This document shows positions 1-64,000 of a DNA stretch of 64,000 bases, piece by piece. The stretch covers positions 1,826,001 to 1,890,000 of the forward strand of contig NZ_VAWB01000001.1 in NCBI RefSeq assembly GCF_006148925.1, read 5' to 3'. Positions within the stretch are counted from its first letter, which is position 1, and each line of letters begins with the position of its first letter. The position numbers and the translations under genes are program-made. The notes under the pieces are model-generated. The model worked only from the letters and a program-made list of their open reading frames with translations. It was not told the origin of the DNA and searched no databases. The DNA is from Hyunsoonleella aestuarii. GTDB lineage: Bacteria; Bacteroidota; Bacteroidia; Flavobacteriales; Flavobacteriaceae.

Positions 1-384
1 TTCTTTGGTTACTTGAAGTAACTTTTCTGTTTCTGGGTCAATTTCACCGACTGCGAAGGTGTAGGCGTGGTCACCATAAAATTCATTTTTTAATGCACCA
101 CAATCGATAGAAATAATATCGCCTTCTTTCAAAGGTTCGTTTGTAGGAAATCCATGTACCACCTGAGTATTAGGACTCATACATAAGGTGTTTGGGAAAT
201 CATATAACCCTAAAAAACCAGGTATGGCACCTTGGTCTCTAATATATTCTTCAGCAATTTTATCTAACTGAAGTGTTGTTACACCAGGTTTAATTTCTTT
301 GGCTAGAATACCAAGTGTTTTGGATACAATTAAGGCACTTTCGCGCATTAATTCAATTTCCTCTCTTGTTTTTACTACAATCAT
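1..384 (-). CDS. map: Methionine aminopeptidase type I, partial (N-terminal 128 residues)
   Basis: The gene starts at the ATG ending at 384 and runs off the left edge of the window, so only the first 128 of about 270 residues are present. The enzyme removes the initiator methionine from nascent proteins in the cytosol. The translation shows the type I start (VKTREEIELMRESA), the substrate-binding histidine in VVHGFP, and the first two metal-ligand aspartates in SIDCGA and YGDHAYTF, 11 residues apart as in the family. A perfect -7 element lies 16 nt upstream, so it appears to have its own promoter rather than depending on the upstream HAD gene. Confidence in the family is high; the missing C-terminal half cannot be judged. 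Confidence 0.93.
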   Translation of the reverse strand, partial: MIVVKTREEIELMRESALIVSKTLGILAKEIKPGVTTLQLDKIAEEYIRDQGAIPGFLGLYDFPNTLCMSPNTQVVHGFPTNEPLKEGDIISIDCGALKNEFYGDHAYTFAVGEIDPETEKLLQVTKE

Positions 385-400
385 GATTAAAAAATATGTG

Positions 401-408
401 CAAAGATA
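401..408 (-). promoter_or_regulatory. -7 promoter element for map
   Basis: On the minus strand this reads TATCTTTG, an exact match to the Bacteroidota -7 consensus TAnnTTTG, 16 nt before the map start codon. No clear -33 TTTG is seen at the usual spacing. Confidence 0.55.
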
Positions 409-428
409 CTCAAAAAAAGAGTTGCGAC

Positions 429-833
429 TTATTTGAAAAAATTGAAGAAACCCTTTTTCTTTTTGGGAATATTTGGTTCTTCATTAGTAAGTATTTGGTA
501 AACTTTTCCCCATCCCGGAAATCCACCAATATTACGATCATCTATAAATAAATCGGCGTGAATTTTTCTGCTATTTTCTAATGAGAATTGTTCTTCAGGA
601 AAACTTTTGTTAACTGCATAGAATAAAATACCTTGTTCTGAGCAAAACTGGACAGCTTCTTCCAATCGCTTTCCAGATCTATAGGTCCAAAGAATAAGAC
701 GATGTCCTTTTTCTTGAAGTTTCTTCAATGTTTCTAGTGCAAAAAGTTTTGGCTTACCAATTTTAGGATAAGCATCATCTACAATGGTGCCATCAAAATC
801 TACGGCGATTATTAGGGTTTCGCTGAAATTCAT
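429..833 (-). CDS. Small HAD-superfamily phosphatase-like protein
   Basis: A 134-residue cytosolic protein with HAD motif I (VDFDGTIVDD, Asp12 and Asp14) and a C-terminal acidic motif LFIDDRNIGGFPGW that would supply the Mg-binding carboxylates. A cap domain is essentially absent, as in short HAD proteins related to 5'(3')-deoxyribonucleotidases. Its substrate cannot be told from the sequence. The tail is lysine and phenylalanine rich (KKKKGFFNFFK). It lies between gpmI and map on the same strand with 38-44 nt gaps; a possible -7 element (TACATTTA) lies at 852-859. The start ATG is the only one before motif I. Confidence 0.75.
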   Translation of the reverse strand: MNFSETLIIAVDFDGTIVDDAYPKIGKPKLFALETLKKLQEKGHRLILWTYRSGKRLEEAVQFCSEQGILFYAVNKSFPEEQFSLENSRKIHADLFIDDRNIGGFPGWGKVYQILTNEEPNIPKKKKGFFNFFK

Positions 834-851
834 AAAAAAGAAAACATCACT

Positions 852-859
852 AAATGTAA
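852..859 (-). promoter_or_regulatory. Possible -7 element for the HAD-like gene
   Basis: The minus strand reads TACATTTA, 7 of 8 positions of TAnnTTTG, 18 nt upstream of the start at 833. It also overlaps the gap behind the gpmI stop, so the HAD gene may be expressed apart from gpmI. Confidence 0.35.
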
Positions 860-871
860 AGCTACAACTTT

Positions 872-2389
872 TTAAACTAATGAACGTCTAGTCATGGCTT
901 TGGGCTGTTCTACACCCATAAGTTTTAAAATGGTTGGTGCTAAATCGCCTAAAATACCATCTTTAATGGATTTTAAATCGTTATCTATTAATATAACAGG
1001 AACTGGATTAGTAGTATGTGCTGTATGTGGCGAGCCGTCGGGATTCATCATAGTTTCACAATTACCATGATCTGCAATTAGCAACGTTGTATAATCATTA
1101 TCTAAAGCCGTAGTAACCACATCTTTTACACATACATCAACGGCTTCACAGGCTTTAATGGCAGCATCCATAACGCCAGTATGACCAACCATGTCGCCAT
1201 TAGCAAAATTTAAACAAACAAAATCGACATCGCCTTTTTCCAATTCTGGAACTAAAGCATCTCTAAGTTCGTAAGCGCTCATTTCTGGTTTTAAATCGTA
1301 TGTCGCCACTTTTGGAGAGTTTCTTAAAATACGCGATTCTCCTTCAAAAGGCGTTTCTTGTCCACCAGAAAAGAAAAATGTAACATGAGGATATTTTTCA
1401 GTTTCGGCTATTCTAATTTGTTTTTTCTTATTTTTTTCGAGAACCTCTCCTAATGTTTCGGTTAAGTTTTCTTTATTAAATATAACCTTCACATTTTCAT
1501 AACTATCATCATAATTAGTTAACGTTACATAATGAAGGTTTAATTTTTTCATGTCATAGTCTGGAAAATCAACTTGAGATAATACTTCAGTTAATTCTCT
1601 TCCACGATCTGTTCTAAAATTAAAGAAAATAATAACGTCACCCTCTTTCACTTTTGCTACAGGATTATCATTTTCATCAACCATAATAATTGGTTTGATA
1701 AATTCGTCGGTTATATCATTCTTGTAACTTTCATTTATGGTCTCGACAGCATTTTTAGAAAAACTCCCTTTAGCATTTACAATGGCATCATAAGCCAATT
1801 TAACACGTTCCCAGCGTTTATCTCTGTCCATTGCATAATACCGTCCCGATATTGATGCCAATTTGGTCTGGCCATTTTTGAGGTGGTCATGTAATTTAGA
1901 AACAAAACCGCTTCCAGTTTTCGGGCCAACATCACGACCATCTGTAAAGCCATGCACATAAGTGTTTTTTAAACCAAATTCATTAGCGGCATCTATTAAA
2001 CCAAAAAGGTGATTTATGTGCGAATGTACACCACCATCGCTTAAAAGTCCCAGAAAGTGTAAATCTTTATTATTTTCTTTAGCATAATGAAAAGCATCAA
2101 CTAAAACTTTTTCTTTATTAAGTGTTTTATTTTCAACAGCTAAATTTACTTTAACAAGATCTTGATACACAATTCGTCCTGCACCAAGATTCATGTGTCC
2201 AACTTCGCTATTACCCATTTGACCTTCTGGTAATCCTACATGTAAACCGTCTGTTCTTAAAGAGGCACTTGGATATTTTGTATACAATGAATCTATAAAA
2301 GGTGTGTTTGCATTATCGATTGCAGATACCTTTGGGTCCGGTGATTTCCCCCACCCGTCAAGAATCATTAAGATGACTTTTTTATTCAT
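872..2389 (-). CDS. gpmI: 2,3-bisphosphoglycerate-independent phosphoglycerate mutase
   Basis: A 505-residue cytosolic glycolytic enzyme that interconverts 3- and 2-phosphoglycerate. It belongs to the alkaline phosphatase superfamily. Visible motifs are MILDGWG with the metal ligand Asp11, the phospho-acceptor Ser61 in MGNSEVGH, HGFTDGRDVGP, the SGRYYAMDRDKRWER substrate-binding stretch, and the C-terminal metal site LIADHGNCE followed by HTAHTTNPVP. Length matches the family (about 505-515). An exact -7 element lies at 2412-2419, 22 nt upstream. Nothing is missing or unusual. Confidence 0.97.
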   Translation of the reverse strand: MNKKVILMILDGWGKSPDPKVSAIDNANTPFIDSLYTKYPSASLRTDGLHVGLPEGQMGNSEVGHMNLGAGRIVYQDLVKVNLAVENKTLNKEKVLVDAFHYAKENNKDLHFLGLLSDGGVHSHINHLFGLIDAANEFGLKNTYVHGFTDGRDVGPKTGSGFVSKLHDHLKNGQTKLASISGRYYAMDRDKRWERVKLAYDAIVNAKGSFSKNAVETINESYKNDITDEFIKPIIMVDENDNPVAKVKEGDVIIFFNFRTDRGRELTEVLSQVDFPDYDMKKLNLHYVTLTNYDDSYENVKVIFNKENLTETLGEVLEKNKKKQIRIAETEKYPHVTFFFSGGQETPFEGESRILRNSPKVATYDLKPEMSAYELRDALVPELEKGDVDFVCLNFANGDMVGHTGVMDAAIKACEAVDVCVKDVVTTALDNDYTTLLIADHGNCETMMNPDGSPHTAHTTNPVPVILIDNDLKSIKDGILGDLAPTILKLMGVEQPKAMTRRSLV

Positions 2390-2411
2390 TTTGGTTTAAA
2401 TTTTGACCGCT

Positions 2412-2419
2412 CAAAGATA
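2412..2419 (-). promoter_or_regulatory. -7 promoter element for gpmI
   Basis: The minus strand reads TATCTTTG, an exact TAnnTTTG match, 22 nt upstream of the gpmI ATG. The -33 region is T-rich but has no clean TTTG. Confidence 0.55.
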
Positions 2420-2635
2420 AAAAAGTAAAACCAGAAAGTTCTTTAAATACATCTTTAATTACTTGTTAAACATGGAGTTTTAGCGGAATATTAATTTTTT
2501 ATTGTTCTATTAAAGAAACCTAAAAGAAAAGTTAAAAATGTGTTATTTATTATTTTTTATGTAACAAATTAAAAAATATGTCGTCTCTTTAGTATATCAA
2601 AAAACGAATCATTAATCAAATTAAATTCTTTCATC

Positions 2636-3031
2636 ATGAAAAAAACATTCATTATTTCCGCATTAGCGTTATGTTTCTCAATTGTTACAGTTAACGCTAA
2701 AACATTTGACACTGCAGTTACTAATTATGAAACAACGGCTTATTTTAAAGTTAGCCCTTTTTGTGTTTCCATTGCTAAAGGTGACATCGATACAGTTAAA
2801 AAACTTATTAATTTAGGTGCTGATATCAATGAGAGATCTAATGGCATGACTCCAGTTATGTATGCGGCAAAATTTAACAGAGCTGACATTTTAGAACTTT
2901 TGATTTCTAAAGGAGCTAAATTAAAAGCTAAATCAGACAAAGGTATGACAGCTTTAAAATATGCTGAATTGCATAAGGCTAAAGATGCACATGCCATTAT
3001 TAAAGATGCTTTGACAAAAAAGAAAAAGTAA
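2636..3031 (+). CDS. Exported ankyrin-repeat protein
   Basis: A 131-residue protein with a Sec signal peptide (MKKTFIISALALCFSIVTVNA, cleavage predicted after VNA) and two to three ankyrin repeats from about residue 42. Repeat hallmarks include GDIDTVKKLINLGADINERS, TPVMYAAKFNRADILELLIS and TALKYAELHKAKDA. It should therefore be a small periplasmic protein-binding module. It stands alone, with a 246-nt gap from divergent gpmI and a strong terminator downstream. Small exported ankyrin proteins of this layout are common in Flavobacteriaceae; the partner is unknown. Confidence 0.85.
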   Translation: MKKTFIISALALCFSIVTVNAKTFDTAVTNYETTAYFKVSPFCVSIAKGDIDTVKKLINLGADINERSNGMTPVMYAAKFNRADILELLISKGAKLKAKSDKGMTALKYAELHKAKDAHAIIKDALTKKKK

Positions 3032-3085
3032 ATTATATATAACTAAATTGTTATATTTATTAGAACAGAGCTAGTCACTCTAGAA

Positions 3086-3110
3086 AAAGCCCTTATAAAG
3101 GGCTTTTTTT
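3086..3110 (+). terminator. Rho-independent terminator after the ankyrin gene
   Basis: The arms AAAGCCCTT and AAGGGCTTT, separated by ATA, are followed by a T run. The last bases overlap the end of the convergent M48 gene (stop at 3109). Confidence 0.9.
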
Positions 3111-3876
3111 ATTGATCTTTATATTTCTCAATAGCTTCTCGAATCTTTTCTATTCTATTATCGGGGTCTGGATGGGTGCTTTGAAACTCTGGCACTCGAC
3201 TAGGGCCTGCTGCAGCTTTAAGTATTTCCATAACACCAATCATTTCTTCAGGATTATAATTTGCTTTTATCATAAAAAGAACCCCTAATTCGTCACTTTC
3301 TAATTCGTCATCTCTTCCATTGGTAAGCAATGTGTTTTGTCCAATACCATTAATTAATCCACCCATGTCCGCTCCAACAGAACCCGCGGTTGTAAGACCT
3401 TGCCAATATTCACTTTCAGCTATTCGTTCCGCACTATGTCGTCCCAAGACGTGCCCTATTTCATGACCCAAAACGCCGGCAAGTTGGTCTTCATTCTCTA
3501 GTTTTGAAAATAATGCATGAGTTATGAATATTTGTCCTCCTGGAAGCGCAAAAGCGTTAATCGTATTGGGGTCAGCTAGTAAATGAAACTCATACTTATA
3601 AGGAGTTTCTTTTGCAATACTATTATTTACTAATTTACTGCCAACATTGTCAACCAAACCTTGATACTGATTGTTAGGGTGCAGACCACCATGTTGTTTC
3701 GCCATTTGGGGTGCACTTTGAAGACCTATAGCTATTTCTTTATCTGGAGTCATAGAAATAGTCTGTGTTCTTCCTGTGTAGGGGTTAACTTCTTGTTGAC
3801 TGCATCTTTTTAAAATAAAGAAAATAGCGATAGCAGCTCCTATTAGCAATCTAACTTTTAGGTTTCTTCCTCTCAT
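3109..3876 (-). CDS. M48-family zinc metalloprotease, membrane anchored
   Basis: A 255-residue protein with an N-terminal hydrophobic segment (about residues 9-22) ending in a cysteine (Cys25) that does not fit a standard lipobox, so a signal anchor is the safer reading. The peptidase domain carries HEIGHVLGRH (His138, Glu139, His142) and the third zinc ligand in DELESDELGV. The C-terminal STHPDPDNRIEKI is typical of M48 proteins of the BepA/LoiP group, which act in the periplasm on misassembled outer-membrane proteins. It is a single gene with its own possible -7 element. The precise role is inferred from family only. Confidence 0.88.
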   Translation of the reverse strand: MRGRNLKVRLLIGAAIAIFFILKRCSQQEVNPYTGRTQTISMTPDKEIAIGLQSAPQMAKQHGGLHPNNQYQGLVDNVGSKLVNNSIAKETPYKYEFHLLADPNTINAFALPGGQIFITHALFSKLENEDQLAGVLGHEIGHVLGRHSAERIAESEYWQGLTTAGSVGADMGGLINGIGQNTLLTNGRDDELESDELGVLFMIKANYNPEEMIGVMEILKAAAGPSRVPEFQSTHPDPDNRIEKIREAIEKYKDQ

Positions 3877-3893
3877 GATAAAAATTTAGTAAC

Positions 3894-3901
3894 TAAAATT
3901 A
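3894..3901 (-). promoter_or_regulatory. Possible -7 element for the M48 protease gene
   Basis: The minus strand reads TAATTTTA, 17 nt before the start at 3876. It matches TAnnTTTG at all but the last base. The area is very AT-rich, so chance is a real possibility. Confidence 0.3.
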
Positions 3902-3950
3902 CAAAAAATTATAATTTTATAATCTAGGTATTCCATATATTGTTGACACA

Positions 3951-3958
3951 TACTTTTG
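3951..3958 (+). promoter_or_regulatory. -7 promoter element for the acetyltransferase gene
   Basis: TACTTTTG is an exact TAnnTTTG match, 40 nt upstream of the chosen ATG at 3999. A transcription start near 3963 would exclude any longer N-terminus. Confidence 0.45.
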
Positions 3959-3998
3959 GCAATTGTCACATGTTAATTTAAACAGAATTATTTCTATT

Positions 3999-4424
3999 AT
4001 GACCTGCGAATTTAAAATTTTAGAAAGTAAGAATATACATTTAGTAGTTCCTCTGGTTGAAAAATTAAATGATTATAAAGTTTCTGCCGAGGTGCTAGAA
4101 TCTCGTTTTATAGAAATGACAAAACAGAATTACGAATGTGCTGTTATTTGTGATAATAATAAAATAATTGGAGTTTCAGGATTATGGTATTGTACAAGAC
4201 ATTATTCGGGTAAAAGCGTCGAGCCAGATCATGTCTATATTGATGAATCTTATAGAGGGAAAGGAATTGGCAAAGCTTTTTTTAATTGGATTTACAGTTA
4301 TGTTAAAGATAAAGGTTGTGAAACAATTGAATTAAATACCTATGTGAGCAATCCAAGTTCTCATAAATTTTATTATAATGAGGGATTCAGAATTTTAGGA
4401 TTTCACTTTCTAAAGAATGTATAA
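3999..4424 (+). CDS. GNAT-family N-acetyltransferase
   Basis: A 141-residue protein with one GNAT domain. The acetyl-CoA binding loop is YRGKGIGKAFFNWI, preceded by the beta-4 strand VYIDESY and followed by the NPSSHKFYYNEGFRILGFHF tail typical of the fold. I chose the ATG at 3999; an in-frame TTG at 3963 would add 12 residues but lies almost on the predicted transcription start. The substrate cannot be told. It converges on pepE with a gap of only 2 nt and no terminator between them. Confidence 0.85.
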   Translation: MTCEFKILESKNIHLVVPLVEKLNDYKVSAEVLESRFIEMTKQNYECAVICDNNKIIGVSGLWYCTRHYSGKSVEPDHVYIDESYRGKGIGKAFFNWIYSYVKDKGCETIELNTYVSNPSSHKFYYNEGFRILGFHFLKNV

Positions 4425-4426
4425 TT

Positions 4427-5134
4427 TTAGTTTAATAAGTTGAGTTCAGTTTCTGGAGATACCTCATAAGGAGTCTTATTATATTGAAAAATTCTAGCGT
4501 TTAAATTTCCTTTTAAAATAATTGAATCTTCTTTTACACTTAACCAACTGCCTTCTCTTAAACCCACAACTGGTTCTGTATTAAAATTATGAAACTCTTT
4601 AATTCTTGTTTCGCGAGTTTCGCCCATATGCTTGCTATTCACATCGGGATCCAAATAATGCGGATTAATATTAAAAGGAACAAAACCAAGTGCCTTGAAG
4701 CTAGGTGGGTAAATAATAGGCATGTCATTAGTAGTTTTAATAGTTAGGCCACAAATGTTACTTCCAGCACTAGTACCTAAGTATGGTGTCCCATTGTCAA
4801 TCGCTTTTTTTAAAGGTTCTATTAGGTTATTTTTATATAAAGTATTTGTGAGCAAAAAGGTGTTGCCACCACCGGTAAATATAGCTTTAGCATTTTTAAT
4901 GCAATCATTAGGGTTTTTAAAAGTATGAAGTCCAGAAACGGTTTTATCGATTTTAGAAAATGCTTTACTTACTTTTTCAGTGTATAGGTCATGTGAGATT
5001 CCACTAGGTCGAGCATAAGGAATAAATATGATTTCATTTTTTCCCTCAAAAAAAACAACTAAATCATCTAAAAGGTATTCTAAATAGTCTCCACCATGTA
5101 GTGTGGAAGTGCTGGCAATAATAATGTTTTTCAT
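4427..5134 (-). CDS. pepE: Dipeptidase E (peptidase family S51)
   Basis: A 235-residue cytosolic serine peptidase that cleaves dipeptides with an N-terminal aspartate. The catalytic Ser122 sits in LGTSAGSN, Asp137 in TTNDMPI and His159 in INPHYLD; these match the order and spacing of E. coli PepE (Ser120, Asp135, His157). The stretch GETRETRIKEFH is also a family signature. I chose the ATG at 5134 because it gives the family start MKNIIIASTSTLHGG; an in-frame ATG at 5167 adds 11 unsupported residues and lies upstream of the likely promoter. A -7-like TAATTTTA is at 5155-5162. Confidence 0.93.
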   Translation of the reverse strand: MKNIIIASTSTLHGGDYLEYLLDDLVVFFEGKNEIIFIPYARPSGISHDLYTEKVSKAFSKIDKTVSGLHTFKNPNDCIKNAKAIFTGGGNTFLLTNTLYKNNLIEPLKKAIDNGTPYLGTSAGSNICGLTIKTTNDMPIIYPPSFKALGFVPFNINPHYLDPDVNSKHMGETRETRIKEFHNFNTEPVVGLREGSWLSVKEDSIILKGNLNARIFQYNKTPYEVSPETELNLLN

Positions 5135-5154
5135 TACAATTAACTTTAGTGATG

Positions 5155-5162
5155 TAAAATTA
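5155..5162 (-). promoter_or_regulatory. Possible -7 element for pepE
   Basis: The minus strand reads TAATTTTA, 20 nt before the preferred ATG at 5134. If used, it rules out the longer start at 5167. Confidence 0.35.
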
Positions 5163-5245
5163 GACATTTATGATATGTATTAAAACTTTAAAGCCATTTC
5201 AATAGAAAAAAAGAATTTAAAATGTTATTTTTAGTAAAAATTGAT

Positions 5246-6043
5246 ATGAAGAATACACTTTTATATTTACTTGTTTTTATTAGCTTTCATTGTATAGCTC
5301 AAAACTTCGATCGTATTAATGTTAATGGAAAAGTAATCGTTGAAGGCAATGATATTTCAGGAATTACAATATTTAATGCGTCTTCAAATAAAGGTGTTAT
5401 TACTAACGAAAATGGAGAATTCAATTTGCAAGTTGGTTTGAATGATTTAATTGAAGTTAGTGCTCTGCAATATCAAAATATAAATTTTAGGGTTAATGAA
5501 GACATCATTAATTCTAGCTCAATGAAAATTTTTTTAATTGAAGAAATAAATCAATTAGCCGAAGTTATTGTGTTTTCAAAGAATTTAACTGGAGATTTAG
5601 ATGTGGATATTTCAAGAAAGAAACTTTTTAAACCAAAGTTAGATGTCTTGTATTTTGGAATAAAGAATAAAGAAGAATTTGAATTTGAAAAAGATCTTAG
5701 CACAAAGGTCGAAAACATTTCAATTGAAAGGCAACATTTACCTATGGTTAATGGACTTAATGTTGTTAATGTGGTCGATCAATTGCTTTTACCTCTTTTC
5801 AGATCTGAAGTAAGAAATAAAGAAAAACTTGGGATTCCAGACGTTCCCATAGAGTCTGTAAAGTATTATTTTGGTTCAGAATTTTTAATAAACAACTTTA
5901 ATATTCCAGAACACCGAGTTGAAGAATTTATACGTTATGTTGAAGGAAAAAATTTCAATTTTGATCTCTTGAACTACGGTAGAGAAATAGAGTTTTTGGA
6001 AGTTCTATATCAACGAAGTAAAGAGTTTTTGGAAGCCAAATAA
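5246..6043 (+). CDS. Exported carboxypeptidase-regulatory-like (CarboxypepD_reg) protein, paralog 1
   Basis: A 265-residue protein starting with a Sec signal peptide (MKNTLLYLLVFISFHCIAQN). Residues about 25-110 form a carboxypeptidase-regulatory beta-sandwich: GKVIVEGNDISGITIFN, then VITNENGEFNLQVGLND, then SALQYQ. The rest has no recognised domain. The ATG at 5246 is preferred over one at 5222 because the signal peptide begins there. It resembles the next gene through the whole N-terminal half, including the shared stretch LTGDL, so the two are tandem duplicates. Such proteins are usually periplasmic or outer-membrane associated; the function is unknown. Confidence 0.8.
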   Translation: MKNTLLYLLVFISFHCIAQNFDRINVNGKVIVEGNDISGITIFNASSNKGVITNENGEFNLQVGLNDLIEVSALQYQNINFRVNEDIINSSSMKIFLIEEINQLAEVIVFSKNLTGDLDVDISRKKLFKPKLDVLYFGIKNKEEFEFEKDLSTKVENISIERQHLPMVNGLNVVNVVDQLLLPLFRSEVRNKEKLGIPDVPIESVKYYFGSEFLINNFNIPEHRVEEFIRYVEGKNFNFDLLNYGREIEFLEVLYQRSKEFLEAK

Positions 6044-6062
6044 AAACTTTTAACAAAAGTTT
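6044..6062 (+). other. Small hairpin after paralog 1
   Basis: AAACTTTT and AAAAGTTT with a 3-nt loop directly follow the stop codon. There is no T run after it, so it is at best a weak terminator or an mRNA 3' stabiliser. Confidence 0.35.
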
Positions 6063-6122
6063 AAATCCTAATTACATTTTATTTAAGAGATCAAAGGCGT
6101 TCTTTGAAGTTTTCAGACATTA

Positions 6123-6923
6123 ATGAAGCGGCTAATATTTTTATCAACTTTATTGTTTATTGTTAATATACATTTGGGTTTTTCACAATCAGTTGAAATT
6201 GAAGGTAAGATTGTAAGCACTTCAAACGTTGAAAATATTCATGTAATAAATAAAACTAAACAATACTTTACTACTACAAACAAAGAGGGTCTATTTATAA
6301 TTTATGTAAGTATTAACGATACGTTGCAATTTTCATCTATTCAACATAAAATGCATTCAGTAATTATTAACGATGCTGTAATAGCATCGAAGAATATATT
6401 TGTAAATCTAAAAGAGCAAGTTAACGAACTTGATGAGGTATTAGTGGGGAAGATACTAACGGGAGATTTAGCCTCAGATTTAAAAAACGTAGAAGGCGAC
6501 CCACCAATAAATTTTTATGATGTGGGAATACCCGGTTATACTGGAAAAATTGCAACGCAAAGCGAAAGGCGCTTAAGTGAAGCTGGAGAATTTAAACCTA
6601 AGATGCTGTTGGGTGCTTTAACAGGAGGAATTTCTTTAAATCCAATATTGAATGGCATTTCTGGAAGAACCAAAATGCTTAAAAATAGAGTTGCTATTGA
6701 ATCAAAAGAGACTCTAATTCGAAGTATAAAGGCACGTTTAACTGTAGATTTTTTAGCATCTAATCCATTAAAAGAGGAACGGTTGGCAGATTTTTTTTAT
6801 TTCTGTGCAGACGACCCAAACTTTTTATCACACTGCTACCGGCAATCAGATTTTAAAATATTAATCTTTTTAAGAAAGAAATATAGGCAGTATCAAGAAA
6901 ACATCAAGTTTTCTGAGGATTAA
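6123..6923 (+). CDS. Exported carboxypeptidase-regulatory-like protein, paralog 2
   Basis: A 266-residue protein with signal peptide MKRLIFLSTLLFIVNIHLGFS and a beta-sandwich of the CarboxypepD_reg type (EGKIVSTSNVENIHVINKT, then TTNKEGLFIIYVSINDTLQFSSIQ). The motif LDEVLVGKILTGDLASDL aligns with LAEVIVFSKNLTGDLDVDI of paralog 1, confirming tandem duplication. The C-terminal half (RRLSEAGEFKP, ISLNPILNGISGRTK) is typical of a family seen in Flavobacteriaceae next to DUF6702 and M1 genes. The function is not known. It is followed 60 nt later by the DUF6702 gene, probably in one transcript. Confidence 0.8.
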   Translation: MKRLIFLSTLLFIVNIHLGFSQSVEIEGKIVSTSNVENIHVINKTKQYFTTTNKEGLFIIYVSINDTLQFSSIQHKMHSVIINDAVIASKNIFVNLKEQVNELDEVLVGKILTGDLASDLKNVEGDPPINFYDVGIPGYTGKIATQSERRLSEAGEFKPKMLLGALTGGISLNPILNGISGRTKMLKNRVAIESKETLIRSIKARLTVDFLASNPLKEERLADFFYFCADDPNFLSHCYRQSDFKILIFLRKKYRQYQENIKFSED

Positions 6924-6983
6924 TTATTTTCGGAATGCTTTTTGAAATATCAAAATAATTACTTTTACAAAAAAAATCAATAA

Positions 6984-7487
6984 ATGAAATACAGATTACT
7001 TCTTCTATCGTTATTGCTAATTCCTTTGTTTGCTTTTACCCTTGCACATAAGTATTATATTAGTGTGACGCAAATTGATTATGTAAAAGATAAAGAATCG
7101 GTTCAAATAATTACCCGAATTTTTATTGATGATTTTGAAAATTTGCTGAGAGAGCGATATGATGAAAATATAATTCTAGCAGGAGAAGATGAACCCACAA
7201 CTGTTGATATGTATATGGAACGGTACTTGGATGAAAAAATTAAAATTAAAATAAACAATGAAGAAGTATATTTTACATTTATTGGTAAGGAATATGATAT
7301 TGATATTGTTCGATGTTTTTTGGAAATTGAAGAGGTGAAAAGAATAAATTCCTTCGAAATATCAAATCAAGTTTTGTTTGATTTATTTGAAGATCAGCAA
7401 AATATTATTAAGACAAATATTAACGCTTCTAAAAAAAGTTACATTCTCATTTCGCATGACAATACTGCTGTGTTAAATTTTAATTAA
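6984..7487 (+). CDS. DUF6702-family exported protein
   Basis: A 167-residue protein with signal peptide MKYRLLLLSLLLIPLFAFTLA. The mature part begins HKYYISVTQIDYV and is mostly beta strands with an acidic middle. This pattern (HKFYVSVTEIEY-like start, L/IARVFIDDFE-like strand, then LFDLFEDQQNI and SFLL-like close) is that of DUF6702, which flavobacteria carry immediately before an M1 metallopeptidase, as here. It may be a partner or chaperone of that peptidase; this is inference from gene order. The name is from memory of the family. Confidence 0.75.
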   Translation: MKYRLLLLSLLLIPLFAFTLAHKYYISVTQIDYVKDKESVQIITRIFIDDFENLLRERYDENIILAGEDEPTTVDMYMERYLDEKIKIKINNEEVYFTFIGKEYDIDIVRCFLEIEEVKRINSFEISNQVLFDLFEDQQNIIKTNINASKKSYILISHDNTAVLNFN

Positions 7488-7598
7488 AATAAAGTTATTA
7501 ATGTATCGAAATGATTATTTTCGAGCGTTTTTAGTGAAAACAACACAATATATTCTCCTTAAAAACAGCATTTATTGTATTTAATTTAAAAATAGATA

Positions 7599-9902
7599 AT
7601 GAAAAAGATTGCCTTTACCCTAATTGGATTATTATTCGTTTTAGGAACTTCTAATGCACAAGAAGAGTCGTCCAAACCTAAAACAGGTCATAAAAACATC
7701 AACAAATTCAAGCAGCTTTATGATGAGTTTTCAACTCCTAACATGTATAGAGCAGCTTCTGGTGCACCTGGTGTTGCTTATTATCAGCAGCAAGCAGATT
7801 ATAAAATGGATATTGTTTTAGACGATAAAAATGCAAAGATTTCTGGTTCCGAGACCATTACATATACCAATAATTCTCCAGATGTTTTAAAATATTTATG
7901 GGTTCAACTAGAGCAAAATAAACGTGCAAAGGATTCAAAATCACCGTTAATTGAATCGAGTGGTATTGCGCCAGTTTTTCAGCCAAGTCAGTTCGCTTCA
8001 GAGTATTTAAAAGGTGATCTAGAAAGAGGGTTTAATATTAAGGAGGTAAAAGATACAAATGGAAAGCCACTCGAGTATATGATTAATAGAACAATGATGC
8101 GAATTGAGTTGCCAAAAGCTTTACAGTCTAAGGAGAAATTTTCATTTTCAATAAAATGGTGGTATAATATCAATGACCATGTTGTAGAAGATGGGCGTTC
8201 GGGTTATGAGTATTTTGCAAATGATGGCAATAGGGCATATGTAATAGCCCAGTTTTTTCCAAGAATGGCCGTTTATAGCGATGTTGAAGGTTGGCAAAAT
8301 TCTCAGTTTTGGGGGCGTGATGAATTCGCTTTACCTTTTGGAGATTATGAAGTAAATATTACAGTGCCGGCAGATCATATTTTGGACGGTACGGGGGTAC
8401 TTACCAATAGAAAAGAAGTGTTCTCTAAAACTATGATGGAACGTTATAATAAGGCAAAAAAGTCTTATACTGAACCTGTGTTAATTGTTACTCAAGAGGA
8501 AGCTGAAGTTGCAGAAAAAGGTTTTTCGAACGAAACAAAAACTTGGAAATTGAAAGCTGAAAATGTTCGTGATTTTGGATTTGCAACATCCAGAAAGTTT
8601 ATTTGGGATATGATGGCCGTTAAAATAGGGGAAAAGGATGTTATGGCTGTATCGCTCTATCCAAAAGAAGGTAACCCATTATGGGAAGATTGGTCCACCA
8701 AGGCTGTCGCTAGTACGTTAGAATCGTATTCTAGAATGACGTTCGATTATCCTTATCACAAAGCTATTTCAGTACATGCCAAAAGACAAGGAATGGAATA
8801 TCCTATGATTTGCTGGAATTATGGTCGCCCAAAGGAAGATGGTACCTATAGTGACCGCGTTAAATACGGTATGATGGGTGTTATTATTCATGAAGTTGGT
8901 CATAACTTTTTTCCTATGATTGTGAATAGTGATGAGCGTCAGTGGACATGGATGGATGAGGGATTAAACACATTTGTTCAATATGTTGCAGAGCAAGAAT
9001 TTGGAAAAAAATATCCTTCTGCATTATCACCTCAAGACAAATTTTTTCCGTCAGATAGAGGTCCAGCAAGAATGATTGTGCCATATATGAGTGGAAATCA
9101 AGATTATATTGCACCTATAATGACTAAAGGATTAAATACATATCAATTTGGTAATAATGCTTATGGAAAACCAGCAACAGCTCTAAATATTTTGCGAGAG
9201 ACAGTGATGGGCGAGGAGTTATTTGATTATGCTTTTAAAGAATATGCACAGCGATGGATGTTTAAACACCCAACTCCGGAGGATTTCTTTCGCACAATGG
9301 AAGATGCCTCTGCATTCGATTTAGATTGGTTTTGGAGAGGTTGGTTTTATACCACAGATTGGGTGGATATTGGTGTAAAAGAGGTTAAAAAATATCATGT
9401 ATCTTCAGAACCCAATGCTTATATGTTGGATTTAATGAAAGATCAAAATATAAGCAGAAGTCGGTTAAAACCTTTGGTGTATATGGTCGAAGAAGGTAGT
9501 GAAGAGTATAAAGAAGACATGCGCAATGGTACACTTTTAGAAAATACTAAACCCTTAAAGGAGTATATTATGGATAACTTTACAGCAGAAGAACGTACAA
9601 ATATTAAAGAGCCGAAATTTTTCTATAACATTACGTTCGAAAAGCCTGGTGGTTTAGTTATGCCTATTATTGTTGAATATACTTTTAAAGACGGTACTTC
9701 TAAAACTGAGACTTATCCAGCTCAAATATGGAGGTTTAATGATAAAGAAGTTAGTAAAGCAATTGCCTCAGAAAAGGAAATTGTGTCTATTACCATTGAT
9801 CCCAATCTTGAAACGGCAGATGTGGATACATCTAATAATTCCTGGCCTAAGGAAATTATGCAGAGTGAGTTTGAACAATTTAAGAATAAGGTAAAAGGAT
9901 AA
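7599..9902 (+). CDS. M1-family (gluzincin) metallopeptidase, exported
   Basis: A 767-residue protein with signal peptide MKKIAFTLIGLLFVLGTSNAQ. The catalytic domain carries HEVGHNFFP near residue 430 and the third zinc ligand in WMDEGLNTF about 20 residues later (HExxH-18-E). The exopeptidase motif is GMEYPMICWNYG rather than the classical GAMEN. The N-terminal part is the M1 beta-saddle domain (ISGSETITYTNNSPD). It should cleave peptides in the periplasm or at the cell surface. It ends a group of four exported-protein genes and is followed by a strong terminator. Confidence 0.93.
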   Translation: MKKIAFTLIGLLFVLGTSNAQEESSKPKTGHKNINKFKQLYDEFSTPNMYRAASGAPGVAYYQQQADYKMDIVLDDKNAKISGSETITYTNNSPDVLKYLWVQLEQNKRAKDSKSPLIESSGIAPVFQPSQFASEYLKGDLERGFNIKEVKDTNGKPLEYMINRTMMRIELPKALQSKEKFSFSIKWWYNINDHVVEDGRSGYEYFANDGNRAYVIAQFFPRMAVYSDVEGWQNSQFWGRDEFALPFGDYEVNITVPADHILDGTGVLTNRKEVFSKTMMERYNKAKKSYTEPVLIVTQEEAEVAEKGFSNETKTWKLKAENVRDFGFATSRKFIWDMMAVKIGEKDVMAVSLYPKEGNPLWEDWSTKAVASTLESYSRMTFDYPYHKAISVHAKRQGMEYPMICWNYGRPKEDGTYSDRVKYGMMGVIIHEVGHNFFPMIVNSDERQWTWMDEGLNTFVQYVAEQEFGKKYPSALSPQDKFFPSDRGPARMIVPYMSGNQDYIAPIMTKGLNTYQFGNNAYGKPATALNILRETVMGEELFDYAFKEYAQRWMFKHPTPEDFFRTMEDASAFDLDWFWRGWFYTTDWVDIGVKEVKKYHVSSEPNAYMLDLMKDQNISRSRLKPLVYMVEEGSEEYKEDMRNGTLLENTKPLKEYIMDNFTAEERTNIKEPKFFYNITFEKPGGLVMPIIVEYTFKDGTSKTETYPAQIWRFNDKEVSKAIASEKEIVSITIDPNLETADVDTSNNSWPKEIMQSEFEQFKNKVKG

Positions 9903-9919
9903 AATATTTATAATTACAT

Positions 9920-9949
9920 AAAAGCCGATTTTAACAATCGGCTTTTTTT
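9920..9949 (+). terminator. Rho-independent terminator after the M1 peptidase gene
   Basis: AAAGCCGATT and AATCGGCTTT form a perfect 10-bp stem with a 5-nt loop, followed by a T run. Confidence 0.93.
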
Positions 9950-9969
9950 ATTCTAACAAAACATCTCAC

Positions 9970-9977
9970 TATATTTG
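9970..9977 (+). promoter_or_regulatory. -7 promoter element for tatA
   Basis: TATATTTG is an exact TAnnTTTG match only 4 nt before the GTG start at 9982, so the transcript is predicted to be leaderless or nearly so. Confidence 0.6.
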
Positions 9978-9981
9978 TGAC

Positions 9982-10269
9982 GTGATACAACAAACAACAT
10001 TTTTGTTTATTAGTGGTGGAGAAATAGCTTTTATTTTGTTTATAGCTATTATGGTTTTTGGTGCAGATAAATTGCCCGAAATAGCTCGCGGATTGGGAAA
10101 AGGGATGCGAACCTTAAAAGATGCCACCAATGATATTAAGCATGAAATCACAAAAACAGCTGAGAAAAATGGTATTGATACCAGTATTACTTCAGATGTT
10201 AAAAAGGAGCTAGATAAGGTTAAAGACGATCTAGAAGACTTCACGGGGTCCGTTAAACGGAAATTTTAA
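9982..10269 (+). CDS. tatA: Sec-independent protein translocase subunit TatA/E
   Basis: A 95-residue membrane protein of the twin-arginine translocase. It has the short transmembrane helix (IAFILFIAIMVFG), the hinge and amphipathic helix (ADKLPEIARGLGKGMRTLKDA) and a charged, lysine-rich cytoplasmic tail, in the order of TatA. The GTG start gives the usual flavobacterial N-terminus MIQQTTFLFISGGE; no ATG fits. The gene is monocistronic, between a terminator and the 126-nt gap before the kinase. A substrate candidate with a twin-arginine signal is present at 52309-53199. Confidence 0.92.
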   Translation: MIQQTTFLFISGGEIAFILFIAIMVFGADKLPEIARGLGKGMRTLKDATNDIKHEITKTAEKNGIDTSITSDVKKELDKVKDDLEDFTGSVKRKF

Positions 10270-10395
10270 AATTACATATCTGGTAATTGAGTAGTTTATC
10301 TATTTGTCCGAAATAGACTGCTTTTTAACGATTATTTTTTACTTCTTTTCATTAAAACGAATAATTTAATCATCCCAAATCAAATTATTTCATTA

Positions 10396-12666
10396 ATGAA
10401 AACCTACCTATTAACATGTTTTCTGTCCTTTGCATTAGTCACTTTTGCCCAAAGGGATAGAGAAATTATCAAGGAAATTGATGATTTAAATTCTTCAGCA
10501 TTAAAACATTATCACAACAATAAAATAGCAGAGTCTTTCGACGAATTTAGCCAAGCCAAAGTATTGTCAGATTCAATCGAAGATTTATATGGTAGTGCCG
10601 TAGCTAATTTCAACTTGGGGAATATCTATGGCTTGATGCAGAATCAAGAATCTGCAGAAGCCTGTTATCAAGCCATGCTAAAAGTATCAAAAAGAATTAA
10701 TGATAACAGTTTAATTGCGAAGTCTTATTTGAGTCTGGGTATTCTATATAAAGATAAAAAGGGGTTAGATAATGCTATTTCTTATCTAGAAAGGGCATTA
10801 AAGCATACGTCCATAAATAGTAATGAATTGCGAAATGAATTTGATAAAGAAGAAATTCAAAAGGTGTTATTCAGAATTAGAATGAATTTGGCTCAAGCCT
10901 ATTTAGATAGTAATCAATTTGAAAAATCTCTAATTCCATTACTTCGCGCTAAAAATGATTTTAATGAGGTTGATGAAGATTTTTATGCTTTAGGTTACTT
11001 TAATTATGTCTATGGATTGTATTTTCTTAAACAGGAATTATATAATAATGCAGAGTTAAAGTTGCAAAAAGCAATTGCTTCATTAGAAAATAATAATGGA
11101 GATAAGGCATTAATGTTATTGAGTAATTCTTATAGGGAGTTAGGAAAAATGTATTCTAAGGCTGGCAATAGTAATGAAGCCTATGCTAACTTATTAATGC
11201 ATAATACATACCGAGATAAATATATAAACGCAGAAAGAGTAAAGCAGGACATTATTACAAAGTCAAAATTTCTTATTGAAGACTATAAATTCAATGCAGA
11301 TTTTGCCGATTACAAAAGGCTACAGCAGCTAGAAATGACTAATGAGATGAAGCGAATCAATATTATTATTTCGGTGATCCTATTTTTATTGTTTGTATCC
11401 TTAGTAACATTATTTGTTAGTTATATATCTAAAAGAAAATTAGGAAACGCGCTTAAAGTGAGAAATAAAGAGTTGCAAGTTGCAACAATTCAAGCTTTAA
11501 AATCATCTGAGCTAAAATCAAAATTTATTTCTAATGTTTCTCACGAGTTAAGAACACCATTATATGGAGTTGTTGGTATTACATCGCTTTTATTAAATGA
11601 AAAGAAAAACTTTAGCGAGAGAGATACTAAGTACCTGAAATCGCTGAAATATTCGGGAGATTATCTTTTAAACTTGGTAAATGATATACTGCAAGTAAAT
11701 AAGATGGAGGCACAAAAAATCGAGCTTAAAAATGTTTCAGTTAATTTGGAGTCACTTACACAGCGCATTGTAGATTCTTTTGATTACAGGCTTCAAGAGA
11801 CTAACAATAAAATTAAAGTACAAATAGATAATGAAATCCCAGATTATATAAAGTGCGATAATGTTAGGCTTTCCCAAGTTTTAATTAACCTTATTGGTAA
11901 TAGCATAAAGTTTACAGAAAGTGGAACCATAGATTTAAGAATAAAGCTATTAAATATTGAAGGTAATAATATCGCATTACGTTTTGAAGTTGAAGACAAT
12001 GGTATTGGAATTCCGAAGGAAAAATTCAAAACCATTTTCGATAATTTTTCTCAACTTAGTAATGAGAGTAATATAAATTACCCGGGTACAGGTTTAGGAC
12101 TATCTATAACAAAGAATATTGTTCAATTATTTAAAAGTAAAATAGAACTTGAAAGTGAAGTAGGTAAAGGCACTAAATTCAGTTTCAATGTTGATTTTGA
12201 AATTGACAAGGAGAACAAAGCCGTTTTGGATTTAAATAAAACAAAAAGTATTCACGTAAATTCTGATAAAAATTATAAAGTATTAATTGCTGAGGACAAT
12301 AAGATAAACCAAATTGTAACGAAGAATTTACTCCTAAAACAAAACTATTCATATGATATCGTTAGCAATGGGTTGGAGGCAGTTGAAATGATGAAAACAA
12401 ACCGATTCGATCTTGTTTTAATGGATATTAATATGCCATTAATGAACGGAAATGAAGCAACAAAAGCAATTAGAGAGTTTAATAATGAAATTCCAATAAT
12501 AGCTTTAACAGCTGCGGATATAGAAGAAGTGAGGCAGGATTACAAAGTAATTGGATACACCGATATTATTACAAAACCATTTGATAATTACGAATTTTTC
12601 CAAACAATAGATACCCACATTCAAAACGCAAAATCTTGTGAAGTTAATTTGGTAATCGCTTCTTAA
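10396..12666 (+). CDS. Hybrid histidine kinase with periplasmic TPR sensor and receiver domain
   Basis: A 756-residue hybrid sensor. After a signal peptide (MKTYLLTCFLSFALVTFAQ), residues about 30-290 are TPR repeats in the periplasm. A single membrane helix lies near residues 321-345 (IIISVILFLLFVSLVTLFVSY). The HisKA domain has the phospho-acceptor His in SNVSHELRTPLYG (about residue 385), the ATPase domain shows NLIGNSIKFTE, DNGIGIP and GTGLGLSI, and the receiver domain has its phospho-Asp in DLVLMDINMPLMNG near residue 677. There is no output domain and no response regulator beside it, so a phosphorelay to a distant partner is likely. The ligand is unknown. Confidence 0.93.
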   Translation: MKTYLLTCFLSFALVTFAQRDREIIKEIDDLNSSALKHYHNNKIAESFDEFSQAKVLSDSIEDLYGSAVANFNLGNIYGLMQNQESAEACYQAMLKVSKRINDNSLIAKSYLSLGILYKDKKGLDNAISYLERALKHTSINSNELRNEFDKEEIQKVLFRIRMNLAQAYLDSNQFEKSLIPLLRAKNDFNEVDEDFYALGYFNYVYGLYFLKQELYNNAELKLQKAIASLENNNGDKALMLLSNSYRELGKMYSKAGNSNEAYANLLMHNTYRDKYINAERVKQDIITKSKFLIEDYKFNADFADYKRLQQLEMTNEMKRINIIISVILFLLFVSLVTLFVSYISKRKLGNALKVRNKELQVATIQALKSSELKSKFISNVSHELRTPLYGVVGITSLLLNEKKNFSERDTKYLKSLKYSGDYLLNLVNDILQVNKMEAQKIELKNVSVNLESLTQRIVDSFDYRLQETNNKIKVQIDNEIPDYIKCDNVRLSQVLINLIGNSIKFTESGTIDLRIKLLNIEGNNIALRFEVEDNGIGIPKEKFKTIFDNFSQLSNESNINYPGTGLGLSITKNIVQLFKSKIELESEVGKGTKFSFNVDFEIDKENKAVLDLNKTKSIHVNSDKNYKVLIAEDNKINQIVTKNLLLKQNYSYDIVSNGLEAVEMMKTNRFDLVLMDINMPLMNGNEATKAIREFNNEIPIIALTAADIEEVRQDYKVIGYTDIITKPFDNYEFFQTIDTHIQNAKSCEVNLVIAS

Positions 12667-12676
12667 TAGAGAAATG

Positions 12677-13321
12677 CTAAATTTTTCTACTTATGGTTAA
12701 GCCATCTCTTATTGGTAAAACCACGGTTTCAACACGTGGATCTGTTTTTAAAAGTGTATTATATGCAATTAATGCAGGTGTAGACGTGTCATCTTTTTTA
12801 AATTTAGTTTCCAAAACCTTTCCACTCCAAAGTACATTATCAGATAAAATAATACAACCAGTATTTAATCTGTCAATAATACAATTAAAATAGTTCGAGT
12901 AGTTTTCTTTATCGGCATCAATAAAGACTAAATCAAAACTAACTTTAAGATTGGGAATGATATCTAGAGCATTTCCTAAATGTTGGATAATTTGAGTTCC
13001 ATAACCAGATTTGTTAAAATATTTACGCTGAAAATCGACTAGTTCCTCATTTATGTCAATAGTATGTAATTCCCCACTAGCTTGAATGCCTTCAGCTAAA
13101 CAAAGTGCCGAATATCCTGTATAGGTGCCAATCTCTAAGATATTTTTGGGGTTAACTAGTTTCGAAATTATACTTAATAATCTGCCTTGATAGTGTCCGC
13201 TAAGCATACGAGGTTGCAGAATTTTTTGGTAAGTTTCTCTATTTAGTTGTTGTAATAACTCTGGTTCGTCTTCAGAATGTTTTACAACATAATCGTCTAA
13301 TTCTTCTGGGATAAAATGCAC
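12677..13321 (-). CDS. Class I SAM-dependent O-methyltransferase
   Basis: A 214-residue cytosolic methyltransferase of the catechol/caffeoyl-CoA O-methyltransferase type. The SAM-binding loop is ILEIGTYTGYSALCLAEG, then the acidic strand HTIDINEE, and the metal-binding motif DLVFIDADKENY followed by ILSDNVLWSG. It starts with GTG at 13321; the stop codon of the upstream decarboxylase gene overlaps it in the sequence TAGTG, which suggests translational coupling. It is the last gene of the kynurenine cluster. A hydroxylated aromatic such as 3-hydroxykynurenine or 3-hydroxyanthranilate is a possible substrate, but this is inference from position. Confidence 0.88.
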   Translation of the reverse strand: MHFIPEELDDYVVKHSEDEPELLQQLNRETYQKILQPRMLSGHYQGRLLSIISKLVNPKNILEIGTYTGYSALCLAEGIQASGELHTIDINEELVDFQRKYFNKSGYGTQIIQHLGNALDIIPNLKVSFDLVFIDADKENYSNYFNCIIDRLNTGCIILSDNVLWSGKVLETKFKKDDTSTPALIAYNTLLKTDPRVETVVLPIRDGLTISRKI

Positions 13322-14403
13322 TAGCTTAAAATTCTATTTAACAATTTTTCTTTTGCCTCATCACTGTCTCCACATAACCATTGAATAACATTATGCTCCC
13401 AAATATCGTCATACTCTTTTTCATTAATTATGTTTCTTTCAATTGCTAAATCCAATAGTTTTCCCGGATAAGATGATTGAGGTTTACTCTCCATTTCACC
13501 TAAGGGATATGGGTCGTCTAACCCCATTAGAACTTGCTTAGCGCCGTGATTGCGAATCAAAAGCTCCAATCCACCAGTATCATGAACTAAAGTGTCAAAA
13601 AAGATGTTTTTATGACCCACAGCTTTTCTAGGGTGGTGTTTACCTTCGAATAAATCTGGTCTACCGTCAAAACCTTGAATACGTCTTCCTAAGTTAATTT
13701 GCGCTAATTGGCCACCATGAGCAAAACAAGTACGCATATTTGGAAATTTTTCTTGATAACCATTTAATGTTAGAAAATGATAAGCATCGGCACATTGTGC
13801 CAGCATCCAAATTAAATGAAAACGCCAAGATGTATTTTCAAGCTTAATGAACTTTTCGCCATCATAAGGATGAATTTCCACAGCGAGATTATACTTGTCT
13901 GCCATTTCAAAAATAGGTTCGTTTTCTTCATCAAAAATACAGCGCCACGTTCCTATGGTATCCATGTAATGCGTTGGTAAGCATAATAGTTGCAAGCCAT
14001 GAGATTCAACACAACGTTCAATTTCCCAACAAGCACTTCTTATAAATGCTGGATGTACTACAAAACCACAGGTAAACTTACTCGGATAGTCGTGTTGAAT
14101 TTTTGCATTAAAATCATTCTGAAAGCGCAGTGCTTTCTTCATTTCTTCAACACGTAAGCCATTACCATATAATTGAGATAGATTAAGCACAACAGCATGG
14201 TCTAGCTTATTGCGTTCCATCCATTCTAATTTTTCGTTTAGAAAAAAACTAGAATCCGTTACAGGGCGTTTCCACCCTTTTTGTAACATAAATTTCCGGT
14301 CTTTGTCTACCCAAAATATGCCTTTTTCACGCATGAATTCTGGTATTTCTTCTGGGTAAGGAAGTAAATGCGAATGACCATTTATTCTTAATTTGCGTTT
14401 CAT
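13321..14403 (-). CDS. 2-amino-3-carboxymuconate-6-semialdehyde decarboxylase (ACMSD), amidohydrolase family
   Basis: A 360-residue zinc enzyme that decarboxylates ACMS to 2-aminomuconate-6-semialdehyde, drawing it away from quinolinate. It shows the amidohydrolase HxH (NGHSHLLP), the later ligands in AVEIHPYD and CFAHGGQ, and the ACMSD signature MGLDDPYPLGEM near the end. Length is close to bacterial ACMSD (about 330-360). It sits directly after the dioxygenase that makes its substrate, with a 38-nt gap holding a hairpin, and its stop overlaps the methyltransferase start. The equivalent Pseudomonas gene is nbaD. Confidence 0.92.
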   Translation of the reverse strand: MKRKLRINGHSHLLPYPEEIPEFMREKGIFWVDKDRKFMLQKGWKRPVTDSSFFLNEKLEWMERNKLDHAVVLNLSQLYGNGLRVEEMKKALRFQNDFNAKIQHDYPSKFTCGFVVHPAFIRSACWEIERCVESHGLQLLCLPTHYMDTIGTWRCIFDEENEPIFEMADKYNLAVEIHPYDGEKFIKLENTSWRFHLIWMLAQCADAYHFLTLNGYQEKFPNMRTCFAHGGQLAQINLGRRIQGFDGRPDLFEGKHHPRKAVGHKNIFFDTLVHDTGGLELLIRNHGAKQVLMGLDDPYPLGEMESKPQSSYPGKLLDLAIERNIINEKEYDDIWEHNVIQWLCGDSDEAKEKLLNRILS

Positions 14404-14408
14404 TTTAA

Positions 14409-14428
14409 AATCCTGAGAGGTCAGGAAT
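14409..14428 (-). repeat. Hairpin between the dioxygenase and decarboxylase genes
   Basis: A 6-bp stem (TCCTGA / TCAGGA) with loop GAGG, extendable past one mismatch, lies 5 nt before the ACMSD start codon. It resembles small dispersed hairpins seen in flavobacterial genomes and could influence translation of ACMSD. Confidence 0.45.
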
Positions 14429-14441
14429 CTTTAAGTTATAA

Positions 14442-14975
14442 TTAATCTATTTGTACTTTTTTTGGTGGTTGCATTATTTCTCCACAATTTGGACAACTCC
14501 GCTTATCTTTATTGCCATAATATTTATCAAAAATTTTAGGCATATCGGTTTCAATATTGTCAAGAGTAAAATCTTCCTCATATAATTTGGTTGTGCAATT
14601 TTCACAAAACCAAAGTAAAGCATCTTGTACACCTTTTTCTCTAGGATACTCTATAACCAAACCTACTGTGTTCGGACCTCTTTGGGGTGAATGAGGGACT
14701 TTAGGGGGTAATAAATAAATATCACCTTCTTTTATATGAACATCTTTAGGCGTTCCTTTATCTATTATTTTTAATACAATATCACCTTCAATCTGATAGA
14801 AAAATTCTGGAGTTTCGTTATAATGATAATCTTTTCGGCTATTTGGCCCTCCCACAACCATCACAATAAAATCACCATCTTTCCAAACCACTTTATTGCC
14901 AACAGGTGGTTTTAAAAGGTGTCTGTTTTCTTCAATCCAAGCTTTAAAATTTATTGGTGATGTTAGATTACTCAT
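14442..14975 (-). CDS. nbaC: 3-hydroxyanthranilate 3,4-dioxygenase
   Basis: A 177-residue cupin dioxygenase that opens the ring of 3-hydroxyanthranilate with O2 to give ACMS. The catalytic iron ligands are His51 and Glu57 (DYHYNETPE) and His95 (VPHSP). The C-terminal rubredoxin-like iron site has Cys124, Cys127, Cys161 and Cys164 (CENC and CPNC), which marks the bacterial type. Substrate-contact stretches such as GGPNSRKDYHY are intact. It lies between the SDR and the decarboxylase in the same orientation. Confidence 0.96.
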   Translation of the reverse strand: MSNLTSPINFKAWIEENRHLLKPPVGNKVVWKDGDFIVMVVGGPNSRKDYHYNETPEFFYQIEGDIVLKIIDKGTPKDVHIKEGDIYLLPPKVPHSPQRGPNTVGLVIEYPREKGVQDALLWFCENCTTKLYEEDFTLDNIETDMPKIFDKYYGNKDKRSCPNCGEIMQPPKKVQID

Positions 14976-15010
14976 GACTGTATTTTTAGAAAATTATTAT
15001 CTGTTTAAAG

Positions 15011-15793
15011 TTACAAACTTTTTGTGCGACCACCATCAACGGGAACGTTAATTCCATTTACATAGCTCGCAGCTTCACTAGCCAAAAATGTAATAACATT
15101 CGCAGTTTCTTCAGGTTTTGCAAAGCGTTTAGCCGGCGTATAATTTTTCATAATTTCCGTCATCTCTTCAATCGAAGTATTAGAGCCATTTGCCTTAATT
15201 TTGATGATTTCGTTTAAACGTTCCGTTTCTGTAAAACCAGGTAATACATTATTAACAGTAATACCATGAGCGGCGACTTCTTCAGCTAGCGTTTTACTCC
15301 AGTTTCCTACTGCTCCTCTTGTTGTATTACTTACACCAAGACCTGGAATAGGTTCTTTAACAGAAGTTGAAATAACATTTACTATTCTACCAAAGCCACT
15401 TTCTTTCATAAAGGGAATAGTAGCTTGAGCTAAGACATGGTTACATTTTAAATGCATGGTAAACGCATTATCAAATTCTTCTAAACTTGCCGTTAATATT
15501 GCACCACTTCTTGGACCTCCTGTATTATTTACTACAATATGAAACCCATGTTCTTTTTCAATAAATTTTATGACTTGTTCTTGCAATTCTCTAGGATTAG
15601 AAAAATCGGCAACAATATAACTGTGTTTATTATGGTTTGGTAACTCTGCTAGAATAGCTTTTAACTTTTCTCTGTTTCTAGCAACTAGCGTTACATTTAC
15701 ACCCTCTGCCGCTAATGCAAAAGCTACAGCTTTTCCTATCCCTTGAGTGCTTCCGCAGACTAATGCGTTTTTATTGTTTAATTTTAAATCCAT
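15011..15793 (-). CDS. Divergent short-chain dehydrogenase/reductase (SDR) of the kynurenine cluster
   Basis: A 260-residue Rossmann-fold protein. The cofactor loop is CGSTQGIGKA (Gly14, Gly18, Gly20), followed by the conserved NNTGG near residue 90 and the C-terminal PVDGG. The catalytic region reads STSVKEPIPG then GVSNTTRGAVGNW: the serine is present but the usual Tyr-xxx-Lys is replaced by Ser155 and Arg159. This matches a known SDR subgroup with an imperfect catalytic tetrad, often labelled BKR-like. Its reaction is unknown. It is packed inside the operon, with 1 nt between it and the acetyltransferase gene and 35 nt before the dioxygenase gene. Confidence 0.85.
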   Translation of the reverse strand: MDLKLNNKNALVCGSTQGIGKAVAFALAAEGVNVTLVARNREKLKAILAELPNHNKHSYIVADFSNPRELQEQVIKFIEKEHGFHIVVNNTGGPRSGAILTASLEEFDNAFTMHLKCNHVLAQATIPFMKESGFGRIVNVISTSVKEPIPGLGVSNTTRGAVGNWSKTLAEEVAAHGITVNNVLPGFTETERLNEIIKIKANGSNTSIEEMTEIMKNYTPAKRFAKPEETANVITFLASEAASYVNGINVPVDGGRTKSL

Positions 15794-15794
15794 A

Positions 15795-16235
15795 TTATTC
15801 GTAAATTAGTTTAGCTCTGGGGCTAAGTTTTTCCATTATTTTTTCTGGACTTTTTATTCCAGTAAATCCGAATTTTGTGTAAATTGAATGAGCGTCTTTT
15901 GTTGCAAGCATCCATTTATCAATATTTCTTAATTCTGAAAATTTCAATATGTTATCAATTAGAATTTTTGAAAACCCTTTGCCTTGATGCCTTTCAATTA
16001 CAAAAACATCTAAAAGATAAGCGAAAAAAACTTTATCTGTCATAACTCTTGCATAGGCAATCTGATGTCCATTTTGAAACAAACCAAAGTTAATAGTATT
16101 CTCTGAAGCTATTTTTTGCTCTTCAAATGTTCTAGATAGACCCCAATAGGAGTTTTTAATAAACTTATAAATTAGCTTCAAATCCATGTCTTTGAAATCT
16201 GATGAAAAGTAAATATCATGTTCTAGAGCTACCAT
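15795..16235 (-). CDS. GNAT-family N-acetyltransferase in the kynurenine cluster
   Basis: A 146-residue acetyltransferase with the acetyl-CoA loop RHQGKGFSKILIDNIL after the strand LLDVFVI, and the C-terminal DAHSIYTKFGF typical of GNATs. I chose the ATG at 16235, 4 nt after the stop of the aldehyde dehydrogenase gene (TGA at 16240-16242). Longer in-frame starts at 16259 and 16313 overlap that gene and add no family sequence. Proteins of this subfamily are common single genes in bacteria; a role in acetylating a pathway amine is possible but unsupported. Confidence 0.82.
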   Translation of the reverse strand: MVALEHDIYFSSDFKDMDLKLIYKFIKNSYWGLSRTFEEQKIASENTINFGLFQNGHQIAYARVMTDKVFFAYLLDVFVIERHQGKGFSKILIDNILKFSELRNIDKWMLATKDAHSIYTKFGFTGIKSPEKIMEKLSPRAKLIYE

Positions 16236-16239
16236 AACA

Positions 16240-17682
16240 TCAATATTTAACACATACATTTTTAGCTTCCGTAAAAAAGCGTAATGCTTCAAATCCACCT
16301 TCTCTACCAACACCTGATGCTTTTACACCACCAAATGGCGTTCGTAAATCGCGCAACATCCAGGTATTCACCCAAACGATTCCTGCATGCAATTGATTAC
16401 TCAATCGCATAGTACGCTTTAAATTATTGGTCCATATAGTCGCAGATAAGCCATATTTTACTTTGTTTGCCATATGTAAAACATCATCTTCATTTTTAAA
16501 AGGCATAATGGTAACAACAGGTCCAAATATTTCCTCTTGGTTTATTCTGCATTCATCACTATTAACTTCAATAACTGTAGGTTCTAAATAATAACCATTT
16601 TCATAATTATAAATAATTACTTGATTGCCGCCACAAAGTATTTTTCCGCCTTCTTTTTTGCCAATTTCAATGTAGCTTAAAACTTTATCTAAATGTAGTC
16701 TCGAAACCAAGGCGCCAATATCTGTTGAGCTTTCAGCTGGATGTCCAACTTTTAGTTGTTTTACTTTTTTAACAAAGTCAGTTTTAAATTTATCGTAAAT
16801 AGAAGCTTCAACAAAAATACGACTACCACAGAGACAAATTTGTCCTTGATTAGCAAATGAAGAACGAACAGTGGTCTCCAACATATTCTCATAATCGCAA
16901 TCCGCAAAAATGATGTTTGGGTTTTTTCCACCAAGTTCAAGAGATAATTTTTTAAACATGGGAGCGGCGATTTTGGCAATATGTGCTCCAGTGGTTGTGC
17001 CTCCTGTGAAGGAGATGGCTTTAATGTTGGGGTGTACTACAATAGCTTGACCTGTTGTGGTTCCTAATCCATGAACAATATTTAAAACACCTTTTGGGAG
17101 GCCAGCCTCATTTAGTATCTCACTCAAAAGATATGCTGTCATTGGTGTAACTTCACTTGGTTTGGCAACCACACAATTGCCTGCTGCTATTGCTGGTGCT
17201 ATTTTCCAAGTAAATAAATAGAGTGGAAGATTCCAAGGCGAAATACAACCTACAACCCCAATGGGTTGACGAAGTGTGTAATTAATAGCGTTTTGACCAA
17301 CGCTCTCATGACTTTCGCTTGCAAATTGTGTAATGGCATTTCCGAAAAATCTAAAATTACTGGCTGCTCTAGGAATATCTATTGCTTTTGCTAAGCTAAT
17401 AGGCTTTCCATTATCTCTACTTTCAGCTTCTGCAAATCGTTCTAAGTTTTTTTCCAGCAATTCTGAAATTTTAATTAGAATTCTACTGCGCTCTTCTAAT
17501 GTGGTTTGAGACCACAACGTAAAAGCAAATTCCGCGCTTTGATAGGCACTTTCTACATCTTCTTTTGAAGAGTTAGGTGTCAAACTGTAAACTTCACCAT
17601 TAAATGGACAATAGTTGTCTATCCAATTATTAGAAATTGGATTTGTAAATTTACCGTTTATGAAGTTTTGGATCTTTTTCAT
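16240..17682 (-). CDS. 2-aminomuconate-6-semialdehyde dehydrogenase (aldehyde dehydrogenase family)
   Basis: A 480-residue NAD-dependent aldehyde dehydrogenase. Motifs in order are VGCISPWNLPLYLFTWK, FTGGTTTGAHIA, the general-base Glu in LELGGKNPN (about residue 249), the catalytic Cys in NQGQICLCGSR (about residue 283), and EEIFGPVV with the C-terminal PFGGVKASGVGREGG. Being between the deaminase and ACMSD genes, it most likely oxidises 2-aminomuconate semialdehyde to 2-aminomuconate (NbaE function). The ATG at 17682 is chosen because the upstream ATG at 17691 lies inside a palindromic repeat. Confidence 0.92.
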   Translation of the reverse strand: MKKIQNFINGKFTNPISNNWIDNYCPFNGEVYSLTPNSSKEDVESAYQSAEFAFTLWSQTTLEERSRILIKISELLEKNLERFAEAESRDNGKPISLAKAIDIPRAASNFRFFGNAITQFASESHESVGQNAINYTLRQPIGVVGCISPWNLPLYLFTWKIAPAIAAGNCVVAKPSEVTPMTAYLLSEILNEAGLPKGVLNIVHGLGTTTGQAIVVHPNIKAISFTGGTTTGAHIAKIAAPMFKKLSLELGGKNPNIIFADCDYENMLETTVRSSFANQGQICLCGSRIFVEASIYDKFKTDFVKKVKQLKVGHPAESSTDIGALVSRLHLDKVLSYIEIGKKEGGKILCGGNQVIIYNYENGYYLEPTVIEVNSDECRINQEEIFGPVVTIMPFKNEDDVLHMANKVKYGLSATIWTNNLKRTMRLSNQLHAGIVWVNTWMLRDLRTPFGGVKASGVGREGGFEALRFFTEAKNVCVKY

Positions 17683-17686
17683 TTTT

Positions 17687-17745
17687 GTCATTCCTGCGTA
17701 GGCAGGAATCTGTTAATTTGGATTCCGGTTCTAAGGTGGAATGAT
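17687..17745 (-). repeat. Two-hairpin palindromic repeat element
   Basis: The element has near-matching inverted ends (GTCATTCC at 17687 and GGAATGAT ending at 17745). Its left part is a perfect hairpin at 17690-17709 (ATTCCTGC, loop GTAG, GCAGGAAT); its right part is a weaker ATTCC/GGAAT hairpin. It fills the whole gap between the deaminase and dehydrogenase genes. Similar short elements are dispersed in many bacterial genomes; from memory this core recurs in Flavobacteriaceae. Confidence 0.7.
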
Positions 17746-17747
17746 AG

Positions 17748-18149
17748 CTATTTCTTTTTGAACGCCATAACTTTAATTTCCACAACTAAATCTGGATGTG
17801 GTAATTGATGCACTGCTACAGTTGTTCGAGTAGGTCCCGTTTCTTTATCAAAAAATTCAGCATACGCTTTATTGTAACCTGCAAAATCATTCATGTTTAC
17901 CAAAAAGGAAGTCACATCCACCACATCTTTTAATGTGGCGCCTTCATTGGCTAAATTCTTTTCAATATTCTTCAAAACTTCACGAGTTTGAACTTCAATA
18001 TTTAAACGTTTGGTTCCCATCTCGTCGATAATATCTACACCAGCAATAGTGTTGTCTGCCATTCTTGAACTTGTTCCAGATACAAATATAAAATCACCAA
18101 CCCGTTTGGTGTGTGGGTATGCGCCTCTTGGGGTAACTTTGTCGTTCAT
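17748..18149 (-). CDS. RidA-family protein, probable 2-aminomuconate deaminase
   Basis: A 133-residue member of the YjgF/YER057c/UK114 (RidA) family. The active-site arginine is Arg108 in GPTRTTVAV and the acidic residue is Glu124 in VVEIKV. The N-terminal ASPRGAYPH-like sequence ([21 protein letters not shown]) is characteristic of 2-aminomuconate deaminases (AmnD/NbaF) rather than generic RidA. In this cluster it should release ammonia from 2-aminomuconate to give 4-oxalocrotonate. It lies 5 nt after the monooxygenase gene. Confidence 0.9.
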
Positions 18150-18154
18150 ATTTA

Positions 18155-19573
18155 TTATTGTTTCAATCCAGCAATTCTATCGTCTTCAAGAATAGCTTCT
18201 GTTTCTGTTTTTACTTGTTCTAAAATCTCTTTTAGCTTTTCTTTTGTTATATCGATCACAGTCGAGATGTCTCCATCTGAAAGCATATTTAAAATGGCCT
18301 TGTCTTGCGCACGACCTCTTAACATGGCATTTCTATAACCCATACCTTCATTAAAGGTTACCAAGGAATACTTTGAGGAGTACTCATTTGGAAACTCTTT
18401 TTCTAAAGCCATTTCCAATTTACGCTTTTCTTGGAATATAGGATTAGCTACATGGTCTTTCATTTCATGGAAATTATCAATCGCCAAATCAGCAATAGCG
18501 TCAGTGTCTTTTTTGCGAGTAGATTCATAGGTTTTAAAAACAGCTTCCCAATTTTCTACATTTTCATCTAGAACTTTATCAAATTCTACAACATCTTCAA
18601 ACGAAGCATTCATGCCTTGACCATAAAAAGGAACTATGGCATGGGCAGCATCACCCATTAATAATGTATTTCCTCTATAATGCCACGGCGAACATTTAAC
18701 TGTACCCAAAGGTGCAGTGGGGTTTTGGAAAAAATCATCTAAAAGATTAGGCATTAATGATAAGGCGTCTGGAAATTCTTTTTTGAAAAATTCTAATACC
18801 ACTTCTTCATTGGTAAGGTTGTTGAAATTATAATTTCCTTCGTTATAACTTAAAAATAATGTAACGGTAAAGCTTCCATCTAAATTAGGTAAGGCTATTA
18901 GCATAAAATCACCTCTTGGCCAGATATGAAGGGCATTTTTATAGGTTTTATAATCTCCATTTTCTTTTGGTAGAATACTTAATTCTTTATAACCATGAGT
19001 TAGATAATCTTGTGAAAAGCTAAATAAAAACTTTTTACCCAAATAGTAACTTTTTCTCATGGCAGAACCCGCGCCATCTGTTGCAATTATGATGTCGGCA
19101 TCTTCGATAAATTCTTTCTTTGAATGATAATCTTTAAATAAAGCGGTTGTATTTTCGAAATCTACAGATTTACATGTTTTATTAAAATAAATTTTAACGT
19201 TATTATGTTTTTCAGCTTCATCTAATAATAAAGCGTTTAAACCACCCCTTGAAATAGAATTTATATATTCGTGTTCGCGACCACTATAGTTTGATAAATG
19301 AGAGACTCCGTTTATATCATGAATCATCCGACCATGCATTGGAATACACAATGCCTTTACTTTATCTTCAATTCCAACAAGTTTCATGGCTTTGTTTCCT
19401 CTATCTGAAAACGCTAAATTTATGGATCGACCAGCGCTTATATCTACTTTACGTAAATCTGGTCGCATTTCATACACAACAACGTTATAACCTCTTTGAC
19501 CAAGTCGTAATGCTAAAAGAGAACCACAAAGACCTGCGCCTATAATTAGAATATTTTGTTGTTTAGTTGGCAT
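18155..19573 (-). CDS. kmo: Kynurenine 3-monooxygenase
   Basis: A 472-residue FAD-dependent hydroxylase that converts L-kynurenine to 3-hydroxykynurenine with NADPH and O2. The FAD loop is [16 protein letters not shown]; other sites are [12 protein letters not shown], the [11 protein letters not shown] dinucleotide motif and [21 protein letters not shown]. Length is right for the family (about 450-490). Its ATG overlaps the 3' end of the kynureninase gene by 11 nt, consistent with coupled translation. Confidence 0.96.
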
Positions 19574-20837
19574 TCAATATCGCTTTTAGTTTTTCAACCA
19601 TTAAATAAATATCTTCGAATGAATTGTACAAGGGAACAGGAGCACAGCGAATAACATCTGGTTGACGCCAATCACTAATTACGCCAGCTTTAGTTAACTT
19701 ATGATGCAATGTTTTATCAGCATTTAAAACTTGTATAGATAGTTGGCATCCGCGTTCTTCTTGGTTTGAAGGCGTAATTATTTTAATTACATTTTCTCCA
19801 AGTTGTTTTAGTAGAAATTCAAAATAACCCGTTAGGATTCTTGACTTTTTTACTAATTTTTCCATCCCAACTTCATTAAAAATATCTAAGGATGCTTTTA
19901 TCGCTGCCATAGATAAAATAGGAGGGTTGCTTAATTGCCAACCTTCTGCTCCTGGAAGGACATCAAATTCATCACGCATATTGAAACGCGTTTTTTTATT
20001 ATGACTCCACCATCCAGTAAAACGATTTAAGTCTTTATTAAAGGCATGTTTTTCATGGACGAAACAACCAGCTAAACTACCTGGGCCAGAATTTAAATAT
20101 TTGTATGTACACCAAACGGCAAAATCGGCATCAGAATCGTGTAGATTAAGTTCTACATTGCCTGCTCCGTGAGCGCAGTCAAACCCAACTTTGCAACCAT
20201 ATTTATGTGCTAATGTTGTTATGCGTTTTAAATCGAAAAACTGCCCTGTGTAATAATTTACACCACCAATCATAATGAGCGCAATTTCATGGCCGTGAGA
20301 TTCAAGTAATTCCTCTAAATCTTCATATCTTAAAAGTTCTTCATCTTCTCTAGGTTTCCATAAAATGAGTCCTTCTTTATCGTTATATCCATGATGTCTT
20401 AACTGAGACTCAACAGCATATTTATCAGAAGGGAACGCATCACTTTCAATTAGTATTTTATAACGTTCGTTTATAGGTTGATAAAATGAGACCATCATCA
20501 AATGAAGGTTAGCTGTTAAGGTGTTCATTACAACAACTTCAATGGGTTTAGCTCCTACAATTTTAGCCATGTTATACGTAAGAAATTCATGATATGGCAA
20601 CCAAGGATTTTTGGCTTCTGTATGTCCTTCAACCCCTAATTTAGCCCAATCTTCAAGCTCTTGTTCAACGTAATATTTTGTTGATTTGGGCTGTAACCCC
20701 AATGAATTACCGGTCATGTATATCAAGTCATTTCCATGTTCGTCTTTTGGGATATGGAACTTATCTCGGTAAGCAGCTAACTTATCGTTTTGGTCTTGTT
20801 GTTTTGCATAATCTAGACCTAATTGATATTTGGACAA
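19563..20837 (-). CDS. kynU: Kynureninase
   Basis: A 424-residue PLP enzyme that cleaves 3-hydroxykynurenine to 3-hydroxyanthranilate and alanine. The PLP lysine is in CTYKYLNSGPGS (about residue 245), after FDCAHGAGN; YMTGNSLGLQPKST is the N-terminal family signature. I propose a TTG start at 20837: the reading frame stays open to 21023, but the extra residues (rich in Phe, Ile and Lys) are not kynureninase-like and overlap the divergent Fe-S gene, and an exact -7 element lies at 20861-20868. No ATG occurs between these points and the conserved N-terminus. It is the first gene of the cluster. Confidence 0.94.
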   Translation of the reverse strand: MSKYQLGLDYAKQQDQNDKLAAYRDKFHIPKDEHGNDLIYMTGNSLGLQPKSTKYYVEQELEDWAKLGVEGHTEAKNPWLPYHEFLTYNMAKIVGAKPIEVVVMNTLTANLHLMMVSFYQPINERYKILIESDAFPSDKYAVESQLRHHGYNDKEGLILWKPREDEELLRYEDLEELLESHGHEIALIMIGGVNYYTGQFFDLKRITTLAHKYGCKVGFDCAHGAGNVELNLHDSDADFAVWCTYKYLNSGPGSLAGCFVHEKHAFNKDLNRFTGWWSHNKKTRFNMRDEFDVLPGAEGWQLSNPPILSMAAIKASLDIFNEVGMEKLVKKSRILTGYFEFLLKQLGENVIKIITPSNQEERGCQLSIQVLNADKTLHHKLTKAGVISDWRQPDVIRCAPVPLYNSFEDIYLMVEKLKAILNAN

Positions 20838-20860
20838 AGTAGTTGTTTTTCGGTTTCTAA

Positions 20861-20868
20861 CAAAAATA
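20861..20868 (-). promoter_or_regulatory. -7 promoter element of the kynurenine operon
   Basis: The minus strand reads TATTTTTG, an exact TAnnTTTG match 23 nt upstream of the proposed TTG start of kynU. It should drive all nine genes down to 12677, as no other convincing promoter is seen within the cluster. Confidence 0.5.
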
Positions 20869-20929
20869 AGCAATATAAACTTAGAAATGAATAGCTTAAA
20901 TGCGGATATTTTGTGTGTTGTTTTTTTCG

Positions 20930-20937
20930 TATATTTA
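20930..20937 (+). promoter_or_regulatory. -7 promoter element for the Fe-S/CDGSH gene
   Basis: TATATTTA matches TAnnTTTG at all but the last base, 17 nt before the ATG at 20955. It is back-to-back with the kynU promoter, leaving about 60 nt between the two -7 elements. Confidence 0.4.
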
Positions 20938-20954
20938 GTAAAAAAGTTATTGAT

Positions 20955-21374
20955 ATGGCAAAGACTAAAAAGTATTCTAATGATGAAATGACCATAGTAT
21001 GGGAGGCTGATAAGTGTATACATTCTGGAATATGCGTAAAGGGGCTTCCAGATGTTTTTAGACCTAAAGTTCGTCCTTGGCTAAGAATAGAAGCTGCATC
21101 AACAGATTCATTAATTAATCAGGTAAAACAGTGTCCTTCTGGAGCATTAACTTATTATATGAATGATGAAGACGATAATACTTCATAAGTATTATATACT
21201 AAAGTTGAGGTTTTAGAGAATGGTCCATTATTAGTATACGGAACACTTAGAGTAACCCATAGAGATGGAACCCAAGAAACCAAAAATAAAACAACAGCCT
21301 TTTGCAGATGTGGTAAATCTGATAATAAGCCCTATTGTGACGGGGCGCATGTGAAGTTGGAGTTTAAAGGTTGA
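20955..21374 (+). pseudogene. (4Fe-4S)-binding Fer4_19 plus CDGSH iron-sulfur protein, split by an in-frame TAA
   Basis: The first 77 codons (20955-21185) encode a YjdI-like mono-cluster ferredoxin domain with Cys in KCIHSGICVKGLP and QCPSGAL. A TAA at 21186-21188 ends the frame, yet the same frame continues without another stop to 21374 and encodes a CDGSH domain (FCRCGKSDNKPYCDGAH). In related Bacteroidota these two domains form one protein of about 140 residues, and the total here is 139 sense-plus-stop codons. No ATG, GTG or TTG precedes the CDGSH part in frame, so it can be made only by readthrough. Either the gene is newly broken or there is a sequence error. The ATG at 20955 is preferred over one at 20913. 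Confidence 0.8.
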
Positions 21375-21376
21375 TG

Positions 21377-21819
21377 TTATTTGATCATATCTTGTGTTTC
21401 AACTGTTCTTAAGCCTAAATGTTCTTGTGCAGAATCTGTATCTGTAGCCATTCTTGAAGATACTCTATAACTTGCACAATAGGAATCGCTACACAAAAAT
21501 GACCCACCTTTAATAATTTTTTTTATGTAGGTATTATTCGGATTGTAAGCAGTGTCCGCACCCAAAGGATTAATGATTGTTTTGTTTTGTGAGGCTAGTT
21601 CTTTATAATATTTAATATTGTACCAATCGTTAGTCCATTCCCAAACGTTACCAGCCATATCATAGAGACCGAAGCTATTCGCTGGATAGGATTTAACAGG
21701 TGCAAGACGTTCGTAACCATTCTCTGATGTGTTGTTTAAAGGAAATTCACCTTCCAACTATTTGCCATTTGGGAAAGCTTAGATCTTTCATCACACCAAA
21801 AATAAACGGTATTGATTAG
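21377..21819 (-). pseudogene. Remnant of a formylglycine-generating-enzyme-like (SUMF1/FGE-sulfatase) gene
   Basis: The open part (21377-21757) encodes about 126 residues matching only the C-terminal third of an FGE-sulfatase domain: NSFGLYDMAGNVWEWTNDWY, then IIKGGSFLCSDSYCASYR and HLGLRTVE. Just upstream the frame is closed by a stop, but the neighbouring frame continues the family sequence (VYFWCDE, then QMANSW) for about 20 residues, so one base is missing near 21757-21760. Beyond 21819 a stop and no further similarity are seen, so some 150-200 N-terminal residues are gone. The cysteine pair in SFLCSDSYC is still there. It lies 30 nt downstream of the sugar transporter gene. Confidence 0.75.
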
Positions 21820-21849
21820 TCATTCACAGTTAATTTAGGATATGAAAAA

Positions 21850-23229
21850 TCATTCCTTCCAGAACCCCTCAATTTCTTCAAGAGATTTTCCTTTAGTCTC
21901 AGGAATATATTTATACGTTACCAACATTATTAATAAAATAAACATTATAAATAAAAAATAAGGTAGAGAACCATTCCAAGTAGCACTATTATTTACTTCA
22001 CTATCCATTACAACTGGAAAAGATTGTGAAACCACATAATTTGCAGCCCACTGAGCTGCGACAGCTACAGACATAGCAACACTGCGTATTTTATTTGGAA
22101 ACATTTCAGAAAGTAGAACCCAAACAACAGGCCCCATAGAAAGTGCAAATGAAGCTATGAAAATTAACACACCCAATAAAGATAAAAACCCAACAGATTG
22201 TTGTTGTAGTGTGATTCCTAACAATAAAAACCCAGCTATCATGCCAATTGATCCAATATATATTAATGGCTTCCTTCCTAATTTATCTACCGTGAACATA
22301 GCAATGAAAGTAAATATAAGGTTTATAAATGCTAATAATATTTGTTGCGCTAAAATGTCCTCTTTACCAAAGCCAAGTGCTTTTTCAAAAATATCAGCTC
22401 CATAATATAATACCGCGTTAATTCCCGTAAATTGTTGTAATACAGAAAGTGTAGTTCCAATAATTATAATTCCAAGGATTATTTTTGAAAAATAATTCAC
22501 TTTGATATTACTATCGCTAGTATCAAGAGAGGTTTTTATTTCTTCTATTTCTTGGTTTGCTTGATCTTCACCATGAATCTTGGTTAAGATAGCCAATGCT
22601 TCATTATCCTTTCCTTTAAGTGCTAGCCATCTCGGACTTTTAGGAACAAAAAACAATAGTACCAAAAATAGACAACTAGGAATTAATTCTGACCAGAACA
22701 TATGTTTCCAACCAAATTCAATATTCTCTGCTTCCGATAAATTATTTCCAATAAAATAAGTAGCCAAAAACACTACAAAAAAACCAATAACAATGGCAAG
22801 TTGGTAGTAAGTAACCATTTTTCCTCTTATATTACTTGGAGCTATTTCTGCTATATACATAGGAGCATTCATTGATGCTATACCAATACCTAAACCTCCA
22901 ATAATTCTAAATATAACTAGTAATGAAACTGACTCTGAAAATATAGATGGCAAACCAGATCCAAAGGCTGAAATTGAAAATAACACTGCCGAAATTATTA
23001 AAGAATATTTTCTGCCAAATCTTATACTAAAAGGACCAGCAACAATAGCGCCAACTAAACAACCTAAAAGAGCACTTCCTACTACCCAGCCTTTCATGGC
23101 TGAATCCAAATCAAAATGCTTACTTAAATAAAATTGCGCCCCATTAATGACTCCTGTATCATAGCCAAATAATAATCCGCCCAAAGCAGATACTGCTGTT
23201 ATTAATAACAAAAAAGTTTTTTTATTCAT
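21850..23229 (-). CDS. MFS sugar:H+ symporter (sugar porter family)
   Basis: A 459-residue inner-membrane protein with 12 predicted helices, resembling XylE/GLUT transporters. Signatures are GGLLFGYDTGVINGA in helix 1, RFGRK in loop 2-3, the central PKSPRWLALKG, LQQFTGINAVLYYG in helix 7, DKLGRKPL in loop 8-9 and the C-terminal PETKGKSLEEIE. The sugar cannot be told. The remnant sulfatase-modifying gene just downstream hints at a former polysaccharide-use locus. No regulator is adjacent. Confidence 0.93.
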   Translation of the reverse strand: MNKKTFLLLITAVSALGGLLFGYDTGVINGAQFYLSKHFDLDSAMKGWVVGSALLGCLVGAIVAGPFSIRFGRKYSLIISAVLFSISAFGSGLPSIFSESVSLLVIFRIIGGLGIGIASMNAPMYIAEIAPSNIRGKMVTYYQLAIVIGFFVVFLATYFIGNNLSEAENIEFGWKHMFWSELIPSCLFLVLLFFVPKSPRWLALKGKDNEALAILTKIHGEDQANQEIEEIKTSLDTSDSNIKVNYFSKIILGIIIIGTTLSVLQQFTGINAVLYYGADIFEKALGFGKEDILAQQILLAFINLIFTFIAMFTVDKLGRKPLIYIGSIGMIAGFLLLGITLQQQSVGFLSLLGVLIFIASFALSMGPVVWVLLSEMFPNKIRSVAMSVAVAAQWAANYVVSQSFPVVMDSEVNNSATWNGSLPYFLFIMFILLIMLVTYKYIPETKGKSLEEIEGFWKE

Positions 23230-23508
23230 AATTTGTGTGTTTACACCTTTTTAAAATTTTAATAAAAGGTTATTGTTTTGGTTTTTGTAAGTCTAATCTA
23301 TTGATATTATGTGTTTTAAGTTTAATGGTTATCTTTATTTGTCAATTTATCATCAGAAAAAGTATTTTAATTAGTTTTCTATTTTATAATACTTATACCT
23401 TCACTATATAGTTTTATTGATAATTGGAATCAAAAAATCTAAACTACGGATTAAAAGGTTTATATCAAATTAATAATATATTTTCACTATGTCTCATTTC
23501 TCATATTC

Positions 23509-23676
23509 ATGAAACAATATTATATTATAGTTAAAAAATACAAACTTTGTATTACAAAGTTAAGCCATAAAAAGGATGGAATTTGCTCATGTACTTTGAG
23601 GCGTAATATGGGAATCACAGATTGGGGTCTCTTTCTTACTTCTAAAAATGCTTACGAGTATTTACTTTTTGTTTAG
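23509..23676 (+). CDS. Doubtful 55-codon open frame
   Basis: An ATG-started frame of 55 codons with some non-random-looking composition (CSCTLRRNMGITDWGLFLT). It has no recognised family, no -7 element and no neighbours on its strand. It overlaps the palindrome at 23543. It may well be chance, or the end of a decayed gene. Confidence 0.15.
   Translation: MKQYYIIVKKYKLCITKLSHKKDGICSCTLRRNMGITDWGLFLTSKNAYEYLLFV
23543..23561. promoter_or_regulatory. Perfect 9-bp palindrome with 1-nt centre
   Basis: AACTTTGTA and TACAAAGTT flank a single T. The symmetry suits an operator for a dimeric repressor or a stop-like hairpin, but it is 300 nt from the nearest gene start (the transporter at 23229). Confidence 0.3.
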
Positions 23677-23808
23677 TATCCAAAAAAACTAAAGGAAAAA
23701 GCATCTACTTGATTAAATATTAAATGATAAGATTTTATATTTCCTGAGAAAAAGAGAATTCAGACTTAGATCTAATTTTGATTATTGGATAAACATGGTG
23801 ATTAAATA

Positions 23809-23840
23809 AAATCCTCAACTTATTAATAAGTTGAGGATTT
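23809..23840 (-). terminator. Terminator of ssrA
   Basis: A perfect 32-nt palindrome (arm AAATCCTCAACTTATT) lies 6 nt beyond the encoded 3' end of the tmRNA, followed on the minus strand by TTTTATTT. The stem is unusually long for a terminator. Confidence 0.85.
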
Positions 23841-23845
23841 AATTG

Positions 23846-24236
23846 TGGAGTCGGAGAGAATCGAACTCTCGTCCAAACAAGTAACCAAAGAGCTTTCTAC
23901 ACGTTTAGTCTATTCTTGGGTTTTCGATAATAAGCTGGTTAAAGACAACCTACTTAAAACTTAGCTTCTTAATCTCGAAAGGGCATCAAAGCACTACCCA
24001 ATCTTAGTTAATATTTACGATGCCTCTAAAAAGAACGCCATTAACCAAGGCTTTCTGGAGACATAAAGCTTGTACACCTTGTGTACCTAGGCTAATCTTA
24101 CTATAATTCAGATTATGCAGCTAAAGCGTAGTTATTCTCGCCGTTTAAAAGTTGATTTAGCCTTTTACGTGTTTCAAAACCATTACACGACGTGCTTACC
24201 GTTCAATTAATCTCGCTGTCAAAACCAGTCGACCCC
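23846..24236 (-). ncRNA. ssrA: Transfer-messenger RNA (tmRNA)
   Basis: About 391 nt. The tRNA-like ends pair as a 7-bp acceptor stem: 5' GGGGTCG with 3' CGACTCC, then discriminator A; the T arm is GAGAGTTCGATTCTCTC-like. The 5' GACTGGTTTTGACA stretch is the usual D-arm region. The tag reading frame (24113-24142) reads GENNYALAA then TAA, starting at a GGC resume codon, so the tag added to stalled proteins is (A)GENNYALAA. The 3' CCA is not encoded. The product rescues stalled ribosomes with SmpB and marks proteins for proteolysis. The middle of the molecule contains the expected pseudoknot-rich segments. Confidence 0.97.
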
Positions 24237-24262
24237 TTTTGCAATTAAATAGTAATTTTTGT

Positions 24263-24308
24263 CACTTCGAGTGATTTTCATTTTTCTTAAAAATCGTATC
24301 GAGAAGTG
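24263..24308. repeat. Imperfect inverted repeat with CACTTC/GAAGTG ends
   Basis: The left arm begins CACTTCGAGTGATTTT and the right arm ends AAAATCGTATCGAGAAGTG; they pair with small internal loops. Elements with such CACTTCGAG...CGAGAAGTG ends are, from memory, dispersed in Flavobacteriaceae genomes. It begins 27 nt upstream of the tmRNA 5' end. Confidence 0.6.
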
Positions 24309-24342
24309 GGCGTTACCCACTTTTGCTTTTACCGGCAAAAGT
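24304..24342. repeat. Two overlapping perfect hairpins
   Basis: AAGTGGG and CCCACTT (24304-24322, loop CGTTA) share four bases with ACTTTTGC and GCAAAAGT (24319-24342, 8-nt loop). The two stems are mutually exclusive, so the strand could switch between them. Confidence 0.65.
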
Positions 24343-24349
24343 GAGTCGG

Positions 24350-24487
24350 GCTTTCCGCTATATCTTCTTTGTACTGAACTTATTTCAGTATTTAACTAAA
24401 AATAGTAATCTACTTTAAGGGCATATATTATTTAAACTTAATACTAGTACAAAAAAGTATGCCGCTTCAATCCCTAACGCGGAAAGC
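24350..24487. repeat. REP-like structured repeat element
   Basis: The outer arms GCTTTCCGC (24350-24358) and GCGGAAAGC (24479-24487) are perfect. Inside lie a second stem, CTTCTTTGTACT (24364-24375) with AGTACAAAAAAG (24446-24457), and a small hairpin CTGAA/TTCAG (24374-24388). The asymmetric internal loop holds GCCGCTTCAATCCCTAAC. From memory, this combination of a CTTTCCGC end and a CAATCCCTAACGC end recurs in many Bacteroidota intergenic regions, which suggests a mobile REP or MITE. Confidence 0.65.
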
Positions 24488-24589
24488 AAAGGTATCAAAA
24501 AACTTTGTTTACCACTTCAAATCTATTTACATTTAGTCAAAATTTATACCAATTTTTATTTTCAAAAAAATAAATTAACAATTATACGA

Positions 24590-25795
24590 ATGAACATCAA
24601 ATTCGCTATCATAAAAGAACGTAAAAACCCACCAGATCGTCGCGTAGTATTCTCACCAACAAAATTAGCTGAGGCTAGAGATAATTTGCCACAAGCTGAA
24701 TTTAAAGTTGAAGCTTCAGATATTCGCGTATTTCCAGATGCAGCTTACCGAGCCTTAGATTTTGAAGTAACTGAAGATATATCAGATTGTGATGTCATGA
24801 TTGGGGTAAAAGAAGTCCCAATTGATGCGTTAATACCTAATAGAAAATACTTTTTCTTTTCACATACTATTAAGAAACAACCTTATAATAGAAAGTTGTT
24901 AAAAGCCATTCTAGAAAAAAACATAGAGCTATACGATCATGAAACCATAGTTAACCAAAAGGGATTCCGCTTAATAGGTTTTGGGCGTTATGCGGGCATC
25001 GTTGGGGCTTATAACGGTTTTAGAGCATGGGGATTAAAATACGATTCATGGCATTTGCCAAAAGCAGGCCCATTACCCAATCAAGCAGCGTTAATTGAAG
25101 AGCTCAATAAAATTAATCTTCCAAACATAAAAATATTGTTGACAGGAAGTGGTAAAGTGTCTAATGGCGCTAAAGAAATGTTGGATGCTATGCATATTAA
25201 ACCTGTTTCAGTAGTGGACTATCTTAATAAAGTATATAACGAACCTATATATTGCAAAATAGATGTTTTAGATTATAACAAACGCGAAGATGGGGGAGTA
25301 TTAAATAATGCAGATTTTTATAATAACCCAGAAGATTACGTCTCTAATTTTATGCGTTTCGCAAAAGTAACTGATTATTATATTGCTGGTCATTTTTATG
25401 GTGATGGAGCCCCATATTTATACACAAGAGACGATGTGAAATGTCCAGATTTTAACATTAGAGTTGTGGCAGATATTAGTTGTGATGTCGATGGGCCAGT
25501 GGCCACAACATTACGCGCATCAACTATAGCAGATCCCATTTATGGTTATGACCCACAAACCGAATCTGAGGTTGATTATAAAAACGAAAACGCCATAACT
25601 GTTATGGCAGTTGATAATTTACCCTGTGAACTTCCGCAAGATGCAAGCGAAGGTTTTGGAGAGCAGTTTTTACAACATGTGTTGCCTGCTTTTTTTAATG
25701 GTGATGAGGATGGTGTCCTCAACCGTGCTAAAATAACTGAAAATGGAAAATTAACAGATCGTTTTAGTTATTTACAGGATTATGTTGATGGATAG
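24590..25795 (+). CDS. NAD(P)-dependent oxidoreductase related to saccharopine/alanine dehydrogenases
   Basis: A 401-residue cytosolic protein. The N-terminal domain begins IKFAIIKERKNPPDRRVVFSP, the hallmark of the AlaDh/PNT N-terminal fold shared by alanine dehydrogenase and yeast-type saccharopine dehydrogenase (LYS1). The Rossmann loop is ILLTGSGKVSNGAKEML with a degenerate glycine pattern, followed by ADISCDVDGPVATTLRAS, a LYS1-type motif (D-GG-E in relatives). The exact substrate is unknown; NCBI-type names for such proteins are generic. It stands alone, with no clear -7 element. Confidence 0.85.
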   Translation: MNIKFAIIKERKNPPDRRVVFSPTKLAEARDNLPQAEFKVEASDIRVFPDAAYRALDFEVTEDISDCDVMIGVKEVPIDALIPNRKYFFFSHTIKKQPYNRKLLKAILEKNIELYDHETIVNQKGFRLIGFGRYAGIVGAYNGFRAWGLKYDSWHLPKAGPLPNQAALIEELNKINLPNIKILLTGSGKVSNGAKEMLDAMHIKPVSVVDYLNKVYNEPIYCKIDVLDYNKREDGGVLNNADFYNNPEDYVSNFMRFAKVTDYYIAGHFYGDGAPYLYTRDDVKCPDFNIRVVADISCDVDGPVATTLRASTIADPIYGYDPQTESEVDYKNENAITVMAVDNLPCELPQDASEGFGEQFLQHVLPAFFNGDEDGVLNRAKITENGKLTDRFSYLQDYVDG

Positions 25796-25863
25796 GAATA
25801 AGTGGCTTAAATTCAAATAAATGTGTTACCTTTCTTTCCTTAAACTTAAAAACCACTAATATT

Positions 25864-26385
25864 ATGAAAATTATTTGTTCGCTTTCATCCTTAGCGCTAT
25901 TACTAATTGTAGGCTGTAAAGAGGCTCCTAAAGAAGATAATTCTGCAAATGAATTATTTAAGCAAAATGCCCAAACTGTTTTAAAATCTATTACCGATTG
26001 GGAAAATGAAAAACCAGACTATTCCATTTTTGCTGAAAATGCGATTGGGTTAAACACTTTTTTTGGAGCAGAAGTAGACACCATAATGATTCAAAGTGAT
26101 GAAGCTAAGGCTATGGATAAGCAATTTTTAGAGCGATACGATTTTAAATTTCTAGCCAACCCACCACAATTGTTACCAGGTGTTAATCCAGAAACCAAAA
26201 AGCCTGATGGATCTGTACGTTATTATGGTGCTTGGGAAGTTACTTTGCCTGCAACAGATTCTACAGAGGCAAAATCTGGCGTTATAAAAGTATATAATTC
26301 TTTAGATTTTGATGAAAATGGAAAAATAATATATAGCCAAGGTTATGGCGATTATTCTGGTTTAATGAATTATTTAAATAATTAA
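25864..26385 (+). CDS. NTF2/SnoaL-like lipoprotein
   Basis: A 173-residue protein with a lipoprotein signal (lipobox LIVGC, Cys18 then Lys). The remainder resembles a nuclear transport factor 2-like alpha+beta fold: helix ANELFKQNAQTVLKSITDW, strands around RYYGAWEVTLP and the closing GVIKVYNSLDFDENGKIIYSQGYGDYSG. These folds bind small hydrophobic ligands or act as enzymes; no catalytic residues can be assigned. It is a single gene followed by a strong terminator. Confidence 0.75.
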   Translation: MKIICSLSSLALLLIVGCKEAPKEDNSANELFKQNAQTVLKSITDWENEKPDYSIFAENAIGLNTFFGAEVDTIMIQSDEAKAMDKQFLERYDFKFLANPPQLLPGVNPETKKPDGSVRYYGAWEVTLPATDSTEAKSGVIKVYNSLDFDENGKIIYSQGYGDYSGLMNYLNN

Positions 26386-26405
26386 CTAGTAAAAAATAAT
26401 TATTA

Positions 26406-26439
26406 AAAACCACCTAAATTCTTTCTAGGTGGTTTTTTT
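26406..26439 (+). terminator. Rho-independent terminator after the NTF2-like gene
   Basis: AAAACCACCTA and TAGGTGGTTTT pair with a short loop and are followed by a T run. Confidence 0.93.
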
Positions 26440-26597
26440 ATTTGTAGCCTGTTCTACTTGGCTTTATATCAATTTTATGGTAGTTGTTTAAACACCAAAA
26501 TCTCTGTTAAGAGATGATAAATATCATTTTGTATTTATTGAATATTAACGAACTTATAGCACGTTTCGTTTAGATTTTAATAATTAAATAATGCATT

Positions 26598-27332
26598 ATG
26601 AATCCACCACTACTGTTAACCGTTCTTTTTTTTCTATTTCTATTATCAGGAATACGAATTGTTTTTGAATACAAACGTGCTTTAAAATTTAGGTTTGGTA
26701 AGTATATTAAAACTTTACAACCAGGGTTTAGATGGATAATTCCTATTATAGAAACTATACAAAAAGTAGATATTCGTGTTATTACAATTAATGTGGTCTC
26801 TCAAGAAGTTATGACAGAAGACAATGTACCTTGTAGTATAGATGGTGTGGTTTTTTTTAAAATTGTCAATCCAGAAATGGCAGTTCTGGAAGTAGAGGAA
26901 TATACTTTTGCTATAACCCAATTATCCCAAGCAGCTTTGCGTGATGTTTGCGGTAAAGTGGAATTAGACACTATTTTATCCAAACGAGAAGAAATGGGTA
27001 AGAATATTAAGAATATTGTAGAGGTAGAAACCAAAGAATGGGGCGTTAATATTATTGATGTTAAAATAAAGGACATTCAATTACCTGAAAATATGAAACG
27101 CATGATGGCGAATCAAGCCGAGGCAGAACGGTCAAGAAGAGCCCGTATTATTTTGGCATTGGCTGAAGAGCAAGCAGCAGGCAAATTGTTAGAAGCGGGT
27201 AAATTAATAGATCAGTCGCCATCTGCAATAAAATTAAGGTTGTATCAAACTTTATCTAATATTGCCGCAGAAAAGAACTCAACGATTTTATTCCCTTTCC
27301 CTGAAGAGGTGTTGCCAAAAAATAAACAATAG
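26598..27332 (+). CDS. SPFH/Band 7 protein (slipin, stomatin-like)
   Basis: A 244-residue membrane protein with one N-terminal helix (LLLTVLFFLFLLSGIRIVF) and a complete stomatin-type SPFH domain: VFEYKRALKFRFGKYIKTLQPGFRWIIP, TEDNVPCSIDGVVFFKI, AQAALRDVCGKVELD-like stretch, and WGVNIIDVKIKDIQLPENMKRMMANQAEAERSRRA-type sequence. A C-terminal oligomerisation helix follows. Slipins organise membrane microdomains and often pair with an NfeD protein, but none is here. It is followed 7 nt later by a DUF1801 gene with a GTG start, probably in one transcript. Confidence 0.9.
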   Translation: MNPPLLLTVLFFLFLLSGIRIVFEYKRALKFRFGKYIKTLQPGFRWIIPIIETIQKVDIRVITINVVSQEVMTEDNVPCSIDGVVFFKIVNPEMAVLEVEEYTFAITQLSQAALRDVCGKVELDTILSKREEMGKNIKNIVEVETKEWGVNIIDVKIKDIQLPENMKRMMANQAEAERSRRARIILALAEEQAAGKLLEAGKLIDQSPSAIKLRLYQTLSNIAAEKNSTILFPFPEEVLPKNKQ

Positions 27333-27338
27333 TACTCC

Positions 27339-27749
27339 GTGCTATTTATTAAATTTGACAAAAAAAAGAATTTGAAACCTGTAGACGAATATTTTATAAG
27401 GCAGAAAGAGCCTTATCAGTCCATAATGCTTTATGTTAGAGATGTGATTTTACATACTTTACCTGATGTGGAGGAAAGGTATAGTTATGGCGTTCCTTTT
27501 TATAATATTAGAAAAAAACCTATGGTCTATTTGAATATTTTAAAAGGGAAAAATTATGTTGATGTCGCTTTTGTGCAAGGTATTCTGATTGAAAAAGAAT
27601 TTCCCATTCTAAAAAATCATAACAATAGAAAACAAGTACGTTCGATTCAACTTAAAACTATTGAAGATTTAGACCAAGAAAGTTTTGAAGCGCTTTTATA
27701 TGCCGCTGCAGACCATGCTAGAAATAGTAAAAAGGTATGGTTTTTCTAA
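27339..27749 (+). CDS. DUF1801-domain protein (YdhG-like)
   Basis: A 136-residue cytosolic protein with the DUF1801 fold: VDEYFIRQKEPYQSIMLYVRDVI, then EERYSYGVPFYNIRKKPMVYL, then YVDVAFVQG and a C-terminal helix. It is related to frataxin-like YdhG/YdeI proteins; no enzymatic role is established. It starts with GTG, 7 nt after the slipin stop, and its last 4 nt overlap the convergent kdsA gene. Confidence 0.85.
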   Translation: MLFIKFDKKKNLKPVDEYFIRQKEPYQSIMLYVRDVILHTLPDVEERYSYGVPFYNIRKKPMVYLNILKGKNYVDVAFVQGILIEKEFPILKNHNNRKQVRSIQLKTIEDLDQESFEALLYAAADHARNSKKVWFF

Positions 27750-28567
27750 GCTAAACTGTTTATAGTTTTTCTTATAGCAACCAAGTTAGTTAACAGATTT
27801 TCCAAATTAGCCAAATGCAGCATATTTGCTCCGTCACTTTTTGCATTAGCGGGATCAAAGTGTGTTTCAATAAATAAGCCATCAACATGGTTTACGATAC
27901 CAGCTCTGGCAATGGTTTCTATCATATCTGGTCGGCCTCCTGTTACACCAGCACTTTGATTTGGTTGCTGTAAAGAGTGTGTAACATCCAAAACAGTTGG
28001 AGCATATTTGCGCATGGTTGGAATACCTCTAAAATCAACAATCATGTCTTGGTAACCAAACATAGTTCCTCGATCTGTTATCCAAGCGTTTTCGTTTCCA
28101 GCGTCTTTAACTTTTTGAACGGCATGTTTCATAGCTTCAGGACTCATAAACTGTCCCTTTTTTAAGTTAACAACTTTACCGGTTTTGGCCGCTGCAACCA
28201 CTAAATCCGTTTGTCGTACTAAAAAAGCTGGAATTTGTAAGACATCTACATATTCCGCAGCTAAAGAGGCATCAGAAACTTCATGGATATCTGTTACGGT
28301 TGGGACATCAAAAGTTTCAGATACTTTTTTGAGAATCTTCAATGCCTTTTCATTTCCTATACCTGTGAAACTATCAATTCTACTGCGGTTAGCTTTTTTA
28401 AAACTTCCTTTAAATACATAAGGTATTTCTAACTTATCAGTAATTGAAACTACCTTTTCAGCGATACGTAGAGCCATATCTTCTCCTTCTATGGCGCAGG
28501 GGCCACACAGCAGAAAAAAATTGTTTGAATTTATGTGTTTGAGTTGAGGAACATCGCTAAGAGTCAT
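27746..28567 (-). CDS. kdsA: 3-deoxy-8-phosphooctulonate (KDO-8-P) synthase
   Basis: A 273-residue cytosolic aldolase that joins phosphoenolpyruvate and arabinose-5-phosphate in KDO synthesis for lipopolysaccharide. Visible motifs are LLCGPCAIEGEDMAL, FKGSFKKANRSRIDSF, VDVLQIPAFLVRQTDLVVAAA, RGTMFGYQDMIVDFRG and ETHFDPANAKSDGANML. The CGPCAIE cysteine and the C-terminal D-A-SDG metal-binding elements look intact. An exact -7 element lies at 28587-28594. Confidence 0.96.
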   Translation of the reverse strand: MTLSDVPQLKHINSNNFFLLCGPCAIEGEDMALRIAEKVVSITDKLEIPYVFKGSFKKANRSRIDSFTGIGNEKALKILKKVSETFDVPTVTDIHEVSDASLAAEYVDVLQIPAFLVRQTDLVVAAAKTGKVVNLKKGQFMSPEAMKHAVQKVKDAGNENAWITDRGTMFGYQDMIVDFRGIPTMRKYAPTVLDVTHSLQQPNQSAGVTGGRPDMIETIARAGIVNHVDGLFIETHFDPANAKSDGANMLHLANLENLLTNLVAIRKTINSLA

Positions 28568-28586
28568 TGGCTTTAAATTTAAGCCA

Positions 28587-28594
28587 CAAAGTTA
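28587..28594 (-). promoter_or_regulatory. -7 promoter element for kdsA
   Basis: The minus strand reads TAACTTTG, an exact TAnnTTTG match 19 nt before the kdsA ATG. Confidence 0.55.
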
Positions 28595-28598
28595 CATA

Positions 28599-28958
28599 TT
28601 AAAAAGTTTCTTTTAAACTATTTCTTATCATCCACAAGGACATTATAAAACTTAAGAAAGCTAGCAATCCACCATAAATCATAATTTTATTAAACATCTC
28701 GGAAATGGAGATTATGTTTAAACTGTCTGATATAAAGACCATAATAAGGTAGGAAGATATACAAACAAATGTGATTCCTAAAGTAAAGTTTAGACTTCTA
28801 CTAGGTTTAACTAATTGATATAAAAATGGAATACTTAAAAGTAAAATTGGGTAAGCTGTAAAACCTTCTGTTCTGTTAACAATAGTAAAACAATATGCTG
28901 CCACAAATATAAAGTACAGATAAGGAATAAACTTTGTGTAATTTTTAATCGTTTTCAT
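28599..28958 (-). CDS. Small integral membrane protein of unknown function
   Basis: A 119-residue protein with four predicted membrane helices (near residues 10-28, 35-49, 56-77 and 92-112). No family is recognised and no conserved polar motif stands out. It lies 31 nt upstream of kdsA on the same strand, but kdsA has its own -7 element overlapping the gap, so co-transcription is possible rather than certain. Confidence 0.65.
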   Translation of the reverse strand: MKTIKNYTKFIPYLYFIFVAAYCFTIVNRTEGFTAYPILLLSIPFLYQLVKPSRSLNFTLGITFVCISSYLIMVFISDSLNIISISEMFNKIMIYGGLLAFLSFIMSLWMIRNSLKETF

Positions 28959-29102
28959 AGGGCACTAAATAAATTCAAGAATTAGGTTTGGTTCTTTAGA
29001 AGGTTAAACGATAAAAAGTATGGAATAGTTTTTAAAAGTTTAATTATAACATTTAATTAACTAAATATCATTAGATAATGATTAACATGTTAAAATATAG
29101 CG

Positions 29103-29110
29103 TACATTTG
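29103..29110 (+). promoter_or_regulatory. -7 promoter element for typA
   Basis: TACATTTG is an exact TAnnTTTG match, 20 nt before the typA ATG. The short leader contains a two-codon frame, ATG GGG TAG, ending 1 nt before typA. Confidence 0.6.
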
Positions 29111-29130
29111 CACGCTTAAAATGGGGTAGT

Positions 29131-30930
29131 ATGACAAGTATCAAAAATATTGCAATTATAGCTCACGTCGATCATGGTAAAACGACTTTGGTAGATAAGA
29201 TAATGTACCATTGTCAGTTATTTCGTGAGAATGAAAATACTGGTGATTTGATTCTTGATAATAATGATTTAGAGCGTGAAAGAGGTATTACAATTACGTC
29301 TAAAAATGTTTCTGTAATTTACAAGGAAACTAAAATCAATATTATCGATACACCTGGTCACGCCGATTTTGGTGGTGAAGTAGAGCGTGTCTTAAATATG
29401 GCAGATGGTGTCTTGTTATTGGTTGATGCTTTTGAAGGTCCTATGCCACAAACGCGTTTTGTTTTACAGAAAGCTATTGACTTAGGTTTGAAACCCTGCG
29501 TTGTAATCAATAAAGTAGATAAGGAGAACTGTACACCCGACGAAGTACATGAAAAGGTTTTTGATTTAATGTTTGAGTTAGGTGCAGAAGAATGGCAGTT
29601 GGATTTTCCAACGGTATATGGTTCTGCAAAAAACAATTGGATGAGTGATGATTGGCAACATGAAACTGAAAACATTGAACCATTGCTTGATATGGTTATA
29701 GATCATATACCATCGCCTAAGATTGAAGCTGGAACCACTCAAATGCTTATAACATCTTTAGATTTCTCATCCTTTACAGGAAGAATTGCAATAGGTCGCT
29801 TAACACGTGGCGAGTTAAAAGTGGGTCAGAATATTTCTTTGGTAAAAAGAGACGGGAGCATTGTGAAATCTAAAATAAAAGAATTACACACTTTTGAAGG
29901 TTTAGGACGTAAAAAAGTTGATGTGGTTCAAGCGGGTGATATTTGTGCCATTGTAGGTTTAGAAGGTTTTGAAATTGGAGATACAGTTGCCGATTGGGAA
30001 GCACCAGAAGGTTTAAAAACCATTGCCATTGATGAGCCAACAATGAGCATGTTATTTACTATTAACGATTCGCCATTTTTCGGTAAAGATGGTAAGTATG
30101 TAACATCGCGTCATATAAAGGATAGATTAACAAAAGAACTTGAAAAGAATTTAGCACTTCGTGTTGAAGAAACAGATAGCGCAGATAAGTTCATGGTATT
30201 TGGTAGAGGTGTACTTCATTTATCTGTTTTAATCGAAACCATGCGTCGAGAAGGTTATGAGCTTCAAATAGGACAACCGCAAGTAATTATTAAAGAAATC
30301 GATGGTGTAAAATGTGAACCGGTTGAAGAAATGACTATTGATTTACCAGAAGTTGTTTCAGGTAAAGCTATAGAAATGGTAACCATGCGTAAAGGTGAAA
30401 TGTTAAGTATGGAAGCTAAAGGTGATCGTATGGTTTGTGAGTTTATTGTACCATCAAGAGGAATTATTGGTTTAAGGAATCAGTTATTAACAGCTACAGC
30501 AGGAGAAGCTATAATGGCACACCGATTTAAAGAGTATCAACCTTTAAAGGGCGGTATTCCAGAAAGACAAAATGGGAGTTTGGTTTCCATGGAAAAGGGA
30601 CAAGCTATTCCCTATTCAATTGATAAATTACAAGATAGAGGTAAGTTTTTTATCGATCCAGGAGAAGATATTTATGAAGGACAGGTTATTGGTGAAAACT
30701 CTCGAGGAGACGATATGACAGTTAATGTTACCAAAACCAAAAAATTGAGTAACGTACGTTCGGCTGGTGCCGATGATAAAGCTAAAATTGTACCAGCTAT
30801 AAAGTTTTCCTTAGAGGAAGCATTGGAATATATTCAGAAAGATGAATATGTGGAGGTAACCCCAGGTCATTTGCGTTTAAGGAAGATATTTTTAACCGAG
30901 GTTGAACGAAAACGAAATAAGTCGTTATAA
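29131..30930 (+). CDS. typA: Ribosome-associated translational GTPase TypA/BipA
   Basis: A 599-residue translational GTPase. G motifs are AHVDHGKTTL (residues 10-19), RERGITI, DTPGHADF and NKVDKE; EF-G-like domains III and V and the TypA-specific C-terminal domain (RSAGADDKAKIVPAIKFSLEEALEYI and PGHLRLRK) follow. It binds the 70S ribosome and supports growth and ribosome assembly under stress such as cold. Length and motifs are complete. A strong terminator follows. Confidence 0.97.
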   Translation: MTSIKNIAIIAHVDHGKTTLVDKIMYHCQLFRENENTGDLILDNNDLERERGITITSKNVSVIYKETKINIIDTPGHADFGGEVERVLNMADGVLLLVDAFEGPMPQTRFVLQKAIDLGLKPCVVINKVDKENCTPDEVHEKVFDLMFELGAEEWQLDFPTVYGSAKNNWMSDDWQHETENIEPLLDMVIDHIPSPKIEAGTTQMLITSLDFSSFTGRIAIGRLTRGELKVGQNISLVKRDGSIVKSKIKELHTFEGLGRKKVDVVQAGDICAIVGLEGFEIGDTVADWEAPEGLKTIAIDEPTMSMLFTINDSPFFGKDGKYVTSRHIKDRLTKELEKNLALRVEETDSADKFMVFGRGVLHLSVLIETMRREGYELQIGQPQVIIKEIDGVKCEPVEEMTIDLPEVVSGKAIEMVTMRKGEMLSMEAKGDRMVCEFIVPSRGIIGLRNQLLTATAGEAIMAHRFKEYQPLKGGIPERQNGSLVSMEKGQAIPYSIDKLQDRGKFFIDPGEDIYEGQVIGENSRGDDMTVNVTKTKKLSNVRSAGADDKAKIVPAIKFSLEEALEYIQKDEYVEVTPGHLRLRKIFLTEVERKRNKSL

Positions 30931-30950
30931 CGAATTATAAACAGCGTTAT

Positions 30951-30986
30951 AAAAGAGAAATTCGAATTGAGTTTCTCTTTTTTTTT
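30951..30986 (+). terminator. Rho-independent terminator after typA
   Basis: AAAAGAGAAA and TTTCTCTTTT pair around an 11-nt loop and run into a T tract. Confidence 0.85.
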
Positions 30987-31000
30987 GCTATTATTGGAAT

Positions 31001-31243
31001 ATGGAATTATTCGGAATCACAGGTACAGAATATGTTGGCTATTTAGCGTCTCTAATGGTTTTAATTTCATTTACAATGAGGACAATAAAAGGATTACGTT
31101 TGCTCAATATGGCAGGTTGTATTTTATTTGTGCTATACGGGTTTTTAATGCCAAACTTAAGAATTGGATTGCCAATCATTATAGCAAATGTGGCTATATT
31201 TGCTGTAAATGCTTATTACTTAATGAGAAAAAGAACTTCCTAA
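31001..31243 (+). CDS. SemiSWEET/YgjV-like small membrane protein
   Basis: An 80-residue protein with three membrane helices. The sequence GYLASLMVLISFTMRTIKG, then MAGCILFVLYGFLMPN and LPIIIANVAIFAVNAYYL has the pattern of bacterial SemiSWEETs (helix 1, R-T-GL loop, FVLYG helix 2, then P-I--AN helix 3), which dimerise to carry sugars. YgjV-type proteins share this pattern, so the transported substrate is uncertain. It begins 15 nt after the typA terminator. Confidence 0.75.
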   Translation: MELFGITGTEYVGYLASLMVLISFTMRTIKGLRLLNMAGCILFVLYGFLMPNLRIGLPIIIANVAIFAVNAYYLMRKRTS

Positions 31244-31315
31244 AGTATTCTGTTTAAAACATAATTTATTTCTTCCAGTTGGTCTAATTTAATTAGTCAA
31301 ACTTAAATCATTTTG

Positions 31316-31323
31316 TATCTTTG
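31316..31323 (+). promoter_or_regulatory. -7 promoter element of the polysaccharide operon
   Basis: TATCTTTG is an exact TAnnTTTG match with a weak TTAG about 19 nt upstream. It would give an 80-nt leader before the first flippase gene. Confidence 0.5.
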
Positions 31324-31407
31324 GTTCGCTCCGGAAGGATTAATTAATAAGCACCCTACACTTGATTTTACAATCATATATTTCTAATAAAAGGTAACTT
31401 GTATTAA

Positions 31408-32712
31408 TTGAAGAGATTATTAGAATACATAAACAGTAAAGTATTAATAAAAATTGCATCTTTAAAAACGGCATCTGTTTTTACTAAGATTATTGCTGGT
31501 GTTTTAACTTCAAAGGCCATTGCTATTTTTATTGGGGCGGAAGGGCTAGCATTGATAGGTAACTTAAGGAATTTTGTTAGTGCTTTTCAAACCATCTCTA
31601 TTTTAGGATTTTACAATGGCGCAGTTAAATATATTGCTGCTTTTAAGGAGGATTCAATCAGGTTAAGTAAAACCATTTCTACAACATTTTATTTTGGTTT
31701 TATAGCCACGATTTTGGTGTCGCTTTTAATTTATTTTAATGCACATACTATTAATAATCTCATATTTCCGTTTTATGGAAATTATGCTTATGTGATACGC
31801 ATTTTTGCTATTGTACTCCCATTTTATGCGCTGAATATGTTTTCATTTTCAATAATGAATGGATTTTCAAAGTATAAAATATTGATAGTAATAAATATCA
31901 TTGGTCAGATTTTAGGCTTATCTATTACGCTTCTGTTAATTTATCAAAAGAAAATAGAGGGTGCGCTAATATCAGTTGTTATAGCAGAGTCTCTCATATT
32001 TTTAATTACCCTTGTGGGTATTATAAACAGACGTAGTTTAATTGGTTATATCCAGTTAAAGCAAGTTAGCATCAATGTATTTAAAAAATTAAGTTCATAT
32101 TCCATAATGGCATTATTTTCGGCTGTTATTTTGCCAATAGTAGCCATTGCTATAAGGTCTTATATTATTGAGCATGTTAGCTATAAAGACGCTGGTTTTT
32201 GGGAAGCCATGACAAGAATTTCAAAGTACTACCTCATGTTAGTTAACACCTTAATGGCCCTTTATATCTTACCCAGATTTTCTGAAATAAATAACTCAAG
32301 AGAGTTTAGGAAAGAGGTGTTTAGTTTTTATAAAACAATAATCCCAATTTTTGCTCTTGGGTTGTTGCTTATATATTTATTTAAATCTTTAATTGTCACA
32401 CTTGTTTTTTCCACTGAATTTGAACCGGTTGAAGATTTATTCTTATGGCAATTATTAGGGGATTTTTTCAAAGTTATGTCTATCGTTATCGCATACCAAT
32501 TTTTAGCGAAAAAAATGTTTTGGCATTATATTATAACTGAGGCTTTTTTGGTGATTATTACCTATACAACAAGTATTTATTTTATTAAAATATATGGGGT
32601 AGAAGGAGCTGTAATTGGTCATTTGGTTAGTTACATTATGTATTATGGTGTTATATTGCTTATATTCGGAAGTTCTCTTTTTGGAGTAGACGAAAGAAAG
32701 TTTGACGACTAA
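31408..32712 (+). CDS. Wzx-type polysaccharide flippase 1 (O-antigen translocase, WzxE-like)
   Basis: A 434-residue inner-membrane protein with about 12 helices of the MOP/polysaccharide exporter superfamily. The N-terminus (SLKTASVFTKIIAGVLTSKAIAIFIGAEGLALIGNLRN with FNG-like GFYNGAVKYIA) resembles WzxE, which moves lipid-linked repeat units across the inner membrane. It starts with TTG at 31408; no nearby ATG is in frame. It opens the plus-strand polysaccharide operon, 85 nt after the predicted promoter. Confidence 0.9.
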   Translation: MKRLLEYINSKVLIKIASLKTASVFTKIIAGVLTSKAIAIFIGAEGLALIGNLRNFVSAFQTISILGFYNGAVKYIAAFKEDSIRLSKTISTTFYFGFIATILVSLLIYFNAHTINNLIFPFYGNYAYVIRIFAIVLPFYALNMFSFSIMNGFSKYKILIVINIIGQILGLSITLLLIYQKKIEGALISVVIAESLIFLITLVGIINRRSLIGYIQLKQVSINVFKKLSSYSIMALFSAVILPIVAIAIRSYIIEHVSYKDAGFWEAMTRISKYYLMLVNTLMALYILPRFSEINNSREFRKEVFSFYKTIIPIFALGLLLIYLFKSLIVTLVFSTEFEPVEDLFLWQLLGDFFKVMSIVIAYQFLAKKMFWHYIITEAFLVIITYTTSIYFIKIYGVEGAVIGHLVSYIMYYGVILLIFGSSLFGVDERKFDD

Positions 32713-32855
32713 TATAATTGGGTTTTATTCTAGTTTATTAAGTATATTTTATAGTTATCTATAGTATAAAGAAATATAGTCCGGAACACAAAGGGCTTTG
32801 GGACAACTTTGTTTCAGAGGCTAAAAATTCTACATTTCTTTTTTACAGAGATTTT

Positions 32856-33728
32856 ATGGAATATCATCAAGATAGATTTGAAGATTATTCATTAATGGTT
32901 TTTAAAGGTAACAAGCTATCTGCACTTTTACCTGCAAATAAAGTTGGAAATAAATTGTATTCTCATCAAGGTTTAAGTTATGGAGGGCTTATTTTAGAGT
33001 TCAATCAAAAATTTGGCTCTGTAATAGATATTTTTTATAAAATTTTAACTTTCTTAGAATTTAATGGAATTAAATTTTTACAGATAAAGGAGATACCTTT
33101 TGTTTATTTAAAAAAGCCAAGCGGAGAATTATCATTCATGGCTGATTTACTAAAAGCAAATATTGTTGAACGTTATTTGCATAGTGTTCTTTGTTCAGAC
33201 AATAAAACATTGTATTCTAAAAGTAGGTTAGAAGGCGAAAAAAGAGGCGTAAAACATGGTTTGGTTGTAAAAGAAGAAGGTGATTTTAAAACTTTTTGGA
33301 ATAATATATTAATACCAAACTTAGTAGAGAATTATAACGCAATGCCTTTACATAGCCTAAAAGAGATTACCCTGTTAAAAAAGAAATTTCCCAAAAATTT
33401 AAGACAGTTTAATGTGTTTTATGAAAACAAGATTGTCGCGGGTGCTACTATTTTTCAATCAGACGAAGTAGCAAAATTGCAATATATCTCAGGAGATAAA
33501 AATAAAAACACCTTAGGAAGCTTAGATTTTTTACAACTACATTTAATAAATAATGTGTATCCGCAAAAGAAGTATTTTGATCTAGGAACCTCTAAAGGAA
33601 ATGATGATAATACCATAAATAAAGGGTTGTTATTTTGGAAAGAAGGTTTTGGAACTGGTACCGTTACGAGCGATGTATTTATTATTGAAACTAAAAATTA
33701 TAAATTATTAGAAAATGTAATGCAATGA
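32856..33728 (+). CDS. FemAB/GNAT-like acyltransferase of the polysaccharide locus (start codon uncertain)
   Basis: From the first ATG (32856) it is 290 residues, with the GNAT_FemAB pattern: EYHQDRFEDYSLMVF, LPANKVGNKLYSHQGLSYGG, then VFYENKIVAGATIFQ and FDLGTSKGND. It probably acylates an amino sugar of the glycan. The coding signal extends at least 33 codons further upstream: the frame from 32742 reads SIKKYSPEHKGLWDNFVSEA and NSTFLFYRDFMEYH, a conserved N-terminal pattern of this family, but contains no ATG, GTG or TTG. The true start may be a non-standard codon such as ATA or ATC near 32751-32757, or the start was lost. The stop overlaps the aminotransferase start (ATGA). Confidence 0.8.
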   Translation: MEYHQDRFEDYSLMVFKGNKLSALLPANKVGNKLYSHQGLSYGGLILEFNQKFGSVIDIFYKILTFLEFNGIKFLQIKEIPFVYLKKPSGELSFMADLLKANIVERYLHSVLCSDNKTLYSKSRLEGEKRGVKHGLVVKEEGDFKTFWNNILIPNLVENYNAMPLHSLKEITLLKKKFPKNLRQFNVFYENKIVAGATIFQSDEVAKLQYISGDKNKNTLGSLDFLQLHLINNVYPQKKYFDLGTSKGNDDNTINKGLLFWKEGFGTGTVTSDVFIIETKNYKLLENVMQ

Positions 33729-34828
33729 TTAAGTTTTTAGATTTAAAAATAATAAACCAGCATTATGAAGAGCAATTAAAAAAGGCTTTTAGAAATTTTT
33801 TAGATGAAGGCTACTATATTTTAGGAAGTCAAGTAATACAATTTGAAAATAAATTTGCAGATTTTTGCGGTGTAAATCATTGTATTGGTGTTAGTAATGG
33901 GCTTGATGCGTTAACCTTAATATTTAAGTCCTACATAAGGTTGGGGAAATTAAAAAAAGGAGATCAAGTAATAGTAGCGGCTAATACATATATAGCCTCT
34001 ATTTTGGCAATAATTAATGCAGGACTAGAACCAGTTTTGGTAGAGCCAAATGAGGATACCTTTAATATTGATCCATTAGAAATAACCAAGAAAATTTCAG
34101 ATAAAACAAAAGCTATTTTAGCTGTACATTTATATGGCATGCTTGCCGATATGAAAGGTATATTGGAAATATCGAGAAAGTATGATTTATTGGTTATAGA
34201 GGATGCTGCTCAGGCTCATGGTGCTCGTGATATGGATCTTGGTAGAAAAGCTGGTAATTTAGGAGACGCGGCAGCTTTTAGTTTTTACCCCACAAAAAAC
34301 CTAGGTGCTTTGGGTGATGCTGGAGCGGTAACTACTAGCGATGATTCTTTAGCTAAGATGATATACAAGTTGAGAAATTATGGTAGGTCTACTAAATTTA
34401 AGAATGATGCTTTGGGATATAATAATAGGCTTGATGAAGTTCAGGCTTCTATGCTTAACATTAAACTTCCTTATTTAGATAAAGAGAATGAAAAAAGGAG
34501 AGAGATAGCAAAAAAATACGTCAGTGAAATTAATAATAAAAAAATATTGCTGCCTTATTGGGATGGCTCCAAAAATCATGTATTTCACGTATTTGTAATT
34601 AGAACAAAGAATCGAAATGAATTAAAAGAATTTCTATTGAAAAATGGTGTTGAAACACTAATTTTTTATCCTATTCCCCCTCATAAACAGAAAGTTTTTA
34701 AAAGTTGGAATAACAAGTCATTACCAATTACCGAAAATATACACGACGAAGTTATAAGCATACCATTAAATCCCTATATAAAGAGTCGTGATGTTGAAAA
34801 AATAATTACTGCCTTAAATAATTATTAA
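33725..34828 (+). CDS. DegT/DnrJ/EryC1/StrS-family sugar aminotransferase (FdtB/QdtB-like)
   Basis: A 367-residue PLP enzyme. The PLP lysine is in FSFYPTKNLGALGDAGAV (about residue 187), with VIEDAAQAHGA upstream and NNRLDEVQASML downstream, all hallmarks of nucleotide-sugar aminotransferases. With the 3,4-ketoisomerase at 39865 it should make a dTDP-3-amino-3,6-dideoxyhexose (Fuc3N or Qui3N). It overlaps the preceding gene by 4 nt and the next by 1 nt (TAATG). Confidence 0.92.
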   Translation: MIKFLDLKIINQHYEEQLKKAFRNFLDEGYYILGSQVIQFENKFADFCGVNHCIGVSNGLDALTLIFKSYIRLGKLKKGDQVIVAANTYIASILAIINAGLEPVLVEPNEDTFNIDPLEITKKISDKTKAILAVHLYGMLADMKGILEISRKYDLLVIEDAAQAHGARDMDLGRKAGNLGDAAAFSFYPTKNLGALGDAGAVTTSDDSLAKMIYKLRNYGRSTKFKNDALGYNNRLDEVQASMLNIKLPYLDKENEKRREIAKKYVSEINNKKILLPYWDGSKNHVFHVFVIRTKNRNELKEFLLKNGVETLIFYPIPPHKQKVFKSWNNKSLPITENIHDEVISIPLNPYIKSRDVEKIITALNNY

Positions 34829-35397
34829 TGGGTTTAATAAAAAAAATTAAAGGATTGTTGTTTATAAAAGCTAGAAGACTAAAATATAGCTGGTTGTCAG
34901 ATTTGAGACCTACGGGGCATAGACCAGATTTAATATCACCAGTTCTGTTTTCCGGAAACGGGCAAATAATTATTGGAGAAAATGTTCAATTCGGCTATCA
35001 GCAATCACCTTTATTTTACTCTCATTATAGCTATCTTGAAGCTAGAGAGAAAATTTCAAGAATAGAAATAGGTAATAATGTTGTTATTAATAACAATTTT
35101 AGTGCTGTCTCAAATAGTGGTATTGAAATACAAGATAATTGTGTTATTGGAGTTAATGTTTCAATAGTGGATAGCGATTTTCATCATTTAGAGGCAGAAA
35201 AAAGAAATGATACTAACCCTCCTGCAGAACCGGTTATTATTGGTAAAAATGTGTTTATTGGAAGTAATGTAACTATTCTAAAAGGGGTTACGATAGGAAA
35301 TAATTCTGTTATAGGTTCTGGCAGTATTTTAAGCAAGTCTTTTCCAGATAATGTAATTGTGGCTGGAAATCCAGCTAAAGTCGTTAGAACATTGTAA
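34828..35397 (+). CDS. Hexapeptide-repeat (LbH) acetyltransferase
   Basis: A 189-residue left-handed beta-helix acyltransferase. Hexapeptide repeats run through IIIGENVQFGYQQ, IGNNVVINNNFSAVSNSG, NCVIGVNVSIVDSDFHH and IGKNVFIGSNVTILKGVTIGNNSVIGSGS, ending in the typical VIVAGNPAKVVR. The DSDFHH histidines are the catalytic-type residues. Being next to the aminotransferase, it is the best candidate to N-acetylate the 3-amino sugar (FdtC/QdtC-like), although many such enzymes O-acetylate glycans. Confidence 0.9.
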   Translation: MGLIKKIKGLLFIKARRLKYSWLSDLRPTGHRPDLISPVLFSGNGQIIIGENVQFGYQQSPLFYSHYSYLEAREKISRIEIGNNVVINNNFSAVSNSGIEIQDNCVIGVNVSIVDSDFHHLEAEKRNDTNPPAEPVIIGKNVFIGSNVTILKGVTIGNNSVIGSGSILSKSFPDNVIVAGNPAKVVRTL

Positions 35398-36396
35398 ATG
35401 GATATAATAATAAAATCGTTTAATAGAGCGTATTATTTAGATCGATGTTTATTCAGCATTTTTTTATTCGTTAAAAACTTTAATGGCAAAATTTTTATTC
35501 TCGATGATGGAACACCTCAAGTTTATTTAGATAAGATAAAATTAAAGTATCCAGATGTAATAATTATAAAATCAGATAATTATAAACAGAAATCTAAACT
35601 AATTGAATCTCAAAATTATGAGTTACCAGAAATAATCCCTTCTAAGCTCTGGTATGAAGTTGCTAAAATAGCTTCAGACTATTTTATTGTTCTAGAAGAT
35701 GATATTTGGTTTACAAAGCAAATTGATATTGCAAGATTAAGGCGTTATTGTGAGAAAGAGAATTTAGCTTTGCTTAAATTGTTCTGGGTTTCAAATAAAA
35801 AAGTTATTGGCGATAATGTTATTAAACAAAATGATGATTTTGTGATTTATAAAACAGGAATTAAAATTAAACAGCCAATAATCTATAAATATCTATATAC
35901 AAAGCATAACATTATTTGGCAAAAACTATTGAGAATTCATGGTTTAGTCTCAACTACCCAAGCGTTAAAGTATTATACAATTTATTCGGTAGCCGGTGCT
36001 ATTTTTAAGAAAAGTTATTTTTTGAGTATTTGGAAAAACTCTGCAAATAAGGTTAATGAAAAAGAACAAATAAAAAATGCTTTAAAGTATGTTAAGGATA
36101 ATAAAGTATATTTTGGAAGAACAAATATAGAGGTATTAAAAACAGGGTTTATGTCGTCGGCATCGTCAAAATATAATTATTCTAGATTTTCTATTCATAA
36201 TTTTAATTATGTGTTGAATAATTTTTGGCTATCAAATGATAGTTTTTTCTCCACTAATTTGGAATCGGATTTAGATGAAAATAAAATAAAAGATATTTTA
36301 AAATCAAATGATAAATCTGATACATACATAAATCAATGGCAAGATTGGGTTGGTAATTTTAAGCAAGAATTCAGAGTTATTGGTTGCGACATTTAA
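35398..36396 (+). CDS. Glycosyltransferase, GT2/GT-A-like
   Basis: A 332-residue protein that starts immediately after the previous stop. It has a GT-A core: MDIIIKSFNRAYYLDRCL, KIFILDDGTPQVYLDK, and the metal-binding acidic motif FIVLEDDIWFT. The second half (about residues 180-332) has no recognised domain. The sugar transferred is unknown. It is within the plus-strand operon and is followed directly by the second flippase. Confidence 0.8.
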   Translation: MDIIIKSFNRAYYLDRCLFSIFLFVKNFNGKIFILDDGTPQVYLDKIKLKYPDVIIIKSDNYKQKSKLIESQNYELPEIIPSKLWYEVAKIASDYFIVLEDDIWFTKQIDIARLRRYCEKENLALLKLFWVSNKKVIGDNVIKQNDDFVIYKTGIKIKQPIIYKYLYTKHNIIWQKLLRIHGLVSTTQALKYYTIYSVAGAIFKKSYFLSIWKNSANKVNEKEQIKNALKYVKDNKVYFGRTNIEVLKTGFMSSASSKYNYSRFSIHNFNYVLNNFWLSNDSFFSTNLESDLDENKIKDILKSNDKSDTYINQWQDWVGNFKQEFRVIGCDI

Positions 36397-37842
36397 ATGA
36401 ATCAAAAAAGTTTTCATAAAGTAATCTTTAAAAATACGCGTTTATTTGGGGCATCTCAAATCGTTACTATGATGGCGCGTTTATTTAGTAATAAAATTGC
36501 GGCTATTTTTTTGGGACCTACTGGTATTGGAATTATAGGATTGCTTGGAAATATATTAGGCTTAATATATAGCATTACTAATTTGGGAATTGCTTCTAGC
36601 AGTGTTCGAGAAATAGCTCTTGAAGATCAGGAATCAAACAAACTAAAATCGGGAAGAACATTACAAATTGTTTATAAGTGGACATTTGCAACAGGAATAT
36701 TAGGGTTAGTTGCTATTGTAGTTTTTTCAAAACAGATAACTCAAATTATTTTTGACGATTATTCTAAACAGTGGTGGATAATTGCACTTGGAGCCTATTT
36801 TATTTTTACCTCGGTAGCAAATATAAGATTAGCAGTATTACAAGCTAAAAAGAGCATTAATCTTATTGTAAAATATAATATTGTTAATGCAATATTGTCC
36901 TCAGTTATTACCGTGGTAGGTTATTATTATTTTGGACTCGAAGCAATAATACCAGTAATAATTACTACGGCATTATTCGCATTACTTCTCAGTCTTTATT
37001 TTACGCGTCATGTGGAAGTGCTAAGAAAACCAATTTCAATAAAACATGTTTTTAAAGAAGGACTACCCTTAGTAAAATTAGGTCTTCTATTAAGTGTAAG
37101 TGCTATTTTTGGGCAATTATGCTTTTACATTATTAGATGGTATTTAAAAACTTATTATTCTTTCGAAGTTCTTGGTGTTTACCAGGTAAGTAACACTATT
37201 TTGGTTGGCTATTTAGGGATGGTTTTTGCAACAATGTCGAACGATTTTTATCCTAGACTTTGTAATTATGAAAACAACAAAACTTATTTTGACGACTTAA
37301 TTAATGATCAAACCGAATTTGCTTTATTAATCGTAGTACCAGCTGTAATGTTATTATATTTAGTGGCGCCTTTTTTAATTGGTTTATTATATACTGCAGA
37401 ATTTTTAAGCGTATTAAGTATATTAAAAGTGGGGTTGTTTGGTATAATTTTAAAGGCTATCGTTTGGCCTATTGGATTTATATCTTTAATTAAAGGACAT
37501 AAACGACTTTTTTTAACCCAAAATTTGTTAGGTGATGCTGTAAATGTAGTGGCTTCTCTGGTTTTGTTTTATTATTTAGGATTATTAGGTTTAGGCATAG
37601 CTATGGTTATTATGTTTTTGGTTTCTGGGGTTTATAATTATTACGTTGCTCGAGTTTATTATAATTTTAAATTTAGAAAAAAGACCTTAAGGATTATTAT
37701 AATTTCAATACTACTTTCTCTTGGGGCTATGTTGGCCATACTATGGACAGATTTTAAAAACTTTAATTACCTTATAATTATTCTTTTTATTATTTCTGTA
37801 AGTTATTCTTTTATAAGTTTGAAGAAATCACTTCTTCAATAA
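36397..37842 (+). CDS. Wzx-type polysaccharide flippase 2
   Basis: A 481-residue inner-membrane protein with 12-14 helices of the polysaccharide exporter superfamily. Its N-terminus (FGASQIVTMMARLFSNKIAAIFLGPTGIGIIGLL) differs from flippase 1, so it is not a recent duplicate. It starts with ATG on the base after the previous stop. Two flippases in one locus suggest two lipid-linked products or one substrate-switched copy. Confidence 0.9.
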   Translation: MNQKSFHKVIFKNTRLFGASQIVTMMARLFSNKIAAIFLGPTGIGIIGLLGNILGLIYSITNLGIASSSVREIALEDQESNKLKSGRTLQIVYKWTFATGILGLVAIVVFSKQITQIIFDDYSKQWWIIALGAYFIFTSVANIRLAVLQAKKSINLIVKYNIVNAILSSVITVVGYYYFGLEAIIPVIITTALFALLLSLYFTRHVEVLRKPISIKHVFKEGLPLVKLGLLLSVSAIFGQLCFYIIRWYLKTYYSFEVLGVYQVSNTILVGYLGMVFATMSNDFYPRLCNYENNKTYFDDLINDQTEFALLIVVPAVMLLYLVAPFLIGLLYTAEFLSVLSILKVGLFGIILKAIVWPIGFISLIKGHKRLFLTQNLLGDAVNVVASLVLFYYLGLLGLGIAMVIMFLVSGVYNYYVARVYYNFKFRKKTLRIIIISILLSLGAMLAILWTDFKNFNYLIIILFIISVSYSFISLKKSLLQ

Positions 37843-37846
37843 ATAT

Positions 37847-38719
37847 TTATATACTCTTGAAGGTTGCTTTTAAACCTATTAGTAATAATCTTAAAAGAAG
37901 CAAAAATTGCCTAGCCTTTAAAAATTTAAATATTTCAAAATAAATTCTTTTTAGCATGATGCGGTATTCATCTTTTGAAACGTTAAGTTCGAGGATTTTT
38001 TCGAAAATTTTTAAAGTAGAAGTATGCAATTTATAAGAAAGATTATTCCTTTTTAAGAAATGTGCACTTAACGAATTATTTAGTTCTCTTTTTTCGGCAA
38101 GAACCAATGGAATATATTGAAAATTATAGTTTCTAGAAACTCTAACCCATAAATCTAAATCTTCGTAGGATAAACTTTCATCATAGCCCCCCACAGCATC
38201 AAAAACAGTTTTTTTTATCATGGAAGCTATGGAGCATATTTTTGTTGTTCTTCCTATAACCATTTTATAAATATCGCCGCTTTCTGGGTTTTCGGTGTTG
38301 TCATAATAAATTGAAAGATGGTTTCGATCTTCATCTACTAAATTTATATTGCCATATACAATCCCAATATTTTTAAATTCGTTGTCAGCAAAAGCATTAA
38401 CTAGCTCGTGAATACAATGGTTTAAAAGGATATCGTCTGCGGCTAAATCCAGAATATATTCACCTTGAACGTGTTTGTAAGCCGTATTAAATGTTTTTAT
38501 ACTACCAAGGTTTTGGGTGTTTTTTAAAAACAGAATATCCTTTCTTCCCTTAATCCACTGTTCAATTACGTTAACTGAGTTGTCGGTACTACAGTCGTCA
38601 ATTATTATAAGTTGAATGTTTGGATAGGTTTGGTTCAATATAGAATTAAGAGCATCAACAACATAGTGTTCGTGGTTATAACAAGTGCAAATAACAGTAA
38701 CTTTGGGTTTATTTACCAT
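37847..38719 (-). CDS. Family 2 glycosyltransferase
   Basis: A 290-residue GT-A glycosyltransferase with VTVICTCYNHEHYVVDALNSI, IIIDDCSTDNS, the DXD-like LDLAADDIL and the acceptor-side GGYDESLSYEDLDLWVR. It is encoded against the operon and converges on flippase 2 with only 4 nt between the stops. The sugar is unknown. Confidence 0.9.
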   Translation of the reverse strand: MVNKPKVTVICTCYNHEHYVVDALNSILNQTYPNIQLIIIDDCSTDNSVNVIEQWIKGRKDILFLKNTQNLGSIKTFNTAYKHVQGEYILDLAADDILLNHCIHELVNAFADNEFKNIGIVYGNINLVDEDRNHLSIYYDNTENPESGDIYKMVIGRTTKICSIASMIKKTVFDAVGGYDESLSYEDLDLWVRVSRNYNFQYIPLVLAEKRELNNSLSAHFLKRNNLSYKLHTSTLKIFEKILELNVSKDEYRIMLKRIYFEIFKFLKARQFLLLLRLLLIGLKATFKSI

Positions 38720-38736
38720 CGGTTAAAACTATGTTT

Positions 38737-38744
38737 TATATTTG
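38737..38744 (+). promoter_or_regulatory. -7 promoter element for the GT4 and fdtA genes
   Basis: TATATTTG is an exact TAnnTTTG match, 27 nt before the TTG start at 38772, in the gap between the divergent GT2 and GT4 genes. Confidence 0.6.
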
Positions 38745-38771
38745 TCCCTAAAGTAACCAATCAAAATAGTA

Positions 38772-39863
38772 TTGCAAAAGAAAACAACTAAAATAGCCAT
38801 TGTAGCATATAGTTTAGATCTCGGAGGATTATCTCGAGTTGTTACCAATTTATATGAGCTATTATATAGTGAAAAGGGTATTTTAGTTGAACTCTTATTA
38901 TTGGATCAGTGTGATAATCTAAATACTATAAATGAGTATAAAAATTTTAATGTTTCTTCTAAAAATAAAGGTGGATTTTTTAAAAGATTGAGAAGATACC
39001 TGGCGTTTAAAAAGTATTTAAAAAAATCAAAATTTGATTATATTATAGATCAGCGCTATCGATTAAACCCATTTTCAGAATTCATTATTTCTAAATTTAT
39101 CTACCCTAAAACAAAAATTATTTACAATATTCATAGTTCAAGAATTGAAACTTACTTGCAAAAACAGGTCTGGTTTACCAACTATTTATATAATAATGCC
39201 TTTGCTATGGTATGTTGTTCTAATGGGATTAAAAAGTCCATAGAAGCGAAATATGGATTAAATAATTTAAAGTGTATTTATAATTCTATTGGCATAAAAG
39301 ACTATGAAGAAAAGTCAATTTCACCTTTTAATTTTAAATATATTATTGCCGTTGGTAGAATAGAACCCTTAAAGCAATTTGATAGGTTAATTGAAGTCTA
39401 TTCTAAGTCGTGCTTACCTAACAATCAGATAAAATTGGTATTGGTAGGGGATGGTAGTCAAAAAGAAGATTGTGAAGTTTTGGCTAACTCATTGAAAATA
39501 TCTAATAATCTCGTATTTACGGGATCCTTGGACAATCCTAAAGCATATATTCAAAATGCATTGTTTCTAGTCTTATCTAGCAAATATGAAGGATTTCCTA
39601 TGGTGTTATTAGAAGCTATGGCTTGCTCGACCCCGGCAATTAGCTTCGATTTGTTTAGTGGGCCAAATGAAATTATAAAACCAAATGTAAATGGTATATT
39701 AGTTAAAGATCAAGATTTTGAGGCCTTATTAAAAGCAATGAATAAATTGTTTAACAACAAGGAACTATTGGATAAGTATAGTAAAAATGCTAAAAATAGT
39801 ATCATGAAATTTTCACATGAAAAAATAAAAAAGTCGTGGTTGCTATTATTAAAACAAGATTAG
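38772..39863 (+). CDS. Family 4 glycosyltransferase
   Basis: A 363-residue GT-B enzyme. The N-terminal glycine motif is SLDLGGLSRVV and the donor site is AVGRIEPLKQFDRLIEVYSK, LVGDGSQKEDCE, FTGSLDNPKAYI and SKYEGFPMVLLEAMACSTPAI. It is retaining and acts on a lipid-linked glycan at the cytosolic face. The start is TTG at 38772; no in-frame ATG precedes the first strand. fdtA follows after 1 nt. Confidence 0.92.
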   Translation: MQKKTTKIAIVAYSLDLGGLSRVVTNLYELLYSEKGILVELLLLDQCDNLNTINEYKNFNVSSKNKGGFFKRLRRYLAFKKYLKKSKFDYIIDQRYRLNPFSEFIISKFIYPKTKIIYNIHSSRIETYLQKQVWFTNYLYNNAFAMVCCSNGIKKSIEAKYGLNNLKCIYNSIGIKDYEEKSISPFNFKYIIAVGRIEPLKQFDRLIEVYSKSCLPNNQIKLVLVGDGSQKEDCEVLANSLKISNNLVFTGSLDNPKAYIQNALFLVLSSKYEGFPMVLLEAMACSTPAISFDLFSGPNEIIKPNVNGILVKDQDFEALLKAMNKLFNNKELLDKYSKNAKNSIMKFSHEKIKKSWLLLLKQD

Positions 39864-39864
39864 A

Positions 39865-40272
39865 ATGACTATAGGCAAGAAAATTAACATACCCAAAATT
39901 GAAGATTATAGAGGTAACCTCTCGGTTATAGAAAAGGAAATCTTACCATTTTCTTTTAAACGTGTGTACTATCTTTATGATGTTCCCGCAGGAGCTGAAC
40001 GTGGCGGGCATGCTCATATTGAACAAAAAGAGTTTTTAATTGCACTTTCGGGAAGTTTTGAGGTAGTTCTAAATAACATAAATGAAGAAGAAACCGTTTT
40101 GTTAAACAAACCTTTTGAGGGGTTGCTTATTAATAATGGTGTTTGGAGAGAACTAAAAAACTTTTCGTCAGGAGCAGTTTGTTTAGTCATAGCCTCAGAT
40201 ATTTTTAAAGAAGAAGATTATATTAGGGACTTTAATGATTATAGAGACAAAATAATTACTGGTAAATTGTGA
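39865..40272 (+). CDS. fdtA: dTDP-4-oxo-6-deoxyglucose 3,4-ketoisomerase (FdtA/QdtA/WxcM-like cupin)
   Basis: A 135-residue cupin. The family signature is present: IEDYRGNLSVIE, RVYYLYDVPAGAERGGHAH with catalytic His49 and His51, then EFLIALSGSFEVVLN. It moves the keto group of dTDP-4-oxo-6-deoxyglucose from C4 to C3, preparing it for the aminotransferase at 33725. FdtA and QdtA differ in the C4 stereochemistry of the product, which cannot be settled here. The last 17 nt overlap the convergent GT2 gene. Confidence 0.9.
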   Translation: MTIGKKINIPKIEDYRGNLSVIEKEILPFSFKRVYYLYDVPAGAERGGHAHIEQKEFLIALSGSFEVVLNNINEEETVLLNKPFEGLLINNGVWRELKNFSSGAVCLVIASDIFKEEDYIRDFNDYRDKIITGKL

Positions 40273-41191
40273 AGTTAAATCCTATTCTTTTTAAAAGATG
40301 CTTAGTTTTTAACAATAACTGAAGCAATTTAGGGTGTAAGTTTAGCAAAATCTTCGATTTTACTGGGATCTTAGATCTAATTTCCTTGAGTAGCATTTTT
40401 GAATTTAATATACTACCTGCCATTCTATAATGAATAGCATATTCCAATCGATAAAGATCTAAAAATTGCTTTAAACTTTTATTCGTCTGTTCTAACGTTT
40501 CAAATTTTTTAAAATCAATGAGATTTTTTTTTAGAAAACTCGTTTTTGAAAGTGTATTGGGAATTTCAAATCTGTAAATAGATGTAATTTCGTTTGAAAT
40601 GGCGACATCACTATATGCACCAATTCTGACCCACAAATCTAAATCTTGTCCGCTTGAAATATCCAAATCGAATACACCATATTTTGCAAAGATATTTTTA
40701 TGAATTGCAAGAGCAGATGTATGAGCAACCCTATGCATTAAACTAGCTTTAAAGAAATCGGGTATTATGCCTCTAAAATTGTCGGCAATAACATCACTAA
40801 AGCTATGCTTTATAATTTTTCTTTTTGTAAGTTTTGTTTGATATCTGCTGCAATACAATCCACAATTAGGGAAATCGTTAACAAGATTTTTAAGAGTTTC
40901 CAAATGGTTTGGTAACCATATATCGTCTGCATCTAAAAAAGCAATTATATTAGCTTTTGCGAGTTCAATACCTTTGTTCCTAGATGCCGATGCACCTTGA
41001 TTATTTTGATGAAATACTTTTATTCTGAGGTCTTCAAATGAATTAATTTTTAGGAGGCTTTTATCGGTAGAGCCATCATCAACAATAATAATCTCAAAAT
41101 CTGTAAATGTTTGATTCATGACACTCTTTAAAGTATCTTCTATATAATCTTCCTTATTATATAAAGGAATAACCACAGAAAAAAAAGGCAT
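40256..41191 (-). CDS. Family 2 glycosyltransferase
   Basis: A 311-residue GT-A glycosyltransferase with FFSVVIPLYNKEDYIEDTLKS, EIIIVDDGSTDKS, GASASRNKGIELAKANIIAFLDADDIW (DXD) and QDLDLWVRIG. It begins a minus-strand single gene and overlaps the end of fdtA by 17 nt. The donor sugar is unknown; it completes the set of four glycosyltransferases of the locus. Confidence 0.92.
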   Translation of the reverse strand: MPFFSVVIPLYNKEDYIEDTLKSVMNQTFTDFEIIIVDDGSTDKSLLKINSFEDLRIKVFHQNNQGASASRNKGIELAKANIIAFLDADDIWLPNHLETLKNLVNDFPNCGLYCSRYQTKLTKRKIIKHSFSDVIADNFRGIIPDFFKASLMHRVAHTSALAIHKNIFAKYGVFDLDISSGQDLDLWVRIGAYSDVAISNEITSIYRFEIPNTLSKTSFLKKNLIDFKKFETLEQTNKSLKQFLDLYRLEYAIHYRMAGSILNSKMLLKEIRSKIPVKSKILLNLHPKLLQLLLKTKHLLKRIGFNFTIYQ

Positions 41192-41326
41192 CGTTTCGAT
41201 TTTAGTGAGTAAAAATAATGCAATTAGAGGACAAATACGAATTGGTTAAACTCTATATGAACTGGATAAGCGATTAACGAATTAAATAGAACAATTTTTG
41301 CTTAACTTTATATTAAAATTTCTACT

Positions 41327-41842
41327 ATGAAGGTATATCAAATTCTAATGCTATTACTTTTTGTTTCTTGTGCTCCAATTTATGTGAATTACGATTTTGA
41401 AAAAAGTACAGATTTTTCAAAGTTTAAAACTTATAACTATTATGGAGATATGCAAACGGGTTTAAGTGCATTGGATACTAAACGGTTGTTGGATGTGTTA
41501 GATTTAAAAATGGCACAAAAAGGGTTTTCGTTATCAGATAAACCAGATTTTTACATCGATATAAAAAGCAGCGAGTTTCAAGCAGCGCAACGAAATACCG
41601 TTGGAGTAGGAGTTGGCGGTGGAGGAAGAAATGTTGGCGGCGGAATTTCAATAGGTTTACCAATAGGTCAAGCTAATGTTAACCGACAAATTATTTTCGA
41701 ATTCGTGGATGAAGAAGGTATTGGTTTATTTTGGCAAGCAATAAGTGAATCGAGTTTTAATCCTAATGCGACACCAGAAAAAAGGGAGGCACGATTTACA
41801 GCAATTGTAGATAAAATTTTGGTTAAGTATCCACCTAAATAA
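41327..41842 (+). CDS. DUF4136-family lipoprotein
   Basis: A 171-residue lipoprotein (lipobox LFVSC, Cys15). DUF4136 pattern: YVNYDFEKSTDFSKFKTYNYYG, the IKSSEF strand, a glycine-rich loop (GVGVGGGGRNVGGGISIG) and the FWQAISESSFNP close with PEKREARFTAIVDKIL. The family is common in the Bacteroidota outer membrane and has no known function. It lies alone, 135 nt downstream of the divergent GT2 start. Confidence 0.85.
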   Translation: MKVYQILMLLLFVSCAPIYVNYDFEKSTDFSKFKTYNYYGDMQTGLSALDTKRLLDVLDLKMAQKGFSLSDKPDFYIDIKSSEFQAAQRNTVGVGVGGGGRNVGGGISIGLPIGQANVNRQIIFEFVDEEGIGLFWQAISESSFNPNATPEKREARFTAIVDKILVKYPPK

Positions 41843-42279
41843 TTATGATGTCTAAATAGTACTTTTAGTTTGATTCAGAACAATAGTGAAGAATTTAATA
41901 TTTTAATTATCAAAATGTTGGCTTTATGTAGATTCTTCATTTACCATCTAAGAGGTGATTTTATAACTCATTGTAAAATTATTCACTAATTAAATATTAA
42001 AAATTCTTCTTAAAGCCGTCATGAAGCTATATTTAATAGCTGTCAAAAGCATATAAATTTAAAAACTAAAACACTAATTATTACCAGTATTAAATAAAAC
42101 AATACCGATTTTTTCCATTGATTGTAAGCAGTAAATTAGGGAACAAATAAGTTTATAGTGTTATATAAATATCGCTCTTTATTGGCAAAATTGTTTAAAG
42201 ATAAATAATAATCAAATTTATATTTTATTAACTTTTTGTTGTTTTAGTGTATATTTATTTTGAACTATAAAATTACAAA
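41843..42279. other. 437-nt gap with no recognisable gene
   Basis: AT-rich sequence with no open frame worth noting, no strong hairpin and no repeat copy of the other elements. A -7-like TATATTTA at 42250-42257 is the only signal seen. Confidence 0.6.
42250..42257 (+). promoter_or_regulatory. Possible -7 element for the DoxX-like gene
   Basis: TATATTTA, 22 nt before the ATG at 42280, matches TAnnTTTG at all but the last base. Confidence 0.35.
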
Positions 42280-43563
42280 ATGGTTGAATTTAAAATTTTT
42301 AGTCAGAATAAAAACCTTTTAAAACAAATTGTTTTACATTTTGTTTTCATTTATTTTTCACTTTTTATTGTTAATGACGTATTTAATAGAATAGTTACGA
42401 CATTAAATATTCCTAATAGTTATTATAATGATTTTTTGTCTTGGCTAGCGGATAATGTTTTCAATATCGCTTTAGTTTCTAGTAATTCATTAAAAGGTAA
42501 TATAGATAGCAGCCAGCATTTTATAACTTTATTTTGTTGTTTTGCCCTGGCAATTTTATTTTCAATAATTTGGACTTTTTTGAATATTGATAACGAGAAA
42601 AACAATACAATATATTATTGGCTCAAGTTATTATTTAGATTTTATTTGGGAATCATTTTAGTAAACTATGGATTAGTAAAGCTATTCTACTTACAATTCC
42701 CAGAACCTAGTTTGTCCAGATTAGTAAAGACCTTTGGTAATTCTTCTCCAATGGGACTCGCATGGACATTTTTAGGCTATTCTAAAGGGTACAATATCTT
42801 TATGGGAATTGCTGAAGTTATGGCAATATTATTACTATTTAGAAGAACTTTAACATTCGGGCTTATTATAACTTTTTTTGTCACACTAAATGTGATGGTA
42901 ATAAATTACAGTTTTGATGTTCCTTTAAAGATAGTTACCACTCACCTCATGTTGATTACTTTATTTTTACTATCACACGATATAAAGAAAATATTTATAT
43001 TTTTTTTTACAACGAAAAGAGTTTCTTTAAAACTTGTTAGACGGCCAGAAGCATTAAATAATATCTATCTGTATAGAATAGGTGCTTTTGCTAAGATATC
43101 TATTATGGTTATTATTATTGTTTTGGCAGGATTTAAATTGAGGAATAGAAATATGATTTTAGAAGGCCAGTTTTCAAAAACTAAATTTTATGGAATTTAT
43201 GATGTTATCACTTATAAAAAGAATAACAGTCCAATTTCAGCATCTAACATCTCGGGCACAATGTGGAAATATTTAGTTATGGAATATAACGGAAGAACCG
43301 AAGTTATTAATAATAAGGGTGATGAGCGATTATTTCACTCTGAAATTGATTCGTTGAAAAATACATTAATACTTGTTGATATCAATAAAACAAGCGATAC
43401 ACTAAAGTTGTTTTATGAAATGCCCGATGAAAAAAGTATTATTTTTCACGGCCAAATTGAAAACGATTCAGTTGTTATTGTGTGTAATATTTTAAAAAAG
43501 TCTGATTTTATATTAATAAATAGAGGATTTAACTTAGTTAGTGAAGAACCTTTTTATAAATAA
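42280..43563 (+). CDS. DoxX-like integral membrane protein
   Basis: A 427-residue protein with about seven membrane helices and a soluble C-terminal part of about 130 residues. The core LFRFYLGIILVNYGLVKLFYLQFPEP and MGIAEVMAILLLFRRTLTFGLIITF follows the DoxX/MauE four-helix pattern. The C-terminal soluble part (GTMWKYLVMEYNGRTEVIN) has no recognised domain. Function is unknown. It converges on the macroglobulin gene with no base between the two stop codons. Confidence 0.7.
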   Translation: MVEFKIFSQNKNLLKQIVLHFVFIYFSLFIVNDVFNRIVTTLNIPNSYYNDFLSWLADNVFNIALVSSNSLKGNIDSSQHFITLFCCFALAILFSIIWTFLNIDNEKNNTIYYWLKLLFRFYLGIILVNYGLVKLFYLQFPEPSLSRLVKTFGNSSPMGLAWTFLGYSKGYNIFMGIAEVMAILLLFRRTLTFGLIITFFVTLNVMVINYSFDVPLKIVTTHLMLITLFLLSHDIKKIFIFFFTTKRVSLKLVRRPEALNNIYLYRIGAFAKISIMVIIIVLAGFKLRNRNMILEGQFSKTKFYGIYDVITYKKNNSPISASNISGTMWKYLVMEYNGRTEVINNKGDERLFHSEIDSLKNTLILVDINKTSDTLKLFYEMPDEKSIIFHGQIENDSVVIVCNILKKSDFILINRGFNLVSEEPFYK

Positions 43564-46500
43564 TTAAAAAACATCAATTCTAACACCTTCACTATGGCTG
43601 CTAAATTCTGGAGCATACATACTTTGAATGGTAGTTATACCGTTACTCATGTCTCCTGAATTATTAATGCGTAAATCATATTCAAACACATAAACGCCTT
43701 TAGGTAAGTAGCTGAAGAAAAAGTTTATAGAAGCGTCTTTGGTACTTTCATAATAACCTAAACCATCTTGCCATTTGTATTTAGAAATAACATTTACAGG
43801 CTCTAATCCTGAAGCTCTCATGTCTTTCATGTGAAGAAATTCCATGTTTCTATCGCTCTTAAGTTCAATGCGCACTCTAACTAAATCACCTATTTTTAAG
43901 TTGGTATTAGAAGTTATTTCGGTTATTTTTTCTCCTTTATCTGTATTTGTTTTTTTGAATAATTTTTTCTTAAGACTTAAAGGCGTTTCTGCTGCAGTTA
44001 TATTATCTAAATCTTCAAAATATTGCCAATATAGGCTACTCCAGGCAATACCTTTTTCTTTTTTTGTAATGGTAACTTCTCCCATTTCTGGAGCAATCTC
44101 TTGTCCTTTCCAAACTGTTTTATAGTAGCCAGTTCCAGCTTCAATTTTTACTTTTTCTAGTTTTTTTGGATTTATTTTTTGGCCACCCAAAACAACTTCA
44201 ACCATTTCTGTAACACTTAACCAGTCACTTCCTTGAAGTAATAAGGCGTAAACGGCTTCTGTGGTAGATTTGGTTGTTTTCCACTGATTAGTTTGTTTGT
44301 TTTTAAGTAACCAAATTTTAAGATTATCGATGGTTTCGAGATTTTTTGTGTCGCTCTGAATAATAGATCCAGCTTCAGAGAAGACTTCAATCATTAAAGC
44401 TTGTGTTTCAATTTGGGCCTGATACCAGTGCCACGAATTAGTATTTGATTTCCAATACATACCTAATTCATCTGAAGTCACACTTGTTTCTTTTAGAGAT
44501 TTTAAAATTTTGGAAGCTGTTTTTTCGTCATTATTTCTATACGATATTAATGCCATTAATCCTTTAGAATAAAGCGATCGACTTAACCAGTATTTTTGAA
44601 TTTGATTTTGATAATAATTAATAATATTTTCAACCTCTTTAGATTTTTTAACATCGTTGAAGAAGCTTCTCATATATAAATAATGCAATTGTGTATGGCT
44701 TAAATGATCTTTGTTTAAATCCACTTTCGCATCATACTTTCTTATGTCTTTATATTCTTTAATGAATTGATTATCTAAATAATTGATAGCTTTTTGAATC
44801 AACTGAGACCCATCGACTTTACTCATGGTGACATTGAGCTGTTTTAAGTGACCAAAACCTGCAATGATATGCTGTGTGATATATCGGTTTTCATATCCGC
44901 CATTAAACCAAGGCCATCCACCAGAAGACATTTGACTGCTTTTCAATTTATTTAGAGCAGATTGCAATTCGTTATTCATTTTATTCAAATCGAATAGTAA
45001 AGCAATGCGCTTTTTTTGCTCTGTTTCACTTTGTACATCTCGCAGCCAAGGGGTTTCTTGAATTAGAATAGATTTTAATTCCTGATTCTTTTCAAGATTA
45101 CTAATCAATACATCAGCGTTGCGCCATTGGTTAAAAACTTCTTGGATTCGAGGATTGGAGTTGGCAATATGACTTGCTAAGGCATTGGCATAATATCTTG
45201 AAAATGTTTGTTCGTTGCATTCATAGGGGTATTCCATTAAATAGGGTAAAGCTTGTACCGCATACCAAGCAGGGTTCGATGTCATCTCTAAGGTTAGTTT
45301 GTGGTGTTTAAGTGTAGAGGAGGAATTATTTTTTAATTTATCTAAAGTGAATGTTTTAGTTTGATTACTTCTAACCCACATAGGAAGTGTTTCGGTAACT
45401 AATATGCGATTGTTTAAAACTGGTAAAGCATTTTGCTCTCCATCGCTAAAATCATCGGATTTTGCTACGACTTTATATTGAACTACTTGGACATCATCCG
45501 GAATGGTTAAGAGCCACGAGACCTCCGTATTACCCTTTGATTCTAAGGAAAAGGTTTTATCGTTTTCAGTATTGTCAAGCTTTATATCAACAGAGTTTCC
45601 AGTAATGCCATCTGTTAAGAGTAAAATGGCTTGTCCCGATATTAGTTTCTCTGTTAAATTTGCAATTTTAGTACTAATAAAAATTTTGTCTCCTTCACGC
45701 AAAAAACGTGGTGCATTAGGGATAACCATTAACTCCTTTTGAGTTACCGTAGTTAATGATTTAGAAGCACTCTCTAATAGTTTTGTATGCGCTAAAAGTT
45801 GCAATTTCCATTGGGTTAAGCTTTCTGGTGTGGTAAAACTGAAACTTACGTTGCCTGCTTCATCGGTTTTTAACTTCGGGAAGAAAAAGGCTGTTTCTTG
45901 CAGATTTGTACGAATTTTTATGTTGTCGAAGTTTGGACCATTTTCGGTAGAATTATAAACATCAGCATTGTTACTATTAATAGTATAACCAAGACTCTTA
46001 GGTTCTTTTTTAATAGCCATACCAGTTACGACTACTTCATCCAAGTTATCATCATTCTCCATCATTAATATAGATTCTTCAACTTCCATTTCATCTGCCA
46101 CAATTTGAACTCCTGGGACACGACCACTAAGTGCCATAGAAACGCTCGCATTACCTCTAATTCTTAATGATTGGTTGTATCCAAAACTAAATCCAAACCA
46201 ATTCAACTGATCATAGGCTTGTTGCGGGTAATTTGCCCGAAGTCTATCTTGATATACTCTAAAGTTTCGTGTTCCAAAACTTTGATAAGCCCTTCGACTT
46301 ACGTTAGAATAGTATGATGAGCGTGTAATAGGACTAAAATTCCAGTTATGCTCCTTGAATTGATCTAACGAAGCATCATACATACTCGCTAAAAATTCAG
46401 CGCTTACCTTTTCACCATAAGCCCCTTTTATTTTAAATTCCCAAGTTTCGTCTGTTCCAGGTTGTAATCTGTCTCTAAATGTTAAGGTTTCTATCTCAAG

Positions 46501-49500
46501 ATTGGTTTTTGGATAAGGAACAGGTATTATTTGAGTACCACTATTAAAACTATTATAGGCTGCGTAACTGTAATGAACTGCAAAGCCACCAGTATCACCC
46601 TGTGTTACAGGAATACTAATAACCCTTTTGTTCGAGTTTAATTCAATAACTTCTGTTTGAATGATTTTTTTGTCTTTTTCTACTGAAAATGTAACCCAAA
46701 TATTTTCGGAGGCCGAAGCCAAAGTTATATATGCAGTCTCCCCATTCTTATACGATGGTTTATCAGTGGAGATGTTAAATAATTCTTGGTCTGCAAGTGT
46801 TTTATCTTTATCGCTATATAAAGTGGTCTTTATTTCATCTTTTACCAATTGACCAAATTTGTCTTTGCTCTCTAACGTTATTAAGTATGAACCAGAAACC
46901 CATTTCTTAATTTTATTGAGTTTGATAGTTTTTGAAACCTCTGTATTAAAGGCCGTTTCCATAACTAGTTCGCCTTTATTCCAATTATTAGGGTTGTCTT
47001 CATCCAGAAATGCATCATGTGGAAACAAATTTTTAAAGGCTTCCTTCGAAAATTCTTGATAATCGGGAGCTGACCAAGGGCGCGGTCTTAATACGGTACT
47101 AGGTGCCTTTAATTTATATATTTTAATATTGCCTTTTGCTGGAACAAATTCGCCATTCAAGTTTTTTGTTTCAATATTTAGAATATGATCTTTCTTCGTT
47201 TTATCCAAAATATTATCAATACTAAGATTAGCAGTTAATGCATGATAACCAACATTAACGATAGTTGCGGCGCTTCTTGTTTCACCATTTAAATCGATTA
47301 CATCGGCAGTAACTTCATATTTAAAAATAGGTAAACTGCTTTTAGAAACACTCCTATCGGCTAAAGCTTTAAAAGTTATTTCAAAATTTCCAGAGGCATC
47401 TGTTGTAGTTTCGCCATGAGTTATTTCTTGCGCTTCACTGTTTGGATTTGGGCGATACCAATAATACCAGTGTGGGTATTGCACTTGTCTGTGCACGCGA
47501 TATGCAACTTTAGCATTTGTAACATTACTTCCTGCGTATGTCAGTGCATTTCCTATTATACTAATAGAATCATTGATTTTAAATGTTTCAGTAATTGGGA
47601 TGAACTTTGTTTCAAATTTTGGTCGCTTATATTCCTCAACCGAGAATCTGTATTCTTCATATATATCTATATCATCGGCATCTAACTCGATATAATATTG
47701 TCCATTCAAGCCGTTGTTTGGTAAAATAAATTCACCAGAAATAGAACCATATTCGTTGGTCTTTAACTCTAATTCCTTCAAGTCTTCATCATTTACATTA
47801 TATAGTGTCGCATATATAGTTTCGTTAGGTAAAATGTCACTTTTACCTTTCTTAGTTCGCATTACGATGGACTTAAAATATACTGTTTGCCCAGGTCTAT
47901 AAATACTTCTATCGGTAAATAAAAATGCTTTGTATTGTGTTTTTTGTCGAATTCGTTGCTCCTTGCCCGCTATCCAATTAGCTGTGAAATAAGCAACCTC
48001 ATTAGAGCTTTTAACTTTTAAGTTTACATTTCGGTACCAGTCACTATCCTTTTCTATTTTAACCTCACCAAAACGGTTTGTTGTGTAATCTTCTTGTTCC
48101 AGAGTTCTTTCATTTCTTCTATAATATGATACTTCAACGTCAGCATTAGATATTGGTTTGCCGTTATTTCTATCTATAATTTGAAAAATTTGATAATTGG
48201 CTGTATTGGTGTTTACCAAAGCCATATTCGTTATTTGAATATGAGTAAAAGCAAATGTATTATCTTTGTCATCTTTTGTGGTAGCTACTATCAAATATCT
48301 TCCATTGTTGAGTTTTGGAATAGAAATTTCTGTACTATGTGATTGAAAATCACATTCATTTTTAAGACGGCTTTCCCAAGTTTTGGATGCATCTAATTTT
48401 TGTATGAATTCCCATTGCTCACTTTGTCTGTGTATTTTTCCGAATTTATCAATTTGCCTTTGAGAGAGTTTATAAGCGTTAAGCTTTAAATAGTCTAAGT
48501 TTTTATAGTTTATTAATAATCGTGCATGTTTTTGAACAGGTAAAAACTCCTCAGTAGTAATTCTTAAAGTTTGTTGTTCAATTTGGTATTTTAAAATGGT
48601 GCTTTTTTCTGCGCTTTTACTTTCTGGGAATTCAGTCATGATGTTGTTGCACATGTCAATTGCTTCTTTTGCCTTCCACCTATGTATTTCGTTGGTTTTG
48701 GGTTTGTAAGATTGACTCTGCTGAAGGTAAACAGAAGCCATTTCAAAATCATATAACCCTTTAGTTTTTTGTCCTTTGTATTTATCACTTTCAACCTGCA
48801 GTGATTTCAGGAATAAGTCTTGTTTATTTGCAAATGTGGCGTGTTGTTGTACAAAATTTAATCGTTCAATATTCACTTCGACTAATGCAAAAGGCAATTT
48901 ATCTTTTAAATGAAATTGAACTAAATCCTGATAGATTTTTAAGGCATTTAATTGAAGTGATGTCGAGTCTTTAGATTCAATTTTTAAAACTGAAAACTTT
49001 TCAGAATCAGCTATAAATTTTGGGTTGTCAATTTCAAATTTATATGCAGGTTTATTTAGATGGGTTTCATTGGATTTGTAGAAATCTAAAGCGTTATGAC
49101 TTAGAAAATCAAAGAGGGTAGGTCTGTACAGTTTTGAGTTTTTCTGTTCGGTTAAAAGTGCACTATATTTTTCTAAAGGCTCAAGTTGCAGGAGTAAACC
49201 ACCGTTTAAGGATTTCTTAAAGTGGAAATGGATTTCTTCAAAAATTGTTTCCAAATCCCAAGTGCGAAAATCATTTTTATTTATTTTTTCAGTTGTTTTG
49301 GTTCGGTTGTAAAACTTCCATCTGTTTTGTTGAAAATATTGCCAGTATAAATCGGCTAAAATACTTTCTAAAACATTGTTAATAGGAAAAGAGCTTACTT
49401 CAATTTCCTTTTTAAAATCATTAATAATTTTTAGTTGTGCATCTTCTTCTAATGTTAAAGCAAATTTGCTTTTAAACAACAAGGTTTTTATGACTTGCGG

Positions 49501-49680
49501 ATGATTTTCATCTTTATTGGCCTTTGTATATATTTGCTCTACTACTTTTAAAGCCGATTTAGGTAAGCCTTCGAGTTCATGCTTTTCAACTTCGAGCCAT
49601 AGTTGGTCGTAAGTAGATCTTTGTGCATATGCATAGCTTGAAAATAATAGAATAAGAAATATAAATATTGACTGCTTCAT
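43564..49680 (-). CDS. Alpha-2-macroglobulin family protein with embedded TonB-plug-like segment
   Basis: A 2038-residue exported protein (signal MKQSIFIFLILLFSSYAYAQ). The N-terminal 400 residues are helical, TPR-like; MG domains follow, including an A2M MG2-type FLFTDRSIYRPGQTVYFKSI. The thioester motif is CNEQ in PYECNEQTFSRYY near residue 1487 (CxEQ as in bacterial macroglobulins), followed by the alpha/alpha-toroid domain. Such proteins trap proteases in the periplasm or on the surface. Near residues 1170-1225 there is an insert with LRIRGNASVSM, ALSGRVPGVQIV and DEVVVTGMAIKKEPKSLGY, typical of SusC/TonB-dependent receptor plugs. This lies just before the domain where the bait region is expected. 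The gene stands alone. Confidence 0.93.
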   Translation of the reverse strand: MKQSIFIFLILLFSSYAYAQRSTYDQLWLEVEKHELEGLPKSALKVVEQIYTKANKDENHPQVIKTLLFKSKFALTLEEDAQLKIINDFKKEIEVSSFPINNVLESILADLYWQYFQQNRWKFYNRTKTTEKINKNDFRTWDLETIFEEIHFHFKKSLNGGLLLQLEPLEKYSALLTEQKNSKLYRPTLFDFLSHNALDFYKSNETHLNKPAYKFEIDNPKFIADSEKFSVLKIESKDSTSLQLNALKIYQDLVQFHLKDKLPFALVEVNIERLNFVQQHATFANKQDLFLKSLQVESDKYKGQKTKGLYDFEMASVYLQQSQSYKPKTNEIHRWKAKEAIDMCNNIMTEFPESKSAEKSTILKYQIEQQTLRITTEEFLPVQKHARLLINYKNLDYLKLNAYKLSQRQIDKFGKIHRQSEQWEFIQKLDASKTWESRLKNECDFQSHSTEISIPKLNNGRYLIVATTKDDKDNTFAFTHIQITNMALVNTNTANYQIFQIIDRNNGKPISNADVEVSYYRRNERTLEQEDYTTNRFGEVKIEKDSDWYRNVNLKVKSSNEVAYFTANWIAGKEQRIRQKTQYKAFLFTDRSIYRPGQTVYFKSIVMRTKKGKSDILPNETIYATLYNVNDEDLKELELKTNEYGSISGEFILPNNGLNGQYYIELDADDIDIYEEYRFSVEEYKRPKFETKFIPITETFKINDSISIIGNALTYAGSNVTNAKVAYRVHRQVQYPHWYYWYRPNPNSEAQEITHGETTTDASGNFEITFKALADRSVSKSSLPIFKYEVTADVIDLNGETRSAATIVNVGYHALTANLSIDNILDKTKKDHILNIETKNLNGEFVPAKGNIKIYKLKAPSTVLRPRPWSAPDYQEFSKEAFKNLFPHDAFLDEDNPNNWNKGELVMETAFNTEVSKTIKLNKIKKWVSGSYLITLESKDKFGQLVKDEIKTTLYSDKDKTLADQELFNISTDKPSYKNGETAYITLASASENIWVTFSVEKDKKIIQTEVIELNSNKRVISIPVTQGDTGGFAVHYSYAAYNSFNSGTQIIPVPYPKTNLEIETLTFRDRLQPGTDETWEFKIKGAYGEKVSAEFLASMYDASLDQFKEHNWNFSPITRSSYYSNVSRRAYQSFGTRNFRVYQDRLRANYPQQAYDQLNWFGFSFGYNQSLRIRGNASVSMALSGRVPGVQIVADEMEVEESILMMENDDNLDEVVVTGMAIKKEPKSLGYTINSNNADVYNSTENGPNFDNIKIRTNLQETAFFFPKLKTDEAGNVSFSFTTPESLTQWKLQLLAHTKLLESASKSLTTVTQKELMVIPNAPRFLREGDKIFISTKIANLTEKLISGQAILLLTDGITGNSVDIKLDNTENDKTFSLESKGNTEVSWLLTIPDDVQVVQYKVVAKSDDFSDGEQNALPVLNNRILVTETLPMWVRSNQTKTFTLDKLKNNSSSTLKHHKLTLEMTSNPAWYAVQALPYLMEYPYECNEQTFSRYYANALASHIANSNPRIQEVFNQWRNADVLISNLEKNQELKSILIQETPWLRDVQSETEQKKRIALLFDLNKMNNELQSALNKLKSSQMSSGGWPWFNGGYENRYITQHIIAGFGHLKQLNVTMSKVDGSQLIQKAINYLDNQFIKEYKDIRKYDAKVDLNKDHLSHTQLHYLYMRSFFNDVKKSKEVENIINYYQNQIQKYWLSRSLYSKGLMALISYRNNDEKTASKILKSLKETSVTSDELGMYWKSNTNSWHWYQAQIETQALMIEVFSEAGSIIQSDTKNLETIDNLKIWLLKNKQTNQWKTTKSTTEAVYALLLQGSDWLSVTEMVEVVLGGQKINPKKLEKVKIEAGTGYYKTVWKGQEIAPEMGEVTITKKEKGIAWSSLYWQYFEDLDNITAAETPLSLKKKLFKKTNTDKGEKITEITSNTNLKIGDLVRVRIELKSDRNMEFLHMKDMRASGLEPVNVISKYKWQDGLGYYESTKDASINFFFSYLPKGVYVFEYDLRINNSGDMSNGITTIQSMYAPEFSSHSEGVRIDVF

Positions 49681-49833
49681 TTGTTTGATTTTGTCTTTAA
49701 ACTACTTTCAAAAGTCATTCCAAAGAACAAGCAATGATTAAAGTATTTGTTTTGTTGATTGAAATTAACTGTTTTAAATCTAAAATAGAAGTTAACTTTT
49801 CGGCGTTATTAATAAAATTTGGTTTCGAAATCT

Positions 49834-49841
49834 TATTTTTG
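49834..49841 (+). promoter_or_regulatory. -7 promoter element for the TPR protein gene
   Basis: TATTTTTG is an exact TAnnTTTG match, 19 nt upstream of the ATG at 49861, and supports that start over the in-frame ATG at 49819. Confidence 0.5.
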
Positions 49842-49860
49842 TGCTTTCTACTTATTTGCT

Positions 49861-50814
49861 ATGAAGAAATTTTTGTTTTTTATACTATGTCCAATTATGG
49901 CTATCTGTCAACCAAATCTTGATGGAGCCGATGCCTTATTTAAGAAAAAACAGTATAACAAAGCAGAGCAGTATATTAAAGGATATTTGCAGTCATACCC
50001 AAAGGATTTAGAAGGAATTGAGTTACTGGGACATGCCTATTTTCATCAAGAAAAATGGGACGAAGCTATAAATACTTATGAAAGCCTAATTGAAGTGCAG
50101 CCAAAAAATGCTAACTATCAGTTTAAGTATGGTGGTGTCCTAGCCTTGAAAGCAAAATCTATTAGTAAATTAAGAGCACTTGGATTAATTGGAGACGCTA
50201 AAGATGCACTTATAAAATCGGCTAATTTAGATCCTAATCATATTGAGGTAAGATGGGCATTAGTTGAATTATATATGCAATTACCGGGTATCGTAGGAGG
50301 AAGTAAAACCAAATCCCTCAAGTATGCTAATGAGCTTCAGAATATATCTAAAGTAGATGGTTACCTTGCCAAAGGCTATATTTATGAGTATGATGACAAA
50401 CTAGAACTTGCTGAGAAATATTATAAAATGGCTATTAAAGAAGGTGGGTCACTTACTTGTTTTCAAAAGCTTACCGATTTATACGAGAATGAAGATGCTC
50501 CGGAGAAGGCGATAGCCAACATTGAAGCTGCACAGAAAAGGCATGAGCGTAATGCGTTACATTATCAAATAGGAAAAATATCTGCAGAATATAACATTCA
50601 ATTACAAAAAGGAGAACGTTGTTTAAAAACCTATCTCAAGAATTATTCGTTAAAGGATGGTGTTCCAATGGCTTGGGCACATTATCGATTGGCACAAATA
50701 CATATGCATCAAAACAATAAATTAGAAGCATTAAAATATATTGACCTGGCTTTAGCTGAACTTCCAGAAATAAAACCATTTAAGGAGCAAAAAGAATTGA
50801 TTTTAAGTCTTTAG
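49861..50814 (+). CDS. Exported TPR-repeat protein
   Basis: A 317-residue protein with signal peptide MKKFLFFILCPIMAICQ and TPR repeats through most of its length: ADALFKKKQYNKAEQYIKGY, LGHAYFHQEKWDEAINTYESLIE, AYIYEYDDKLELAEKYYKMAIKE-like and LAQIHMHQNNKLEALKYIDLALAE. TPR scaffolds mediate protein contacts; the partner is unknown. The ATG at 49861 is preferred because the signal peptide begins there and a promoter element sits between it and the upstream ATG. Confidence 0.85.
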   Translation: MKKFLFFILCPIMAICQPNLDGADALFKKKQYNKAEQYIKGYLQSYPKDLEGIELLGHAYFHQEKWDEAINTYESLIEVQPKNANYQFKYGGVLALKAKSISKLRALGLIGDAKDALIKSANLDPNHIEVRWALVELYMQLPGIVGGSKTKSLKYANELQNISKVDGYLAKGYIYEYDDKLELAEKYYKMAIKEGGSLTCFQKLTDLYENEDAPEKAIANIEAAQKRHERNALHYQIGKISAEYNIQLQKGERCLKTYLKNYSLKDGVPMAWAHYRLAQIHMHQNNKLEALKYIDLALAELPEIKPFKEQKELILSL

Positions 50815-50861
50815 GATTTCATCTTTTCATCTAGCTTTCAAGCTATCCTTTTGCCATATCT

Positions 50862-50896
50862 AAACTTTTAAACTTTAAACTTTGAACTTTAAACTT
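50862..50896. repeat. Degenerate tandem repeat of AAACTTT
   Basis: About five imperfect copies of a 6-8 nt unit (AAACTTTT, AAACTTT, AAACTTTG, AACTTT, AAACTT) lie 19 nt upstream of mpl. Such repeats can change length by slippage. Confidence 0.6.
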
Positions 50897-50915
50897 ATAA
50901 GTAGATATTTGTTTT

Positions 50916-52271
50916 ATGAATGTACATTTTATCGCTATTGGTGGTGCCGCTATGCACAATTTGGCCATAGCATTACACAATAAAGGATACATGGTAACAG
51001 GAAGTGATGATACCATTTTCGATCCCTCAAAATCTCGTTTGGAAGCCAAAGGCTTATTACCAGAAAAATTTGGTTGGTATCCAGAAAAAATAACACCTAG
51101 TGTAGATGCTATTGTTTTAGGTATGCATGCTAAAGCAAATAATCCCGAATTATTAAAAGCACAAGAATTAGATCTGAAGATTTATAGTTATCCGGAATTT
51201 TTATATGAACAGTCCAAACATAAAACTAGAGTTGTAATTGGTGGAAGTCATGGTAAAACGACAATTACTTCCATGATTCTTCATGTAATGCATTATCACG
51301 ATAAAGATGTAGATTATATGGTAGGTGCACAATTGGAAGGTTTTGATGTGATGGTAAAACTAACAGAGGATAACGACTTTATAGTTTTAGAAGGTGATGA
51401 ATATTTAAGTTCTCCAATTGATAGACGCCCAAAATTTCATTTATATAAGCCGAATATTGCGTTGTTAAGTGGGATTGCTTGGGATCATATAAATGTGTTT
51501 CCAACCTATGAAAATTACATAGAACAGTTTAGTATTTTTGTAGATTCTATTGTTTCTGGGGGAAGTATAAATTACAATGAAGAGGATGAAGAAGTAAAGC
51601 GAGTTGTAGAAGCTAGTGAAAATGCTATTAGGAAAATACCTTATAATACTCCTGCGTATTCTGTTGAAAATGGACAAACACTATTAGAAACACCTGAAGG
51701 CGAATTACCAATTGAAATTTTTGGCGAACACAACCTTAATAATTTGGCTGGTGCAAAATGGATTTGCCAGCACATGGGGATTGATGAAGATGATTTTTAT
51801 GAAGCTATTGCCACTTTTAAAGGAGCTAGCAAGCGACTTGAAAAAATTGCCGAGAGTGATACAAGTGTTGCTTATAAAGATTTCGCACATTCACCGAGTA
51901 AAGTGAAGGCAACCACTAAGGCGGTGAAAGAGCAATATAAAGACAGAACTTTAGTAGCCTGTTTAGAACTGCATACTTACAGCAGTTTAAATGCTAAATT
52001 TTTGAAAGAATATAAAGGCTCCTTAGATGAAGCCGATGTTGGTGTTGTTTTTTATTCACCCGATGCTGTTGAAATTAAAAAACTTGAAGAAGTCACCCAC
52101 CAGCAAATAGCCACTGCTTTTGAACGGGACGATTTAATTATCTTCACCAACCCAGATGATTTTAAAAAATTTCTCTTTTCGGGAAAATTCGATAATAAAG
52201 CATTGCTTTTAATGAGTTCTGGAAACTATGGTGGTTTGGATTTTGATGAGGTTAGAAGACTAATAAAATAA
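50916..52271 (+). CDS. mpl: UDP-N-acetylmuramate:L-alanyl-gamma-D-glutamyl-meso-diaminopimelate ligase (Mpl)
   Basis: A 451-residue cytosolic Mur-family ligase of peptidoglycan recycling; it attaches recovered tripeptide to UDP-MurNAc. The N-terminal fold begins VHFIAIGGAAMHNLAIAL, the ATP loop is IGGSHGKTTITSM (about residue 108), then DFIVLEGDEYLSSPIDRRPKF and the WDHINVFPTYENY motif, with the C-terminal YKDFAHSPSKVKATTKAV. The pattern is Mpl rather than MurC (GDEY, DxxRRPKF). The ATG at 50916 follows a degenerate tandem repeat. Confidence 0.95.
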   Translation: MNVHFIAIGGAAMHNLAIALHNKGYMVTGSDDTIFDPSKSRLEAKGLLPEKFGWYPEKITPSVDAIVLGMHAKANNPELLKAQELDLKIYSYPEFLYEQSKHKTRVVIGGSHGKTTITSMILHVMHYHDKDVDYMVGAQLEGFDVMVKLTEDNDFIVLEGDEYLSSPIDRRPKFHLYKPNIALLSGIAWDHINVFPTYENYIEQFSIFVDSIVSGGSINYNEEDEEVKRVVEASENAIRKIPYNTPAYSVENGQTLLETPEGELPIEIFGEHNLNNLAGAKWICQHMGIDEDDFYEAIATFKGASKRLEKIAESDTSVAYKDFAHSPSKVKATTKAVKEQYKDRTLVACLELHTYSSLNAKFLKEYKGSLDEADVGVVFYSPDAVEIKKLEEVTHQQIATAFERDDLIIFTNPDDFKKFLFSGKFDNKALLLMSSGNYGGLDFDEVRRLIK

Positions 52272-52308
52272 TTATTCAAAACATTGCATAATGAAGGCAG
52301 TGTAATGG

Positions 52309-53199
52309 TTAGTCCCTTAGGTGTTTCTTAAAAAAGGTAATAGTTCTTTCCCAAGACAAATCAGCAGCTGGTTTATTAAACCTTGGTGTGGTATTGTTAT
52401 GAAAGCCATGATTTACATCGGGATAAATATAAGCTTGATACTCAATATTATTAGCTTTTAATATAGCTTCAAAAGCTGGCCAACCGGCATTTACTCGCTT
52501 ATCTAGTTCGCCATATTGTAGTAGGAGAGGTGCTTTTATTTTAACTGCATCTTCATCAGATGGTTGTCTGCCATAATAGGGTACAGCCGCTCCTAAATCG
52601 GGTAAACGTACCGCCATCATATTAGAAATCCAACCACCAAAACAGAATCCAACTACACCAACATTGCCATTACAATCATCATGTGATTTAAGATAATTAT
52701 AGGCCGCTATAAAGTCTTCAATCATTTCATTTCTATCTCTTTTTTTCTGTAACGCTCTGCCATCATCATCATTTCCAGGGTAACCACCTAGGGGTGATAA
52801 CGCGTCGGGTGCTAAACTTATAAATCCTTCTTTTGCTGTTCGTCTTCCAACGTCTTCAATGTAGGGGTTAAGCCCTCTATTTTCATGAACCACAATAACA
52901 CCAGGAAGCTTTTTTGTGGCATCCTTTGGCATAGATAGTAAACCTTTAATAGTTCCACCACCCTTTGGAGATTCAAAGGTTATAAAACCTGAATCTAATG
53001 TTGGGTCATTGGGTTTTACTAATATGCTATCAACATAATTAGGAGACATAAAACTTAATAGAGAGGAGATAGTTACTCCGCCAATAGCGTATAAAGATAA
53101 TTTCTCTGCAAATTGTCTCCGGTTTAACTTATTGTGAGCATAATCATCGTAAAGATCAAAGACTTCTTGCTTAATATCTTCTTTTTTTAAAGGTTTCAT
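52309..53199 (-). CDS. Dienelactone hydrolase family protein with twin-arginine signal
   Basis: A 296-residue alpha/beta hydrolase. The nucleophile is Cys in VGFCFGGW, the acid is Asp in YGELDKRV and the histidine is in DVNHGFHN, as in dienelactone hydrolases. Ahead of the domain, residues 24-50 form a Tat-type signal: LNRRQFAEKLSLYAIGG then a hydrophobic stretch. The protein is thus likely exported folded, consistent with tatA at 9982. Its substrate is unknown. It reads away from the PaiB-like gene by 43 nt on the same strand. Confidence 0.9.
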   Translation of the reverse strand: MKPLKKEDIKQEVFDLYDDYAHNKLNRRQFAEKLSLYAIGGVTISSLLSFMSPNYVDSILVKPNDPTLDSGFITFESPKGGGTIKGLLSMPKDATKKLPGVIVVHENRGLNPYIEDVGRRTAKEGFISLAPDALSPLGGYPGNDDDGRALQKKRDRNEMIEDFIAAYNYLKSHDDCNGNVGVVGFCFGGWISNMMAVRLPDLGAAVPYYGRQPSDEDAVKIKAPLLLQYGELDKRVNAGWPAFEAILKANNIEYQAYIYPDVNHGFHNNTTPRFNKPAADLSWERTITFFKKHLRD

Positions 53200-53242
53200 G
53201 TTAAAAGATTTAGATAGTTAATTAACACTAATTTACAAAATC

Positions 53243-53836
53243 TTAAAACACCTTCTCTAAAAATGCTACAATACTTGCTTGGTTAGCGCGAATCAATTCA
53301 GTTCGAGCAAGTTCAATGTCCTTTGGTCTTTTGTCTTGTGAGAGTTTAAATTTCCCTTCCCAACTATCAATGGTAATTTCGAACATTTTAATGTAGTCTA
53401 AATTACCTTCCATTCGCTTATTATCTGGATCTAAAACATATTTATGATCTGGAGTTTCAAGAAATTCGGTCATGGTTATTAAAGATTTTTTCAAAGCTTC
53501 TTTACTATCAATGGCTTTTACGGTTCCTTTTATGTGTACCTTAATATAGTTCCAAGTAGGTAGTTGCGTAGTGCTATAAACACTTGGCGATATATAGCAT
53601 TGTGGTCCAGTAAAAATAATGGTAATCTTTTTATTATCCTTAAGTAATTGAGCTTGCGAATTATAAATGTCGATGTGTCCAATAAGTTTCCCTGCATCGT
53701 TTAATATTAAGGGTAGATGTGTTATGATTGGCTCATTATTTTCCACTGAAATAACCGTAGCAAGTGGATAGGTTTTAATAACCTCAATCATATGATCGAG
53801 GTTGTTGTCTTGATGATGTGGCGGTGGATATTTCAT
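53243..53836 (-). CDS. FMN-binding PaiB-like protein
   Basis: A 197-residue split-barrel flavin-binding protein of the PaiB family (YPPPHHQDNNLDHMIEVI, ATVISVENNEPIITHLPLIL, GPQCYISPSVYS, TWNYIKVHIKGTV, QDKRPKDIELAR). PaiB proteins are called transcriptional negative regulators of sporulation and protease genes in Bacillus, but many may be flavoenzymes, so regulation is not certain. It lies 6 nt after the DUF1569 gene, probably co-transcribed. Confidence 0.88.
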   Translation of the reverse strand: MKYPPPHHQDNNLDHMIEVIKTYPLATVISVENNEPIITHLPLILNDAGKLIGHIDIYNSQAQLLKDNKKITIIFTGPQCYISPSVYSTTQLPTWNYIKVHIKGTVKAIDSKEALKKSLITMTEFLETPDHKYVLDPDNKRMEGNLDYIKMFEITIDSWEGKFKLSQDKRPKDIELARTELIRANQASIVAFLEKVF

Positions 53837-53842
53837 AAGTTT

Positions 53843-54286
53843 TTAAACACCAAATTGTCTTAAATGATGATCTAAGTGTTTGTATTGCATTTGTCCCCAT
53901 TGGTCTTTAGTGAAATACCCAAAGGCAGGATGCGCTTTCCATTCTTCTTTGTTTCTTTGAGTGTATAATTCATTCATTAATGAAACCAGAACATCTTTTT
54001 CTTTATCGAATTCTTTATATTCCTTGGTTTTTAGAAATTTGGCTGTGGGTAGCCCCTTTCTCCAAGGGGTATCGTTATACAATGATTTCTTAAAAAAGAG
54101 TTTAGCCAATAAGCTGGGTTTCATACCATAATCGTTCTTCTCCAAAATAATATTAAGTGGTCCTTGGCAATGCCAAACCATTTGTGCTACAGACATTTTA
54201 CCCCATTTTGGAGCTGAATCTTTATTAAGCCTTTCAACACGGTTTAAAAGTTCATTAAAGGAGTCATCATTAAAGATAGATTTCAT
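53843..54286 (-). CDS. DUF1569-family protein (DinB-like)
   Basis: A 147-residue cytosolic protein of the DUF1569 family, a DinB-like four-helix fold: NRVERLNKDSAPKWGKMSVAQMVWHCQGPL, FFKKSLYNDTPWRKGLPTA and AYGYFTKDQWGQMQYKHLDHHLRQFGV-like close (here HPAFGYFTK). The His residues at the ends suggest a metal site. The reaction is unknown. It starts a two-gene unit with the PaiB-like gene and is divergent from radC by 49 nt. Confidence 0.85.
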   Translation of the reverse strand: MKSIFNDDSFNELLNRVERLNKDSAPKWGKMSVAQMVWHCQGPLNIILEKNDYGMKPSLLAKLFFKKSLYNDTPWRKGLPTAKFLKTKEYKEFDKEKDVLVSLMNELYTQRNKEEWKAHPAFGYFTKDQWGQMQYKHLDHHLRQFGV

Positions 54287-54323
54287 CTGATTAAATTTTA
54301 TTGCTTCTGAAATTTACAATATT

Positions 54324-54331
54324 TATCTTTA
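54324..54331 (+). promoter_or_regulatory. -7 promoter element for radC
   Basis: TATCTTTA matches TAnnTTTG at all but the last base, only 4 nt before the ATG; a leaderless transcript is predicted. Confidence 0.5.
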
Positions 54332-54335
54332 ACCA

Positions 54336-55034
54336 ATGCAAGAAAAACCAAGCTCCTTTTCTATTAAAAATTGGTCGCAAGACGACCAGCCTAGAGAGAA
54401 ACTTCTATATAAAGGTAAAGCATCATTAAGCGATGCAGAATTAGTCGCTATTTTAATAGGATCGGGAAATAGAGATGAAAGTGCTGTAGCCCTATGCAAA
54501 CGTATTTTGGCTAGTGTAGATAATAATTTGAGCGAACTCGGAAAGTTATCCATAAAGCAACTCATGACCTTTAAAGGGATAGGAGAAGCAAAAGCAATTA
54601 CAATTGCTGCAGCCTTAGAATTGGGAAGAAGACGTAGGGGAGAAGAGGCACTTGAAAAAAGTAAAATAACCTCTAGTTTATCGGTTTTTGAGTTGATGCA
54701 ACCTATAATTGGTGAGCTTCAGCATGAAGAATTTTGGATTATCTATTTAAATAACTCTAATAAGGTTATTCAAAAAAATCAATTGAGTAAGGGAGGAATT
54801 TCAGGTACATTGGTTGATGTTCGATTGGTATTAAAAAATGCTCTAGAGGTTGGAGCAACTGGATTAATAGTGGCTCATAATCATCCATCAGGTACTTTAA
54901 AACCAAGTGAAGCAGATAAACAGATTACTCAAAAATTGAAATTGGCTGCACAAAGTATAGATATAAAAGTATTAGATCACCTAATTGTAACCGAAAAGGC
55001 ATATTTTAGTTTTGCCGATGACTCCATTCTCTAA
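54336..55034 (+). CDS. radC: RadC/MPN-domain DNA repair protein
   Basis: A 232-residue protein with an N-terminal helix-hairpin-helix part (LMTFKGIGEAKAITIAAALELG) and a C-terminal JAMM metalloprotease-like domain with the zinc motif AHNHPSGTLKPSEADKQIT (about residues 180-198). Its biochemical role in repair is disputed. The stop overlaps the next start by 1 nt (TAATG). The upstream -7 element implies a nearly leaderless message. Confidence 0.95.
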   Translation: MQEKPSSFSIKNWSQDDQPREKLLYKGKASLSDAELVAILIGSGNRDESAVALCKRILASVDNNLSELGKLSIKQLMTFKGIGEAKAITIAAALELGRRRRGEEALEKSKITSSLSVFELMQPIIGELQHEEFWIIYLNNSNKVIQKNQLSKGGISGTLVDVRLVLKNALEVGATGLIVAHNHPSGTLKPSEADKQITQKLKLAAQSIDIKVLDHLIVTEKAYFSFADDSIL

Positions 55035-56335
55035 TGCTTTTAGTTTATACTCATAAAATATCGCCCAGATTAAAATATGTCTTTAAACATATTTGTACCA
55101 GAGTACTTGGTTTTAAAGTAGACTTCACCACTAAAGTAGAGGAGTTTATTGCGCACGATGGATTAAAAATGTCTTATACTAGGCAACAATTAGGTAATGA
55201 GTTTTTTGTTAAAAGTCATGAGATTCTATACGAACAAGGCTTGTCTGACATAGAAATAAACGTGCACCAGTGGGAGAATACTAAATGCTTTTTTTACAAT
55301 GGAGAAAAGAGTACCATGCCTTTCGATATTTTCGCAGCTTCGTTTTATTTATTGGCAAGGTATGAGGAATATCTACCGCAAGTAAAGGATGAGTTTGGCA
55401 GATTTATAGCAACCGAAAGTATTGCTTATAAACATGGTTTTTTACACCAACCAGTAGTCGATATTTGGGCCTATAAATTTAAAGCTATTCTCAGAGAACT
55501 TTATCCTGACTTTGTTTTTCCAGAACGAGCTTATTCCATTAAACCAATTATAGATGTGCCATCGGCATATAATTTTAGACTAAAAGGTATTATGAGAACT
55601 TTTGGAGGAACTTTAAAGGACCTTTTTGGATTAAAGTTAAAACGTTTATATAATAGATATGCTGTGTTATTCTCTCTAAAACATGATCCTTACGACACCT
55701 ATAAATACATTATAAATAAACAGAAACAGACAAAATATAAGTTTTTATTTTTCTTTTTAATTGGAGCGTTTTCTACTTACGACAAAGGAATTAATGTTAA
55801 TAAAAAGAATTTCAAATCTTTAATTAAACATGTTGGTGATTATTGTCACGTTGGGTTGAAAATTTCCTATTTTGCTTTAGAAAACAATTTGCTTTTAAAA
55901 AAAGAAAAGGGGAAAATGGAAGCCATAATTAATTCGTCGTTAATTGCTTCTCGTAATTCATATTCTAAATTAAATTTTCCAGAATCATATAGAAACCTTG
56001 TCGAACTTGAAATCAAAGAAGACTATACTATGGGCTACCCCAATCATATTGGGTTTAGAGCTGGATCTTGTACACCATTTTTATTTTACGATTTAGATTT
56101 TGAAACCCAAACGCCACTAAAAATAAATTCCTATCACATTATGGATTATGCCTTGTTAAAAAATAAATCCTTTTTAGATAAAAAAAAGACTTTGAATGAA
56201 GTTATTTCTGAAGTAAAAAAGGTTAATGGACAATTTGTCCCAGTATTTCATAATTACACCTTTAGTAACTTACAACATTGGAACGGATTTAAGGAATTGT
56301 TTAATATAATATTAGGTTCTGCGAATGAAGGTTAA
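55034..56335 (+). CDS. Polysaccharide deacetylase-like protein (DUF7033), degenerate active site
   Basis: A 433-residue protein of a Bacteroidota family of deacetylase-like proteins (N-terminal DUF7033-type region, DIFAASFYLLARYEEYL, then a NodB-like domain). Where relatives carry a DVDNAY metal motif this one reads IIDVPSAYNFR, and where they carry a GLHPSY histidine motif it reads HVGLKISYFAL, so the metal ligands look lost. LVELEIKEDYTMGYPNHIGFRAGSCTPF resembles the family's later motif. It may be a non-catalytic homologue; this rests on motifs remembered, not an alignment. Confidence 0.8.
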   Translation: MLLVYTHKISPRLKYVFKHICTRVLGFKVDFTTKVEEFIAHDGLKMSYTRQQLGNEFFVKSHEILYEQGLSDIEINVHQWENTKCFFYNGEKSTMPFDIFAASFYLLARYEEYLPQVKDEFGRFIATESIAYKHGFLHQPVVDIWAYKFKAILRELYPDFVFPERAYSIKPIIDVPSAYNFRLKGIMRTFGGTLKDLFGLKLKRLYNRYAVLFSLKHDPYDTYKYIINKQKQTKYKFLFFFLIGAFSTYDKGINVNKKNFKSLIKHVGDYCHVGLKISYFALENNLLLKKEKGKMEAIINSSLIASRNSYSKLNFPESYRNLVELEIKEDYTMGYPNHIGFRAGSCTPFLFYDLDFETQTPLKINSYHIMDYALLKNKSFLDKKKTLNEVISEVKKVNGQFVPVFHNYTFSNLQHWNGFKELFNIILGSANEG

Positions 56336-57014
56336 TGGTATAACTGATGTTTTCTTTGATCTTGATCATACCCTGTGGGATTTTGATAAAAATTCTGCTT
56401 TTACTTTTGACAAAATTTTCAAACTAAATAATCTAGATATTAATACCGACAAGTTTTTAGAGTATTATGTTCCTATAAATTTAAAGTATTGGAGACTTTA
56501 CAGGGAAGATAAAATAGATAAAAAATCCTTACGTTTTGTAAGGCTTAATGAAGCTTTTTTAGCTGTGGGAATGGAATTTGATAAATCTTTAGTTATTAAG
56601 TTATCAGAGGACTATATAACGCATCTCTCTACTTTTAACTATTTATTCGAAAATACTTTTGAAATATTAGATTATTTAAGTTTGAAATATAATTTACATA
56701 TTATTACGAACGGATTTGATGAAGTACAGCACAAGAAACTTAATAATTCCGGTATTTCGAAATATTTTAAAACGGTTACTAATTCGGAAATGGTTGGCGT
56801 AAAAAAACCCAATCCTAAAATTTTTCATTATGCAATAGATAAGGCTAATGCGGTTATGGATCAAAGCATCATGATAGGTGATAGTTATGAAGCAGATATA
56901 ATTGGTGCTCAAAACGTGGGTATGGATACCGTTTTTTTTGATGTAAATGATAAAAACGTAGATAAGAACTTAAGAAGTGTCAACAATTTAATTCAATTAA
57001 AGAAGTTTTTATAA
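56325..57014 (+). CDS. HAD-family noncanonical pyrimidine nucleotide phosphatase (YjjG-like)
   Basis: A 229-residue cytosolic hydrolase that in E. coli YjjG removes abnormal nucleotides. Motif I is FFDLDHTLWDFDKNS, motif II is IITNGFDEVQHKKL, and motifs III/IV are VGVKKPNPKIF and MIGDSYEADIIGAQNVGM. The DLDHTLWDF pattern is the YjjG signature. Its first 11 nt overlap the deacetylase-like gene, which suggests coupling. Confidence 0.92.
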   Translation: MKVNGITDVFFDLDHTLWDFDKNSAFTFDKIFKLNNLDINTDKFLEYYVPINLKYWRLYREDKIDKKSLRFVRLNEAFLAVGMEFDKSLVIKLSEDYITHLSTFNYLFENTFEILDYLSLKYNLHIITNGFDEVQHKKLNNSGISKYFKTVTNSEMVGVKKPNPKIFHYAIDKANAVMDQSIMIGDSYEADIIGAQNVGMDTVFFDVNDKNVDKNLRSVNNLIQLKKFL

Positions 57015-57048
57015 CTGAATAGCTTAAAAAATAAAACTTCAAAAAGAC

Positions 57049-57056
57049 TATATTTA
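57049..57056 (+). promoter_or_regulatory. -7 promoter element for the gene at 57086
   Basis: TATATTTA, 29 nt before the ATG, matches TAnnTTTG at all but the last base. Confidence 0.4.
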
Positions 57057-57085
57057 CAAAAGAATAAAATAACAATATTAGTAAA

Positions 57086-57967
57086 ATGATGACTAGACTA
57101 TTTTCAGTGCTTATAATATGTTTCTTAACTGCACCTCTCTTTTCTCAAGCAAATTTGAATAATTATAAATATGTAATTGTCCCTGTAAAGTTTGACTTTT
57201 TAAATGAAAATGATAAATATCAATTAAATTCTTTAACTAAGTTTTTATTTAATAAGTATGGTTTTAAAGCTGTTTTAGAAGGTAGCGAGTATCCCGATGA
57301 TTTAATGGTTAATAGATGTTTGGCATTAGAATCGGATGTCTTAAAAGAGCCTGGCATGTTTAAAACTAAATTAAAAATTGAACTTAAGGATTGTAATGAT
57401 AAAGTAGTGTTCACTTCCATAATAGGAGAGAGTAGGGAAAAAGTATATAAAACTGCATATAATTTGGCTTTAAGAGATGCTTTTCAGTCGGTTGAAGCGC
57501 TGAATTACAGTTACAAACCTAATGAAAACCTTATAGCATCCGCAGATCCAAGTCCTAAGCTTAAAGATAATAATAAGGTAGTCGAAGAGATTCAACAATT
57601 AAAAGCGGAAATTAAAAATCTTAAAAAAGAAAAAGTTATAAATGTTGCAAAGCCTGAGCCAAAAATTTCTGAACCGCTGTCCATTGCTAAAGAAGTAAAA
57701 AAGGAGCCTATAAAGGAAGTTAAAGTCAATAAACCTTTTAGTGAAAAATTAGTATCAAATGTGTTATATGCTCAAGAAATTGATAATGGCTTTCAATTGG
57801 TTGACAGTTCTCCTAAAGTAGTCTATAAAATTAAGGCAACAGGTCTTAATAATACTTTCCTAATAGAGGGTAAAAGTGCTATTCTTTACAAAAAAGATGA
57901 TGAATGGGTACTAGAGTATTATTCAAATAATGTTTTGAAGCAAGAAACTCTTAACATAAAGTTTTAG
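57086..57967 (+). CDS. Exported protein of unknown function with coiled-coil linker
   Basis: A 293-residue protein with signal peptide MMTRLFSVLIICFLTAPLFSQ. The N-terminal domain (residues about 25-150) starts LNNYKYVIVPVKFDFLNEND, contains NSLTKFLFNKYGFKAV and ends in ALRDAFQSVEALNY; it looks like an alpha+beta domain related to DUF-type lipoprotein assembly modules. A Lys/Glu/Pro-rich linker with a short coiled coil (VVEEIQQLKAEIKNLKKEK) joins it to a small beta C-terminal domain. No function is recognised. Confidence 0.75.
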   Translation: MMTRLFSVLIICFLTAPLFSQANLNNYKYVIVPVKFDFLNENDKYQLNSLTKFLFNKYGFKAVLEGSEYPDDLMVNRCLALESDVLKEPGMFKTKLKIELKDCNDKVVFTSIIGESREKVYKTAYNLALRDAFQSVEALNYSYKPNENLIASADPSPKLKDNNKVVEEIQQLKAEIKNLKKEKVINVAKPEPKISEPLSIAKEVKKEPIKEVKVNKPFSEKLVSNVLYAQEIDNGFQLVDSSPKVVYKIKATGLNNTFLIEGKSAILYKKDDEWVLEYYSNNVLKQETLNIKF

Positions 57968-57981
57968 AATAGGAACAAGAA

Positions 57982-59265
57982 TTAATAGCCATATTTATCT
58001 TTCCAACGTAATTTTAAAAAATCACGTTGTGCATTTTCTCTAGAATTATTACCGGGTTCGTATAAAGTTGTATTTATAATATCCTTTGGCATAAACTCTT
58101 GGCTTGCAAAATTTAGGTCGTAATTATGCGCATATTTATAGTTGTCACCATAACCAATTTCTTTCATCAATTTTGTAGGAGCATTTCTAATTTCTAATGG
58201 TACAGATAAAACACCTGTTTGTTTAACAAGCTGCTGTGCTTTACTTATAGCCAAGTATGCCGCATTACTTTTTGGAGAACACGCTAAATAAGTTGCACAT
58301 TGGCTTAAAATAATCCTGGATTCAGGATAACCAATTGTTGATACTGCTTGAAAGGTGTTATTTGCTATAACTAAGGCGGTAGGATTAGCATTTCCTATAT
58401 CTTCACTAGCTAAAATTAATAATCGGCGTGCAATAAATTTAACATCTTCTCCGCCTTCTATCATTCTTGCAAGCCAATATACAGCAGCATTTGGGTCGCT
58501 ACCTCTTATAGATTTTATAAAAGCCGAAATAATGTCGTAATGCTGTTCTCCTGTTTTATCATAATGAACTGTGTTATTCTGAACTTTTTGTAGAACAGCT
58601 TTATCTGTTATAATGATGTCGTCAGAATCGAAAGCATTAACAATAAGCTCAAAAATATTCAATAATTTTCGTGCGTCACCACCAGAAAGCCGTAAAAGTG
58701 CACTTGTTTCTTGTAATGTTATTTTCTTTTTAGAAATATTTTCGTCTTTTTCAATAGAACGCTTTAAAAGGGTTTCTAAATCTTTTTTATCAAAGGCATT
58801 CAATATGTAAACCTGACAGCGCGATAGAAGTGCAGAGATAACCTCGAAACTCGGATTTTCGGTAGTTGCCCCAATAAGGGTTATCCAGCCTTTTTCAACT
58901 GCTTGTAATAAGGAATCTTGCTGCGATTTACTAAAGCGGTGTATTTCATCAATAAACAGAATGGGGTTTTTGGTTGTAAATAATCCACCACTTTGTTTCG
59001 CTTTCTCAATAACCTCACGAATATCTTTAACTCCAGAATTAATGGCGCTTAGGGTATAAAATGGTCTTCCAGATTCTGTAGCAATTATATTTGCTAAAGT
59101 TGTTTTACCTGTACCTGGAGGCCCCCAGAAAATCATAGAGGGAATTAGTCCTTGCTCAATATGTCGCGTTAATGCACCATCTTTGCCTACCAAATGCGAT
59201 TGACTTACATAATCTTTTAAGGATTTTGGCCTTAAACGTTCTGCTAACGGTTCATTTAAATTCAT
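57982..59265 (-). CDS. rarA: Replication-associated recombination protein A (RarA/MgsA)
   Basis: A 427-residue AAA+ ATPase that acts at stalled forks. Walker A is [14 protein letters not shown] (residues 47-58), Walker B is [10 protein letters not shown], sensor 1 is [12 protein letters not shown], with arginine-finger LLSRCQVY. The C-terminal tetramerisation part includes [29 protein letters not shown] -7-like TATTTTTA lies only 4 nt before the start, implying a leaderless message. Confidence 0.96.
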
Positions 59266-59269
59266 AAAG

Positions 59270-59277
59270 TAAAAATA
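59270..59277 (-). promoter_or_regulatory. Possible -7 element for rarA
   Basis: The minus strand reads TATTTTTA, 4 nt before the rarA ATG; all but the last base of TAnnTTTG agrees. Confidence 0.4.
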
Positions 59278-59384
59278 CTTTAAATTTTTTGCTTTGCTCT
59301 AGTCAGAAATTAGTTTTCCTTTGTCCATAGATTATTTCATTACTGACAATATTGCATCAATTATTAACTTGGTTAACTATTTGC

Positions 59385-59392
59385 TATATTTA
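59385..59392 (+). promoter_or_regulatory. -7 promoter element for the rhomboid gene
   Basis: TATATTTA, 6 nt before the ATG at 59399, matches TAnnTTTG at all but the last base. Its use would exclude the in-frame ATG at 59321. Confidence 0.45.
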
Positions 59393-59398
59393 ATCTGC

Positions 59399-60130
59399 AT
59401 GAAACATCAAGAGCATTTTAAATTTTCAACTGGAGTATTAGCATACCCTATTTTATTTGTACTAATTATTTGGTTAATTTTTTGGTTCGAAGTTCGTTTT
59501 GGCTATAATTTTAGTAAATATGGTATTTACCCTCAATCCTTAAAAGGCTTAAGAGGCATAATTTTAAGTCCTTTTATACATGGAGACATCCAACATATTT
59601 ATCATAATTCCATTCCTTTATTCGTGCTCTCTATGGCTTTGTTTTACTTCTACAGACCAATTGCATGGAAAGTCATTTTAATAGGAATAGTTTTTTCGGG
59701 ATTTTTAACATGGTGTATTGGAAGACCTTCATACCATATTGGAGCGAGTGGTTTAATTTACGTGCTTGTAAGTTTTACTTTTTTCAAGGGTGTTTTAGCA
59801 AAGCATTATAGGCTTATAGCTTTATCTTTATTGGTGGTTTTTCTTTATGGCAGTATGATTTGGTATACCATACCTATTGAAAAGGGGATTTCTTGGGAAG
59901 GGCATTTATCAGGTCTTATTGTTGGTATATTATTCGCCGTATATTTTCGAAAGGAAATTGCTAAGCCAAAAAAATATGTGTGGGAAGAGGAGAATTACAA
60001 TGAAGATGACGATCCATTTTTAAAGCATTTTGATGCTGATGGTAATTTTATTGAAAAAACCCAGATTCAAACCGAATCTGAAGAAGAGCAAATTGATGTT
60101 ATTTATACCTTAAAAAAAAATAAAGATTAA
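59399..60130 (+). CDS. Rhomboid-family intramembrane serine protease
   Basis: A 243-residue membrane protein with six predicted helices. The nucleophile is Ser117 in HIGASGLIY and the catalytic base is His169 in WEGHLSGLIVG, and the H-N pair of helix 2 (YHNSIPL) is present. The cytosolic tail is acidic and charged. It cleaves transmembrane segments; the substrate is unknown. I chose the ATG at 59399: the alternative at 59321 would add 26 residues and lies upstream of the likely -7 element. Confidence 0.92.
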   Translation: MKHQEHFKFSTGVLAYPILFVLIIWLIFWFEVRFGYNFSKYGIYPQSLKGLRGIILSPFIHGDIQHIYHNSIPLFVLSMALFYFYRPIAWKVILIGIVFSGFLTWCIGRPSYHIGASGLIYVLVSFTFFKGVLAKHYRLIALSLLVVFLYGSMIWYTIPIEKGISWEGHLSGLIVGILFAVYFRKEIAKPKKYVWEEENYNEDDDPFLKHFDADGNFIEKTQIQTESEEEQIDVIYTLKKNKD

Positions 60131-60186
60131 AATTATTGGCCATAACTAATTTAATGACTTATGTACTAGTTATAAAATTGTTTTGT

Positions 60187-60194
60187 TAGCTTTA
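60187..60194 (+). promoter_or_regulatory. Possible -7 element for the arylsulfotransferase-like gene
   Basis: TAGCTTTA, 9 nt before the ATG, matches TAnnTTTG at all but the last base. Confidence 0.4.
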
Positions 60195-60203
60195 TAAATA
60201 AAA

Positions 60204-61484
60204 ATGAAAAAGTATTGTATAGTATGTTTATTAATTAGTATTCTTTTAAGTATATCCTGTCGTAGTAACGATGATTTTACTATAATTGATGAACCAGAAG
60301 AAGAAGTTGTTCTAGCAGAAGAGGTAGAATTATTCGAGTTAGAAGGAATTGAGAATAGTTTGGTTTTAGCAGTTGTTAACGCAGGAAAGTCTTCTTATTT
60401 AGTTAATAAAAAGGGTGAAATTCTAAAAAGTTGGGATTTCGATATTGGTTTAGGTAATGATTTAGAATTATTACCAAGTGGAAAACTATTAGGAATATTT
60501 AAAGCTAGTAATCTTAGTTTCTTTTTTGGTGGTTTTGGAGGTATAGTTAGGATTATTAATATTGATGGTTCTATTGATTGGGAATTTAATTATTATTCAG
60601 ATAATTTATTGGCCCACCACGATGTAGAAATGCTTCCAAGTGGGAATATTTTAATTATGGCATGGGAACGTATCTTGGCTGAAGAGGCTAAGGCTATGGG
60701 AATAGATGTTACTTTTGATGTTTTTACTGAGTCACTAATTGAAGTTGACCCAAACACGAATAAAATAGTTTGGGAATGGCATACAAAAGATCATATAATA
60801 CAAGATACAGATAGCGATCTTCCTAATTTTGGAATTGTAAAAGACAACCCACAACTTATTAACCATAATTATAATATAAGGGAAGATGGAGATTTAATGC
60901 ATGCAAATGGTATAGATTATGATTTAAATAAGGATTTAATTTATTTAAGCGTTAATTTTTATAGTGAAGTTTGGGTTATTGATCATTCCACAACAACCAT
61001 AGAAGCTTCATCACATGAAGGAGGTAATTATAATAAAGGTGGTGATTTAATTTATAGGTTTGGAAACCCTGAAGCTTATAACAATACTTTTGGTACAAGA
61101 TTGTTTGATAATAACCACTTTCCAAATTTTTTGGAGTCTGATGAACCTGGTGCAGGTAATATATTGGTTTTTAATAACAATACTGCAGAGGGGCAGTCTA
61201 TAGTTCATGAATTTAAAATGCCAAATGATTTTCAGCTTAACCCAGACTCTAATAATGAGCCAGAGGAAGTATGGCGATTTACTGACTCAGCTTTGTTTAA
61301 TAGTCGCATATCTGGTGCAGTAAGGCTTAAAAATGGTAATACCTTAATTTGTGAAGGTGACTATGGATTTTGGGAAGTTACACCTGAAAAAGAAGTTGTT
61401 TGGAAATACAACGGTTCAGGAAGATTTTGGAGAGCTTATAATTATTTTTTGACTGATTCGGAAATCATTAATTTGAACCTTTAA
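60204..61484 (+). CDS. Arylsulfotransferase (ASST)-like lipoprotein
   Basis: A 426-residue lipoprotein (signal MKKYCIVCLLISILLSISC, Cys19). It has a beta-propeller pattern of the arylsulfate sulfotransferase family: SYLVNKKGEILKSWDF, LAHHDVEMLPSGNILIMAWE, IVWEWHTKDHI, HANGIDYDLNKDLIYLSVNFYSEVWVIDH and VRLKNGNTLICEGDYGFWEVTP. The tandem His (HHD) and later His residues are candidate catalytic groups, as in PAPS-independent sulfotransferases. A strict assignment to sulfotransfer is inferred. It is a single gene that converges on rlmB with an 8-nt gap. Confidence 0.85.
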   Translation: MKKYCIVCLLISILLSISCRSNDDFTIIDEPEEEVVLAEEVELFELEGIENSLVLAVVNAGKSSYLVNKKGEILKSWDFDIGLGNDLELLPSGKLLGIFKASNLSFFFGGFGGIVRIINIDGSIDWEFNYYSDNLLAHHDVEMLPSGNILIMAWERILAEEAKAMGIDVTFDVFTESLIEVDPNTNKIVWEWHTKDHIIQDTDSDLPNFGIVKDNPQLINHNYNIREDGDLMHANGIDYDLNKDLIYLSVNFYSEVWVIDHSTTTIEASSHEGGNYNKGGDLIYRFGNPEAYNNTFGTRLFDNNHFPNFLESDEPGAGNILVFNNNTAEGQSIVHEFKMPNDFQLNPDSNNEPEEVWRFTDSALFNSRISGAVRLKNGNTLICEGDYGFWEVTPEKEVVWKYNGSGRFWRAYNYFLTDSEIINLNL

Positions 61485-61492
61485 TCTAAATA

Positions 61493-62230
61493 TTAGCTTT
61501 GCCTTTGCCTAACGACTTCATATAAAAAAGCGCCACAAGCCACTGACACATTAAGAGATTCTATATCACCTAGTAATGGGAGTTTCACTTTAGCATCCAC
61601 AACTTTCAAAGTTGATGGATTAATACCTCGACCTTCCGAACCCATAATAATGGCACAGGGTTCATTAAATGATATATCGTACAATATCTCACTAGTTTTT
61701 TCGGTAGCAGCAATTACTTTAATGCCTGATGCCTGCATGAAGAATACGGCATCTTTAATATGGTCTACTTTACAAATAGGTATTTTAAAAACTGCTCCTG
61801 CACTTGTTTTAATAGTGTCTCCATTTACAGGTGCACCACCTTTTTTTTGAATAATTATACCATTAACACCCGTACACTCTGCTGTTCGAATAATAGCTCC
61901 AAAATTACGAACATCGCTTAATTGGTCAAGTAATAAGAACAAGGGTGTTTTACCAGATTCTATAACACTTAAAACAAGTTCTTCCATGTTATGAAAACCG
62001 ATAGGCGATATTTGGGCCACAGCACCTTGATGGTTCTTTTTGGTAAGTCTATTTAATTTTTCAACTGGTACATAAGAAGAATTGATTGAATTCTTTCTTA
62101 AAACAGCTTCTAATTCCGCGAATAACTCACCTTTTAGCCCTTTTTGTAAAAAAACTTTATCTATGGTTTCTCCAGCATTAATAGCTTCTATAATGGCTCT
62201 TATACCGAATATTTGTGTTTGGTTTTCCAT
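61493..62230 (-). CDS. rlmB: 23S rRNA (guanosine-2'-O-)-methyltransferase RlmB (SpoU/TrmH family)
   Basis: A 245-residue SPOUT methyltransferase. An N-terminal L30e-like substrate domain (IFGIRAIIEAINAGETIDKVFLQK) precedes the knotted catalytic domain with motif 1 LSDVRNFGAIIRTAECTG, motif 2 IIMGSEGRGI and motif 3 LPLLGDIESLNVSVACGAFLYE. RlmB methylates G2251 of the peptidyl-transferase P loop in E. coli. A -7-like TACCTTTA (62236-62243) is only 5 nt before the ATG. Confidence 0.93.
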   Translation of the reverse strand: MENQTQIFGIRAIIEAINAGETIDKVFLQKGLKGELFAELEAVLRKNSINSSYVPVEKLNRLTKKNHQGAVAQISPIGFHNMEELVLSVIESGKTPLFLLLDQLSDVRNFGAIIRTAECTGVNGIIIQKKGGAPVNGDTIKTSAGAVFKIPICKVDHIKDAVFFMQASGIKVIAATEKTSEILYDISFNEPCAIIMGSEGRGINPSTLKVVDAKVKLPLLGDIESLNVSVACGAFLYEVVRQRQS

Positions 62231-62235
62231 TGGGG

Positions 62236-62243
62236 TAAAGGTA
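62236..62243 (-). promoter_or_regulatory. Possible -7 element for rlmB
   Basis: The minus strand reads TACCTTTA, 5 nt before the rlmB start, abutting the terminator of the gene upstream on the same strand. Confidence 0.4.
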
Positions 62244-62244
62244 T

Positions 62245-62274
62245 AAAAAAACCACCTTGAAAAAGGTGGTTTTT
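62245..62274 (-). terminator. Rho-independent terminator after the T9SS protein gene
   Basis: AAAAACCACCTT and AAGGTGGTTTTT pair perfectly with a GAAA-like loop; on the minus strand a T tract follows. The stem falls in the expected -33 region of rlmB. Confidence 0.9.
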
Positions 62275-62289
62275 AGTTTATAGATACAA

Positions 62290-64000
62290 CTACTTAAGAA
62301 TTATTTTTTTAGTAATATTTAGATTGTTCTTATTTATTTTAATTAAATATAAACCAGACGAAAATGAAGTTAAATTAATTTTCTGCGTATTAGCATTTAA
62401 ATCAATATCTGTATTAAAAACTTCTTTGCCAGAAATATTAAATACTTGCAACTTACTTTTGCCTAAGTTAAGAGAAGTAGAGATAGTAATGTCGCCATTA
62501 GAAATTGTTGGATATACCTTTACTGAGGCACTAACATCTTGATTCTCATTAACCGATAAAGGCACGGAGGTAAATTGACTCGTAAATAAACCACGACCAT
62601 GGGTGGTTGCTAAAATTGTATTATCGCTAGGTCTTAGGTCAAGATCTAAAACAGTTACATCACTCATACCATTATAGGCGGTTTGCCAAACAGGGTTGGT
62701 AACTGTATAATCTGAAGTTGACCACACGCCAAGTTCTGTTCCAATTATTAACTCACTTGGGAGTAATGGATTTTGTAAAATACATTTAACAGGTAAATCT
62801 GGAAGGTTGCCTTCTATGGATACCCAAGAGGCTCCACTGTCATCCGAAAACCATATACTTGTAACACCATAATTATGAATGGTCACAAAAATTTCTGTTT
62901 CGTCTATGCCATAGGCTAAATCTGATACACTACCTGTAAATTCACCAATAGGATTAATGTTAGGTAAGTTTAGCCAGTTAGGTGACGTATCTGCTGTTTT
63001 TACTTGTAATACTTTGCCATTTTCTAATCCAATTAGTAATGTTGTAGAACTCGTAGTATGAGGCGAAACCTTCAAGGCTGTGGGACGTGCGTCCATAAAA
63101 TTATTAGTCAAAAAGTCATTTACAACATTGCCAGAACCAGAAGTGAAATTAGAAATTCTTTCAATAACAAAATTATCAGGATTAGAAGTAGAAGCATTGG
63201 TATACAAGATATTCAAGTTTTCATCTAACTCGGCTTGATTAATAAAATCGCCTCTATCTACATCATTAACAGCATCCTCTGGAGTTGATATAGTATAACT
63301 AGTTGCAAGAGATGGATAGCTTATATAGCGATGCGTATTTCGCGGGTAACTTTGTATCATATAGGTTCTACTATCATCAATCTCGGTATAGCCGCCATCA
63401 CCGCCAAATGGGTCTACAAAACTGTTGGTCCCATTGGATGCAGACGTGGCTAATAAGGTCCCATTATCCTGTGTTCCTCCCGTAAGGTCTGTATTGCTAA
63501 TATCACCATAGTAGAATTGTGAGGTAATATAGTTTTCGTTCCTTGAGGTAATTGCGTTAGAAGATGCAAATGCATTAATATTATCCGTGTAATACACGCC
63601 ATTGTCATTACCAAAAACAAATTTATTGGTATTTCCAGCACCAGGTCTCTGTATAGCCGCATGCTGGTCGGGACCTATTAATGAGACATTAAGAGTATTT
63701 AAGCCTGGGTTGTTTGACCATTTTGATATTTGCGACCAATTGACACCATCATTACTGGTTCTAAACAAATTAATACCGCCAACAATTAAATTGTCATTGG
63801 CGTCAGCTTCAATTAATAGATTATAAAAGGCTTGTTCTCTGGCATAGTCGGTGCTACTTATATCGTTATCCGCATCATTTGGCTCAAGCATGTTGGCAAC
63901 TATCCCAAAGGCGTTTGTAGTAATAAAAAGATCTACATCTCTTCCATCATTTGCAGTTGGACCTGGTACATCTGCGGCTATCCAAAATTTATTAGCATCC
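62290..64000 (-). CDS. Type IX secretion system sorting-domain beta-propeller protein, partial
   Basis: The frame is open to the right edge, so at least 570 codons are present and the N-terminus is missing; the ATG at 63891 is internal. The C-terminal 80 residues are a type A sorting domain (VKVYPTISNGDITIST, then LQVFNISGKEVFNTDI, GLYLIKI and TKKIILK), which sends the protein through the T9SS to the surface. The rest resembles sortilin/BNR-type propeller repeats (WFSDDSGASWVSIEGNLPD, TEIFVTIHNYG, NTILATTHGRGLFTS). The gene ends in a strong terminator. Its ligand is unknown. Confidence 0.93.
   Translation of the reverse strand, partial: DANKFWIAADVPGPTANDGRDVDLFITTNAFGIVANMLEPNDADNDISSTDYAREQAFYNLLIEADANDNLIVGGINLFRTSNDGVNWSQISKWSNNPGLNTLNVSLIGPDQHAAIQRPGAGNTNKFVFGNDNGVYYTDNINAFASSNAITSRNENYITSQFYYGDISNTDLTGGTQDNGTLLATSASNGTNSFVDPFGGDGGYTEIDDSRTYMIQSYPRNTHRYISYPSLATSYTISTPEDAVNDVDRGDFINQAELDENLNILYTNASTSNPDNFVIERISNFTSGSGNVVNDFLTNNFMDARPTALKVSPHTTSSTTLLIGLENGKVLQVKTADTSPNWLNLPNINPIGEFTGSVSDLAYGIDETEIFVTIHNYGVTSIWFSDDSGASWVSIEGNLPDLPVKCILQNPLLPSELIIGTELGVWSTSDYTVTNPVWQTAYNGMSDVTVLDLDLRPSDNTILATTHGRGLFTSQFTSVPLSVNENQDVSASVKVYPTISNGDITISTSLNLGKSKLQVFNISGKEVFNTDIDLNANTQKINLTSFSSGLYLIKINKNNLNITKKIILK

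What the first reader, a model, noticed from the sequence alone, without database searches (positions are those of the whole stretch)
46005..46180. TonB-receptor-plug-like segment inside an alpha-2-macroglobulin
Around residues 1170-1225 of the 2038-residue macroglobulin the sequence holds LRIRGNASVSM, ALSGRVPGVQIV and DEVVVTGMAIKKEPKSLGY. These are signature pieces of the carboxypeptidase/plug junction of SusC-type TonB-dependent receptors, where they occur in the opposite order (EVVVT...SLGY first, then SLSGKVAGVQ, then RIRG). They lie just ahead of the thioester-containing half, about where the protease bait region of macroglobulins is expected. The segment could be a bait, a dock for the TonB or SusC machinery, or a decoy mimicking receptor plugs.
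Basis: partly seen in the sequence, partly recalled or inferred. Interest (0 to 1): 0.68.

Follow-up and report, generated by a model that had tools for sequence, protein, structure and literature searches.

The report
Protease-trap bait built from receptor pieces
In this flavobacterium and many of its relatives, the flexible "bait" of a periplasmic protease-trapping protein has been rebuilt from the front end of nutrient receptors, including the short tag by which receptors grip the TonB motor, which suggests that the trap may plug into, or imitate, the receptor machinery.

Summary
Window gene 43564-49680(-) encodes a 2038-aa bacterial alpha-2-macroglobulin (A2M). Its bait interval, between Pfam A2M_BRD and PF00207, holds RIRG..LSGRVPGVQIV and then LDEVVVTGMAIKKEPKSLGY. 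DEVVVTG is identical to the mapped TonB box of the SusC protein Bt1763.

A SusC N-terminal profile hits the window bait (E 3.5e-8) as two pieces in swapped order, and hits 99 of 212 A2M baits. It hits 0 reversed baits, 0 shuffled baits, 1 of 212 remainders of the same proteins, and 0 of 12 lipoprotein A2M paralogues. Relatives carry the whole receptor module at this spot: CarboxypepD_reg domain (58 of 211 baits), TonB box, and plug (27 of 211). The window has a shortened, permuted version.

Captures from SusC genes happened at least twice (AU p 0.0003). Inserts evolve under constraint (dN/dS about 0.2-0.3). Box codons are diverged at synonymous sites yet keep the motif.

I found no description of this in open papers. 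The likeliest use is docking the soluble trap to TonB. A receptor-mimicking protease lure and unselected capture are live rivals; function is untested.

The parts
43564..49680 (-). Alpha-2-macroglobulin gene, 2038 aa
   Evidence: ORF; Pfam MG2, A2M_BRD, A2M, bMG10 above cut-offs; best Foldseek hits E. coli and Salmonella A2M
49624..49680 (-). Sec signal peptide, predicted cut ..SSYAYA|QRS, no lipobox
   Evidence: Read from sequence; 1 of 188 homologue N-termini has a lipobox-like motif; Gln at +1 fits the Bacteroidetes Q-rule (PMC5837995, abstract)
47638..47931 (-). MG2 domain, aa 584-681
46423..46776 (-). A2M bait-region domain PF07703, aa 969-1086
45937..46302 (-). Bait segment, aa 1127-1248, predicted disordered
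   Evidence: AlphaFold2 pLDDT 22-31 over most of it; same interval between PF07703 and PF00207 as the ECAM bait 923-942
46099..46167 (-). LRIRGNASVSMALSGRVPGVQIV, plug-derived pieces (receptor order reversed)
45979..46044 (-). LDEVVVTGMAIKKEPKSLGYTI, TonB box plus post-box tag of the GIKRE..LGYA kind
46021..46041 (-). DEVVVTG, identical to TonB box 82-88 of SusC Bt1763
45637..45894 (-). PF00207 A2M domain, aa 1263-1348
45208..45219 (-). Thioester motif CNEQ, aa 1488-1491
   Evidence: C, E and Q invariant in 24 homologues
43606..43980 (-). bMG10 domain, aa 1901-2025

Best explanation
The segment is the protease bait of a soluble, exported, thioester A2M, and that bait is built from the N-terminal TonB-engaging module of SusC-type receptors: CarboxypepD_reg (NTE) domain, TonB box, and plug. 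The module was copied into the bait at least twice in Bacteroidota; in the window it has been reduced to about 60 residues with the plug pieces now ahead of the TonB box. SHOWN by computation: SusC origin, place in the bait interval, recurrence, at least two captures, constraint on the inserts. INFERRED: the retained TonB box (here DEVVVTG) is bound by the C-terminal domain of TonB, which tethers this non-lipidated trap to the envelope energy machinery beside the receptors, where foreign proteases would enter; cleavage of the bait by a protease springs the trap and at the same time frees it from TonB.
For: SusC profile in 99/212 baits and 0 reversed, 0 shuffled, 1/212 rest-of-protein; Pfam CarbopepD_reg_2 in 58/211 and Plug in 27/211 baits; the L087 insert matches solved SusC structures over its length, E 5e-41. 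TonB box of Bt1763 mapped as 82-DEVVVTG-88 right after the PF13715 NTE; strains with the box deleted or changed to alanine had growth defects on levan like those of a SusD deletion (PMC7782687). Box core keeps 2.00 bits per column in A2Ms against 2.25 in SusCs. dN/dS of inserts about 0.19-0.29 in four pairs, against about 0.6-1.0 in three of the other bait pairs. At the box pS is 0.55 (diverged) but pN 0.167, against 0.336 in the rest of the bait. NTE predicted folded inside the L087 bait (pLDDT 77-87) with box and plug disordered. The window genome encodes TonB. Lipoprotein A2M paralogues of the same genomes lack the module, 0/12, as expected if the box stands in for a membrane anchor.
Against: No binding or cleavage data. 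Roughly half the sampled baits have no SusC match by profile, so docking is not essential to the protein. The box codon comparison used only pairs in which both members had a box, which lowers pN by selection. The plug pieces kept in the window are not needed for docking. A bait can keep any flexible, soluble sequence.
Confidence: 0.42

Rival explanations
1. Receptor-mimicking lure: the bait copies the exposed periplasmic segment of the cell's most abundant receptors, so that any protease that attacks receptors cuts the bait first and is trapped. TonB binding plays no part.
For: The pieces lie exactly where A2Ms are cut; the Ton box at the C-terminus of a SusC NTE is flexible in NMR (PMC7782687); both box and plug pieces are kept, and even the folded NTE.
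Against: A lure would be as useful in the lipoprotein A2M paralogues, which never carry it (0/12). No protease that targets this receptor segment is known to me.
Confidence: 0.25
2. Unselected capture: the bait tolerates any insert; SusC N-termini are very numerous and a SusC locus lies close by, so recombination keeps dropping pieces in, and they decay. The window segment is a decaying relic.
For: High turnover: at least 29 changes of the CarboxypepD_reg state and 18 of the plug state on the A2M tree; L083 and L066 are 96% alike in the next 390 residues but hold different baits; at least two captures; SusC genes 16-30 kb away.
Against: Inserts hold the SusC profile nearly as well as SusCs do and show dN/dS 0.19-0.29; box codons are synonymously diverged but keep the motif; the lipoprotein paralogue, also an A2M, gets none.
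Confidence: 0.25
3. Interaction with receptors rather than TonB: the pieces mimic a plug to bind SusC barrels or the machinery that assembles receptors.
For: Plug pieces (LxGxVAG, RIRG, and in some homologues the whole plug) are kept.
Against: Pieces are permuted in the window clade, most inserts lack the plug core, and the plug is not predicted to fold in L087.
Confidence: 0.06
4. Chance resemblance of an acidic low-complexity loop.
For: None beyond the missing Pfam hit in the window copy.
Against: and the full domains in homologues.
Confidence: 0.01

Closest known systems
Bacterial alpha-2-macroglobulin (E. coli YfhM/ECAM, Salmonella SaA2M)
   Same: Pfam MG2, A2M_BRD, A2M and bMG10 domains, CxEQ thioester, bait between PF07703 and PF00207, best Foldseek hits
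   Different: ECAM is a membrane-anchored protein encoded next to pbpC and its bait shows no SusC match; this one has no lipobox and a SusC-derived bait
SusC/RagA-type TonB-dependent receptor N-terminus (PF13715 + TonB box + PF07715)
   Same: Sequence of the module in homologues (E 5e-41 to a SusC of known structure); exact TonB box in the window
   Different: No beta-barrel; the host protein is a protease trap; in the window only fragments, in permuted order
Lipoprotein A2M paralogue of the same flavobacteria (about 1860 aa, L324-L335)
   Same: A2M with CxEQ thioester, found in genomes that also hold the soluble type
   Different: Lipidated, no SusC match (0/12)

Membership tests
Bacterial alpha-2-macroglobulin | MG2, A2M_BRD, A2M and bMG10 domains in order | tested here: met
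   all above gathering cut-offs
Bacterial alpha-2-macroglobulin | CxEQ thioester motif | tested here: met
   CNEQ aa 1488; C, E and Q invariant in 24 homologues
Bacterial alpha-2-macroglobulin | Overall fold | tested here: met
   Foldseek E 1.2e-22 to ECAM 5a42, although the model's mean pLDDT is only 54
Bacterial alpha-2-macroglobulin | Protease cleavage of the bait, conformational change and trapping | not testable with these tools
   needs purified protein
A2M bait region (the segment itself) | Lies between PF07703 and PF00207, as the ECAM bait 923-942 does | tested here: met
A2M bait region (the segment itself) | Disordered and hypervariable | tested here: met
   pLDDT 22-31; bait identity below that of the flanks in most near pairs
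SusC-type receptor N-terminus | TonB box directly comparable with Bt1763 DEVVVTG | tested here: met
   identical heptamer; profile E 3.5e-8
SusC-type receptor N-terminus | PF13715 NTE domain and PF07715 plug domain | tested here: not met
   absent in the window copy, present in homologues
SusC-type receptor N-terminus | Order box, LxGxVAG, RIRG | tested here: not met
   reversed in the window and in nine other baits by profile
SusC-type receptor | Outer-membrane beta-barrel | tested here: not met
   rest of the protein is A2M domains
TonB client | Binding of TonB C-terminal domain | not testable with these tools
   TonB genes present in the genome; no binding test possible

The most novel reading that the evidence does not exclude
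A TonB-coupled protease trap: TonB grips the bait of A2M through a receptor-derived TonB box, so that the trap is held at, and perhaps loaded or positioned by, the proton-motive-force machinery. TonB would then serve a client that is neither a transporter nor an imported toxin, and bait cleavage would double as release from TonB.
Probability: 0.3. Interest if true: 0.88.

Novelty: new variant of a known kind. Interest (0 to 1): 0.72.

Why it matters
What bacterial A2Ms guard against, and how their baits are chosen, is poorly understood. Here evolution has repeatedly written the same thing into the bait: the part of a receptor that TonB grips. Either TonB has a non-transport client, or A2M baits copy the cell's own vulnerable segments. 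Both are directly testable with a 7-residue mutation, and they point to receptors and TonB as what this A2M class is tied to. A further point is domain grafting with reordering of motifs inside a disordered segment, at a locus with a donor gene family close by.

Tried and rejected
Pfam and NCBIfam on the window protein or its bait give no receptor hit; only a SusC-specific profile and the homologues reveal it. A single ancient capture was considered because a first tree put 19 of 21 inserts together; it was rejected after more SusCs were added and by an AU test (p 0.0003, 12 inserts against 20 SusCs). A longer AU run on 94 rows did not finish. Very recent copying was not supported in general: the best DNA match between an insert and a sampled SusC gene is 81% over 159 bases (L216 with L276/L322). 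A profile of the A2M half did not reach solved A2Ms by sequence, so the bait was placed by Pfam order, ECAM and fold instead. VIA-align was used only to look at the domain register. Literature: no open paper holds both macroglobulin and TonB box; other searches found no description of such a bait; subscription papers were not searchable. AlphaFold models rest on thin alignments (24 and 15 rows, mean pLDDT 54 and 53), so only the contrast between disordered bait and folded NTE is used.

Full report
WHAT WAS CLAIMED AND WHAT IS THERE. The gene is one uninterrupted frame, window 43564-49680 minus strand, 2038 aa. Pfam finds MG2 (aa 584-681), A2M_BRD (969-1086), A2M PF00207 (1263-1348) and bMG10 (1901-2025), all above cut-off; the thioester motif is CNEQ at aa 1488, with C, E and Q invariant in 24 homologues. 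The motifs are at aa 1172-1194 (LRIRGNASVSMALSGRVPGVQIV) and 1213-1234 (LDEVVVTGMAIKKEPKSLGYTI). Pfam sees no receptor domain in the window copy.

IT IS THE BAIT. In E. coli A2M (ECAM) the bait residues missing from the elastase-cleaved structure are Arg923-Leu942 (PMC4498604). Pfam places PF07703 at 759-905 and PF00207 at 976-1057 in ECAM. The window segment sits in the same interval, 1086-1263. AlphaFold2 on aa 839-2038 gives pLDDT 22-31 over most of aa 1127-1248, and Foldseek ranks ECAM and Salmonella A2M first for the model. The model as a whole is weak (mean pLDDT 54), so only the contrast is used.

RELATIVES CARRY THE WHOLE RECEPTOR MODULE. Loci from searches of 119 relatives, 299 family genomes, 395 phylum genomes and 80 named contigs gave 225 A2Ms with 212 distinct baits. 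Many of 2100-2260 aa hold, at exactly this spot, a CarboxypepD_reg domain, then LEEVVVxGYGTQKK, then a plug in receptor order. Pfam at E below 1e-3: CarbopepD_reg_2 in 58 and Plug in 27 of 211 baits. The insert of L087 (Tamlana fucoidanivorans) matches a SusC of known structure over 199 residues at E 5e-41.

CONTROLS. The strict TonB-box pattern is in 57 of 212 baits; shuffled baits give a mean of 0.01 and the rest of the same proteins 0. LxGxVAGx: 45 against 0.01 and 0. A profile of 36 SusC N-termini hits 99 of 212 baits below E 1e-3, 0 reversed, 0 shuffled, and 1 of 212 remainders. The window bait scores E 3.5e-8 with its two pieces swapped relative to the model; nine other baits, mostly near relatives, show the swap by profile. 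Profile-profile comparison gives 96.4% and E 1.3e-9 for the box piece. Twelve lipoprotein A2M paralogues, most from genomes that also hold the soluble type, show none. The sample is drawn by similarity to this A2M and is not a census of the phylum.

THE BOX. Gray et al. mapped the TonB box of Bt1763 as VDEVVV (81-86), shown as 82-DEVVVTG-88 in the structure, right after the NTE of family PF13715; strains with the box deleted or changed to alanine grew on levan as poorly as a SusD deletion (PMC7782687). The window bait contains DEVVVTG letter for letter. The post-box tag GMAIKKEPKSLGYTI resembles the GIKRE..LGYA kind of SusC; among own-genome SusCs the best is L240, LEEVVVTAFGIKRNPKNLGYAVS.

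HISTORY. On a tree of 207 A2Ms built from the half behind the bait, the CarboxypepD_reg state needs at least 29 changes and the plug state 18; shuffled labels need 48 and 25, so there is inheritance as well as turnover. L083 and L066 are 96% alike over the next 390 residues, but one holds a plug and the other a box. Inserts L042 and L216 group with SusC L246 and L276 (SH-aLRT 98-100), and L276 is in the same genome as L042; an AU test rejects one clade of inserts (p 0.0003). So there were at least two captures. A SusC/SusD locus beside rarA/rlmB lies 16-30 kb from the A2M gene in at least a dozen genomes (coordinates; gene content), and L246 is at that locus in the window genome. The DNA of L216 is 81% identical to the L276 SusC gene over 159 bases. 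How the permuted form arose (for example tandem duplication followed by deletion) is inference.

CONSTRAINT. Inserts score nearly as well as SusCs against the SusC profile (box core 2.00 against 2.25 bits per column, CarboxypepD_reg 1.39 against 1.61); baits were picked by that profile, which favours high scores. dN/dS of the insert in near pairs is about 0.28, 0.25, 0.19 and 0.29 (L042/L216, L030/L199, L029/L191, L185/L062), against about 1.0, 0.66 and 0.57 in L014/L069, L200/L076 and L054/L055 (ratios from the dN and dS there; L054/L055 also hold an insert, and L071/L182, which do not, are as constrained as the inserts at about 0.2). At 23 independent pairs of boxes pS is 0.548, as in the rest of the bait (0.570), but pN is 0.167 against 0.336. 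So boxes were not freshly copied from each other, yet the motif stays. Caveat: both members had to have a box, which favours low pN.

MECHANISM. The protein has a signal peptide without lipobox (1 of 188 homologues has a lipobox-like motif), so it should be soluble in the periplasm, where TonB works; TonB genes are present. NTE plus box without the plug core is the commonest arrangement among baits with an NTE (33 baits CB-- or CBa-), the NTE is predicted folded in L087, and the lipidated paralogue has neither. I therefore rank docking to TonB first (0.42), a receptor-mimicking protease lure second (0.25) and unselected capture third (0.25). Binding, cleavage and phenotype are untested.

NOVELTY. 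I found no open paper describing this; none holds both macroglobulin and TonB box. The A2M fold and the SusC module are known; their union in the bait, repeated capture and permutation make it a new variant of a known kind.

Noticed in passing
window 57982-59265(-), 61493-62230(-); L317-L322: rarA and rlmB genes (named by eye from their translations) lie on the far side of the A2M gene and lead to a SusC/SusD locus; in at least a dozen genomes a same-strand SusC gene lies 16-30 kb from the A2M.
   Followed up: partly
L071, L189, L075, L014, L077, L051, L003 baits: A second recurring bait segment, roughly KKALVxxSKTEQSGGxIxAExxKKE, not matched by the SusC profile in most carriers; origin not traced.
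   Followed up: no
L083 (4359-4994) and L066 (4506-4994): Two Winogradskyella-type A2Ms 96% alike behind the bait but with entirely different bait contents (plug against TonB box).
   Followed up: partly
L141, protein residues 327-378: A SusC plug fragment outside the bait, in the N-terminal half of one A2M.
   Followed up: no
G034:C1:488223-508472 (L024, L035, L043): Three tandem A2M genes in one genome; L035 and L043 have a CarboxypepD_reg domain in the bait.
   Followed up: no
L134, L135, L136 baits: A different CarboxypepD_reg domain without a recognisable TonB box in the baits of another Bacteroidota family (f33).
   Followed up: no
L009 and L011: A2M homologues with in-frame stops inside the aligned stretch (1 TAA; 2 TAG and 3 TAA), possibly decaying genes or sequencing errors.
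   Followed up: no
L324-L335: A second, lipoprotein A2M of about 1860 aa with CxEQ thioester is common in the same family and carries no receptor pieces.
   Followed up: yes
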